Assembly (NCBI GenBank): GCA_017635395.1
Contig: JAGBLN010000017.1
Coordinates: 1 to 43,763, forward strand
Source of the DNA: Lachnospiraceae bacterium
GTDB taxonomy: Bacteria > Bacillota > Clostridia > Lachnospirales > Lachnospiraceae
Reading direction: 5' to 3'
Length of the DNA: 43,763 nucleotides
A model generated the notes under the pieces. It was not told the DNA's origin. It was given only the letters and a program-made list of their open reading frames with translations, and searched no databases. Shown here one piece after another: positions 1 to 43,763 of this stretch (its first letter is position 1; every line of letters starts with the position of its first letter). The position numbers and the translations under genes are program-made.

Positions 1-142
1 CCGACTGTCCATCCTTGCACAGTCCCAGTTGCAAAATGTAGTCATAAAACTCCTGCGGATAGATATCCCTATACTTCGCATAATCTTCCGATGTTTTACC
101 CCAATCAAATGACCTGCCTTTATCAATATTCTGAATAATCAA
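1..142 (-). CDS. Class I SAM-dependent methyltransferase, N-terminal fragment
   Basis: Only the first ~47 codons lie in the window; the gene runs off the left edge. The visible protein contains SFDWGKTSEDYAKYRDIYP followed by a short helix ending in LGLCKDGQS. This is the characteristic N-terminus of a clostridial family of class I methyltransferases, just before the glycine-rich SAM-binding motif, which would be outside the window. I chose the TTG at 142 because AGGAGG sits 5 nt upstream of it. The same frame stays open further upstream and another TTG near 196 would add about 18 residues rich in Cys and Glu, so that start is possible too. Substrate cannot be told. Confidence 0.6.
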   Translation of the reverse strand, partial: MIIQNIDKGRSFDWGKTSEDYAKYRDIYPQEFYDYILQLGLCKDGQS

Positions 143-380
143 AGCAACCTCCTCTTCAAAACAACATTCGCATCCTTCGCTTCCACCTCTCAACCTTTTA
201 CTGCATTATATTGCGAGATAAAAGGCTATGCCCTCATCCCGACAAATTCGAATTTACTTCCTGCATAAGCAATGAAGGATTGTTCCGTCTTCCGGTTTAT
301 AAATGCTTCCCTTTTCAAAAAAGCCATAATCTTCTTTCATGTTTGTTTTTCAATATGCTACACTCAAATGTTTTACCCAC

Positions 381-394
381 TTTGGGTACCCAAA
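381..394. other. Perfect 14-bp palindrome
   Basis: TTTGGGTACCCAAA is self-complementary and lies 16 nt beyond the stop codon of the gene at 410-1780. Flanking GTTTT and AAAAC extend the possible fold. It could be a weak 3'-end hairpin for that gene or a protein site. No T-tract follows, so it is not called a terminator. The remainder of the gene-free stretch 143-409 shows nothing else I can support; open frames there look spurious. Confidence 0.3.
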
Positions 395-409
395 ACGGTA
401 TCTGTTTCC

Positions 410-1780
410 CTATTTCTGACAGAAAACGACGATTTCGTCATCTTCCGATGCTTCATCGGCTCCCCAGCCATCCTTAATCTGTGCCTGCAGGAACTCATCC
501 ATGTCTGCCCGGATCTGTTCTTCATACTCTTCAAAATAACCCACGGTTATTTCGACAAAGCCATCCTCTTTGAATGTCATCGACATCTTAAAGATTGCTT
601 CCATTATCGGATAGTACTGCTTCAGATTGTCCTGTTCAAATCTCCACTCCAGTTCCTCACGGAAATCGCCAAGCTTCTCATACGCCTCCGTTCCTTCCGC
701 ATATTTGCCTTCCGACAAATATACATAGAATGGATAGCGGAATACCTGATACTTCCCATCCGTAGGCGCCGTTGCGATATGGGGTGCTCTCTTCTCCAGT
801 TCCTTAAACAGTACGATACTGTCATCGTTCACATCTGCATCTCTGCTGTTTCCAAAAAGAGTGCTGTCAGACAGAACATATTTCCGGCCATCCTTAGCCT
901 CTGCACAGATCAGATATCTCCCCTTCGCATATGACGGCATACCGTATTTGCGTTTTGCATTATATCCATAGACACTGCAGATATCCTCGTATCGAAATGC
1001 CACCTGATCGTCATAGTCCTTCATATAATCTGTCCGGAGTCCGACCAGCATATCTTTGGTCAGATAAACCTTTATCGAGCTTAACCATCGTGCCCCTTTC
1101 TTCATAGACTCCCTGTCGATGTCATCTGCGGTGATTCCTGATAAGGATGTGATACGGCGTATCCCCTTCAGTTCCTTTCTGAAACCGAGCAGCAGGGGCA
1201 GACCGAATAAGATGATAACGCCACCGAATATAATATTGACAATATAATTTTCCACAAACATCGAGATATAGTTAAACTTCGTAAAGGTGATCTGAACAGC
1301 GCCAAGCTTATCCTGCAGATTGTCCGCCGTAATATTTGCCCCCAGCTCCCTTGATACGTTTCCGGCGACCTCCTCACGCTCATCTTTATCCGCAATATAA
1401 TAGGTTATACCTTCCAGTTTATAAGATCCGTTCTGCTGAAGCCACCCGCTTATCTCATCACACTCGTTATCGGTCATTTTGGAAATGATATAACGCTCCC
1501 CGTTGGTGACCAGATAATAGTGACCATGTTTACCGTTTCCGTATTCTCCGACCTTTACCGGATCCTCCACGACCTCAAATGTAGCCGCATGCCCTGCAAG
1601 ATTTCCTTCTTTTTCCAACACTTCCTCATAGGTACACTGATTCTTCATCAGGCGCGGCGTTGCCAGCAATCCGTACCCGATCAGTAAAACAGCTATGATC
1701 GTCATAACCATACCTGCCACAAGAAAGCCATATTGAAGCGAATACATATCCCAGATCTTTTTATTTTTATATTTTTTCAT
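410..1780 (-). CDS. Unknown membrane protein with two TM segments
   Basis: A 456-residue protein I do not recognise. It has a short basic cytoplasmic N-terminus, a TM segment at about residues 15-40, a soluble stretch of ~130 residues, a second TM segment at about 176-197 (ending GLPLLLGF), and a long C-terminal domain of ~255 residues. If the N-terminus is inside, both the tail and the C-terminal domain are cytoplasmic and the 41-175 region is outside. The C-terminal part contains a stretch reminiscent of PH-like membrane proteins (alternating short strands, residues ~230-310) and ends very acidic. It stands alone, with its own weak ribosome site (AAGAGAG) before the ATG. No function is proposed. 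Confidence 0.8.
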   Translation of the reverse strand: MKKYKNKKIWDMYSLQYGFLVAGMVMTIIAVLLIGYGLLATPRLMKNQCTYEEVLEKEGNLAGHAATFEVVEDPVKVGEYGNGKHGHYYLVTNGERYIISKMTDNECDEISGWLQQNGSYKLEGITYYIADKDEREEVAGNVSRELGANITADNLQDKLGAVQITFTKFNYISMFVENYIVNIIFGGVIILFGLPLLLGFRKELKGIRRITSLSGITADDIDRESMKKGARWLSSIKVYLTKDMLVGLRTDYMKDYDDQVAFRYEDICSVYGYNAKRKYGMPSYAKGRYLICAEAKDGRKYVLSDSTLFGNSRDADVNDDSIVLFKELEKRAPHIATAPTDGKYQVFRYPFYVYLSEGKYAEGTEAYEKLGDFREELEWRFEQDNLKQYYPIMEAIFKMSMTFKEDGFVEITVGYFEEYEEQIRADMDEFLQAQIKDGWGADEASEDDEIVVFCQK

Positions 1781-1929
1781 TTCTTGTATCTCTCTTTAAG
1801 CTGTCATTCCCGCCCCCTTACAGTTTCTTCTGCATCAGGAGCAGATCACGCATCACAATTGTATCATAACAGAAAAATCACAAAAGATTTTATTTCGGAA
1901 GAAACGAATAATGACAGAAAAAATCCCCG

Positions 1930-1960
1930 AAAAAAGGAATCCCCATAAATCAGGGATTCC
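1930..1960 (-). terminator. Rho-independent terminator after the cytidylate-kinase-like gene
   Basis: On the minus strand GGAATCCC and GGGGATTCC pair around an 8-nt loop and are followed at once by TTTTTT. It closes the five-gene operon running down from 5738. Confidence 0.85.
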
Positions 1961-1975
1961 CGTTTATTTATGTAC

Positions 1976-2560
1976 TTATTTTGCTACCTCGCAGATCAGG
2001 TCAACGCTGCCTTCGATCCCGAGTGTGGAACTCTTTACACATAAGTCATAGTAGGCAGCATTTCCGAACTCGGTGTTGGTATAGTACTTGCAGTATTTTT
2101 TTCTTGCCTTATCTACTGAACGGATACGGTCAAGAACTTTATCTTCCGGAACGCCGGCCATCTCTTCCTGCATTCTCTTTAACCTGAAGCTTTCGGATGC
2201 TGAGACAAACACATGCAGGGTTCTGTCAAATTCTTTGAGTATGATATTTGCATTACGGCCCACGATCACGCAGTCGCCTTTTTCTGCAACTTTCATTATG
2301 GCATCCCTCTGTGCCGCAAAGAGCCTTTCATCAAGGGGCTTGTTGTAAAAATCAAAGAGGCTCTGGCCAAATCCCCATTCCCTCGGGACGCGCTCATCAT
2401 AATAATTAACTTCTTTCGGTGAAAGATTTCCGCTCTCCATAGCAGCCCTCAGTATCATGTCCTTATCGCAATAGTAGTAACCGAGCCTGTCTGCAACTGC
2501 CCGGCCTATGGTGCCTCCGCCGGCACCGAACTGCCTGCTGATAGTGATTATATTTCTCAT
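1976..2560 (-). CDS. Cytidylate kinase-like family protein
   Basis: The 194-residue protein opens with ITISRQFGAGGGTIGRAVAD, a P-loop variant typical of the cytidylate-kinase-like family (AAA_26/Cytidylate_kin2). It continues with the expected RLGYYYCDKDM segment, a central IVGRNANIIL strand and an Arg-rich LID-like stretch near residues 128-160 (RIRSVDKARKKYCKYY). Family members are common in gut Bacillota next to transporters and are rarely characterised; a nucleoside monophosphate kinase activity is only inferred from the fold. It starts 15 nt after the ABC ATPase gene and precedes a terminator, so it is the last gene of the transporter operon. Confidence 0.85.
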   Translation of the reverse strand: MRNIITISRQFGAGGGTIGRAVADRLGYYYCDKDMILRAAMESGNLSPKEVNYYDERVPREWGFGQSLFDFYNKPLDERLFAAQRDAIMKVAEKGDCVIVGRNANIILKEFDRTLHVFVSASESFRLKRMQEEMAGVPEDKVLDRIRSVDKARKKYCKYYTNTEFGNAAYYDLCVKSSTLGIEGSVDLICEVAK

Positions 2561-2575
2561 GAGACCTCCATTGTT

Positions 2576-3319
2576 TTAAAGAACCTTGTTTAAGAAATCA
2601 ATGGTCCTTTCCTCTTTAGGATTAAGCAATACTTCCTGGGGAGTGCCCTCCTCGATAATGTAGCCGCCGTCCATGAATATGACTCTGTCTGCTACCTCTC
2701 TTGCAAAGCCCATTTCGTGGGTAACGATCACCATTGTCATGCCCTCTGCCGCAAGGTCCTTCATAACCTGCAGTACTTCACCTACCATCTCCGGATCCAG
2801 TGCGGATGTAGGTTCATCAAAAAGCATTATATCCGGCTGCATGCACAGTGCCCTTGCAATGGCTACACGCTGTTTCTGTCCGCCGGAAAGCTGTTTTGGA
2901 TAACTTCCTGCCTTATCTTCAAGACCGACTTTTTTTAACATATCCTTAGCTCTGGTGGCAGCTTCCTCTTTTGAACATTTCTTCAGCTGAACAGGAGCAA
3001 GTGTAAGATTATCCAGTATGTTAAGGTTATTAAAAAGATTGAAATGCTGGAACACCATTCCAATGTTTTCACGGACATGGTTGATGTTCACCTTTTTCTG
3101 TGTAATGTCAGTTCCATCAATTATTATCGTACCGGAAGTAGGACTCTCAAGCTTGTTAAGGCAGCGAAGGAATGTGGATTTTCCGGAACCGGAAGGTCCG
3201 ATCACGCATACCACTTCACCTTTAGTTATCTCTGCGGAAATATCCTTGAGAACCTCAAGACTGCCAAAGCTCTTTTTCAGATGATCGACTTTTATTTTGA
3301 TTTCTTTATTATCTGCCAA
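2576..3319 (-). CDS. Polar amino acid ABC transporter, ATP-binding protein
   Basis: Energises import by the permease and binding protein encoded just upstream. The 247-residue protein has Walker [10 protein letters not shown] (about 41-49), a Q-loop at VFQHFNLF, signature [15 protein letters not shown], Walker [15 protein letters not shown] and switch histidine in IVTHEM, all matching the GlnQ/HisP type. I place the start at the TTG at 3319, which has GGAGG 8 nt upstream. A GTG 30 nt earlier is also open but lacks a ribosome site. The start lies inside the last codons of the permease gene (11-nt overlap), implying translational coupling. Glutamine or another polar amino acid is the likely cargo. 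Confidence 0.93.
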
Positions 3320-3980
3320 CGCTGAGCCTCCTTTCAACAACCTTTGCACTGCGCGAAAGGATAGTTATAACAACCAGATACATTACGCCCACGATAGCCC
3401 ATGTCTGGAAAGACATGAACGTATTCGCCTGAACATTTTTAGCAGTATTAACAAGCTCAGGGAATCCGATTACCGACAGAATGGAAGTATCCTTCAGCGT
3501 AATGATGAACTGATTGATAAATGTAGGTATCATAGTACGGATAGCCTGTGGAAGAACAACTTTTCTCATAGCCATTCCGTATGTAAGACCAAGTGACCTT
3601 GCAGCCTCCATCTGGCCCACATCAACCGACTGGATACCGGCACGGACGATCTCAGCCATATATGCACCGCAGTTAAGAGCAAGACAGATAGTACCTGCCT
3701 GAAGTGCCGAGAGGTTTATGGAAAAGCCGCCGATTATCGTATTAAAGAAATAAGGTATTCCGAAATAAACGAAGAAGGCGAGAACGATCATGGGAACGCC
3801 TCTTATAACATCAACGAAAACCTGCGAGATTATGTTGCAGGCACGGTTCTTTACTACGCCCATGATACCGAAGATCATGCCGATGATGCATGCAAAGAAT
3901 AATCCCAGCAGCGCCAGCAGCAAAGTTCTGCCAAGAGCTACCAGCAGCAAGCCTCCATAAACTGTAATAATTTTGATCAT
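3309..3980 (-). CDS. Polar amino acid ABC transporter, permease
   Basis: Membrane channel subunit of 223 residues. It has the HisM/GlnP-type pattern: an N-terminal TM helix ([17 protein letters not shown]), further TM segments, and the cytoplasmic EAA loop [20 protein letters not shown] that docks onto the ATPase. Such permeases normally work as homodimers when only one is encoded, as here. The start ATG is preceded by AAAGAGG with short spacing, and immediately 5' of that lies a GC-rich perfect hairpin (3994-4007) that is repeated in front of tpiA. The gene is separated from the binding-protein gene by a structured 184-nt spacer and overlaps the ATPase gene at its 3' end. Confidence 0.93.
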
Positions 3981-3987
3981 AATACCT

Positions 3988-4012
3988 CTTTCTGCCGCTT
4001 AAGCGGCTACGC
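3988..4012 (-). repeat. Hairpin repeat copy A, directly 5' of the permease ribosome site
   Basis: A 25-nt element that matches positions 41639-41663 at 24 of 25 bases. On the minus strand it reads GCGTAGCCGCTTAAGCGGC followed by AGAAAG, which runs straight into the AGG of the ribosome site. GCCGCTTAAGCGGC is a perfect palindrome. The one differing base is in the loop, so folding is kept in both copies. Confidence 0.8.
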
Positions 4013-4033
4013 ATGGCGATCAGAGAACATTGG

Positions 4034-4129
4034 GCCGTTTTTCCGGCTGGTTTATATTAAACGAATTAAGTACTTGCTGCTTTCGTGAGCAGACAACACT
4101 TTAATCTAAGCATCATCCGCCACGAAAGC
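4034..4129 (-). other. Structured spacer between binding-protein and permease genes
   Basis: Two hairpins fill the spacer besides the repeat at 3988-4012: GCTTTCGTG (4079-4087) pairs perfectly with CACGAAAGC (4121-4129) across a 33-nt loop, and GCCG/CGGC (4034-4047) closes a T/A-rich loop. Such 3' structures typically protect the upstream binding-protein message and lower downstream expression, which suits a transporter needing excess binding protein. That role is inferred. Confidence 0.55.
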
Positions 4130-4164
4130 GCAATAACTAAATGCGTTTAGTATAAAAAGATATA

Positions 4165-5019
4165 TTATTCGCCAAGATATTTTGCAAGTATCTCATCATA
4201 TGTTCCGTTAGCCTTGATGTTAGCAAGACCTGCATTGAACATATCAACAAGTTCCTGGTTCTCAGGATTGAATACAGCAAAACCGTAAGCTGCAGGATCA
4301 TTTCCTGTGCCGTCAACCAGTTTCATTGCGATGCCTGTATCCTTTATGTTTGCTGCCATGATAGGGGTATCATCAAATACAGCTGCAACCTGTCCGCCTA
4401 CAACAGCCTGATACATAGTAGGTGAATCCTCGAAATAAGTGATTGTGAAACCATACTCATCAGCAAGGCTCTCAGCATATGTTGCACTCATGGAACCTGT
4501 CTTTACAGCAACAGACTTACCGCTAAGATCGTCAAAACCGTCAATATCTGATGAAGCTTCTACTGCCATGCTCTGATTTGCATCATAGTAACCATCCGAG
4601 AAGATCCAGCCTGATTCCTTTCTCTCCTCTGTGATGGATGCGCCTGCGATCATACCATCAGCCTGTCCAGCCTGGCATGCTGCGATGGATGCGTCCCATC
4701 CAAGAACCTGAAGCTCATACTCGAATCCCTGATCCTTAGCAACAGCCTCAAGGATATCCATATCGATACCTACGAAGTTACCGCTGTCATCTGTGTACTC
4801 AAAGGGCTTGAAAGCGGTATCAGTAGCGATCTTCCATACCTTTCCTGAAGTATCCTTCACATCTGTCTGTTCAGCTTCCTCTGTCTCGGCAGCCTCCTCG
4901 GTTACTTCTGTCTCTGTGGTCTCAGGTGTGGTTGCAGGCTCTGTTCCGGAACCTGTGCAACCTCCTGCTACAGCCACCATAAGACAACTCATTACCAGTG
5001 CCATCATTTTCTTTTTCAT
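4165..5019 (-). CDS. Amino acid ABC transporter substrate-binding lipoprotein
   Basis: A 284-residue SBP_bac_3-type receptor. Residues 1-20 are a lipoprotein signal (MKKKMMALVMSC... AVAGG) with the lipid-modified cysteine at position 21, followed by a Thr/Glu-rich tether to about residue 57. The mature domain has the family landmarks WKIATDTAFKPFEYTDDSG, GIDMDILEAVAKD, and SVAVKTGSMSATYAE. I use the ATG at 5019 because AGGAG lies ahead of it; a start 27 nt upstream has no ribosome site and would spoil the signal peptide. The ATG overlaps the hydrolase stop codon (ATGA), so both are coupled. Confidence 0.93.
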   Translation of the reverse strand: MKKKMMALVMSCLMVAVAGGCTGSGTEPATTPETTETEVTEEAAETEEAEQTDVKDTSGKVWKIATDTAFKPFEYTDDSGNFVGIDMDILEAVAKDQGFEYELQVLGWDASIAACQAGQADGMIAGASITEERKESGWIFSDGYYDANQSMAVEASSDIDGFDDLSGKSVAVKTGSMSATYAESLADEYGFTITYFEDSPTMYQAVVGGQVAAVFDDTPIMAANIKDTGIAMKLVDGTGNDPAAYGFAVFNPENQELVDMFNAGLANIKANGTYDEILAKYLGE

Positions 5020-5738
5020 AGTTTTGTTCTCCTTCCTTTTTTGCATTCTTCTACGAATGCCTTTAAAATTTTTTTGCTTTCCTCATTATTCATGTAGGAA
5101 AACTCCGGGTGCCATTGCACTCCTATTGCAAAACTGTGATCATTCACAGCAATTGCCTCAACCAGTCCGTCTTCCGAAACGGCCATTGCGGTTACCTTGG
5201 GGGATAGCTCTTTGACTGCCTGATGATGATAGCTGTTCACCTCATGGGTTCCGTTCCCTATTATACCCGCCAAAATAGTATTGTCAAAAATTTCTACAGT
5301 ATGAGCTGTTCTGTCATAAGGCGGCGACATATGATGTTCCACTTTGCAGTCGTATTCCGTTGGCAGATCCTGATACAAAGTACCTCCAAGATGGGCGTTT
5401 AAAAGCTGTATGCCGCGGCAGATACCGAGGAACGGCTTGTCATCATCAAGGCATTTGTCGATAAGATAGCCTTCCATGGAATCCCTGTCATCACATGAAA
5501 CTCCGCAAGATTCTTTCCTGCTTTCACCATAAACATCAGGTGATACATCATGACCGCCGGTAAATAGGATCCCATCACACAGACTGTATACTTCATCAAG
5601 CTCTGCACTGTCCACAGTAAGCGGAAGCATTATAGGCAGTCCGCCGGCATTTTCAATGCCCTGCATATAACCAGGAAGCATCCAGTAGCTTTCTTTTTCT
5701 TCGTCATATAACGGTATCAAACCGATAACAGGTCTCAA
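5016..5738 (-). CDS. Gamma-glutamyl-gamma-aminobutyrate hydrolase family protein (peptidase C26)
   Basis: Glutamine-amidotransferase-like hydrolase of 240 residues, the family of PuuD, which hydrolyses gamma-glutamyl amides. Visible: RPVIGLIPLY at the N-terminus, ILFTGGHDVSP, the nucleophile elbow FLGICRGIQLLN with Cys107, and the catalytic His210/Glu212 in QWHPEFSY. The TTG at 5738 is preferred because GGGAGG lies 8 nt before it; an ATG 27 nt upstream has no ribosome site. It heads the amino acid transporter operon with a 4-nt ATGA overlap into the binding protein. The arrangement suggests that the imported substrate, or a product of it, is a gamma-glutamyl compound or glutamine; this is inference. 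Confidence 0.88.
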   Translation of the reverse strand: MRPVIGLIPLYDEEKESYWMLPGYMQGIENAGGLPIMLPLTVDSAELDEVYSLCDGILFTGGHDVSPDVYGESRKESCGVSCDDRDSMEGYLIDKCLDDDKPFLGICRGIQLLNAHLGGTLYQDLPTEYDCKVEHHMSPPYDRTAHTVEIFDNTILAGIIGNGTHEVNSYHHQAVKELSPKVTAMAVSEDGLVEAIAVNDHSFAIGVQWHPEFSYMNNEESKKILKAFVEECKKGRRTKL

Positions 5739-5769
5739 AGGATCCACCTCCCTTCGAATACGCATCGAA

Positions 5770-5801
5770 AAGGGCGCCTACTATATCCAGCAGACGCCCT
5801 T
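5770..5801 (-). promoter_or_regulatory. Leader hairpin of the amino acid transporter operon
   Basis: AAGGGCG and CGCCCTT form a 7-bp stem with an 18-nt loop on the minus strand and end in a short T-run (TTTT). It lies between the promoter at 5821-5849 and the first gene, so it is better seen as a leader element or weak attenuator than as the terminator of the gene at 5921, though it could also serve as that. Confidence 0.45.
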
Positions 5802-5820
5802 GTCCTTTTCAACAACAAAT

Positions 5821-5849
5821 ATTTTAGACGATTTTCACATTTTTTGCAA
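5821..5849 (-). promoter_or_regulatory. Sigma-A-type promoter of the C26 hydrolase/ABC transporter operon
   Basis: Minus-strand TTGCAA (5844-5849), 17-nt spacer, TAAAAT (5821-5826). The sequence matches the housekeeping consensus at both boxes with ideal spacing, about 80 nt upstream of the first start codon. Confidence 0.65.
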
Positions 5850-5920
5850 GACTAAAAAACCAATGCTCTTTAATGCTCTTTAATGCAACTTCTAATCAGG
5901 TAGAAGCCTCGTATACTTTT

Positions 5921-6796
5921 CTACTGCCTGATCAGTGTCATTGCAATGTCCAGCCTGTTCTGTATATCCTGGCGGTAGTATTCAGCCATCTTACCCAGCA
6001 TACCATCCACATTGCCGGAAGCCTCTCCGGAACGAAGGAAATTGATCAGATCCCGGGGAAAAATATGCTGTGCCTCAAGTGCATCAGACAAAGGATTGCC
6101 CCTTTCTACAACTCTTGCAGCCTGCAGAACTTTCGCCTTCAGTGCCTCATATCTTACAGATTCAGCACAGTACCGCAGTGCTTTAGCCGGTGAAACACCG
6201 CATGAATAAAATACTGCCATGTTGTCTGCGAGATCTGCCAGCTCAGACTGCATTATGATCCGCCCGCAAAAAGGCGCATGTATAAGCACATTGCCCACCA
6301 CCAGACTCTTCCGGCTCAGTTTCTGGCCACCATAGCGTAAAAATACTGCTCCAAATATGACTGCGAAAATGATCCCTATAAAAGCAAGAGCCTGGGGAAG
6401 AAAATGCCACACGGCCGCTACCGCAATCAAAGATCCGATAAACACGATCAGTACTATAGACGGATAAATTGCAGCCTGCATAATTTTCCTTGAAGTCTCA
6501 TCGCGCTGTTCAAAACGGACAGCCATACGCTTAAAAGCTATATCATAGTGTCCTGTCTGTTCCGTAATGTATATGAGATTAACCAGCTCAGGCGTGAAAA
6601 CCCACTCATTATTCCGCATTGATTCGCTTAAAGCTTTCCCGCGCCGCAATCCGCCTATACAGTCACTGACAGCAGTCCTTAACAATCCCCGCTCTTCATC
6701 CTTCATTACCAGCAATGCCTTTTCAATGTCAAATCCGGCATTCAGTGCATTATTCATTTTGCGGCAGAAAACTGCCAGTTCCCTGTATCTCGACAT
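5921..6796 (-). CDS. Solitary GspF/PilC-type (T2SF) membrane protein, compact form
   Basis: The 291-residue protein has two copies of the T2SF four-helix domain: residues ~5-105 (LAVFCRKMNNALNAGFDIEK ... LSESM ... LVNLIYITEQTGHYDIAFKRM) and ~195-280 (ADLADNMAVFYSCGVSPAKAL ... FLRSGEASGNVDGMLGKMAEYY). Two TM helices lie between them at ~110-155. These proteins are the inner-membrane platform of type II secretion and type IV pili. It is short: the usual C-terminal hydrophobic helix after the second domain is absent and the frame stops at TLIRQ within a 15-bp inverted repeat. No ribosome site is seen before the ATG, and no pilus, ATPase or pilin gene is adjacent. It may be a decayed or orphan component. 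Confidence 0.72.
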   Translation of the reverse strand: MSRYRELAVFCRKMNNALNAGFDIEKALLVMKDEERGLLRTAVSDCIGGLRRGKALSESMRNNEWVFTPELVNLIYITEQTGHYDIAFKRMAVRFEQRDETSRKIMQAAIYPSIVLIVFIGSLIAVAAVWHFLPQALAFIGIIFAVIFGAVFLRYGGQKLSRKSLVVGNVLIHAPFCGRIIMQSELADLADNMAVFYSCGVSPAKALRYCAESVRYEALKAKVLQAARVVERGNPLSDALEAQHIFPRDLINFLRSGEASGNVDGMLGKMAEYYRQDIQNRLDIAMTLIRQ

Positions 6797-6838
6797 ATGA
6801 CTTTAAGGAGCACTCTTTATGTTTGGGTAACAGTTCTT

Positions 6839-7867
6839 TTACGATTTCAGTTCAGCCTTCGCTTTATCCAGTACGCTGATCACCCTGTCGCACCATTCGT
6901 CAAACTCCGGATCTTCCACCTGGCATTCAGGATGCTCCAGCACATACTTGAGTGCGATGCGCACGCCCTGGTCATAACGGACTGTAGTCCTCATATCAGG
7001 TACTGCACGCTTAAGCTTGCTGTTGTCAAAAACAACGGATACTGCCTTGTCCCCGATAAGGCTTCCTTCAAAATCAAAACCATAAGGATCACCGACCGCC
7101 GACAGGAATTCCGAAGACACATGATAAGCCTTCAGCTCTACTCCAAGCGCATCAGCAATGGTCGCATAGATCTGGTTCCAGCTTAAGGTCTCATCACCTG
7201 TTATCTGGAATGCTTCACCGATAGCATGCCGGTTACCCATAAGTCCCGTGTAGCCTATTGCAAAATCTTTATTAAAAGTAACTGTCCAAAGTGATGTTCC
7301 ATCCCCCTGAATGATGACAGGCTTTCCGTCCATCATACGCTTTATAACCTGCCAGAAACCTTGCTTTCCGTGAACGCCCAAGGGAATATTTCTCTCATCA
7401 TAGGTATGGCTGGGTCTCACTATGGTAACCGGAAATCCCTCTTCCCTGTACTTCTTCATCAGGAAGTCCTCACACGCTATCTTATCCCTGGAATACTGCC
7501 AGTGGGGATTAGCCAACGTTGTACCTTCCGTAATAACATAGCTTGCCGCAGGCTTATGGTATGCGGATGCAGAGCTTGTAAAGATGTACTGCCTTGTCTT
7601 TCCCTTGAAAAGCCTGTAATCCCTTTCCACATCCTCAACCTTGAAACCGATAAACTCGCACACCGTATCAAAGGTCATCCCGCTGATTTTTTTTGCCACA
7701 TCATCTTCATCATGGATATCGGCAACAATGCTGTGAACACCTTCCGGAAGTTCTTCATTCCTGTTACCCCGGTTTAAGAGCCATACTTCCCAGTCAGTCT
7801 CCTCTGCCAGACGCTTAACAATAGCCATGCTGATCTGTCCTGTTCCACCAATAAACAACGCCTTCAT
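6839..7867 (-). CDS. NAD(P)-dependent epimerase/dehydratase (extended or atypical SDR)
   Basis: A 342-residue Rossmann protein. The nucleotide-binding glycine motif GGTGQIS is at residues 7-13, the mid-strand TSSASAYHKP carries the catalytic serine region, and YSRDK gives the Tyr-xxx-Lys pair. The sequence resembles the SDR group that includes NAD-dependent nucleotide-sugar epimerases and CSP41-like proteins; substrate not assignable. AGGAGG sits 9 nt before the ATG. An AT-rich stretch with TATAAT (7913-7918, minus) lies upstream without a convincing -35 box. Divergent from the Rrf2 gene, with ~315 nt between the starts. Confidence 0.85.
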   Translation of the reverse strand: MKALFIGGTGQISMAIVKRLAEETDWEVWLLNRGNRNEELPEGVHSIVADIHDEDDVAKKISGMTFDTVCEFIGFKVEDVERDYRLFKGKTRQYIFTSSASAYHKPAASYVITEGTTLANPHWQYSRDKIACEDFLMKKYREEGFPVTIVRPSHTYDERNIPLGVHGKQGFWQVIKRMMDGKPVIIQGDGTSLWTVTFNKDFAIGYTGLMGNRHAIGEAFQITGDETLSWNQIYATIADALGVELKAYHVSSEFLSAVGDPYGFDFEGSLIGDKAVSVVFDNSKLKRAVPDMRTTVRYDQGVRIALKYVLEHPECQVEDPEFDEWCDRVISVLDKAKAELKS

Positions 7868-8072
7868 TTGCCGATACCTCCTTTTTTTTGATATGTTTTT
7901 GCATCAATTATTATTATAAATTACTTTTCTTATATTTATAATCTATAATACAAAAATGTTGGCCATTTTCTTTTTTGAAAAATATATATCAGAACCTGAG
8001 AAACCGGAGATTGTAAGTGTTCAAAGTACAAATTGAGCTAATCGTCTATGTCAACAGGTATTAGGATAGCTG

Positions 8073-8101
8073 TTGTTTATCACCGGTTATAGCGTTAAAA
8101 T
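8073..8101 (+). promoter_or_regulatory. Promoter of the Rrf2 regulator gene
   Basis: TTGTTT (8073-8078), 17-nt spacer, TAAAAT (8096-8101), about 80 nt before the Rrf2 start codon. Rrf2 proteins often repress their own promoter, but no clear operator symmetry was found here. Confidence 0.55.
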
Positions 8102-8182
8102 ATCACCAGAATAAAACTCTGCGAAACCTTATTCGAATTTACTGATATGCGGTGCCGATATAAACGGCGGAAAGAAGAGAAA

Positions 8183-8581
8183 ATGATCTCAACAAGAGGA
8201 CGCTATGCCATAAGGATCATGATAGATCTGGCTGAAAATAATGACGGAAGCTACATTCCGCTCAAGGATATAGCCGAAAGGCAGGAAATCTCGAAAAAAT
8301 ACTTAGAAATCCTGGTCAAAGATATGGTGACCGACGGACTGATCGTAGGACACAGCGGAAAGGGCGGCGGCTACATGCTCTGCAGGAAACCGGAAGAGTA
8401 TACCGTGGGTGAGATCCTCGATCTCATGGAAAAATCCATGTCACCGGTTGCCTGTCTTGCTGACAAGGATTATGTCTGCGACAGGAAAGACAGATGCCAG
8501 ACTCTTCCCATGTGGACAAAATTTGACAATATGGTACATGATTACTTTTACGGGATAAAGCTTACAGATCTGCTGGAATAA
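8183..8581 (+). CDS. Rrf2 family transcriptional regulator, cysteine-bearing
   Basis: A 132-residue winged-helix repressor. The N-terminus STRGRYAIRIMIDLAEN is the classic Rrf2 start, followed by the helix-turn-helix IPLKDIAERQEISKKYLEIL and the wing GHSGKGGGYMLCRKPEEY. Near residues 93-110 there are three cysteines (ACLADKDYVCDRKDRCQ), spaced roughly as in the IscR/NsrR [Fe-S] loop, so a redox, iron or NO signal is plausible. I start at the ATG at 8183; a frame extending 36 nt upstream adds a basic tail without family support. No isc/suf gene is next to it, so its target is unknown. Confidence 0.9.
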   Translation: MISTRGRYAIRIMIDLAENNDGSYIPLKDIAERQEISKKYLEILVKDMVTDGLIVGHSGKGGGYMLCRKPEEYTVGEILDLMEKSMSPVACLADKDYVCDRKDRCQTLPMWTKFDNMVHDYFYGIKLTDLLE

Positions 8582-8582
8582 A

Positions 8583-8975
8583 ACAGCCCACATTTTAAAA
8601 TCTGTTTCGCAAGAAGCGCCACCGGTATGATGATCGCAGCATATGAACTGATAGCAGTTCCCAATACCACGAAACCTATCATTACAAAAAGCGCCGAGTT
8701 AAGTATCCCTTCCAGGATTTCCCAGAAATTCTCATAATAATTCTCCGGATCTATTACTACCTGAATCCAAAATCCCCCAGGGAACTTATGATGCTCCTAA
8801 GGGACTCCATCGGAAACAAAGCCTGGATCACTAACAGAATAACTGACAAAAGAGATGAAAATAACACCATCGCTATATCGCTCTGGATATGAAACAATTT
8901 GTCATTAACCGTTCCTATTATTACTATGTATGCAAGTATGATAATAAGTAGGATCTGTATGCTCATAGATGTCAT
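8583..8975 (-). pseudogene. Remnant of a CPA1-type Na+/H+ antiporter
   Basis: Two fragments in different frames. The 5' fragment (8757-8975) encodes MSIQILLIIILAYIVIIGTV and further hydrophobic helices, ending at GDFGFR and tandem stops. The 3' fragment, running on from there in another frame, encodes DPENYYENFWEILEGILNSA then LFVMIGFVVLG, which closely resembles the ...FWE(I/V)xxxxLN(S/A)xLFxxIG core of CPA1 cation:proton antiporters. The intervening ~150-residue transport core is missing, so an internal deletion and frameshift are inferred. It has no working start-to-stop frame and abuts the 3' end of the Rrf2 gene. Confidence 0.55.
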
Positions 8976-9008
8976 TATAATGTAAAAACAGATTTTTGTC
9001 TTAAGTCA

Positions 9009-9049
9009 GCTTCATCGTTTTCTGTAAGGCACATGTTTTTTACCTCCGC
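9009..9049 (-). repeat. 41-bp duplicated tail segment of the Rpn-type gene
   Basis: Matches 9222-9262 at 34 of 41 positions without gaps. In the minus-strand frame it reads AEVKNMCLTENDEAD, against AEVKNMCLTEYNEAE inside the neighbouring gene, and it begins at the base after that gene's stop codon. It therefore looks like the stub of a second, mostly deleted copy. Confidence 0.7.
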
Positions 9050-9916
9050 CTATGCCTCCAGGGCATCAGCGATTTCCTTAACCTGCTCATAAGGGTAATC
9101 ACAGAAATCAACAATTTCTTCAACGGTTTTACCACGACGCAGCATATCCGTAATCTTTTCTTTGTCACGCATATCTCGCCCTTCTGCGAGTCCTTCTTCC
9201 TTGAACATCTGCATTGTTTCGGCTTCGTTGTATTCTGTAAGACACATATTCTTTACCTCCGCCCTATTGCCAAGAAGAAATTCCCTAATATAAAAATCCT
9301 CAGGCATCTCTTCAAGGGTACAGTCCACGGCTTCCTCCAGGGACATTTTCCCATGATCCTTCTTATTTCTCACGCTGTCAACAAACCACGAATATTCCTT
9401 AAGCGGCCTGCAGCTTTCAAGCAGTTCTTTATTCTTCCCTAAATTGATGTTTATCAATCTGACGCTGACTTCCACATCCGACAGCTCAGCGTTCTCCGAA
9501 AACGAATCGCTTAAACGCAGTATCTTGTCCTACACATCTTCCCTTCCGTTGTAGAAAGTTACAAGCTTAGGCACCGGTAACTTTATCTGTCTCTTACCAT
9601 AAAGATTCTGCTTTGTGGCATCAATGTACTTGTCATACAAACGCCCGAGATACATCAGCTGCCTTACCGGCATATTTGGGTTATAAGTACTCTGCTGTTC
9701 GAACAGGCTTATGAACTCCGTGATGATGAACGACACATCATTGTGCATGCCCATATAGACTGCATCCGACATGGTCGTGATCTCTATCGCATTCTCATCC
9801 GTATAGTCCGTTCCGTTTACCGCATTATACAGCGACAGCGTCCACTTCCTGTTCTCTTCCCTGCCAAAAATAAATACAAAAAGCCGGTCCTTGTACTCCC
9901 TGTTGATTTCGCTCAT
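9050..9916 (-). pseudogene. Rpn-family / PD-(D/E)XK nuclease-type transposase-like gene with an in-frame amber stop
   Basis: Read through, this is one 288-codon frame. The N-terminal part (MSEINREYKDRLFVFIFG ... WTLSLYNAVNGTDY) and LMYLGRLYDKY ... PKLVTFYNG are landmarks of the Rpn recombination-promoting nuclease family common in Lachnospiraceae. After GREDV there is a TAG, and the same frame continues with DKILRLSDSF ... VSVRLININLGKN ... LKEYSWFVDSVRN and a C-terminal GLAEGRDMRDKEKI region. A single GAG-to-TAG change would explain the stop. It lies beside an antiporter remnant and a duplicated tail stub, so decay is likely. Two separate proteins are possible but less likely. Confidence 0.75.
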
Positions 9917-10154
9917 TCATTTCTCCTTTCATTATAACATAGTAAAAAAAACAGCAACTGCAATTTCTTGGAAAAATGTGGCGAATGCCTTAGATATTTC
10001 CAGAAATGTAAGAACAATATATCACACGGACTAAATGATGTAAAGTGTGACACTTATTGACTTGAAATGTCCACACATCTCATCATTACAAAATTATCCA
10101 CAAAAAAAAATTAATTTTTTATAAAAAATGCTACAAATCTTATTTCGACGGTGC

Positions 10155-10160
10155 TATAAT
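10155..10160 (+). promoter_or_regulatory. -10 box of the SulP gene promoter
   Basis: A consensus TATAAT about 90 nt before the start codon. The matching -35 region (around 10130-10137) is poor, which suggests an activator or an alternative -35. Confidence 0.5.
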
Positions 10161-10172
10161 GCGTGGGCGTGC

Positions 10173-10199
10173 CTGACTCAGACACATGTGTGATGTCAG
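10173..10199 (+). promoter_or_regulatory. Leader hairpin/palindrome just after the SulP transcription start
   Basis: CTGAC (10173-10177) pairs with GTCAG (10195-10199) around the perfect palindrome ACACATGTGT (10182-10191). It falls within ~10 nt of the predicted start of transcription, where an operator or RNA hairpin would act. Confidence 0.45.
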
Positions 10200-10250
10200 C
10201 CATAAATAATTAATGTGAACACAAAAACAAATAAACATAAGGAAAAAACT

Positions 10251-11912
10251 ATGAACAGCAAAGACAAAATAAAACCCATGCTATTTAGCACAATGAAGCA
10301 CTACAGCGGAAAGCAGTTTGTTACCGACCTGGTAAGCGGTATCATCGTGGCGATAATCGCCCTGCCTCTTTCAATAGCCCTTGCGCTTGCCTCCGGGGTG
10401 CGTCCTGAAGAAGGCCTCTATACAGCCATCGTTGCAGGCTTCATCATTTCATTCCTTGGCGGAAGCCGCGTACAGATTGCAGGACCAACCGCTGCCTTTG
10501 CTACCATAGTTGCGGGAATTGTTGCAAAGAACGGAATGGAAGGCCTTATGCTGGCTACCATCATCGCCGGCATACTGCTGATACTCATGGGTGCCTTCAG
10601 ACTTGGCGGCCTGATAAAGTTCATTCCTTATACTATTACAACCGGTTTTACTTCCGGTATTGCTGTTACAATACTTATAGGGCAGCTTAAGGATTTCCTT
10701 GGACTCACCTATCCTGCAGGAACCGAGACCATAGAGACCATGGACAAGATAAAAGCCGTTGTCTTCAATATATCAACATTTAATCCTTATACATTGCTTG
10801 TCGGCGTCATAAGCCTTGTAATTCTTATACTCTGGCCCAAGGTAAGCGAAAAGATCCCCGGCTCGCTGATAGCCGTTATCGTAGGCATCCTCCTGGTAAA
10901 GTTCACATCCATGCCAGTCAACACGATAGGCGACCTTTATACCATAAGCAACAGCCTTCCCACTTTCCACATGCCTGAATTAAGTCTTGCAGCGGTAAAG
11001 GAAGTAGCATCTGACGGATTTACCATAGCGATCTTAGCCGCTATCGAATCCCTGCTTTCCTGCGTAGTAGCAGACTCAATGATAAACTCACACCACCGTT
11101 CCAATATGGAGCTTATCGCACAGGGCCTCGGTAATATCGGTTCTGCATTCTTCGGCGGAATCCCTGCTACCGGCGCTATCGCAAGAACTGCAGCCAATAT
11201 AAAGAATGGTGGCCGTACACCCATTGCCGGTATCGTACATGCCATAGTCCTTGTACTTGTTCTTGTAGTACTGATGCCCTATGCATCACTCATACCTATG
11301 CCGACAATTGCAGCCATACTCTTTATGGTTGCTTACAATATGTGTCAGTGGCGTACCTTTGTACATCTGTGCAAGACCGCACCCAAGAGCGACATCATAG
11401 TCCTGATCACCACTTTTGTACTGACAGTTGCCTTTGACCTGGTAATAGCGATCGAGGTTGGAATGGGAATCGCACTGATACTCTTTATGAAGCGTATGAG
11501 CGAAGAGACACACATCGAAGGCTGGGTTTCCTATGACCCGGATGAAGACCCCGACGGAATGAACTTAAAGCCCCTGCCCAAGCATGTCCGCGTATATGAG
11601 ATCTCAGGTCCTCTTTTCTTCGGTGCAACAGACCAGATTGCCGCTATAGATTTTAGCAAAAACACTAAAGTCATCATCATGAGAATGCGAAGCGTTCCTG
11701 CCCTTGATGCATCCGCTATGCACACTCTTGAAGAATTCTACGGCAGATGCAAAAGCGCAGGCATCCAGCTTGTATTCTCACATGTTAACGAACAGCCCAT
11801 GCACACAATGCAGAAGGGCGGTTTTGTAGAACTTATCGGTGAAGAGAATTTCCGTCCTCATATCGACGATGCCGTAGACTGGGCCGGAGAGCTGTTAAAA
11901 AAGAAAGACTGA
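10251..11912 (+). CDS. SulP family inorganic anion transporter with STAS domain
   Basis: A 553-residue SLC26/SulP permease. The N-terminal membrane domain starts with YSGKQFVTDLVSGIIVAI, then the hallmark GLYTAIVAGFI and GSRVQIAGPTAAFATIV (anion-binding core) and about 10-12 further TM spans to residue ~410. From ~440 to the end lies a STAS domain (VRVYEISGPLFFGATDQIAA, with VPALDASAMHTLEEF). Sulfate, bicarbonate or another anion is imported; no carbonic anhydrase gene is adjacent to favour bicarbonate. I start at the ATG at 10251, which has AAGGA upstream, and not at the GTG 36 nt earlier. It is one of the few plus-strand genes; its stop abuts that of the convergent alkD-like gene. Confidence 0.92.
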   Translation: MNSKDKIKPMLFSTMKHYSGKQFVTDLVSGIIVAIIALPLSIALALASGVRPEEGLYTAIVAGFIISFLGGSRVQIAGPTAAFATIVAGIVAKNGMEGLMLATIIAGILLILMGAFRLGGLIKFIPYTITTGFTSGIAVTILIGQLKDFLGLTYPAGTETIETMDKIKAVVFNISTFNPYTLLVGVISLVILILWPKVSEKIPGSLIAVIVGILLVKFTSMPVNTIGDLYTISNSLPTFHMPELSLAAVKEVASDGFTIAILAAIESLLSCVVADSMINSHHRSNMELIAQGLGNIGSAFFGGIPATGAIARTAANIKNGGRTPIAGIVHAIVLVLVLVVLMPYASLIPMPTIAAILFMVAYNMCQWRTFVHLCKTAPKSDIIVLITTFVLTVAFDLVIAIEVGMGIALILFMKRMSEETHIEGWVSYDPDEDPDGMNLKPLPKHVRVYEISGPLFFGATDQIAAIDFSKNTKVIIMRMRSVPALDASAMHTLEEFYGRCKSAGIQLVFSHVNEQPMHTMQKGGFVELIGEENFRPHIDDAVDWAGELLKKKD

Positions 11913-12611
11913 TCATTTAACCTTCAGCGTCTTCAGATACGCTTTCTGCTCTGCCGTGATACGGTTGCTTTCCACAGCCTTTTGTATAGCTTTGTTGTGA
12001 GTCCATACATCCAGCCTTTGTTCCAAAATAAAAGGAAGTATGGTCTCATACTGCTTTGCAAGAGCCGTGGCAAAGTACCAGGCGATCATCATATTGATGT
12101 AGTATTCTTCAGACCGTATCTTTGCAACCATTTCAGGATATTCAGGATCAAAGTCATCATCCAGGTAATGTTCCATTAGCATTCCTATCCCAAACCTTAC
12201 AGTATATGCATGATCACTCCTGATCCATTCCCGGATCTGATCCAATAGTTCCGTCCTATGCTTTTTGAACACCTTCGGAGACATCTGGTCACAGGTAGCC
12301 CAGTTGTCAACATACGGAAGAAAGCTGTTCAGTTCCTCAACACAGCTTTCATAGTCCTTCATCCCTGAGATGATAAAAGCATGGAGCTGGTTTTCATCGA
12401 AATATTTATGTGGCAGGGAATTTAAAAATACCGGGGTATCTTCCTGCTTTGCCAGGGCAGATGCATACTTTCTTAAATCAGGTGTGCGCACACCGATAAA
12501 GTATTTCGCATCCACCGTAGGTATCAGCTTTGACTGAAAATCCCGGTACTCCTCATCCTGCATCTCAAACAGATGCGCCTGTATTTCTTTACACTTTTTT
12601 GAAATCCCCAT
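11913..12611 (-). CDS. DNA alkylation repair protein, AlkD-like HEAT-repeat glycosylase
   Basis: A 232-residue all-helical protein of the AlkD family, which excises alkylated bases without base flipping. Family residues are present: Trp and Asp in VDNWATCDQM (the positions of Bacillus AlkD Trp109 and Asp113), Arg in YTVRFGIGML (Arg148 equivalent) and Trp in RLDVWTHNKAIQKA (Trp187 equivalent). Length is normal for the family. It is the last gene of a lysA-rluF-murI-alkD run (31 nt after murI). Its TGA stop and that of the convergent SulP gene together form the hexamer TGATCA; no terminator is visible between them. Confidence 0.9.
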   Translation of the reverse strand: MGISKKCKEIQAHLFEMQDEEYRDFQSKLIPTVDAKYFIGVRTPDLRKYASALAKQEDTPVFLNSLPHKYFDENQLHAFIISGMKDYESCVEELNSFLPYVDNWATCDQMSPKVFKKHRTELLDQIREWIRSDHAYTVRFGIGMLMEHYLDDDFDPEYPEMVAKIRSEEYYINMMIAWYFATALAKQYETILPFILEQRLDVWTHNKAIQKAVESNRITAEQKAYLKTLKVK

Positions 12612-12642
12612 CTATCCCCCATAATCAAATTAGCTTTGATAA

Positions 12643-13440
12643 TTATTCCTCATCCAGATGGCGTAAAAGCTTTTCATAAAAGTCCGCAGTTTCAGTTCCT
12701 GTCACCTCGCGTCCCGAGACAAAGTACCTGACATAGCCTTTATCCTCGCTCTTAGCGCCTTTTTCTGCCATAATGTGCTGAAGGTTTTTTATGGTTCCTT
12801 CCGCACCGTCTATCATTATCATTTCTTTCCTGAAGAACGGTCTTAATGCCTTTTCAAAATGATTGAAATGAGTACAGCCGAATACAAGGATGTCATAGTC
12901 CTTCAGCTCCACATCATTTTCCGCATGTTCGGAAATATACTTATTCAATTCTTCTGAGATATACGAAGTGACCTTTTCAGAATCAAACTCACCACGCTCC
13001 GCAAAGCTGACCAGTTCTGGAAGCGCAAGCATATCCACCTTATGCCGGTCATCTACCCGGTCTAAAAGATCCCTGAATTTCTTTTCCCTTACTGTTATGG
13101 GCGTTGCTATCACAAGAATGCGCCCATCGGAATTCATTTCCACAGCAGGCTTAACTGCCGGCTCTACTCCGATGATAGGCACAGAATATTTTTTTCTGAG
13201 AAGATTTGCCGCAACGGAGGTTGCAGTATTGCAGGCTATAACAATAGCTTCGCATCCCTGTTCCAGAAGGAATTCAACCGCTTCATCGGAATACTCCGCA
13301 ACCTCTTCCTTGTCCCTGAGTCCATAAGGAACATGATCAGAATCCGCATAATAAAAGTATGCCTCATCAGGCATAATCTTTAATGCTTCATGAAGTAATG
13401 TGAGTCCTCCGACGCCGGAGTCAAACATACCTATTTTCAT
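12643..13440 (-). CDS. murI: Glutamate racemase
   Basis: Makes D-glutamate for peptidoglycan. The 265-residue protein has IGMFDSGVGGLTLL at the N-terminus, the first catalytic cysteine in IVIACNTATSVA (about residue 73), and the second in VFGCTHFNHF near residue 187, the two-cysteine pair that deprotonates each face of glutamate. YADSDHVPYG and GVEPAVKPA are further family blocks. It begins 5 nt after the pseudouridine synthase gene, so the two are co-transcribed. Confidence 0.95.
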   Translation of the reverse strand: MKIGMFDSGVGGLTLLHEALKIMPDEAYFYYADSDHVPYGLRDKEEVAEYSDEAVEFLLEQGCEAIVIACNTATSVAANLLRKKYSVPIIGVEPAVKPAVEMNSDGRILVIATPITVREKKFRDLLDRVDDRHKVDMLALPELVSFAERGEFDSEKVTSYISEELNKYISEHAENDVELKDYDILVFGCTHFNHFEKALRPFFRKEMIMIDGAEGTIKNLQHIMAEKGAKSEDKGYVRYFVSGREVTGTETADFYEKLLRHLDEE

Positions 13441-13445
13441 CTATA

Positions 13446-14171
13446 TCACACTTTCCCCTTTTGGAGAGCTTTCTTTAATGCAGCCACCTGCTTATCATCC
13501 AAGATACTGTACTCGCCGGGCCTTAAGTCACCCAGCCCTACATTTACTACCCTTACGCGCTTAAGGGACTTTACCTCGTAGTTCTCAGTCTTCCACATGC
13601 GCCTGATCTGCCTGTTAAGCCCCTGGGTAAGCACCATACGCACCACATTCCTGCGTATCTTCTCTATACGGCAGGGTCTGGTCTTCTTCTGCAGGTCCGT
13701 AAGGTACACGCCCTTGGAAAGACGATCTATAGCCTCCTGTGTCACTTCATGATCCAGGTAAACTATGTATTCCTTCTCGTGGGCATTCTTCCCGCGCATC
13801 ATCTCATCAATGAGCGATCCGTCATTTGTAAGCAAAAGCAATCCTTCGGAATCCTTATCCAGCCTCCCTGCATAAGTCAGTCTTTCGTTTAAGTCAATAT
13901 AGTCGAAGACGGTTTCTTCGGCATGCTCATCTGCTGCCGTAACCGTGACGCCCTTAGGCTTATAAAAGGCTACCACTATCTTCTTCTCCGGACCGCGGAC
14001 AAGCACGCCGTTTGCGATGATATTCTCATCACCGGTTACCGTATCGCCAAGCTTTGCCTTTTTACCGTTGACGCTTACCTTGCCGGCCTCAATAAGACGG
14101 TCGGCCTCACGCCTGGATGCAATGCCGCATTCCGCAAGATATTTATTTAATCTCACCTGTCCGGATTCCAT
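13446..14171 (-). CDS. 23S rRNA pseudouridine synthase, RluF/RluB type
   Basis: A 241-residue RsuA-family synthase. Residues ~7-60 form an S4 RNA-binding domain (RLNKYLAECGIASRREADRL), then the catalytic domain with FYKPKGVTVT, the catalytic aspartate in AGRLDKDSEGLLLLTNDG, and LTQGLNRQIRRMWK. The last motif and the short linker are more like RluF than RluB, but the exact uridine target cannot be told. It sits between lysA (17 nt) and murI (5 nt) in one operon. Confidence 0.9.
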   Translation of the reverse strand: MESGQVRLNKYLAECGIASRREADRLIEAGKVSVNGKKAKLGDTVTGDENIIANGVLVRGPEKKIVVAFYKPKGVTVTAADEHAEETVFDYIDLNERLTYAGRLDKDSEGLLLLTNDGSLIDEMMRGKNAHEKEYIVYLDHEVTQEAIDRLSKGVYLTDLQKKTRPCRIEKIRRNVVRMVLTQGLNRQIRRMWKTENYEVKSLKRVRVVNVGLGDLRPGEYSILDDKQVAALKKALQKGKV

Positions 14172-14188
14172 AGTTCATCCTCTGCGCA

Positions 14189-15460
14189 TTATTTTGTAAG
14201 ACTTTCAAATTCAGGGAAGCAGTCTAAGGTTGAAAAATAATCCTTAGGTTCTTCCTTACGCCTTATAAGCTGCACGCTTCCGTCTTCCTTAAGCAGAAGC
14301 TCCGCACTCTTTAACTTACCGTTGTAATTATAACCCATTGCAAAGCCGTGAGCGCCCGCATCATGAATGGCAATATAGTCGCCGATCTCAATTTCGGGAA
14401 GCATACGGTCAATTGCAAACTTATCATTATTTTCACAAAGCGATCCGGTCACATCATACTTGTGGTCGCAGGGAGCATCTTCCTTGCCCAGCACTGTTAT
14501 GTGATGATATGCGCCGTACATTGCCGGACGCATAAGGTTTACGGCACAGGCATCCACTCCGATGTAATCCTTGTATATCTTCTTCTCATGGATAACCTTG
14601 GTAACAAGCATACCGTAAGGTCCTGTCATGAAACGTCCCATCTCAGTATAGATCTCCACATCCCCAAGGCCAGCCGGTACAAGTATCTCATCATAAACCT
14701 TGTGAACGCCTTCACCGATAACCTTTATATCATTAGGTGTCTGCTCAGGCTTGTAAGCTATTCCTACTCCGCCTGAAAGGTTTATGAAATTAAGGCTTAC
14801 ACCTGTCTCATTCTTTATCTCAACAGCCAGTTCAAAAAGCTGCTTTGCTAGTACAGGATAATAGTCGTTAGTAACGGTATTGCTTACAAGGAAAGCATGC
14901 ATACCGAATTCCTTTACGCCCTTATCCTTAAGTATCTTATATGCCTCAAAGAGCTGTGCCTTTGTCATACCGTACTTTGCATCGCCGGGGTTATCCATAA
15001 TGCCATTGCTGATGGTAACGATACCGCCGGGATTATATCTGAGGCTCAGCCTCTCAGGAAGCTTGCCCAGTACCTTTTCAAGGAATGCTATATGCGAAAA
15101 GTCATCAAGGTTTATGGTTGCCCCAACCTTTGCCGCATATTCAAAATCCTCTACGGGCGTATCATTGGAAGAAAACATTATGTCATTGCCCGTGATGCCG
15201 CACTTTTCAGCAAGCATAAGCTCCGTAAGTGAAGAACAGTCGGAACCGACGCCATACTCCTTTAATAATTTCATGATAAAGGGATTGGGCTCAGCCTTTA
15301 CCGCAAAAAATTCCTTGTATCCCTTATTCCAGGCAAATGCCTCCTTTACTGCTGCCGCATTGTCACGCAGTCCCTTTTCATCGTAAATATGAAAAGGCGT
15401 GGGATAGGTCTTAACGATCTCTTCGATCTGTGCTTTGCTAAAAAACGGTTTCTTTTCCAT
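14189..15460 (-). CDS. lysA: Diaminopimelate decarboxylase-like PLP enzyme
   Basis: Fold-type III PLP decarboxylase of 423 residues. The Schiff-base lysine is in EFFAVKAEPNP (about residue 51), the PLP phosphate site is NLSGGVGI, the substrate region has YTEMGRFMTGP, and the second-subunit catalytic cysteine is in VTGSLCENNDKFA. The last step of lysine synthesis is the most likely reaction; the closest relatives form a diverged lysA branch, so carboxynorspermidine or another substrate is not fully excluded. AAGGAG precedes the ATG. Its 122-nt upstream spacer holds a CTGACC/GGTCAG hairpin (15491-15508) but no recognisable lysine riboswitch or T-box. Confidence 0.87.
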   Translation of the reverse strand: MEKKPFFSKAQIEEIVKTYPTPFHIYDEKGLRDNAAAVKEAFAWNKGYKEFFAVKAEPNPFIMKLLKEYGVGSDCSSLTELMLAEKCGITGNDIMFSSNDTPVEDFEYAAKVGATINLDDFSHIAFLEKVLGKLPERLSLRYNPGGIVTISNGIMDNPGDAKYGMTKAQLFEAYKILKDKGVKEFGMHAFLVSNTVTNDYYPVLAKQLFELAVEIKNETGVSLNFINLSGGVGIAYKPEQTPNDIKVIGEGVHKVYDEILVPAGLGDVEIYTEMGRFMTGPYGMLVTKVIHEKKIYKDYIGVDACAVNLMRPAMYGAYHHITVLGKEDAPCDHKYDVTGSLCENNDKFAIDRMLPEIEIGDYIAIHDAGAHGFAMGYNYNGKLKSAELLLKEDGSVQLIRRKEEPKDYFSTLDCFPEFESLTK

Positions 15461-15582
15461 AGTTTTCGTTCTCCTTAGTTTTATTCTCCCCTGACCGCTT
15501 TCCGGTCAGTAATTAAATACTTCGCAATTTTCATAGCCTGCCCTTTTGCATCCTCATCAGCAGATGCTTTAGGTGGTTACAG

Positions 15583-16254
15583 TCAGTCCTCTATCTGCCA
15601 GTCTATTTCTTCTACCCCATGGGCTTTCAGGAACTCATTCGCCTTGCTGAAATGCCTGCATCCGAAAAATCCTCTGTATGCGGACAAGGGGCTTGGATGC
15701 GGTGCCCTCAAAACCAGGTGTGCCGGGTTGTTAAGCATCTCTGCCTTTTTACCTGCAGGACTTCCCCACAGCATAAAGACTATGGGCCGTTCTTCCTCAT
15801 TAACTTTCCTTATCACGGCATCCGTAAATGTTTCCCAGCCTATCCCACGGTGCGACATTGAATTATGCGCACGGACGGTCAGTACTGTGTTCAGCAACAG
15901 TACTCCCTGCTCTGCCCACTTTGTCAGATCACCTGATGCAGGTATGCTGCATCCCAGGTCGTCATGAAGCTCCTGGTAAATATTCTGCAATGAGGGCGGC
16001 GGATCTGTAGGTTTCTTTACGGAAAAACACAGACCGTGAGCCTGTCCTTCATTTATGTAGGGATCCTGCCCTAATATCACCACCTTGACCTCATGCAAGG
16101 GTGTCAGGTGAAAAGCATTGAAGAGATCTGCAGCCGGCGGATATATCAGATGGGAGTGATACTCATCCTTAACCTTCTGATACAGGACCTTATAATAATC
16201 TTTTTTAAACTCGTCCGACAGAGCTTCTGCCCAGTCATTGGATATAGGTGCCAA
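15583..16254 (-). CDS. ung: Uracil-DNA glycosylase, family 1
   Basis: Removes uracil from DNA. The 223-residue protein has the water-activating motif VVILGQDPY with Asp64, the uracil-pocket HGLCFSVKK, VLLLNTVLTVR, and the DNA-intercalation loop HPSPLSAYRGFFGCRHF with the catalytic histidine. Family 1 size is normal. It follows hisF by 15 nt and ends the hisH-hisF-ung run. Confidence 0.96.
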   Translation of the reverse strand: MAPISNDWAEALSDEFKKDYYKVLYQKVKDEYHSHLIYPPAADLFNAFHLTPLHEVKVVILGQDPYINEGQAHGLCFSVKKPTDPPPSLQNIYQELHDDLGCSIPASGDLTKWAEQGVLLLNTVLTVRAHNSMSHRGIGWETFTDAVIRKVNEEERPIVFMLWGSPAGKKAEMLNNPAHLVLRAPHPSPLSAYRGFFGCRHFSKANEFLKAHGVEEIDWQIED

Positions 16255-16269
16255 ATTCCCACCGCCTTT

Positions 16270-17031
16270 TTAAAGCCTGACGGATACTCCGCGGTCTCTT
16301 AAGTATTTCTTCAGATCCTTTATTTCCATCTCTTTAAAATGGAAAAGTGATGCCGCAAGAGCTGCATCAGCACCACCTTCTGTAAGAGCATCATAAAAAT
16401 GATCCATTGTTCCTGCTCCGCCGGATGCTATCACCGGCACAGAAACATTTTCGGATATTGCCTTGGTAAGCTCGATATCGTATCCTGCCTTGGTTCCGTC
16501 GCAGTCCATGCTGGTCAGAAGTATCTCGCCGGCACCTAAGCTGCAGGCTTTCATAGCCCATTCCACAGCGTCGATCCCCATATCGACTCTTCCGCCATTC
16601 TTGTATATATTCCAGCCGTCGGAACCCTCACGCCGCTTTGCATCAATTGCCACTACCACGCACTGGGAGCCAAATTTATCTGCAGCTTCTGAAATAAGAT
16701 CAGGATTCATTATGGCCGCAGAATTAACAGATATCTTATCAGCGCCTTCTCTAAGCAGTGCCCTGAAATCATCAACAGTACGGATGCCTCCTCCTACGGT
16801 AAAGGGAATAAAGACCTGCTCTGCAACCCTTCTTACCATATCCACTACAGTAGCCCTGGCATCGCTTGATGCAGTTATATCCAGGAAAACCAGCTCGTCG
16901 GCCCCTGCAGCATCATAGGCTGCAGCAACGCTTACCGGATCACCGGCATCCACAAGATTGACAAAATTTATACCTTTAACAACACGCCCGCCGTTAACAT
17001 CAAGACAGGGTATTATCCTTTTAGTGTGCAT
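16270..17031 (-). CDS. hisF: Imidazole glycerol phosphate synthase, cyclase subunit
   Basis: With HisH it converts PRFAR to IGP and AICAR in histidine biosynthesis. A 253-residue TIM barrel; Asp in [16 protein letters not shown] and Asp in [10 protein letters not shown] are the two catalytic aspartates, and FTVGGGIRT and [11 protein letters not shown] are the phosphate-binding loops. It begins 11 nt after hisH. No other his genes are in the window, so the histidine pathway is split or the cluster is only hisHF. Confidence 0.97.
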
Positions 17032-17042
17032 TGGAATTCACC

Positions 17043-17648
17043 TCAAATCTTTAAAAAATTCTCCAGTATCTTAAGTCCCACTGTTGAGCTCTTCTCCGGA
17101 TGGAACTGGGTTGCAAAAACATTTCCCTTTTCCACGGATGCATGGATATGCGTCCCGTATTCTACGGAAGAAGTAACTATGCTCTCATCCTCTGCTTTCA
17201 GATAAAATGAATGGACGAAATACACATATGCACCTTCGTCTATTCCATCCAGGATGACTGACTTGTTTTCCAGATGCAGTGAATTCCATCCTATCTGGGG
17301 AACCTTTATCCCGTCAGCTGCCGGTATCTTCAGTACCCTGCCCTTAAAAATACCAAGGCCGTCTACCCCCGGCGATTCCTCGCTTCCTTCAAAAAGGAGC
17401 TGTAAGCCAACACATATAGCCATAAAAGGAGTGCCTGCATCTATCACCTGATGTATAACAGGTACCAGGCCATACTCCTCAAGCTTACCCATAGCATCGC
17501 CAAAAACACCGACACCCGGGAGCATGACCTTGTCTGCCCCTTTGATAACAGCAGGATCCCTGGTGACAACAGCTTCTTCACCAAGAGAAATCACTGCTTT
17601 CTCCACGCTTTTTATATTGCCTGCATCATAATCTATTATGGCTATCAT
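17043..17648 (-). CDS. hisH: Imidazole glycerol phosphate synthase, glutamine amidotransferase subunit
   Basis: Glutaminase partner of HisF, 201 residues. The start MIAIIDYDAGNIKSVEKA, the nucleophile in FMAICVGLQLLFEGSEE, and the His/Glu pair in TQFHPEKSS identify the triad. Its ribosome site overlaps the stop of the large disordered-protein gene 16 nt upstream, so the two are probably on one transcript. Confidence 0.97.
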   Translation of the reverse strand: MIAIIDYDAGNIKSVEKAVISLGEEAVVTRDPAVIKGADKVMLPGVGVFGDAMGKLEEYGLVPVIHQVIDAGTPFMAICVGLQLLFEGSEESPGVDGLGIFKGRVLKIPAADGIKVPQIGWNSLHLENKSVILDGIDEGAYVYFVHSFYLKAEDESIVTSSVEYGTHIHASVEKGNVFATQFHPEKSSTVGLKILENFLKI

Positions 17649-17664
17649 ATTTCTCTTCCTGCTC

Positions 17665-20475
17665 CTAAAACTGCTCGCTGTCTATCTGCACCTGAACATT
17701 ATCGTCAGTATCAACAATTATGTTCGTTGAATTCTGCTCTGCCGTGTTATCTTCAGGCTGGTTATTTTCCGGAGCATTGTCTTCATCCGTATTCTCTTCA
17801 GTGTTTTCTTCCGCAGCATTCTCCTCAGGTGCTTCCGTATCATTCGGTACATTAGTATCCGTACCGTTCTCAAGTATGTACTGTTCTTCTTCCGGAAGCA
17901 TGTCAGGAAGTCCAGGATCCGCAGCATCACCTTCTTCCGGTGTTTCCGGCTCTACGCTGCTGCTACCGCCAAGACCATACATTGCATTTACAGCGTCCTG
18001 CATCTTCACATAAGGCTCACCCATCAGTATGGCATTTACTGCTCCGGTGTAATCAGTCTTGCTATATCCTATTATTTCCATAGCTTGCGCTTCCGACACG
18101 CCATAGTCATTCTGCAGCGCAAGAAGTATGTTATTCCTGGTAGCATCAATGTCACTGAGCACTCCCAAGGTTTCCGCATCCGTTTTCAGTCCTTCATAAC
18201 GCTTTAAGCCCTGGAAAAGCGCATCAAGAGCTTTATCATTCATACCCATAGCCTTGTACTGGCCATAGGACTCATACTTACGGTCCATAAGGATAATCGT
18301 CTTGGAACGGTCATATATCAGCTGATCGCTCTCATTCAGCTTCTTTCCGTACATGGAATAAAAAGCTTCCTTATAATCCTGGTCATAGTACGCCGCTCTT
18401 GCAGACTTCATAACATTTGCCTTAGGTAGAAGCACAGCAAGGACTATAGCTGCAGCCAAAACAGACACTGCAAAAGCAGCAGACCTTACAATGTATTTCT
18501 TTGGAATCTTCGGTCCCTTTTCTTCTTCTCCTGCAGGCTTTTCCTTTTTAGGCTTCTTTTCCTTAGGTTTCTTGGGTTTCTTTTCCTTGGGCTTCTTTTC
18601 TTTCTTTTTCTTCTTTTTCTTGCCCTTTTCTTCGCCCTCGGCATCAAGCTCATTCAGGATCTGCTTGTTTTCATCGCTAAGCTTTGTTGCACTTTCTTCA
18701 GGGGATCCTTCTTCATCTTCCTCGTAAAATACAGCCTCTAAAAGTGCCGCGATCAGGCCTTTCTTTTTATCGCCCTTTTCCTTTTTCTTCTTTTTCTTTC
18801 CGGATGCGTCATCTGTTCCGTCATCCTCAGCAGCATCCCCCTCTGATGCAGATTCTTCTGACAGGTCACCAGAAATATCCGACATATCATCCAGAAGATC
18901 CATATCAGACGATTCAGCTGTATCAGCTTCAGCAGGTTCAGACGGCGCTTCACCATCAACCTCAGCTTCTGCATCTTTATCTTTTTTCTTTTTTCCGAAC
19001 AGCTTTGCAAAGAAGGAATCGCCTTTTTCCTTCATTTTCTTTTCTTTCTTTTTCTTCTTGGATTTCTTTCCGCCCTCAGACTCTTCTTCATCAGAATCGT
19101 CATCAAAGCTATCCAGACCGACATCCGGCTCCTTTAAAAGATCAGCATTCACTGCCTCATTGTTGTCAGATTTTTCAAGAACATCCTTTATGTCTCCCAG
19201 ATCGCCATCCAGCACATCCATGTCAGAAAGCATATCCAGGATATCCGCATCCCCCTCAGTGCTGGGCAGGCTTTCGCCTGGAACATCCGCTTCAGCGGCA
19301 GCTATGCGCGCCTCCAGGTCATCAGGATCCATATCAGCCAGTTCACTTAAGTCACTCTGTATGTCATCCCCGGCACCATCACCCTTAAGCAAAGACATAA
19401 GGTCATCAGCTTCGCCCTCGGCGTCAACAGTCTCAGAGAAGTCAGAAATAGCCTCATCATCAATGCTTCCGGCCTCTTCAACTGCCGATAATAAATCATC
19501 GACAGCATTTATATCATCGATATCACTGATTCCATCAGCTGCCTCGGTTTCTGGAACATCATTATCAGCGAGTCCATCTTCCGGTGCAATATCGCCAATC
19601 TCTTTCTGAACATCCTCAGGGATTTCATCTAAGATTTTATTTACTGCATCATCTATTTTTTCTTCGTCTGTACCATCAGCCGAATTTTCTTCGATAGAAT
19701 TTTCTTCGATAGAATTTTCTTCATTAACAGCTTCTTCACCAGAAGTTTCTACGTCAGCCAAGCCGTCCGTATCTTCTTCGTCAGCATGATCCTCGGGCAT
19801 CTCCGCTTCCATGTCAGGCTCGGCATTTTTCGGTATGTCTATGCTCTCGTCCTGTCCTTCTGCCTCAGGCATATCAGGAGTTTCAGGTAAACCGACATCC
19901 TCTGGCGCAGCATCCATATTGCTTACAGATTCAGCCATATCAGGCATAGGACTGCCTTCACTTGCCGGTTCTTCAGTTTCGGACATTCCAGCCACATCAG
20001 CCCCTATATTTTCAGCATCAACTATAGCCTCTGCGATTTCAGGCATATCTCCGGGCACATCATAATCGGCACTTTCACCGGTAGGCAGAACGCTGTCGTC
20101 TGCATCTTCTTCAAATGCCTCGATCTCGCTTGCAAGCTCATCCGCGGAAATCCCATCCAGATTGAAATCCTTCGCCCCCTGGGAATTAAGATCAAATTCC
20201 GGAACATCAGCCGGTTCTGGCACGTCAAAATCACCGGAAACAGCCTCTGCTGTGTCAGCTTCTATGACAGTATCTGATGCAGTCTCTTCTATTCCAGAAC
20301 TCATTACAGATTCTGTTCCAGACTCTGTCACGTTTTCCACCGCTGTTTCAGCAGCGGCATCAGCTGGAACGGCCGCATCAACAGGCTCGTTCTTTTTTTC
20401 CGGTTCCTTCTTTTCTTTTTTCGGATTTAATGCTTGAGCAAGTAATTGGTCAAGGTACTCTTCTTCTGAACTCAT
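17665..20475 (-). CDS. Very large acidic, disordered single-TM protein of unknown function
   Basis: 936 residues, unrecognised. Residues 1-~465 are extremely Asp/Glu/Ala/Ser/Pro-rich and lack hydrophobic cores. Three lysine tracts follow: ~468-500 (KKSKKKKKEKK ... FFAKLFGKKKKDKD), ~558-580, and ~615-660 with PKEKKPKK-type repeats. A single TM helix lies at ~662-684 (SAAFAVSVLAAAIVLAVLLP). The outer ~250 residues have a helical TPR-like part (SARAAYYDQDYKEAFYSMYG) and an Asn/Glu/Asp-rich tail. By the positive-inside rule the N-terminal 660 residues are cytoplasmic. I start at the ATG at 20475, which has GAGGG ahead. It is upstream of hisH with 16 nt between, and has its own promoter. Confidence 0.85.
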   Translation of the reverse strand: MSSEEEYLDQLLAQALNPKKEKKEPEKKNEPVDAAVPADAAAETAVENVTESGTESVMSSGIEETASDTVIEADTAEAVSGDFDVPEPADVPEFDLNSQGAKDFNLDGISADELASEIEAFEEDADDSVLPTGESADYDVPGDMPEIAEAIVDAENIGADVAGMSETEEPASEGSPMPDMAESVSNMDAAPEDVGLPETPDMPEAEGQDESIDIPKNAEPDMEAEMPEDHADEEDTDGLADVETSGEEAVNEENSIEENSIEENSADGTDEEKIDDAVNKILDEIPEDVQKEIGDIAPEDGLADNDVPETEAADGISDIDDINAVDDLLSAVEEAGSIDDEAISDFSETVDAEGEADDLMSLLKGDGAGDDIQSDLSELADMDPDDLEARIAAAEADVPGESLPSTEGDADILDMLSDMDVLDGDLGDIKDVLEKSDNNEAVNADLLKEPDVGLDSFDDDSDEEESEGGKKSKKKKKEKKMKEKGDSFFAKLFGKKKKDKDAEAEVDGEAPSEPAEADTAESSDMDLLDDMSDISGDLSEESASEGDAAEDDGTDDASGKKKKKKEKGDKKKGLIAALLEAVFYEEDEEGSPEESATKLSDENKQILNELDAEGEEKGKKKKKKKEKKPKEKKPKKPKEKKPKKEKPAGEEEKGPKIPKKYIVRSAAFAVSVLAAAIVLAVLLPKANVMKSARAAYYDQDYKEAFYSMYGKKLNESDQLIYDRSKTIILMDRKYESYGQYKAMGMNDKALDALFQGLKRYEGLKTDAETLGVLSDIDATRNNILLALQNDYGVSEAQAMEIIGYSKTDYTGAVNAILMGEPYVKMQDAVNAMYGLGGSSSVEPETPEEGDAADPGLPDMLPEEEQYILENGTDTNVPNDTEAPEENAAEENTEENTDEDNAPENNQPEDNTAEQNSTNIIVDTDDNVQVQIDSEQF
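19682..19722. repeat. 15-bp tandem repeat inside the disordered-protein gene
   Basis: GAATTTTCTTCGATA is repeated twice exactly and then for 11 more bases, encoding Glu-Asn-Ser-Ile-Glu units. In-frame unit length allows length variation without loss of frame. Confidence 0.9.
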
Positions 20476-20510
20476 CTCAAAACCCTCTGTGCCACAAAAC
20501 ACGCCAATTT

Positions 20511-20540
20511 ATTTTACCACAAATCTATGGGCATTTGTAA
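20511..20540 (-). promoter_or_regulatory. Probable promoter of the disordered-protein gene
   Basis: Minus-strand TTACAA (20535-20540), 18-nt spacer, TAAAAT (20511-20516), ~35 nt before the start codon. Confidence 0.45.
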
Positions 20541-20606
20541 TAAAAATGTCATCGATCAGGGGAACTCTGCCCGATAATGCGATACCTTTCAAACAGGCTG
20601 AAATGT

Positions 20607-20636
20607 AAAAAGCATCCCATCATCAGACGGGATGCC
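20607..20636 (-). terminator. Terminator of cheV
   Basis: GCATCCC pairs with GGGATGC around a 10-nt loop on the minus strand, followed by TTTTT, 28 nt past the cheV stop. It separates cheV from the large disordered-protein gene. Confidence 0.85.
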
Positions 20637-20663
20637 TTACATAAATGCTAACAACCAAAACTC

Positions 20664-21587
20664 TTATTGTTCTTCTTCAGCGCTTGCTGAGTTAATACCA
20701 AGAATAGTATCAATAGTGCGTACAAGATTTCCTATCTCAGGCTTGGTAAGCTGTGCATCTGCACCAAGCTGCTCGCCCTTGCGGCGCATTTCCGTATTTA
20801 TCAGGGATGAGAAGATTATAACAGGAATATCCTTTAATTCATCATCATCCTTTATGAGCTTTGTAAGCCTGTGACCGTCCATCTGAGGCATCTCAATATC
20901 AGTGATAACGCACTGGCAGTTCTTTGCGATGGTTCCCTGTGACTTCCACATTACGAGATGATCCCAAGCCTGCTGGCCGTTCTCGGTGTGAGTGGTATTA
21001 ACATATCCGGCCCTGCGAAGGCTCTCAACTATAAGCTTATTAAGAAGGGCTGAATCCTCAGCTATAAGGATAGGTGTCTCATTTCTTGAGCGCCTGCCCA
21101 TCTCATCGATTTCCTGAACCTTAAGGCCGGTCTCAGGATTGATATCCGTAACGATCTTCTCGAAGTCGAGGATGATTATAAGCTTTCCATCCTTCTTTAT
21201 GATACCGGTGGATACGCCGTCTTCGGTATTGTTGATGGTTGAATCAGGCTTTATGATCTCTGTCCAGGATACTCTGTATATTCCGATAACGGAATCAACA
21301 TGAAAAGCCATATTAAGTCCGTTAAAGTTGGTTATAATGAAAAGTCCCTTAGGCTCTGACTGTCCCCTCTGAAGGCAGTTCTTAAGGTCTATTGCAGTGA
21401 TCATGCTTTCACGGGGCATGAACACGCCCTCTACGGAAGGATGTGAATTGGGAACCGGAGTAACTGCCTGGTAAGGAATTATCTCACGGATCTTGGCAAC
21501 GTTTATTCCGTAGGAATTGCCATCAAGCATGAACTCAAGAATTTCCAGCTCATTGGTGCCGTTTTCAAGTAGTATCTTTGTATCCAT
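20664..21587 (-). CDS. cheV: Chemotaxis coupling protein CheV (CheW domain plus receiver)
   Basis: 307 residues. Residues ~10-150 are a CheW-like domain (EILEFMLDGNSYGINVAKI, VEGVFMPRESMITAIDL), which bridges receptors and CheA. Residues ~175-300 are a response-regulator receiver with the acidic pair in ILIAEDSALLN, the phosphorylated Asp in CVITDIEMPQMDGH, and a late Lys in LTKPEIGN. Phosphorylation in CheV-type proteins tunes adaptation. I start at the ATG at 21587 (GAGGTGG ahead). No flagellar or other chemotaxis gene is next to it, so it is an orphan locus implying that the cell has a chemotaxis system elsewhere. Confidence 0.93.
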   Translation of the reverse strand: MDTKILLENGTNELEILEFMLDGNSYGINVAKIREIIPYQAVTPVPNSHPSVEGVFMPRESMITAIDLKNCLQRGQSEPKGLFIITNFNGLNMAFHVDSVIGIYRVSWTEIIKPDSTINNTEDGVSTGIIKKDGKLIIILDFEKIVTDINPETGLKVQEIDEMGRRSRNETPILIAEDSALLNKLIVESLRRAGYVNTTHTENGQQAWDHLVMWKSQGTIAKNCQCVITDIEMPQMDGHRLTKLIKDDDELKDIPVIIFSSLINTEMRRKGEQLGADAQLTKPEIGNLVRTIDTILGINSASAEEEQ

Positions 21588-21615
21588 ACGCTCCACCTCA
21601 TCTGTTTTTTTTAAT

Positions 21616-21653
21616 TAAGGACCAGTCCCTAAATTAAGTTACTGTTCCTAAAT
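21616..21653 (-). repeat. Two 19-nt imperfect tandem units in the cheV leader
   Basis: TAAGGACCAGTCCCTAAAT and TAAGTTACTGTTCCTAAAT lie end to end (14 of 19 matching). The first contains the small palindrome GGACCAGTCC. They fall between the cheV promoter and its ribosome site. Confidence 0.5.
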
Positions 21654-21685
21654 CGCTCACAGCTATTGCTCACGACATCATAAAC

Positions 21686-21714
21686 ATTATACAAAACATT
21701 GTTTCAAAAGTCCA
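21686..21714 (-). promoter_or_regulatory. cheV promoter
   Basis: Minus-strand TGGACT (21709-21714), 17 nt, TATAAT (21686-21691), giving a ~90-nt leader. It is of housekeeping type; no sigma-D flagellar-type motif was seen. Confidence 0.55.
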
Positions 21715-21744
21715 CTTGTTTTGTCTATTTTTATCAAATTGCTG

Positions 21745-22506
21745 CTAATCCAGAGATAATTCTGCACGGTCGCTTCCGTTTCTCATCACCATTGTCACCG
21801 ATGAAACATCTGCCTTTGACTCCTCCACTTCTATCAAAAGCACCAGTTCGTCGCTTGCACCGGCCGCAAGTGTCTCACGGCAGGATGAAAAGTCATTCAA
21901 GAGCAGCGTGGTAAGCGCAGCCTTGGTGCTGCCGTCTCCCAGTTTAAAAGCAAAATGCGCATCCATTGAAGCCATATCCAGCAGCTTATCTTCTCCCGAT
22001 GAATTAACCGCAGAAAACTTAAATACAACAAGCTTATTTCCGGGCGAGGCAGTTACGATTCCCTGCCAGTCACCCTCAGCCGTAGCCTCCGGATACTTAT
22101 CACAGACAGTATAGCCTGCGCTTTCTATATCTATGCCACCTATACCGAAAAACTCATCAATATCCGTATAAACAGGTTCCGGCGGCAGCACTTCACCTGA
22201 GTCTTCGCCGGAACCCTCATCGGCGCTGCTGTTCTCTTCCTGCTTTGCAGCTTCCTCCTGCCTGCGCAGTTCAGCCGCCTGAGCCTGCATTGCCGCCTTG
22301 CGCTCAAGTTTTGCCTGCTCTTCCGCATACTCTTCGGCCGTCACCATAGATTCTGAGTAATTTGCATCATACTTCAAAAGCAGCCCTGCAGCATACTCCT
22401 CCACCTTCCTCATATCCTCTTCCGGAAGGTCGGGAATCGCATTACCGCAGCCGCACAGACATACCGCAGCCAGACTTATGATTATAAACTGAATTGCTCT
22501 TTTCAC
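21745..22506 (-). CDS. Lipoprotein of unknown function
   Basis: 253 residues starting at a GTG with GAGG 6 nt upstream. The signal peptide ends in the lipobox CLCGC, so the protein is anchored outside the membrane. A coiled-coil-prone, Ala/Glu/Gln-rich stretch (about 45-95) leads into a Ser/Glu linker and a C-terminal beta-rich domain (residues ~120-253) with GNKLVVFKFSAVN, which resembles small Ig-like/DUF5067-type folds in Bacillota lipoproteins. It follows the histidine kinase gene by 112 nt and may report to or be controlled by it; that is inference. Confidence 0.8.
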   Translation of the reverse strand: MKRAIQFIIISLAAVCLCGCGNAIPDLPEEDMRKVEEYAAGLLLKYDANYSESMVTAEEYAEEQAKLERKAAMQAQAAELRRQEEAAKQEENSSADEGSGEDSGEVLPPEPVYTDIDEFFGIGGIDIESAGYTVCDKYPEATAEGDWQGIVTASPGNKLVVFKFSAVNSSGEDKLLDMASMDAHFAFKLGDGSTKAALTTLLLNDFSSCRETLAAGASDELVLLIEVEESKADVSSVTMVMRNGSDRAELSLD

Positions 22507-22618
22507 TTTTTTCCTCGGTTTATTTTTTGTGTCACTGCTGTAAGCACACTTTTACAGCATCCACTGCTTTGGACACTTTAAAACATTTTATCATTTGAAA
22601 GTTGCTTAGACAAGTATG

Positions 22619-24109
22619 CTATTTTGTGGCAAACTCGCACCAGAATTCCACACCGTCATCGTAGTTTACTACACCGTACCTGCCCTTCATGGATTCCATT
22701 ATTGCTTTCACGATGGAAAGGCCAAGGCCGCTTCCACCATACTCCCTGGTTCTTGCCCTGTCCACCTTGTAAAACTTTTCCCAAAGCCGGTCTAAACTTT
22801 CCTCCGGAATAGGAGACCCGCTATTGAAAACACTTATCCTTACAGCATCTCCCTCGGTCCCCGCCTTTATGTGTATTTCTTTTTTTCCGCCACAGTAATG
22901 TATGGCATTGCTGATATAGTTTCTCAGCACTTCCTCTGCCTGATACTCATCAGCCCATACGAACAGCCCCTGTTTCTCAGTATAGTAAACTTTTATTCCC
23001 GATTCTTCTGTCACCATGTCAAAGGACTGTATACAGTTTACGATAAGCTCATTAATGTCAAACCGCTCCATCACCATCCCGTCCCGGCCGCTCTCCACCT
23101 GATTCAGGAGTATCAGCCGCTTTACAAGATGGTCCATTTTCTCCGCCTCGTCCATTATGACATCACAGTAGAATTCGCGGCTTTCAGCGTCATCATTTAC
23201 GCCTTCCTTTAGCCCTTCCGCATATCCTTTTACAAGGGCGATGGGTGTCTTAAGCTCATGGGAAACATTAGCTATGAACTCTGACCTGCGTTCATCTGCG
23301 CGCTCCCGCTCTTCAATATCCTTTAATAGTTCCAGCTGAGTACTCTTAAGATCCGATATAGTGGTTTCCAGCTTCTCAGACATTGTATTAATATCAGCGC
23401 CCAGCAGCGCTATCTCTTTTGCGCCTCCGCCGTCGTATTTCTCACTAAAATCAAGTTCACTGACCTGCCTGGAAATCCTTGAAAGCCTTTCCACAGGATC
23501 CGTTATTTTTTTTGCGACATACCATATTACCAGGGCAGATATCAGGACGGCAGCAATGCCGACTATATGGAAAAAGCGGATGGACATCCTTACACTTTCC
23601 CTTATACTTTCCATAGGCGTCCTAATCAGGAAGAAGTTGTCAACATCCATATTTCCCCATATTATCAGGTACTCGCTACCACTAAAGGGATCCTTTACTT
23701 TTGATATCACATAATTCTCAGCACTTTCTATAATTTCAGACCTGTTCTGCTCCCGCTCAAATATCATGCCCCTGAGCTGCATCGTGATCTGTTCCGAATC
23801 GCCCATTGTAGAATACACGGTATTAGATGCAGCATCCGTTATTATAAAATCCATATTATTGATGCTGCAGATCTTGATCATCTCGGAATTGAATTCATCA
23901 GTTCCTATAGTGCCTGCATCATAACTGGTTTTAAGCGCCTTGTAGGTTTCTACTAACTTTTTTTCTTTATCCCTGAGATAAAAATCTTCCAGAAAAAAAG
24001 AATTAACAATACCGCAGACAACCAGCGTCCCCGTAAGCAGCAGCACAAAAATAATAATAAGCTCTTTTTTTAATGAGATTCTGTGCTTATGGCATCCTTT
24101 TAGCAGCAT
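22619..24109 (-). CDS. Sensor histidine kinase, two-TM with HAMP
   Basis: About 496 residues. A TM helix near the N-terminus (LIIIFVLLLTGTLVVCGIV) and one at ~178-200 bracket an extracellular sensor of ~135 residues. A HAMP linker (ITDPVERLSRI) is followed by a coiled coil, the phospho-accepting histidine in IANVSHELKTPIALVKG, and the ATPase domain with N box NYISNAIHY, F box LWEKFYKVD and G box GGSGLGLSI. I prefer the ATG at 24109, 7 nt after the regulator's stop; a start 36 nt earlier overlaps that gene. It pairs with the adjacent OmpR-type regulator. Signal unknown. Confidence 0.93.
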   Translation of the reverse strand: MLLKGCHKHRISLKKELIIIFVLLLTGTLVVCGIVNSFFLEDFYLRDKEKKLVETYKALKTSYDAGTIGTDEFNSEMIKICSINNMDFIITDAASNTVYSTMGDSEQITMQLRGMIFEREQNRSEIIESAENYVISKVKDPFSGSEYLIIWGNMDVDNFFLIRTPMESIRESVRMSIRFFHIVGIAAVLISALVIWYVAKKITDPVERLSRISRQVSELDFSEKYDGGGAKEIALLGADINTMSEKLETTISDLKSTQLELLKDIEERERADERRSEFIANVSHELKTPIALVKGYAEGLKEGVNDDAESREFYCDVIMDEAEKMDHLVKRLILLNQVESGRDGMVMERFDINELIVNCIQSFDMVTEESGIKVYYTEKQGLFVWADEYQAEEVLRNYISNAIHYCGGKKEIHIKAGTEGDAVRISVFNSGSPIPEESLDRLWEKFYKVDRARTREYGGSGLGLSIVKAIMESMKGRYGVVNYDDGVEFWCEFATK

Positions 24110-24116
24110 AACAAAC

Positions 24117-24797
24117 TCACTTCTCAGGTTCAAACTTGTATCCAAGTCCCCAGATTGTATGTATATAGTTACCCCTTGCTCCCAGCTTGCTCCTGAGCTT
24201 CTTTACATGGGTATCAATAGTCCTGGCGTCCCCGAAATAATCATAATTCCATACGCTGTTGAGTATCTTTTCACGGGATAAGGCTATGCCCTTATTCTCC
24301 ATAAAATAAACCAACAGCTCAAACTCCTTAACGCTTAAGTCCACTGTGGCCCCGTCCACATAAACTATGTGGGCAGTCTGGTCCACACGGATCGCGCCGC
24401 ATTCTATCATCTCCTCGCTCGCAGCATCAGATGTACGCCTGAGTATCGCCTCAACTCTTGCCACAAGGATCTTTGGAGAAAACGGCTTAGATATGTATTC
24501 ATCCACCCCCAGCTTAAAGCCTAAGAGTTCATCCTTTTCTTCTGCCCTTGCGGTCAGCATTATGATGGGAAGGGATGATGACTTCCTTATTTCCTTGCAG
24601 ACCTCCCAACCGTCCATTTCCGGCATCATTACATCCAGGATCATCAGCGATATATCCTTTTCCTTATAGAAAATATCAAGTGCCTGCTTTCCGTTCTCCG
24701 CTTCCAGCACGCTATACCCTGTTTTCGTAAGAAAGTCCGAAAGAAGCTTTCTCATCCTGCTTTCATCATCTACTATCAGTATTGTCTGTTTTGCCAT
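24117..24797 (-). CDS. OmpR/PhoB-type response regulator
   Basis: 226 residues. Receiver domain with Asp10/Asp11 (LIVDDES), phospho-acceptor Asp55 in MILDVMMPEMDG, Thr in IMLTARA and Lys in YISKPFSP. A C-terminal winged helix (~130-226) has VKEFELLVYFMENKG and TIDTHVKKLRSKLG. It is the cognate regulator of the kinase that follows and is itself preceded, 15 nt upstream, by a membrane-protein gene. Confidence 0.96.
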   Translation of the reverse strand: MAKQTILIVDDESRMRKLLSDFLTKTGYSVLEAENGKQALDIFYKEKDISLMILDVMMPEMDGWEVCKEIRKSSSLPIIMLTARAEEKDELLGFKLGVDEYISKPFSPKILVARVEAILRRTSDAASEEMIECGAIRVDQTAHIVYVDGATVDLSVKEFELLVYFMENKGIALSREKILNSVWNYDYFGDARTIDTHVKKLRSKLGARGNYIHTIWGLGYKFEPEK

Positions 24798-24812
24798 TTA
24801 TATCACCTTCTA

Positions 24813-25424
24813 TCACTGAGCCTGCATTTCAGCCGCCCTTTCCCTAAGCTCGGCCTCACGCTCCGTCAGTTCCGCATCCCATGCTGCATACTTATTCTGG
24901 AGCGCTGTTTCATAATTCAGAATATTAGGAGTATCGCTCTTAAATGCTATTATAAACATTACAACGATCGCCGCAGCAAGAAAGCCTATTACTATCCTAT
25001 GGGACAATATTTTATTCTTACTTTCCTGCTTTTCCTTTTTTAGGCTGCGCCTCAGCTTGTTGAAATTTTCTTCTGTAAGCTGCTGGTCATTTACAGCCTC
25101 CGTTTCACGAGTCTTGGTTATTCCTGAAAACATCTCCACAGGAATTCCCCTAAGCTCATGGTCCAGCTCCGTGGAATGCGCCTTAAGGAATCCGTACATT
25201 TCCGACATATATATCAGGCCTTCCGGAGTACGCAAAGAAGAAGAATTTATAATCTTGTCATAAAGAAGATGCACCACTTTAGGCTTGGAGTAATCTATCT
25301 GCTGCTCAAGCTTCTGTATGCGCTTAAGCTCCCTTTCGGCATCGTCCGCAATCACTTTGTCCGCATAGGAAAAAGCCCCCAGCTCAAACCGTTCTTCTTT
25401 TTTTTCTGAATCCTTATTTTTCAT
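24813..25424 (-). CDS. Unknown single-TM protein in the two-component operon
   Basis: About 203 residues. A charged N-terminal part of ~145 residues, rich in Lys/Glu and with helical heptads (AERELKRIQKLEQQIDYSKP), is followed by one TM segment (IVIGFLAAAIVVMFIIAF, about 146-163) and a short outer coiled coil ending AELTEREAELRERAAEMQAQ. The orientation suggests a cytoplasmic N-domain and an outside coiled-coil tail. It is the first gene of the regulator/kinase operon and could be an accessory sensor; no family is recognised. I use the ATG at 25424 and not a GTG 9 nt earlier. Confidence 0.78.
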   Translation of the reverse strand: MKNKDSEKKEERFELGAFSYADKVIADDAERELKRIQKLEQQIDYSKPKVVHLLYDKIINSSSLRTPEGLIYMSEMYGFLKAHSTELDHELRGIPVEMFSGITKTRETEAVNDQQLTEENFNKLRRSLKKEKQESKNKILSHRIVIGFLAAAIVVMFIIAFKSDTPNILNYETALQNKYAAWDAELTEREAELRERAAEMQAQ

Positions 25425-25513
25425 TCTCTTCACCCAAAATCATATGCCCACGGTATAGTTACGATTATACCAAAAAATTTGTAAATAAATTTCTTATACA
25501 TTCCGATGGATAT

Positions 25514-25542
25514 AAAAAAGCTCTTCTGCATGGCAGAAGAGC
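25514..25542 (-). terminator. Terminator after nrdR
   Basis: GCTCTTCTGC pairs perfectly with GCAGAAGAGC (10 bp, 3-nt loop); TTTTTT follows on the minus strand. The plus side also has a short T-run, but there is no plus-strand gene to terminate. Confidence 0.9.
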
Positions 25543-25560
25543 CCTTTTCATCCTCACAGA

Positions 25561-26013
25561 TCAGATACCGAGCGTCTTTTTCAGCTCGTCAACAAACACA
25601 TTAACATCCCTGAATTCCCTATATACAGATGCAAATCTGACATAGGCAACAGCGTCGATCTCTTTGAGCTTGTTCATAACCAGCTCACCCACAACACTGC
25701 TTGCAATCTCCTTATCCTCCATAGAGAAAAGCTCTGTCTCGACCTCATCCACTATGTTGGTAAGCTGATCCGCACTTATGGGACGCTTATGGCACGCCCT
25801 GAGTATTCCGTCCTCAATCTTTCTTCTGTTATACGCTTCACGATTATTATCTTTCTTGATAATGATCAGCGGTATGGTCACCACTTTTTCAATCGTTGAA
25901 AAGCGCTTATTGCACTCAAGGCAGATCCTGCGGCGTCTGATGGAAGAATCATCATCCGCCGGTCTTGAATCTGATACTTTTGTTTCTGCATATCCGCAAA
26001 AAGGACATTTCAT
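25561..26013 (-). CDS. nrdR: Transcriptional repressor NrdR
   Basis: 150-residue repressor of ribonucleotide reductase genes. A zinc ribbon is formed by Cys3, Cys6, Cys31 and Cys34, with the DNA-contacting SSIRRRRICLECNKRFST. An ATP-cone (about 49-139, VTIPLIIIKKDNNREAYNRR) senses ATP/dATP. It starts 15 nt after pnp, sharing its transcript. NrdR boxes were not seen in this window, so its targets lie elsewhere. Confidence 0.97.
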   Translation of the reverse strand: MKCPFCGYAETKVSDSRPADDDSSIRRRRICLECNKRFSTIEKVVTIPLIIIKKDNNREAYNRRKIEDGILRACHKRPISADQLTNIVDEVETELFSMEDKEIASSVVGELVMNKLKEIDAVAYVRFASVYREFRDVNVFVDELKKTLGI

Positions 26014-26028
26014 AAATTCTACCCTCTG

Positions 26029-28122
26029 TTAAATCTGTGAACAATCCTTGATGGAGAAGCTCATGCGACCCATCTTATCCTTACCGAGACAAACAACCTT
26101 AACCTCATCGCCGATGGAAAGTACATCCTCCACCTTGTCGATCCTGCGGTCAGCAATCTTGGAGATATGAACCATACCTTCCTTGCCGGGTGCAAACTCT
26201 ACAAAGCAGCCGAATTCCTTAATGGAAACTACCTTGCCGGAGAAGATCTGACCTGCCTCGAAATCAGTCACGATGGTCTCGATCATCTTCTGTGCCTCAG
26301 CCATTGCATCCTTATCTGTACCGCAGATGCTTACTGCACCTTCCTCATTGATATCAATCTTCACGCCTGTGCGTGCGATGATCTCGTTAATGGTCTTACC
26401 TCTCTGACCCACTACATCACCGATCTTCTCGGGATCGATCTGGATGCGGTTGATCTTAGGAGCATATGCATTGACTTCCTTCCTGGGCTCAGCGATAGCC
26501 TTCTTCATGCAGTTCTCCATAATGAAGAGTCTTGCATCACGGCATCTTGCTATAGCACCCTCTACGATAGGACGAGTAAGACCATGGATCTTGATATCCA
26601 TCTGGATAGCCGTGATACCATCCTTAGTACCTGTTACCTTGAAGTCCATATCACCGAAGAAATCCTCCAGACCCTGGATATCGGTAAGCAGTACGAAATC
26701 ATCATCAGTCTCACCTGTTACAAGACCACAGGAAATACCTGCTACCATCTTCTTGATGGGCACACCTGCGGCCATAAGTGACATACAGGATGCGCAGGTA
26801 GAAGCCATTGATGTGGAACCGTTAGACTCAAATGTCTCAGACACTGCCCTTATTGCATAAGGGAACTCTTCCTCTGAAGGAAGTACCGGAAGCAGGGCAC
26901 GCTCAGCAAGTGCACCATGTCCGATCTCACGACGTCCGGGTCCTCTTGAAACCTTTGTCTCACCTACAGAATATGCAGGGAAGTTGTACTGATGAATATA
27001 TCTCTTATTCTTTACGAATTCGTCAAGTCCTTCAACCTTCTGAACCTCTGAAAGAGGAGCCAGGGTGATGACATCACAGATCTGAGTCTGTCCTCTGGTA
27101 AACATAGCAGAGCCATGTACTCTGGGGATTATATCAACCTCAGCTGCAAGAGGTCTGATCTGTGTCAGCTCTCTTCCGTCAGGACGCTTGTGATCCTTGA
27201 GGATCATCTTACGAACAGTCTTCTTCTCATACTGGTAAACAGCCTCATCGATAAGAGGAAGCCACTCTTCCTTATCTGCAAACTTCTCTGCAAGAGTATC
27301 CTTGAGATTTCTGATACGAGCTTCCCTTTCCTGCTTCTCAGGTGAGAACATAAGAACTTCCATATCTGCAGGAGGCTCAACCTCTTTGATAGCTGCAAAA
27401 AGTTCTTCCGGTATAGCACAACTTGTGTACTCGTGCTTCTCCTTGCCAACCTCTGCCACAATTCCCTTGATCCACTCGATAAGCTTCTGGTTCTGGTCAT
27501 GAGCCATGTAGATAGCCTCGAGCATCCTGGACTCAGGGATCTCGTTTGCACCAGCCTCAATCATTATTACCTTCTGTGATGTTGATGCAACGGTAAGCTT
27601 TAAGTCACCCTTGTTCCAAGCTTCCTGACCGGGGTTGATGATGAACTCGCCATTCTCGTCCATACCAACCTGTGTCATTGCGCAGGGGCCATCGAAAGGA
27701 ATATCAGAAATGCACGTTGCGATAGCTGCACCAAGCATAGCTACAAGCTCAGGCCTGCACTCAGGATCAACGCTCATTACGAGGTTGTTAAGTGTAACAT
27801 CATTTCTGTAATCCTTCGGGAATAAAGGTCTCATAGGACGGTCGATAACACGGCTTGTAAGTATCGCATTCTCAGAAGCCTTACCCTCACGCTTGTTGAA
27901 TCCGCCGGGCATCTTGCCTACTGCGTAATACTTCTCCTCGTACTCAACTGAAAGCGGGAAGAAATCGATACCGTCACGGGGTTTTTCAGATGCAGTTGCT
28001 GTAGAAAGCACTGTGGTGTCCCCGTAATGCATAAATGCCGCTCCGTTTGCCTGGGCAGATACTCTTCCGATGTCAACGGAAAGTGTCTTGCCGCCTACTT
28101 CAATACTGTAAGTTTTAAACAT
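26029..28122 (-). CDS. pnp: Polyribonucleotide nucleotidyltransferase (PNPase)
   Basis: 697-residue 3'-5' phosphorolytic exoribonuclease. Two RNase PH domains (N-terminal KTLSVDIGRVSAQANGAAF, C-terminal RGQTQICDVITLAP with the catalytic region around DFKVTGTKDGITAIQMDIK), then a KH domain (IGDVVGQRGKTINEIIARTG) and an S1 domain (SGKVVSIKEFGCFVEFAPG). I start at the ATG at 28122, with AAGGAGG 5 nt upstream; an 18-nt longer frame lacks support. Downstream of rpsO as in most bacteria; a long hairpin in its leader may mediate autoregulation. Confidence 0.97.
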   Translation of the reverse strand: MFKTYSIEVGGKTLSVDIGRVSAQANGAAFMHYGDTTVLSTATASEKPRDGIDFFPLSVEYEEKYYAVGKMPGGFNKREGKASENAILTSRVIDRPMRPLFPKDYRNDVTLNNLVMSVDPECRPELVAMLGAAIATCISDIPFDGPCAMTQVGMDENGEFIINPGQEAWNKGDLKLTVASTSQKVIMIEAGANEIPESRMLEAIYMAHDQNQKLIEWIKGIVAEVGKEKHEYTSCAIPEELFAAIKEVEPPADMEVLMFSPEKQEREARIRNLKDTLAEKFADKEEWLPLIDEAVYQYEKKTVRKMILKDHKRPDGRELTQIRPLAAEVDIIPRVHGSAMFTRGQTQICDVITLAPLSEVQKVEGLDEFVKNKRYIHQYNFPAYSVGETKVSRGPGRREIGHGALAERALLPVLPSEEEFPYAIRAVSETFESNGSTSMASTCASCMSLMAAGVPIKKMVAGISCGLVTGETDDDFVLLTDIQGLEDFFGDMDFKVTGTKDGITAIQMDIKIHGLTRPIVEGAIARCRDARLFIMENCMKKAIAEPRKEVNAYAPKINRIQIDPEKIGDVVGQRGKTINEIIARTGVKIDINEEGAVSICGTDKDAMAEAQKMIETIVTDFEAGQIFSGKVVSIKEFGCFVEFAPGKEGMVHISKIADRRIDKVEDVLSIGDEVKVVCLGKDKMGRMSFSIKDCSQI

Positions 28123-28176
28123 TTTTCCTCCTTCTGCCATTTTATTGGCTTCTTACGGAATCCGGCCTCCCGAAAA

Positions 28177-28212
28177 CACTGAAGAAAATATTTATCGATA
28201 TTCTCTTCAGTG
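28177..28212 (-). promoter_or_regulatory. Long stem-loop in the pnp leader
   Basis: CACTGAAGA/TCTTCAGTG (28177-28185 with 28204-28212) is extended inward, after one mismatch, by AATAT/ATATT. The result is a 14-bp stem with a 6-nt loop, 54 nt ahead of the pnp start. No T-run follows, so it is not a terminator. In E. coli a long double-stranded pnp leader is cut by RNase III and used for PNPase autocontrol; an equivalent role here is inferred. Confidence 0.6.
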
Positions 28213-28249
28213 GTCTCGCGAACGGCCGTCCTCCTTTTTTCATATATGC

Positions 28250-28288
28250 AAAAACGGATGGCAACAATTTATTCTGCTGCCAACCGTC
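28250..28288 (-). terminator. Terminator between rpsO and pnp
   Basis: ACGGTTGGCA and TGCCATCCGT pair with one mismatch (14-nt loop), followed on the minus strand by TTTTTG, 18 nt past the rpsO stop. The short T-run suggests partial termination, letting some transcription continue into pnp. Confidence 0.75.
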
Positions 28289-28305
28289 TTTAACATTCGA
28301 AACTA

Positions 28306-28572
28306 TTATCTTCTTAATCCAAGCTTCTCAACGATCGCACGATATCTTTCAATATCAACATTCTGAAGGTAATTGAGAAGTCCGCGCCTGCGACCTATCA
28401 TCTGGTACATACCACGTCTTGAGTGGTGATCGCCGGGATGGTTCTTAAGGTGAGCTGTAAGCTCCTCGATCCTTGCTGAGAGTACTGCGATCTGTACTTC
28501 AGGTGATCCTGTGTCACCTTCTGAACGTGCATACTCTTTCATGATTGCCTGTTTCTTTTCTGCTGAAATCAT
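28306..28572 (-). CDS. rpsO: 30S ribosomal protein S15
   Basis: 88 residues, normal length. [40 protein letters not shown] and the C-terminal IVEKLGLRR are diagnostic. It binds 16S rRNA in the platform of the small subunit and usually represses its own translation through a leader RNA. The ~110-nt leader upstream (28573-28680) contains inverted GC-rich segments around GACCGT/ACGG, consistent with an S15-binding structure, but the fold was not resolved. Confidence 0.97.
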
Positions 28573-28686
28573 TTCTTTTTCTCCTTTGTTTTTAATTCGG
28601 CCGGATCCGTGAGTACGGTCGGAATTCCATATTCTCAGAACCGGTTAGGTTAACGTAATGCAGACGCCATGCCCACACAAGTGGGT

Positions 28687-28715
28687 ATTATACCACGCTG
28701 TTTTTAAAATGTAAA
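28687..28715 (-). promoter_or_regulatory. rpsO promoter
   Basis: TTTACA (28710-28715), 17-nt spacer, TATAAT (28687-28692) preceded by TGG, a near-consensus strong promoter on the minus strand. CCCAC/GTGGG forms a small hairpin at the predicted transcript start. Confidence 0.8.
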
Positions 28716-28767
28716 CAACAAAGTAATTGTTGCAGCACCTTCAGGAAAGCCTCAACTCCCGTTAATT

Positions 28768-29946
28768 CTAAGGAAGCAGCGACACCATCTTGGCAGGCTG
28801 CCTGTAGTACATGCTGGATATCTTTATTCCGGTCTTCGGACTTGAGGCATGCAGTACCTGTCCGTTTCCAATGTAAATGCCCACATGGTTTATACGGCCG
28901 CCTTTTGAATAAAAGATCAGATCTCCGGGACGTATGGTAGAATCATCCACCTTGGTTCCGTAATTTGCCTGAGTTGCAGCATGATGTGGAAGCGTCACCC
29001 CGTATTTCTTATATATACTGAGGACAAACCCCGAACAGTCACACCCCTTTGTAAGAGATGTACCGCCCCATACATAGGGGTTACCCACAAACTGCTTTGC
29101 ATATTCTACCAGGCTTACTCTCGTATCGGATATACCGTTACCGTACAGAAGTTCCTTCATGGTAACTGCTGTCGCAAGTTTTTCTTCTATGCACACATAA
29201 TCAAGTGAAACATAGGCAGTCTCATCATCAAGCTCGAACTGCACCCAGCCATCCGCATATCCCGTCACCAGCATTTCCTCGCCCTCAGGGATAAGAGTAA
29301 TAACCGGAGCCTCGGTATTAGGCTCTTCCCTTACCCTCAGTGTAGTGGTATTTACTACCGCAACGGTATCTATAACCTCGCGTGCCTTTGCAAGAGCCGC
29401 CGTTCCCGTAAGCAGATAATCCGCACTGACATAGCCTTCTACAGAGCCAGACTTTATATGAGCCCATCCGTCATCAGTAACATCCAGGATCTCACATGCG
29501 GCACCGTTTGACATCTTACCAACCAAATCACCGTCAACCGGCGCCTTACGAACATTCAGGTGATTATCCACAACCGCTATACCGAGATTCTGGTATCCGT
29601 AAATGCTGATTTCCTCTTCTATGGCATTCTGTCTTGAGATAACAGCGTCAATATCGGCTTCTATTCCCGCCAGCGCACAGGGGTTGTCTGCGTCAACATA
29701 TCCTGTAACACCTACAGCCGCATTCCTGCTAAGGGCCTGCATTATAGGAAGGTCAACTACTTTCAGGGTTTCGTCTTCCGAAACGGATCCGTCAGAAATA
29801 TCAACAGCGGACAGACCGTCCTCTGATACAGCAGGAGCGCCGGCATCCTCTCCCAGCCATTCCTGTCCGAACATTAGAACCATTAACAAACATATAACCG
29901 CAATGGAACCAGCCACAGCGGTAATTTTAAGTCTCTTTCTATTCAT
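28768..29946 (-). CDS. SH3b-NlpC/P60 cell wall hydrolase
   Basis: 392 residues. An N-terminal membrane anchor or signal (ITAVAGSIAVICLLMVLMFG) is followed by two SH3b wall-binding domains (~115-180 with HLNVRKAPVDGDLVGKM, and ~195-255 with TTLRVREEPNTEAPVITLIP). A C-terminal NlpC/P60 domain has catalytic Cys in GCDCSGFVLSIYK, His in INHVGIYIGNG and a third polar residue in VLHASSP. It cleaves peptidoglycan stem peptides, probably D-Glu to the third residue. There is no ribosome site ahead of the ATG; a -10 box lies only 7 nt upstream (see promoter). Confidence 0.93.
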   Translation of the reverse strand: MNRKRLKITAVAGSIAVICLLMVLMFGQEWLGEDAGAPAVSEDGLSAVDISDGSVSEDETLKVVDLPIMQALSRNAAVGVTGYVDADNPCALAGIEADIDAVISRQNAIEEEISIYGYQNLGIAVVDNHLNVRKAPVDGDLVGKMSNGAACEILDVTDDGWAHIKSGSVEGYVSADYLLTGTAALAKAREVIDTVAVVNTTTLRVREEPNTEAPVITLIPEGEEMLVTGYADGWVQFELDDETAYVSLDYVCIEEKLATAVTMKELLYGNGISDTRVSLVEYAKQFVGNPYVWGGTSLTKGCDCSGFVLSIYKKYGVTLPHHAATQANYGTKVDDSTIRPGDLIFYSKGGRINHVGIYIGNGQVLHASSPKTGIKISSMYYRQPAKMVSLLP

Positions 29947-29953
29947 GATGTAT

Positions 29954-29982
29954 ATTATATACTAAAACTTCCCACTTGTTAT
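29954..29982 (-). promoter_or_regulatory. Promoter abutting the NlpC/P60 start codon
   Basis: Minus-strand ATAACA (29977-29982), 17 nt, TATAAT (29954-29959), then 7 nt to the ATG. Transcription would begin at or near the A of the start codon, giving a leaderless mRNA. Confidence 0.45.
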
Positions 29983-30000
29983 ATTCTGCTTACTTCCTCA

Positions 30001-30058
30001 CACCGGCAGTCTGCCAGACGGTGGTGCGTTTGCACTACTCACTTAAACACCGGCAGAC
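30001..30058. other. Small hairpins and a direct repeat beside the fold-back
   Basis: CACCGGCAG(T/A)C occurs at 30001 and again at 30048; GTGC-gttt-GCAC and GTCT/AGAC hairpins lie between. AAAACTTCCCACT is also repeated, at 29964-29976 and 30059-30071. These border the long fold-back at 30062-30318 and may belong to the same element. Confidence 0.5.
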
Positions 30059-30061
30059 AAA

Positions 30062-30318
30062 ACTTCCCACTAACTGAACTACTTAGAACGACACTCGCAA
30101 TTGCGCCGGAACAATCACGATGCGTTGTTAGCCGAGGGGAAATCCAGTGCTTACAGCCCGTTGTTATCCGGTGCAGGGCTGCGAGACGGTATGCCCCTAG
30201 CCGGCTCGCATGTAACGGATAACTACGGGCTGTTAGCAATTAGTTTCCCGAGGCGTTGCATCGGTTCCGGTGCATATGCGAGTCGTCGTTCTCTTTCCAC
30301 AAACTATATGCGGGAAGT
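30062..30318. ncRNA. Candidate structured RNA or palindromic element: 257-nt fold-back
   Basis: One continuous rod of nested stems: 30062-30068 with 30312-30318; 30085-30092 with 30285-30292; 30094-30099 with 30277-30282; 30102-30112 with 30264-30274 (one G-U); 30118-30123 with 30258-30263; 30137-30142 with 30244-30249; 30148-30151 with 30235-30238; 30153-30160 with 30226-30233; 30163-30170 with 30216-30223; 30180-30185 with 30205-30210. About 70 base pairs in total, interrupted by small asymmetric loops. It is markedly more GC-rich than nearby spacers and holds no credible reading frame. Strand is undecided because the symmetry folds either way. I recognise no known RNA class; RNase P, tmRNA and 6S signatures are absent. 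Confidence 0.6.
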
Positions 30319-30373
30319 CTTAGTTAGTTAGATACCGCTACAGGACTGTGTTTGATCAGGAATTGCGGCATCC

Positions 30374-32014
30374 TTATTCCGTATTATCTCTCTTTATGAT
30401 GTAAACCGCGATATTAAATGCATGGTCTCCCACCCTCTCAAGCGCGGTTGCAACATCCGAGAAGATCATTCCCGCTTCAGGTGAGCACTCCTGTCTTGTG
30501 AGCCTGTCCACATGATGCTGCTGAATTTCCTTTTCCTTGGCATCAATGGCATCTTCCATTGCAGACATACGCTCCATATCTTCCTCGCTGCCGGAACCCA
30601 CAATGACTTTTATGGCCTGTCCCATCAGGTCATTTACCAGGTTAAGCAGCTCTGTCATTTCCTTTATGGCATCATCACTGAATGTCGCCCCTATTTTCTT
30701 ACGGCGCTCCGCAAACTCAGCAATGTTTTCCGCATGGTCGCCGATACGCTCAATATCGTTTGCCACATGGAAAAGTGAGCCTAAACCCTGCAAGTCGTCT
30801 ATAGGAAGCGGCGACTGGTTTATCTTTATAAGATATCCTGTTATGGACTTATTCAGGAAGTTGATGTTTTCTTCCATGTCACGGACTTCCTGTATATCCT
30901 CCTCGTCCAAAGTAACGAGCGCGTTCATGGCGCGGTTTAAATTGTCGCTGGCAAGGGAAGCCATACGCTCCAGTTCCTTAAGACCATCCACAACAGCTGT
31001 CGAAGGATTAAAGATGACCTTGTTACCGATATACTTAAGCTGGAAGGTATCCCTGTAACCAACCTTCTCGTCTTTTCCGGGAATAACAAGATAAGTAAGC
31101 TTTACTATCCAATTTGAGAAAGGAAGAAGCATTATAACCTGTGAAACCTTTATGATAGTGTGCGCATTTGCCACAAACCTTCCCTCATCTGCTGAGAAAC
31201 TATGCAGCCACATCGAAATGGGATCAATGGCAATCTGAAAAATAATGAACATTATCACTGTACCGATCACATTGAACAGAAGGTGGATCATAGCCGCACG
31301 CTTTGCATCTGTCTTACCTGCAAGCGATGCCAAAAGTGCAGTGGTGCAGGCACCTATGTTACATCCAAGCACTATATACAGACAGATATTTACATCCCCG
31401 AATAATCCCTGCTGTGCCATAAGGAGTACCAGCGATACTGTAACAGAAGAGCTCTGTACAATAGCCGTTATCACCAGACCTGCTATCACAGCCAAGAACG
31501 GATTTTCAAGTCCTGAAAGAAGATTTATCACCTGTTCGGAATCCTTAAGAGCACTCATACCCGAAGACATGGTGGAAATACCTAGGAAAAGTACGCCGAA
31601 GCCGGCAACGATATCAGCGATTCTCTGTACAAACTGATTCTTTGCCACCATTGATACCACAACGCCTGTGATAAGTATGATAGGTGCATATGCTGAAAGA
31701 TTAAATGAAACAAGCTGTGAAGTAACGGTAGTACCGATATTGGCACCGAATATGACACCGGCTGCCTGAAACAGAGTCATAAGGCCTGAGTTAACGAAAC
31801 TCACGACTAAGGATGTACAGGCTGAGGATGACTGCATTATCGCAGTGAACACAAGACCAACTATCATTCCGGTCACCCTGTTCGTGGTAAACATCTCCAG
31901 TATGCCACGAAGCTTTGCGCCGGCTGCCTTTTCAATACCCTCACTCATCAGCGTCATGCCCATCAGGAACAGTCCCAGTCCTGCACATAACGACATTATC
32001 TCTGCGAATCCCAT
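30374..32014 (-). CDS. Na/Pi cotransporter family protein with PhoU-like tail
   Basis: 546 residues. Two inverted NPT repeats carry the signature QSSS motifs (FTAIMQSSSACTSLVV near residue 60, TAIVQSSSVTVSLV near 165), with GANIGTTVTSQ and GCNIGACTTALL. After ~8 TM helices to residue ~310, the C-terminal ~220 residues form a PhoU-like helical bundle (ERMASLASDNLNRAMNALV ... DIERIGDHAENIAEFAERR ... VGDHAFNIAVYI). It imports phosphate with sodium, or exports it; the PhoU-like tail is regulatory in the family. GAGG precedes the ATG. The region 32015-32176 upstream shows no clear promoter. Confidence 0.93.
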   Translation of the reverse strand: MGFAEIMSLCAGLGLFLMGMTLMSEGIEKAAGAKLRGILEMFTTNRVTGMIVGLVFTAIMQSSSACTSLVVSFVNSGLMTLFQAAGVIFGANIGTTVTSQLVSFNLSAYAPIILITGVVVSMVAKNQFVQRIADIVAGFGVLFLGISTMSSGMSALKDSEQVINLLSGLENPFLAVIAGLVITAIVQSSSVTVSLVLLMAQQGLFGDVNICLYIVLGCNIGACTTALLASLAGKTDAKRAAMIHLLFNVIGTVIMFIIFQIAIDPISMWLHSFSADEGRFVANAHTIIKVSQVIMLLPFSNWIVKLTYLVIPGKDEKVGYRDTFQLKYIGNKVIFNPSTAVVDGLKELERMASLASDNLNRAMNALVTLDEEDIQEVRDMEENINFLNKSITGYLIKINQSPLPIDDLQGLGSLFHVANDIERIGDHAENIAEFAERRKKIGATFSDDAIKEMTELLNLVNDLMGQAIKVIVGSGSEEDMERMSAMEDAIDAKEKEIQQHHVDRLTRQECSPEAGMIFSDVATALERVGDHAFNIAVYIIKRDNTE

Positions 32015-32176
32015 CTCAATCCTCGTCCCCGGGGCTCACCCGGAATTCTAATTCACTCTTATCTTATCCACTCGTCCTACTCGTACATCCTAAAGTTTAG
32101 TTTATAGTTAACAAAGTGGCAATATGTATTTTTACACAAAAGATTTTCCCTGTCCGCGCTTTTCGTAGTAAAAATG

Positions 32177-33094
32177 CTAAATCCGGCGGCCTGCTATATC
32201 CGCCCGCAGCACATTCTTAAGCTCATACAGATCCGAAAATTTCTGCTCCGGCCTCCTGAACTCACGCAGCATGACAGTAATCTTCTCGCCGTATATATCG
32301 CCGGAAAAATCCAGCAGATACGACTCTATATTCACTTTTTTGTCATCTTTCACAGTCGGCTTGCAGCCTATATTGGTCACAGCCTTAAATATCCGCCCGT
32401 CCGAAAGCTCCACATCAGAATAATATGCGCCATAAGGCGGTATCACCCGTCCAGGAAGGGGATCAATATTAGCCGTAGGAAAGCCTATTGTCCGTCCCAG
32501 CTTTTTCCCCGTATTTACTATGCCGCTGAAGGAATAGGGCCGGCCCAGCATTTCTTCCGCTGTATGCATATCCCCCCCTGTCACCGCATTCCTTATTGTA
32601 GTAGAACTGACCACAAAGCCCCCATGCCGCACCTTGTCCACCATGACTGTTTCGTAACCAAGCTCTGCCTTCAGGCTGTCCAGCAAGGCAAAATCACCCT
32701 TACCGCCTTTTCCGTATGACAGGTCTGCCCCTGCAGCAATAAAGCCCATGTTAAGCTGTTCCTTCAGGCATTTCCTTATGAACTGTTCCGGCTGGACTGA
32801 AGCAGTCTGCTCATTCATGGGATACTCTATCAGCATGTCTATGCCGCAGGACTCAAAGTATTCTCGCTTTTCATCCCTTGTCATAAGCACGCCACAATCC
32901 GGCGCGCCGAAAAAGATTTCCGGCGAAGGCTCAAAAGTAAATATCACCTTCTTGAATCCGTTTTCACCGGCTTTCAGCACTTCCGAGAGTATCTTTTTAT
33001 GCCCGATATGAATGCCGTCAAATTTACCTATGGCAACGGCAGTTTTTTCCTTTACGCTGATTCCCTTAGGATCAGTAACTATTTCCATACTCAT
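32177..33094 (-). CDS. ribF: Bifunctional riboflavin kinase/FAD synthetase
   Basis: 305 residues. The N-terminal FAD synthetase domain has AVAIGKFDGIHIGHKKIL (nucleotidyltransferase motif), IFTFEPSPE and a conserved STTIRNAVTGGDM. The C-terminal riboflavin kinase domain has GRTIGFPTANI and GAYYSDVEL with NIGCKPTV. It makes FMN and FAD. Its ATG overlaps the truB stop codon (ATGA), the usual truB-ribF coupling, and it ends the large translation operon. No clear terminator follows. Confidence 0.96.
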   Translation of the reverse strand: MSMEIVTDPKGISVKEKTAVAIGKFDGIHIGHKKILSEVLKAGENGFKKVIFTFEPSPEIFFGAPDCGVLMTRDEKREYFESCGIDMLIEYPMNEQTASVQPEQFIRKCLKEQLNMGFIAAGADLSYGKGGKGDFALLDSLKAELGYETVMVDKVRHGGFVVSSTTIRNAVTGGDMHTAEEMLGRPYSFSGIVNTGKKLGRTIGFPTANIDPLPGRVIPPYGAYYSDVELSDGRIFKAVTNIGCKPTVKDDKKVNIESYLLDFSGDIYGEKITVMLREFRRPEQKFSDLYELKNVLRADIAGRRI

Positions 33095-33993
33095 AAAAAC
33101 ATCTTTTCCGGGACAAAGGCCCCTCTGTTTAATTTATAGGAATAAACCGCCACAAAATTCCCGCGGTCATTTATCACCCTGATCCTGTCCCCGTCTTTTA
33201 TTTCAGATTCCCCAATAACTTCAAATGCGTCAGGCGGGAGCATATTCCCGTTGTCTATGGCTACCGCCATTTCAGGCTTAACCTTAAGCGCCGGAATATC
33301 CCTGAAAAATGTTTCAGTAGGAAGTATCAGATCATCAAGGTTTCCGTTTTTTGCAGCCGCCTCAATTTCAGACAGCCTATAGGATTTATCGATATAAAAA
33401 TCACCGCTGCGTGTCCTTAGCAGATGCTCCATAGCCGCACCGCAGCCCAGTTTTTCACCTATATCTCTGCAGAGTGACCTTATGTATGTACCCTTACCGC
33501 ATTCTATACTCATGGTCACCCTGTCACCGTCAATATCCTTTATCTCAATGGAGTAAATATCAACATGCCTGGGCGTGCGCTGCACTGTCCCCCCGACCCT
33601 GGCGATATCACAGAGCTTCCTTCCGTTTACTTTCAGTGCCGAATACATAGGGGGCAGCTGGTCATACCCGCCCACGAACGACATGACTGCATTCCGTATG
33701 TCATCAGGCGTACAGTCAACTGCTGAAGTCTTAAGCACCTCGCCGCTCATGTCCTCGGTATCGGTTTCTACGCCCAGGCGCATTACGCATTCGTAAAACT
33801 TCACCTTATCCACCAGCTGTTCAACAAGCTTTGTGGCATTTCCCAGACACACCAAAAGCACGCCCTCCGCATCCGGATCGAGCGTGCCTGTATGACCGAT
33901 TTTTTTCTGATGAAGTATTCCGCGAAGCTTAGCGACTACATCAAAGGAAGTAAAACCGGCTTCCTTATAAACATTTATTGCACCGTTATACAT
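33091..33993 (-). CDS. truB: tRNA pseudouridine(55) synthase
   Basis: 300 residues. Modifies U55 of the T-loop in tRNA. Catalytic Asp39 is in KIGHTGTLDPDAEGVLLV; KFYECVMRLGVETDTEDMSG, YSALKVNGRKLCDIAR and GTYIRSLCRDIGEKLG are family blocks; the C-terminal ~60 residues are a PUA-like domain. Begins 12 nt after nrnA. Confidence 0.97.
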   Translation of the reverse strand: MYNGAINVYKEAGFTSFDVVAKLRGILHQKKIGHTGTLDPDAEGVLLVCLGNATKLVEQLVDKVKFYECVMRLGVETDTEDMSGEVLKTSAVDCTPDDIRNAVMSFVGGYDQLPPMYSALKVNGRKLCDIARVGGTVQRTPRHVDIYSIEIKDIDGDRVTMSIECGKGTYIRSLCRDIGEKLGCGAAMEHLLRTRSGDFYIDKSYRLSEIEAAAKNGNLDDLILPTETFFRDIPALKVKPEMAVAIDNGNMLPPDAFEVIGESEIKDGDRIRVINDRGNFVAVYSYKLNRGAFVPEKMFL

Positions 33994-34005
33994 ATATCAC
34001 AGTTG

Positions 34006-34959
34006 TTAAAGCTGCTTGGCAATCTCTGTCAGAATGATATAAACCATATCCTCCATTGCGCCCTTATATTCACAGCCCGCAGCCCGCACATGACCGCCGC
34101 CGCCCAGGCTTTCCGTAACCTTTGCCACATTTACCTTGTCAGACGATGCCCTAAGACTTGCCTTGTAAAGTCCAGGGGTCTTTTCATAGATAAAGACAGC
34201 ACATTCTATTCCGTGGATATTCCTCAGCTCATTAACAGCACCATCAGTGTCATCCTTGCCGGCACCCATGGCATCCATGAACATCTTATCAGCCGTTCCC
34301 ACAATTACCCTGTCTTCCAGGTATCTCCTGGCATTCAGAAGCACCTGAGCCTGAAAACGGCTCTGAACATAAGTCTTTACATAAAAGGTCTCGTCTAAGA
34401 GCATCGGGAAATCAAATCCGTAAGAAATAAGCTTTCCGGCAATTTCCATAGTCCTCTGTGATGTATTTGAAAACCTGAACACGCCGGTATCATGAGCCAT
34501 GCCCATATAAATAAGTTCAGCAATGACAGCATCCACCCTGCTCTCGTCCATCAGGTCATACAGAACTTCTGCACAGGAAGAAATCTTGGGGCAAACATGG
34601 TTAACCATCGCCGAACCATCCTTATTGCTTATGTGATGATCTATGTTTATGGTCTTGGTGGCAGGCTCAAAGTATTTCCATGCCTCGCCTATACGTTCCT
34701 TGCTGCCGGTTGTGTCGCATACGATAAATACATCAAAAACATCCCTGTCAGGAAAATCACAAATCAAACGGTCACGCTCCTTGATATGAGCAAAAGACCT
34801 GCCGGGATCCTCCAGAAACACTTCCGTTTCTGCATCCGGCATACAGATTTCCAGATAATGCAAAAGAGCCAGGCAGGAACCTACACAGTCCCCGTCCGGC
34901 CTTACATGTCCTGTTATGCCTATTCTTTTTGCACCTTCCAATTCCTTCAGAAGATCCAT
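34006..34959 (-). CDS. nrnA: DHH/DHHA1 phosphoesterase, NrnA-like nanoRNase/pAp phosphatase
   Basis: 317 residues. Metal-binding motifs in order: GHVRPDGDCVGS, IVCDTTGS (DHH-type second motif), TINIDHHISN, and MAHDTGVFRFSNTS. The C-terminal DHHA1 domain has ESLGGGGHVRAAGCEYKG. Degrades very short RNA and/or 3',5'-pAp. The position between rbfA and truB is the standard Bacillota order. Confidence 0.94.
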   Translation of the reverse strand: MDLLKELEGAKRIGITGHVRPDGDCVGSCLALLHYLEICMPDAETEVFLEDPGRSFAHIKERDRLICDFPDRDVFDVFIVCDTTGSKERIGEAWKYFEPATKTINIDHHISNKDGSAMVNHVCPKISSCAEVLYDLMDESRVDAVIAELIYMGMAHDTGVFRFSNTSQRTMEIAGKLISYGFDFPMLLDETFYVKTYVQSRFQAQVLLNARRYLEDRVIVGTADKMFMDAMGAGKDDTDGAVNELRNIHGIECAVFIYEKTPGLYKASLRASSDKVNVAKVTESLGGGGHVRAAGCEYKGAMEDMVYIILTEIAKQL

Positions 34960-35011
34960 AAATGCCTCCTAAAAAGCCTATAATAGCTCAGTCCTAAATA
35001 GCTACCAAAGA

Positions 35012-35404
35012 CTAAGCCTCTTCTTCACCGCGCTTCTGACGCATCATTGCATCTTCCTTTGAAACCTTATCAATCACACTGTTCATATGATTGCCGTAGG
35101 CGATGGAATGATCTGCAACAAATGTAAGCTCCGGCGTATTGCGAAGGTTAAGCTCCCTTGCAAGTTCCCTGCGCATGAAGCCCTCAGCACATTTAAGCCC
35201 CTTCAGCGCTTCCTTCTCCTGCTCTTCATCGCAGAGAAAACTCACCCATACTTTGCATGTCTTAAGATCCGGCGCCACTATGACATCCGTAACCGATGTA
35301 AATGCCGGCACCCTGGGATCCTTTATCTCGCTGCGTATGAGCTCAGCCAAGACCTTCATGACTTCGGAATTGATCCGCGTATTTTTTATACTGTCTTTTT
35401 TCAT
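35012..35404 (-). CDS. rbfA: Ribosome-binding factor A
   Basis: 130 residues, normal. RINSEVMKVLAELIRSEIKD, PRVPAFTSVTDVIVAPDLKT and a late RNTPELTFVADHSI are RbfA blocks. KH-like 16S rRNA maturation factor for the 30S subunit. Follows infB by 32 nt. Confidence 0.96.
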   Translation of the reverse strand: MKKDSIKNTRINSEVMKVLAELIRSEIKDPRVPAFTSVTDVIVAPDLKTCKVWVSFLCDEEQEKEALKGLKCAEGFMRRELARELNLRNTPELTFVADHSIAYGNHMNSVIDKVSKEDAMMRQKRGEEEA

Positions 35405-35436
35405 TCTTCCTCTTTATGCCGTAATTCTTTGCAAAC

Positions 35437-38358
35437 TCAGTCTCTCGGAACCTCAACCATGATATAAGCTTCTACCATATCAAGTTCCTGTATCTTATCG
35501 AATCCATCAAATACAAGACCGCACTCAAAGCCTTCCTTAACTTCCTTCACGTCATCCTTGAAACGCTTAAGCGATGCCAGGGGACCTTCGAATATCTGCT
35601 CACCCTCTCTGGTAATCCTCACCTTGCAGTCGCGAGTGATTCGGCCGTCTATTATGAAGGAACCTGCGATGTTACCGATAGCAGATGCCTTGAATATCTG
35701 ACGCACTTCCGCATGGCCAATAACCTTTTCCTCATAGATAGGCTCAAGCATACCCTTCATGGCAGCTTCCACATCCTCGATAGCCTGGTAGATGACTTTG
35801 TAAAGCCTTATATCAACGCCTTCACGGTCTGCAGTCTGCTTAGCCACAGCATCAGGCCTTACATCGAAACCGATTATGATGGCATTTGATGCGCTAGCAA
35901 GCACTACATCAGACTCATTTATGGCACCTACGCCACCGTGAATAACCTTAACCAGTACTTCGTCATTGGAAAGCTTCTCCAGAGACTGCTTAACAGCCTC
36001 AACTGAACCCTGGACATCAGCCTTAACGATAAGGTTGAGTTCCTTAAGATTACCCTCCTTGATCTTATCGAATAGATCATCAAGGGACATCTTAGCCTTG
36101 GTATCAGCTACCAGCTTCTCCTTATTCTGTGCCACGAAGGTAGCGGCAAAGCTCTTAGCTTCCTTTTCGCTGGAATGACAGATGAATACTTCACCCGCAT
36201 TAGGAACATCGCTTAATCCGAGTATCTCAACAGGCGTTGAAGGTCCTGCCTCCTTCACCTTGTTGCCCTTATCATCAATCATCGCCCTTACTTTACCGTG
36301 TGATACTCCGGCTGATACGAAATCGCCCACACGAAGGGTTCCCTTCTGAACCAATACGGTTGCAACAGGGCCGCGTCCCTTATCAAGCTCTGCTTCTATA
36401 ACAAGACCCCTTGCCCTTCTGTTTGGATTAGCCTTAAGCTCAAGCACATCCGCAGTAAGGAGGATCATCTCAAGAAGCTGCTCGATACCTTCACCGCTCT
36501 TAGCCGACACGGGAACAAATACTGTGGTTCCGCCCCAGTCCTCAGCTACCAGTTCATACTCAGTAAGCTCCTGCTTTACCCTGTCGATATTTGCGCCGGG
36601 CTTATCAATCTTATTAACAGCAACGATAAGCTCTATGCCAGCTGCCTTCGCATGGTTTACAGCTTCTACTGTCTGAGGCATAACACCGTCATCAGCTGCA
36701 ACTACAAGAACAGCTATGTCTGTTGCATTTGCACCACGCATACGCATTGCCGTAAATGCTTCGTGACCAGGCGTATCTAAGAATGTGATCTTACGGTCAC
36801 CAACCTTAACAGTGTAAGCACCGATCTTCTGGGTAATACCGCCGGCCTCATGATCTATTACATTGGTCTTTCTAATAGCATCAAGCAGGGATGTCTTACC
36901 ATGGTCAACGTGTCCCATTACGCAGATAACAGGGGGACGCGAAACCATCTTGGACTCATCCTCTTCGTCTTCCTTGAGAAGTTCTGCGATGACATCAACC
37001 TTCTCTTCCTTTTCGCACATGATCTCATAATCAAGCGCGATTTCTTCTGCCTCTTCAAAAGAGATCTCCTGGTTAACTGTCACCATCTTGCCCTGCATGA
37101 AAAGTTTTTTAACTATTTCAGCAGGCTGGATATGCATGCGCTCGGCAAACACCTTAATGGTAACCATTTCAGGAAGCTTTATGAGCTTGATATCCTCAAC
37201 AGGCTCTTCCACCTTCTTTGCAACAGGCTTAACGAACCTTCCTGCATTACTGTTACGGTCTCTTCCACGTCCGTCATCATCCATATATCTGGAATCACGG
37301 CGGTTCTCACGGTCGCGATCCTTCTCAGAATGCTTATTTCTTCTATTATCCTGAGGAACAGGAGCCGCCTCAGTTCTTCCTGCCGCCGGCCTTCCGCCCT
37401 GCATAGGACGTCCGCCGTTCGGCCTTCCGCCGGCTGCCTGGTTCCCGCCAAAACGGTTAGATGCTCCCTGCTGCTGACGATTTCCCTGGAAACGGTTCTG
37501 TCCGTCGGGTCTGTTTCCCTGATAGCGGTTTGCACCGTTATTCTGTTCTCTCTGCTGAAATCTGCCGGCCTGGTTCTGAGGCTGACGTTCCGTGTTCTCA
37601 CGGCTTACAGTTTTGTTTTCTGTTGCAGCCGGACGTTCCGTTACGACAGGCTTGTTTTCAACAACAGGTTCCTGCTGTGCTGTCTGTGTATTTTCAGCAG
37701 CATCTGCTGCTGCCTTAGCTGCATTTTCCTTCTCAGCCTCAGCCCTTGCGTCTTCTTCACGTCTTGCTGCTGCTCCGGCCCTGTCAATCATATTCTCCCT
37801 GGGCCTAATGGGTCCACGTGCCCTGTTATCGGCACCGCGTCCGGGATAGGATCCATTTCCCGAAGGCTTGCTGTAAGCTCCGGTCTTTCCGCCATCCCTT
37901 CCCACTATAATAACGCCTGATAATTTCTTTTTCTTAACCGGCTGGCCGTTACCTGCCTGTGGCTGTCCTGCAGGCTTCGGCGTGGCAGGCTTACTTGCTT
38001 CAGGTTTAGCTGTTGCCTGTTTTGCAGGCTCGGGATTCTTTTCCGCCGGCTTTGCAGCAGCATCAGCCTTTTCGGCCTCTGCCTTTACAGACTGCGCAGG
38101 CTTCTTTTCTTCCTGCTTTGTTTCTGCACTTTTTCCCGCAGGCGCTGCAGCAGGCACATCACCGTCCTCAGCATTTCTATAGCCCTGTGCCTTAATATCT
38201 GGTATGATCAAGGCTACATCTGCGTCCTCAATATTGCTGCTGGCGGTTTTTCCCATAACGCCATGCTTTTCCAGAAGGGATATGGTCTGCTTGTTGCTCA
38301 AAGCATCCCCGTTTTCGTTTACCCACTTCTTAGAAAAATTACTGATTCTCATTGCCAT
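35437..38358 (-). CDS. infB: Translation initiation factor IF-2
   Basis: About 973 residues. The N-terminal ~390 residues include a small IF2_N-type helix bundle ([16 protein letters not shown]), a long Ala/Lys/Glu/Pro-rich linker and an Asn/Arg/Gly-rich stretch with repeated NRFQGNR-like units. Then a second IF2_N domain, the GTPase with [33 protein letters not shown], and domains II-IV ending in VEVPRD. It recruits initiator tRNA. AGGAGG lies 11 nt before the ATG at 38358, which overlaps the ylxQ gene end by 20 nt. A frame 30 nt longer has no ribosome site. Confidence 0.96.
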
Positions 38359-38686
38359 TGATCTGACTACCTCCTGTATCTGCTGCATTGAGCTGCTTAA
38401 TTACCCCTTTTGCAAAACCTGCATCATTGACGGAAACCGCAGCTCTGTATTCTTTTCCTATAGCATGTCCCAGACTGTCCATATCGCTGTACTTGTACAG
38501 CGGCACTTCATAGTATGAACACATATCCCTGTATTTTTTTTCTGAACCTTCCGATATATCTGAGGCGATAATAACCAGACTTGCCAATCCGCTCTTCACA
38601 CTCTCACTGACTTGGAAGGAGCCGCCGGAAATCTTCCCGGCCTTCTGTGCCATCCCCAAAAAGGACAGAACTTTATCACCCTTCAT
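38339..38686 (-). CDS. L7Ae-family ribosomal protein, YlxQ-like
   Basis: About 115 residues. [20 protein letters not shown] and [20 protein letters not shown] are L7Ae/L30e features that bind kink-turn RNA. I use the ATG at 38686, which has AAGGAG 8 nt upstream; the frame is open for 66 nt more, through the end of the ylxR gene, so the two overlap by 11 nt. Family members sit between ylxR and infB and associate with the ribosome; precise role unknown. Confidence 0.9.
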
Positions 38687-38942
38687 CCGCAAACTCCTTT
38701 TCCAGCCTGTCATATACTTCAGACTGTATCTGCATGGAAAAAGCCCTTGCAAGCCCGTTTCTTTTTCTGAGTTTTTTCATGCACTCTGCATCCCGGCAAA
38801 CGTATGCTCCCCGTCCGTCAGCTCTTCCCTTAACATCAAGGATAATCTCGCCGCCAGCCGTCCGTACAATACGCATCAGTCCGGATTTATCTTTCACTTC
38901 ACCGCATCCCATGCATGTTCTCTGAGGGATTTTTTTCGGCAT
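38676..38942 (-). CDS. rnpM: YlxR/RnpM RNA-binding protein (DUF448)
   Basis: 88 residues. RTCMGCGEVKDKSGLMRIV carries the conserved CxGC, and GRADGRGAYVCRDAECMKK is the second family block. In Bacillota this protein has been reported to bind RNase P RNA and modulate its activity. It follows nusA by 10 nt. Confidence 0.93.
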   Translation of the reverse strand: MPKKIPQRTCMGCGEVKDKSGLMRIVRTAGGEIILDVKGRADGRGAYVCRDAECMKKLRKRNGLARAFSMQIQSEVYDRLEKEFADEG

Positions 38943-38952
38943 TTCCTACCTC

Positions 38953-40155
38953 TTATTCTTCAGTATCACCGTTACCGCCTTCTGCGGTTTCCTCTTCATA
39001 AACCTCTTCGGCAGGAGCCTCCTCGGAATACTCAGTTTCATATTCTTCCTCGTAGTACTCTTCCTCACCGTCGCTCATATAGTCCTCAAGCCTGAAGCCG
39101 AACGCATCCTGAGCCTGGGTCTCTGACTTGATGTCGATCTTGTATCCTGTAAGTTTTGCAGCAAGCCTTGCATTCTGGCCAGCCTTGCCGATAGCAAGTG
39201 AAAGCTGATTATCAGGAACAACGACATTTGCTGTCTTCTCTTCAGGATTTGCAAAAACATTTACGATCTTTGCAGGTGAAAGAGAATTCCTGATAAGCTC
39301 ACCGGGGTTCTCATCCCAGTTGATTATATCTATCTTCTCGCCATAAAGCTCGTTAACTATAGCATTTACCCTGATACCGTTAACGCCGACACAGGCACCT
39401 ACAGGATCAACATTCTCATTATAGGATACAACGGAAATCTTTGTCCTGCTGCCGGGCTCTCTTGCGATATTCATTATCTCAACAGTACCGTCCTTGATCT
39501 CAGTAACCTCATCCTCAAAGAGACGCTTAACAAGTTCCGGATGAGTCCTGCTGACAGTTATCTTTGCACCCTTGGTTGTTTCCTTTACTTCCAGAACATA
39601 TACCTTTACACGGCTGCCTGTCTTTAAGTGTTCTGAAGGAACAGTCTCTGAATCGGGAAGCAGCGCATCAGTCTTTCCTAAGTTCACGCTCCAGCCCTTA
39701 TTTACCCTACGCTGTATAACACCTGTAACAACTTCACGGTGTTTCTGAGCAAACTGATTGTAAACAGTAGCCCTTTCTTCCTCGCGCAGTTTCTGGGTTA
39801 TGACATTCTTGGCATCCTGAGTAACAATACGGCTGAACTTCTTGGGATCCACTTCAACCTCTATAAGGTCGCCCACATTTGCATCTGGCTTAAGTGCCCT
39901 TGCATCCTCAAGGCTTATCTCTATCTCGTCATCCCTTACAACCTCTTCTTCGCTGAGGACTTCCTTTTCAGCCCAGACATGGTATATGCACTCTTCCTTG
40001 TCAATCTCTATACGGATATTTTCCGTGCTGAGAAAAAGCTTTTTGCAGGCTTTCATAAGAGAATCCTCTATAGCCGCAAAAATAGCATCCCTGCTGATAT
40101 CTCTTTCCTGTTCAAGATAATCCAGCGCATCCTTGAGTGTTGTTTCAGTAGCCAT
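38953..40155 (-). CDS. nusA: Transcription termination/antitermination factor NusA
   Basis: 400 residues. The N-terminal RNA polymerase-binding domain has LEQERDISRDAIFAAIEDSL; S1 domain about 135-200 (VVTGVIQRRVNKGWSVNLGK); two KH domains with PVGACVGVNGIRVNAIVNEL and SLAIGKAGQNARLAAKLTG; ends with a short very acidic Tyr/Glu tail (YMSDGEEEYYEEEYETEYSE). The tail is of the Bacillota length and lacks the two acidic repeats of E. coli. Follows rimP by 42 nt. Confidence 0.97.
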   Translation of the reverse strand: MATETTLKDALDYLEQERDISRDAIFAAIEDSLMKACKKLFLSTENIRIEIDKEECIYHVWAEKEVLSEEEVVRDDEIEISLEDARALKPDANVGDLIEVEVDPKKFSRIVTQDAKNVITQKLREEERATVYNQFAQKHREVVTGVIQRRVNKGWSVNLGKTDALLPDSETVPSEHLKTGSRVKVYVLEVKETTKGAKITVSRTHPELVKRLFEDEVTEIKDGTVEIMNIAREPGSRTKISVVSYNENVDPVGACVGVNGIRVNAIVNELYGEKIDIINWDENPGELIRNSLSPAKIVNVFANPEEKTANVVVPDNQLSLAIGKAGQNARLAAKLTGYKIDIKSETQAQDAFGFRLEDYMSDGEEEYYEEEYETEYSEEAPAEEVYEEETAEGGNGDTEE

Positions 40156-40197
40156 TTTCTTTTTTTCCTCCTGAAAAAGTTTGTTAAATGTGTTTAT

Positions 40198-40743
40198 TCA
40201 AAATTCAACGACTAATCTTACCGTCGATATTTCTTTGCGTTTGAAAATCATTTCCTTTGCTTTGGATGTAACAGCCTCGGCTTCCGCCTGGGCTTTCTTT
40301 GAAGGCTTCCTTCCCTTATTGTTTTTAGGCGGTACAAGCACTTCTGCATCACTCACAGTGATGCTGTCCGCATCGTAAGACTTTAAAACTCCTGTAAATT
40401 CCTTACTACCATCCATGGCCTCGAAAAGCTTTATCTCTACCTTTTCGCCAAGGCTCTTTTCAAAATGGCGGTCTTTCTTAAGCTTCCTGCCCAGTCCCGG
40501 GCTACTTACTTCCAAAATATATGCATCCGGTATCGGATCAGCTTCATCAATCTTATCTGAAAATGCCCGGCTTACTGTCTCGCAGTCATCTATGGTCACG
40601 CCCCCCGGCTTATCAATATATACACGAAGATAAAACTCACCGGCTTCCTTCACATACTCCACATCGTAGATATCTATGTTCAAGGGATCCGTAATGCCCT
40701 TTGCAATATCTTCTGCTATTTTCTCGTAATCTCTTGCCGCCAT
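40198..40743 (-). CDS. rimP: Ribosome maturation factor RimP
   Basis: 181 residues. DIYDVEYVKEAGEFYLRVYI, the acidic CETVSRAFSDKIDEADPI and YILEVSSPGLGRKLKKDRHF are hallmarks. Binds the 30S precursor. First gene of the nusA/infB operon; ribosome site GGAGAG sits very close (3-4 nt) to the ATG. A Lys/Ala-rich insertion lies near residues 138-160. Leader contains a promoter and a terminator-like hairpin. Confidence 0.95.
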   Translation of the reverse strand: MAARDYEKIAEDIAKGITDPLNIDIYDVEYVKEAGEFYLRVYIDKPGGVTIDDCETVSRAFSDKIDEADPIPDAYILEVSSPGLGRKLKKDRHFEKSLGEKVEIKLFEAMDGSKEFTGVLKSYDADSITVSDAEVLVPPKNNKGRKPSKKAQAEAEAVTSKAKEMIFKRKEISTVRLVVEF

Positions 40744-40767
40744 ACTCTCCGTGGACCTATAAAGTCC

Positions 40768-40807
40768 CTACGATAAATAATAAGAGTAGGCGGAAAGCCT
40801 ACTCTTA
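40768..40807 (-). terminator. Terminator-like hairpin between tpiA and rimP
   Basis: TAAGAGTAGG and CCTACTCTTA form a 10-bp perfect stem (7-nt loop). The minus-strand tail TTATTATTTAT is an interrupted, weak U-tract. It ends the tpiA transcript, and also lies inside the rimP-nusA leader if the promoter at 40828-40856 is real. Confidence 0.8.
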
Positions 40808-40827
40808 ATAACAACCCTACGCTTGGA

Positions 40828-40856
40828 ATTCTAACACTATGCGTAAGCAAATTCAA
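40828..40856 (-). promoter_or_regulatory. Probable promoter of the rimP-nusA-infB operon
   Basis: TTGAAT (40851-40856), 17 nt, TAGAAT (40828-40833) on the minus strand. The predicted start lies ~14 nt before the terminator-like hairpin, so every transcript from it must pass the hairpin. Confidence 0.6.
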
Positions 40857-40883
40857 GTATTTATTTTATGGACAGTCCTAAGC

Positions 40884-41630
40884 TTATGCGTTTACGATCT
40901 GGCCAAAATCAGGCTTTAAGGAAGCGCCGCCGATAAGACCGCCGTCGATGTCGTCCTTGGAAAGCAGCTCTGCTGCATTGCCTGCGTTCATTGATCCGCC
41001 GTACTGGATACGTACAGCTTCAGCTGTTGCATCATCATAAAGCTTTGCGATAAGGTCGCGGATAAGCTTGCAGACTTCCTGAGCCTGGTCAGCTGTAGCA
41101 GTCTCGCCTGTTCCGATAGCCCAGATAGGCTCGTAAGCGATAACAAGCTCCTTAACCTGGTCAGCTGTTACGTCTGTAAGATCCCATTTGATCTGTCTCT
41201 CGATCCACTCTTTGTAAGTACCAGCCTTACGGAGTGCAAGTGACTCACCGCAGCAAAGGATGGGCTTAAGACCTGCAGCGAATGCCTTCTTAACCTTTGC
41301 ATTGATAAGGATATCGTTCTCGCCGAAGATATCTCTTCTCTCCGAGTGGCCGATGATGATGTATTCAACACCTGCATCCTTGAGCATAGGAGCGGAAATC
41401 TCGCCTGTGAAAGCGCCCTTGTCCTCGATGTAGAAATTCTCTGCACCAACCTTTACGTTAGTTCCCTTTACAGCCTCAACAACAGGTACGATGTCGATAG
41501 CGGGTACGCAGTAAACTACATCCACATCATCATTCTTTACAAGATCCTTAAGTGTAGCACAAAGCTCAACTGCCTCAGAGGGAGTCTTGTTCATCTTCCA
41601 GTTGCCGGCTATGATTCTTCTTCTTGCCAT
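40884..41630 (-). CDS. tpiA: Triosephosphate isomerase
   Basis: 248 residues. Catalytic Lys12 in AGNWKMNK, electrophilic His in [13 protein letters not shown], base Glu in [14 protein letters not shown], phosphate loop in [11 protein letters not shown] and GGLIGGASL. Interconverts DHAP and G3P in glycolysis. It follows pgk after a 205-nt spacer with two strong hairpins and the 25-nt repeat whose AGAAAG runs into the ribosome site (GGGG). Confidence 0.97.
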
Positions 41631-41638
41631 TTTTTCCC

Positions 41639-41663
41639 CTTTCTGCCGCTTTAGCGGCTACGC
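41639..41663 (-). repeat. Hairpin repeat copy B, directly 5' of the tpiA ribosome site
   Basis: Same 25-nt element as 3988-4012 (24 of 25 identical). Minus strand: GCGTAGCCGCTAAAGCGGC then AGAAAG, which merges with the ribosome site of tpiA. Confidence 0.8.
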
Positions 41664-41666
41664 GAA

Positions 41667-41690
41667 GAGAATTTGTGAATACAAATTCTC
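41667..41690 (-). other. Perfect 10-bp hairpin between pgk and tpiA
   Basis: GAGAATTTGT and ACAAATTCTC pair with a 4-nt loop, next to the hairpin repeat copy B. No T-run follows on either strand, so it is more likely an mRNA stability or processing element. The rest of the spacer (41691-41835) has a weak CTGTCTG/CAGACAG fold near the pgk stop and nothing else certain. Confidence 0.65.
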
Positions 41691-41835
41691 CTTTTATCCT
41701 TTTAGCTATTCTATCCGAACCGCAGCCTCACATGTTCCCGTTTGCGGACCAAACAGTAAATTGCCCTTTATCCCACAAATGGAACACACGATCCGGTGCA
41801 GTCATCTGTCTGCAAAATATCAACAGACAGTTCTA

Positions 41836-43068
41836 TTATTTGTCGTCAGCTGCGTATACGCCGGGAAGCTCCTTACCCTCAAGGAACTCAAGGGAAGCGC
41901 CGCCGCCTGTTGAGATGTGGCTCATCTTGTCAGCAAAACCAAGCTGGTTGCATGCAGCTGCGGAATCACCACCACCGATGATGGTAGTAGCATCGGTCTC
42001 AGCAAGAGCCTTTGCAACAGCAATAGTACCCTTTGCAAGAGTAGGATTCTCGAATACGCCCATAGGTCCGTTCCAAACAACAGTCTTAGCTTCCTTAACA
42101 GCGTTAGCGAAAAGCTCCTGTGTCTTAGGTCCGATATCAAGACCTTCCTTGTCAGCAGGGATCTTTGTAGAATCAACATACTCTACCTGGATCTCAGCAT
42201 CGATAGGATTAGGGAATCCGTCAGCTACTGCAGTATCGATAGGAAGGAGCAGCTTCTTGCCAAGCTTGTCTGCTTTCTCCATCATTTCCTTACAATAGTC
42301 AAGCTTCTCGTCATCAACAAGAGACTTACCGATCTCATATCCCTGAGCCTTAAGGAATGTGAAAGCCATACCGCCACCGATGATGAGAGTATCGCACTTC
42401 TCAAGAAGGTTATTGATAACGTTGAGCTTATCAGCAACCTTTGCACCGCCAAGGATAGCAACGAAAGGACGAACAGGATTCTCTACTGCATTGCCAAGGA
42501 AGTCGATTTCCTTCTGCATAAGATAACCAACTGCATTTGTGCCACCCTTCTCTGTGATGTACTTTGTTACTACAGCAACAGAAGCGTGTGCTCTGTGAGC
42601 TGAACCGAAAGCATCACATACATAATCATCAGCAAGGTCTGCAAGCTCCTTAGCAAATGCTTCACCAGCATCCTGGGGCTTTGTCTCTTCCTTGCCGCGG
42701 AAACGTGTATTCTGAAGCAGAACAACATCACCATCGTTCATAGCAGCTACAGCATTTGTAGCATCAGCACCGGTAACATTGTAATCAGCGATGAATTTAA
42801 CTTCCTTGCCAAGCTTCTCGGAAAGTCTCTTTGCAACAGGTGCAAGTGATTCGCCTTCGTTAGGGCCATTCTTAACCTTGCCGAGGTGAGAGCAAAGGAT
42901 AACCTTTGCACCGTCATCAACAAGCTTCTTGATTGTAGGAAGAGCTGCAACGATACGTGTCTCGTCTGTGATAGCACCGTCCTTAAGGGGTACGTTGAAG
43001 TCGCAACGTACAAGAACTCTTCTTCCCTTTGCGTTAAGGTCGTCAACGGATTTCTTGTTTAATGCCAT
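41836..43068 (-). CDS. pgk: Phosphoglycerate kinase
   Basis: 410 residues. [20 protein letters not shown], the basic patch [49 protein letters not shown] and the C-terminal [15 protein letters not shown] are diagnostic. It makes ATP and 3-phosphoglycerate. It lies between the gap 3' end and tpiA as in the standard gap-pgk-tpiA order; a good terminator (43102-43130) precedes it, so expression relies on read-through or an unseen promoter. Confidence 0.97.
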
Positions 43069-43101
43069 AATCTTTTCTCCTTTGTTTTTGTAATGTACAT
43101 C

Positions 43102-43130
43102 AAAAGGCCCGGCCCTTGCCGGACCGGGCC
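43102..43130 (-). terminator. GC-rich terminator between gap and pgk
   Basis: GGCCCGG and CCGGGCC (7 bp, with further inner G-C pairing) followed by TTTT on the minus strand. The T-run is short, so partial termination is likely. Confidence 0.75.
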
Positions 43131-43160
43131 CCTACTTCATTTCCAACAGCTTCCGCTAAT

Positions 43161-43304
43161 GTAACTGTTCAGAACCTATCGGTTCTTCCAGTTACGGCAT
43201 CCCGCAATGGAAGATTTGCTTCGCAAATAGCGGGCTGCCAGCGTAAAATTAACTCTTTTGTACGCCCTCAGCAGTAAATGCTTCGGGCTACACTAAACAG
43301 TTAA
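43161..43304. other. Three serial nested hairpins downstream of gap
   Basis: Hairpin 1: GTAACTG/CAGTTAC enclosing AGAACC/GGTTCT (43161-43195). Hairpin 2: GGCA/TGCC, CCCGC/GCGGG and ATTTGC/GCAAAT (43196-43239). Hairpin 3: TTAACT/AGTTAA, TGTA/TACA and GCCC/GGGC (43249-43304). Hairpins 1 and 2 abut; 9 nt separate 2 and 3. All lie between the gap stop and the terminator, so they would form the gap mRNA 3' region. No reading frame is supported here. Confidence 0.65.
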
Positions 43305-43311
43305 TCGCTAA

Positions 43312-43368
43312 TTACTTAAGAAGGCTACCGAAGTGCTTGATGGTACGAACCATCTGAGATGTGTAGCA
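43312..43368 (-). pseudogene. gap: C-terminal remnant of glyceraldehyde-3-phosphate dehydrogenase
   Basis: The minus strand reads YTSQMVRTIKHFGSLLK then TAA. YTSQMVRTxxHF is the conserved C-terminal helix of bacterial GAPDH, and the location directly upstream of pgk is where gap belongs. Everything 5' of about codon -18 is missing: from ~43368 on the sequence is unrelated. As it stands the tail is fused in frame to another gene's start (MAFKKYRTSILLAVTF), giving an artificial 34-codon frame from an ATG at 43416. Confidence 0.75.
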
Positions 43369-43416
43369 AAAAGTGACGGCCAGCAGGATAGAGGTGCGGT
43401 ATTTTTTGAAGGCCAT
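43369..43416 (-). CDS. Signal-peptide start of an unknown gene, truncated at the junction
   Basis: ATG at 43416 with GGAGAG 9 nt upstream encodes MAFKKYRTSILLAVTF, a typical signal-peptide N-region and early hydrophobic core. It then runs into the GAPDH tail. It lies 17 nt after the M48-like gene and would be the next gene of that foreign operon. Confidence 0.5.
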
Positions 43417-43433
43417 GGAGACTTCTCTCCTTA

Positions 43434-43763
43434 TTATTTGATTTTATTGAGGCGCTCTGCCAGAACGCTGGCACTTTCATCACTGCTGTTGCAGGTGATG
43501 ATGGGCTGCTGGCCCAGCATTACCGTGTTGCCATCAGCATAAGCATTGGCTTTGTTGTGGCCGTTATGGTAAGCGGCAGCCAGATTGCCCATGACAAAGT
43601 AGGCTCGTTCTTTGGCACTCATGTCACCGTGGGCTGCGGGCGTGCAGAAGTCCTTGGTGTTGATTTTGATGGTGCCGTCCTTGTTGGTGACATGGCCGCC
43701 GCTGTACTGGTTCAGCAGTTTGGCGTAAGTATCGCGGCGGTCATCGTTGGCCGGATGGTCGGA
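43434..43763 (-). CDS. M48-like metallopeptidase, C-terminal fragment
   Basis: 109 residues, running off the right edge. SDHPANDDRRDTYAKLLNQY resembles the (S/D)xHP...R segment that follows the second zinc-ligand region in M48 peptidases; the HExxH would lie outside the window. The rest (TIKINTKDFCTPAA, MSAKERAYFVMGNLAAAYHN, ITCNSSDESASVLAERL) looks like a secreted protein's accessory tail. Base and codon use differ from the rest of the window (heavy use of C-ending codons such as AAC, GGC, GCC), so it probably comes from another organism. Family assignment is moderate. Confidence 0.55.
   Translation of the reverse strand, partial: SDHPANDDRRDTYAKLLNQYSGGHVTNKDGTIKINTKDFCTPAAHGDMSAKERAYFVMGNLAAAYHNGHNKANAYADGNTVMLGQQPIITCNSSDESASVLAERLNKIK

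Follow-up and report, generated by a model that had tools for sequence, protein, structure and literature searches.

The window locus

The window, a stretch of 43,763 nucleotides of Lachnospiraceae DNA, contains a fold-back at 30062-30318 that is flanked by two genes on the - strand, one for an NlpC/P60-SH3 protein (28768-29946) and the other for a Na/Pi-cotransporter with a PhoU domain (30374-32014). The + strand of the fold-back folded at -130.3 kcal/mol (z -10.3) and the - strand at -121.4 kcal/mol (z -10.4), and none of 200 shuffled sequences folded equally well in either case. With z-scores of about -10 on both strands, the fold-back described by the original prediction is real. It forms a single rod, as predicted, but the size given for it, about 70 bp, was too small; 87 pairs were counted, five of them G-U. 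The GC content (0.53) exceeded that of four other spacers (0.40-0.47) and of the window as a whole (0.457), and no ORF of at least 80 amino acids overlapped the fold-back, both in agreement with what had been claimed. The fold-back matched no Rfam family at the gathering score and contained neither a tRNA nor a terminator-like site; at E-values up to 5, the window element gave just weak and implausible Rfam matches.

Short direct repeats had been noted beside the fold-back, and both pairs were present. AAACTTCCCAC occurs at 29965 and again at 30060 because two adjacent elements with a common terminal repeat each start with it, and the copies of CACCGGCAG at 30001 and 30048 both lie inside the left element, B-mini. 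The right element, A, has a degenerate right terminal repeat, and no paired right end was found in the window within one mismatch. The features of the locus are as follows.

29962..30060, + strand: B-mini, a cargo-less copy of the second shell, with related full-length and mini copies in the genome and genus
29962-29975, + strand: left terminal repeat of B-mini, CTAAAACTTCCCAC, the same as that of element A
30060, + strand: start of element A, where the right end of B-mini is missing
30060..30322, + strand: element A, a MITE shell plus core, with dispersed copies in its own genome and paired-end copies in the genus
30060..30070, + strand: left terminal inverted repeat of element A, AAACTTCCCAC
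30105..30276, + strand: conserved structured core (rod), 170.3 bits with model R1, in which the window copy is included
30109-30266, + strand: core as matched by the independent model R2 (73.8 bits, E 2.9e-19)
30128..30132, + strand: conserved loop motif TTAGC, 5' side
30142..30145, + strand: ATCC, identical in 37 of 37 cores of alignment A3
30174..30187, + strand: CAGGGCTGCGAGAC, which with GGCTCGCATG made up the pattern for the genus-level search
30203..30212, + strand: GGCTCGCATG, partner of CAGGGCTGCGAGAC in that pattern
30232..30243, + strand: GTTAGC-aa-TTAG, 3' side, facing TTAC and ATCC
30253..30259, + strand: GCGTTGC, 3' side, facing the TTAGC bulge
30310..30322, + strand: right terminal inverted repeat of element A, GCGGGAAGTCTTA, degenerate relative to GTGGGAAGTTTTA of intact copies

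Copies, ends and transposase of the shell

A search of the 2.1-Mb genome with positions 29940-30360 gave 28 matches of two kinds. Copies of element A (30059-30318) outside the window were on the same strand and 71-98% identical, and element B corresponded to the stretch to the left of A (29951-30060); both elements start with AAACTTCCCAC. The ends of the shell copies have the form [C]TAAAACTTCCCAC...GTGGGAAGTTTTA[G]. In L114 (1-1586) the shell's ends are 1.58 kb apart, with a 471-amino-acid ORF that has DDE_5 and DDE_Tnp_1 domains; we take this insertion sequence to be of the IS4 type. The window's genome contains the transposase as two pieces, 100% identical and both at contig ends, and seven of the 35 genomes of the genus gave matches, most of them weak.

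Target duplications were sought in 33 complete paired-end copies from the window's genome and two related genomes (G000, G003, and G040). In fourteen of these copies, six or more of the 7 bases are duplicated in one fixed register, compared with a mean of 1.67 and a maximum of 6 in 2000 shuffles. The window copy lies outside this set because its right end is degenerate. Derivatives of element A were detected both in coreless form (105-152 bp) and in longer form with an extra hairpin inserted (345-362 bp). A third hairpin, C (about 95-115 bp), occupied three different places of A (L046, L092, and L116; L104; L047 and L048).

The assignment of the shell as a MITE of an IS4-type element is well supported. 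Its anatomy and duplications were observed directly, and they point to past transposition. Element A resembles IS4-type MITEs in that it is small and non-coding, occurs in many copies, has the terminal inverted repeats of a transposase element and is bounded by target duplications of fixed length. It differs from them in holding a separately conserved folded core, and its sister copies bear either the third hairpin or a TwoAYGGAY RNA (RF01731), which was detected in full-length B elements at 88.8-94.3 bits (L024, L025, L117, and L122). The MITE-like repeat that the original prediction offered as an alternative thus describes the shell, with its scattered copies, terminal inverted repeats, matching transposase and 7-bp target duplications, but not the core, which is a separately conserved module.

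The conserved core

A search of GTDB contigs with the core pattern hit 30 stretches in eight genomes, every one titled Lachnospiraceae. Model R1, built with some of the copies of the window's own genome, the window copy among them, gave 21 matches in that genome, 13 at distinct places on the folded strand and the remainder on the opposite strand at those same places. In the genus, 10 of 35 genomes were matched. In the family sample, where seven candidates per genome were scored, 24 of 397 genomes were matched, and this count includes false matches because two of the 19 family loci inspected by fold view (L174 and L178) were not rods, the other 17 being rods, and no rod motif was found in L179. 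Model R2 was built from other genera alone, without the window's genus. It matched eight of 392 genomes in the order sample, one of them outside the family, and three of 391 in the class sample, all within it; its matches in G352 lacked clear motifs. Rfam 15 has no family for the rod (the window and ten loci at the gathering score), in line with the earlier failure to place the fold-back in a known RNA class, and a literature search at the level of titles and abstract openings returned no earlier description of the element. Rfam scans of rod copies did not match RF01731, and by that model the core is not a TwoAYGGAY RNA. A phage origin was rejected, as the core pattern was unmatched in viral contigs and the window rod in phages; a plasmid origin was likewise rejected after one core from G107 found no match among plasmids. 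In G013 the inner core is present without the shell ends, and the same holds in other genera. The rod is a widespread folded repeat family, dispersed between genes in many Lachnospiraceae, and its core is a separate conserved folded module that is independent of the shell and probably older than it.

Covariation was counted in three alignments of related sequences, with structures that came from the sequences counted. RNAalifold placed 40 pairs in 24 cores (A1), 26 of them with double changes. Removal of L019, L096, and L105, the first and last of these for their alignment, left 21 cores (A2) in which 42 of 65 pairs had double changes and 88.3% of cells were paired, compared with 31-40% when the structure was slid. 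Across 37 cores (A3), drawn from the window's genus and from others, double changes occurred in 40 of 45 pairs, with 87.4% of cells paired vs. 32-46% when slid. The most constant positions of A3 were in or beside loops (TTAGC, ATCC in 37 of 37 cores, GTT...TAG, and GCGTTGC). Outer arms varied between copies within one genome while their complementarity was kept. The + strand was the more stable in 23 of 24 and 25 of 29 cores (48 of 53, the cores being related), and the excess of G-U over A-C was modest among these related sequences (34/26, 55/28, and 32/15). At two orthologous sites shared by G013 and UBA3643, one and no double changes were seen in situ, and the rate of evolution at both sites is about as low as in their flanks; a third site, at which a single flank aligns, was left out. 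The core has the covarying conserved fold by which a structured RNA is judged, and the existence of homologues with strong covariation supports a fold under selection. In this respect the candidate structured RNA of the original prediction was partly supported, with covariation and no Rfam family, but no promoter signal accompanied it. For 37 copies from other genera, the best promoter scores in the upstream sequence averaged 7.19, compared with 7.46 for shuffled sequence, and a promoter belonging to the rod was rejected. The two alternatives offered were each right in part.

The four gene arrangements around copies were found 23, 20, 17, and 14 times by a loose motif finder that includes false matches, with no bias in gene direction, and recurrence of a neighbor gene between genera was limited to weak or single pairs. 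All seven close pairs of rods that were observed face 5'-to-5'; five of these pairs, within 1.2 kb, came from the model match lists and the others, in L192 and L198, from the loose motif finder. Where G415 has 513 bp containing two rods, its congener G1125 has about 12 bp. At another G415 site, a remnant resembling a rod flank persists in the congener, so loss of the rods is as likely as their original absence. The outer inverted repeat that encloses the G701 copies (L213, L221, L227, and L231) is a different one, approximately AAATTGCGGTTTGTCGGGGAGTCTGTC. The helix edge CAG...CGTC was present in 26 of the 37 rods of other genera, the next word pair in eight; the leading edge among 18 copies of the window's genus was TAG...CGTT (13 of 18), not CAG...CGTC.

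Other repeats were observed near rods. Tandem units resembling ATGCATGGGG...GCCCTGAAAGGC...CCCCATGCAA lie beside rods in G348 (L202 and L205), and at one site shared by two species (L089 and L109) a strong inverted repeat, GGGATATAA.TAAGGGGACACA...TGTGTCCCCTT...TTATATCCC, lies 5' of the rod.

Interpretation of the core and its relation to TwoAYGGAY

The reading that we favor, and consider somewhat probable, is a two-layer mobile element, in which an IS4-type MITE shell carries an independent, giant, single-stranded hairpin of REP/REPIN-like character. The DDE transposase would recognize the inverted repeats [C]TAAAACTTCCCAC...GTGGGAAGTTTTA[G] and mobilize the unit, and transposition would leave a 7-bp, AT-rich duplication. 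The + strand of the core would form the rod, whose stems, as observed, change freely while pairing and whose spaced internal loops are fixed. A putative protein may read these loops on single-stranded DNA or, less likely, on a transcript; such reading could have enabled the module's dispersal to intergenic positions and its entry into other palindromes, the MITE among them. In the window, element A adjoins a cargo-less sister shell, and decay of its own right end has started.

The core may instead be a transcribed structured RNA, for example a multi-copy small RNA that sequesters a protein, as TwoAYGGAY has been proposed to do with CsrA, and travels as MITE cargo, an explanation we regard as possible but doubtful. 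Covariation with invariant loops and the greater stability of the + strand speak for such an RNA, as does the presence in the sister shell B of TwoAYGGAY, for which PMC4333381 proposes CsrA binding. Against it stand the lack of promoter enrichment, an orientation to genes that is unbiased, a window copy without a terminator-like site and outer arms that vary freely among copies. Dispersion, pairing, missing promoters and the absence of gene bias lead us to prefer the giant REP/REPIN-like element over a transcribed RNA. The high copy number in single genomes, the lack of a recurring neighbor, the two-rod segment of G415 that its congener lacks and the other outer repeat of G701 also speak for a hairpin element.

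Strong folding of both strands and dispersal of copies between genes would also suit a site in DNA, double-stranded or cruciform, that serves a chromosome-organizing protein, with the two strands equal, but the conserved loops are asymmetric and one strand folds better in 48 of 53 cores, and we judge this improbable. A MITE alone, in which arm-to-arm correction within a long palindrome produces the paired changes and whose fold is unselected, would explain why palindromic arms differ among copies and are still complementary, and why few compensated pairs arose in situ at the two orthologous sites. The asymmetric loops are nevertheless the most conserved parts across genera, and the core is found without the shell. 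Arm correction is disfavored because it should erase asymmetric loops, yet these are kept; it could be the source of part of the paired changes, and as a complete account it seems very improbable.

The likeness to REP and REPIN sequences (PMC3116915, PMC3733652) has limits. These sequences are extragenic palindromes that form inverted dimers, as the rods do, and the CGTC word of CGTC-tagged REPs (PMC3733652) recurs at the hairpin base of many rods; the CGTC type, too, has no known transposase. The rod is about ten times longer than a REP and has internal loops, and its tag, with CGTC 3' and CA 5' of the hairpin, reverses the CGTC...CCA order that the accessible part of PMC3733652 suggests; Firmicutes and Clostridia are not mentioned in that part. 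The Y1 transposase (RAYT, PF01797) was detected in eight of 20 core-positive and nine of 14 core-negative genomes. Membership of the core in the REP-RAYT system was rejected, because Y1 is missing from 12 of the 20 core-positive genomes and the rod departs from CGTC-tagged REPs in its size, its loops and the order of its tag.

Several observations weigh against the two-layer element. The handling enzyme was not found, the RAYT being absent from those 12 genomes; the rods missing from the G415 congener may be losses rather than empty sites; double changes in situ are few, the G-U excess is modest, and CAG...CGTC does not lead in the window's genus.

TwoAYGGAY is tabled as a probable RNA that is not cis-regulatory in the part of PMC2864571 available. 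It was matched in 35 of 69 genomes searched, with up to 33 matches in one, and is multi-copy in Lachnospiraceae. It resembles the rod in its long, rod-like, multi-copy form, its 5'-to-5' pairs and its occurrence in the same shell family, and differs in consisting of two hairpins tipped by AYGGAY loops. All six TwoAYGGAY pairs within 400 bp among those listed face 5'-to-5', and four of 10 copies scored by script had the CAG...CGTC edge. In L087 (1615-2412, Tb.RUG.225) two TwoAYGGAY RNAs and one rod are adjacent. An association of rod and RNA by genome was rejected, both in the genus (RNA in eight of 10 core-positive vs. 18 of 25 other genomes) and outside it (five of 17 core-positive vs. four of 17 others). 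Tentatively, the rod and TwoAYGGAY might belong, as two variants, to a single superfamily of giant single-strand hairpins in Lachnospiraceae and near kin, propagated by a putative loop-reading enzyme; a CAG...CGTC base, 5'-to-5' pairing and a position inside other palindromes would be common to both. If so, TwoAYGGAY would be a mobile hairpin and not a regulatory RNA.

These results add to Lachnospiraceae genomes a widespread folded repeat family that is absent from Rfam 15, and they reveal one MITE family that bears two different conserved structured modules. For 'orphan' structured RNAs such as TwoAYGGAY, the choice between regulator and mobile hairpin is now directly testable.
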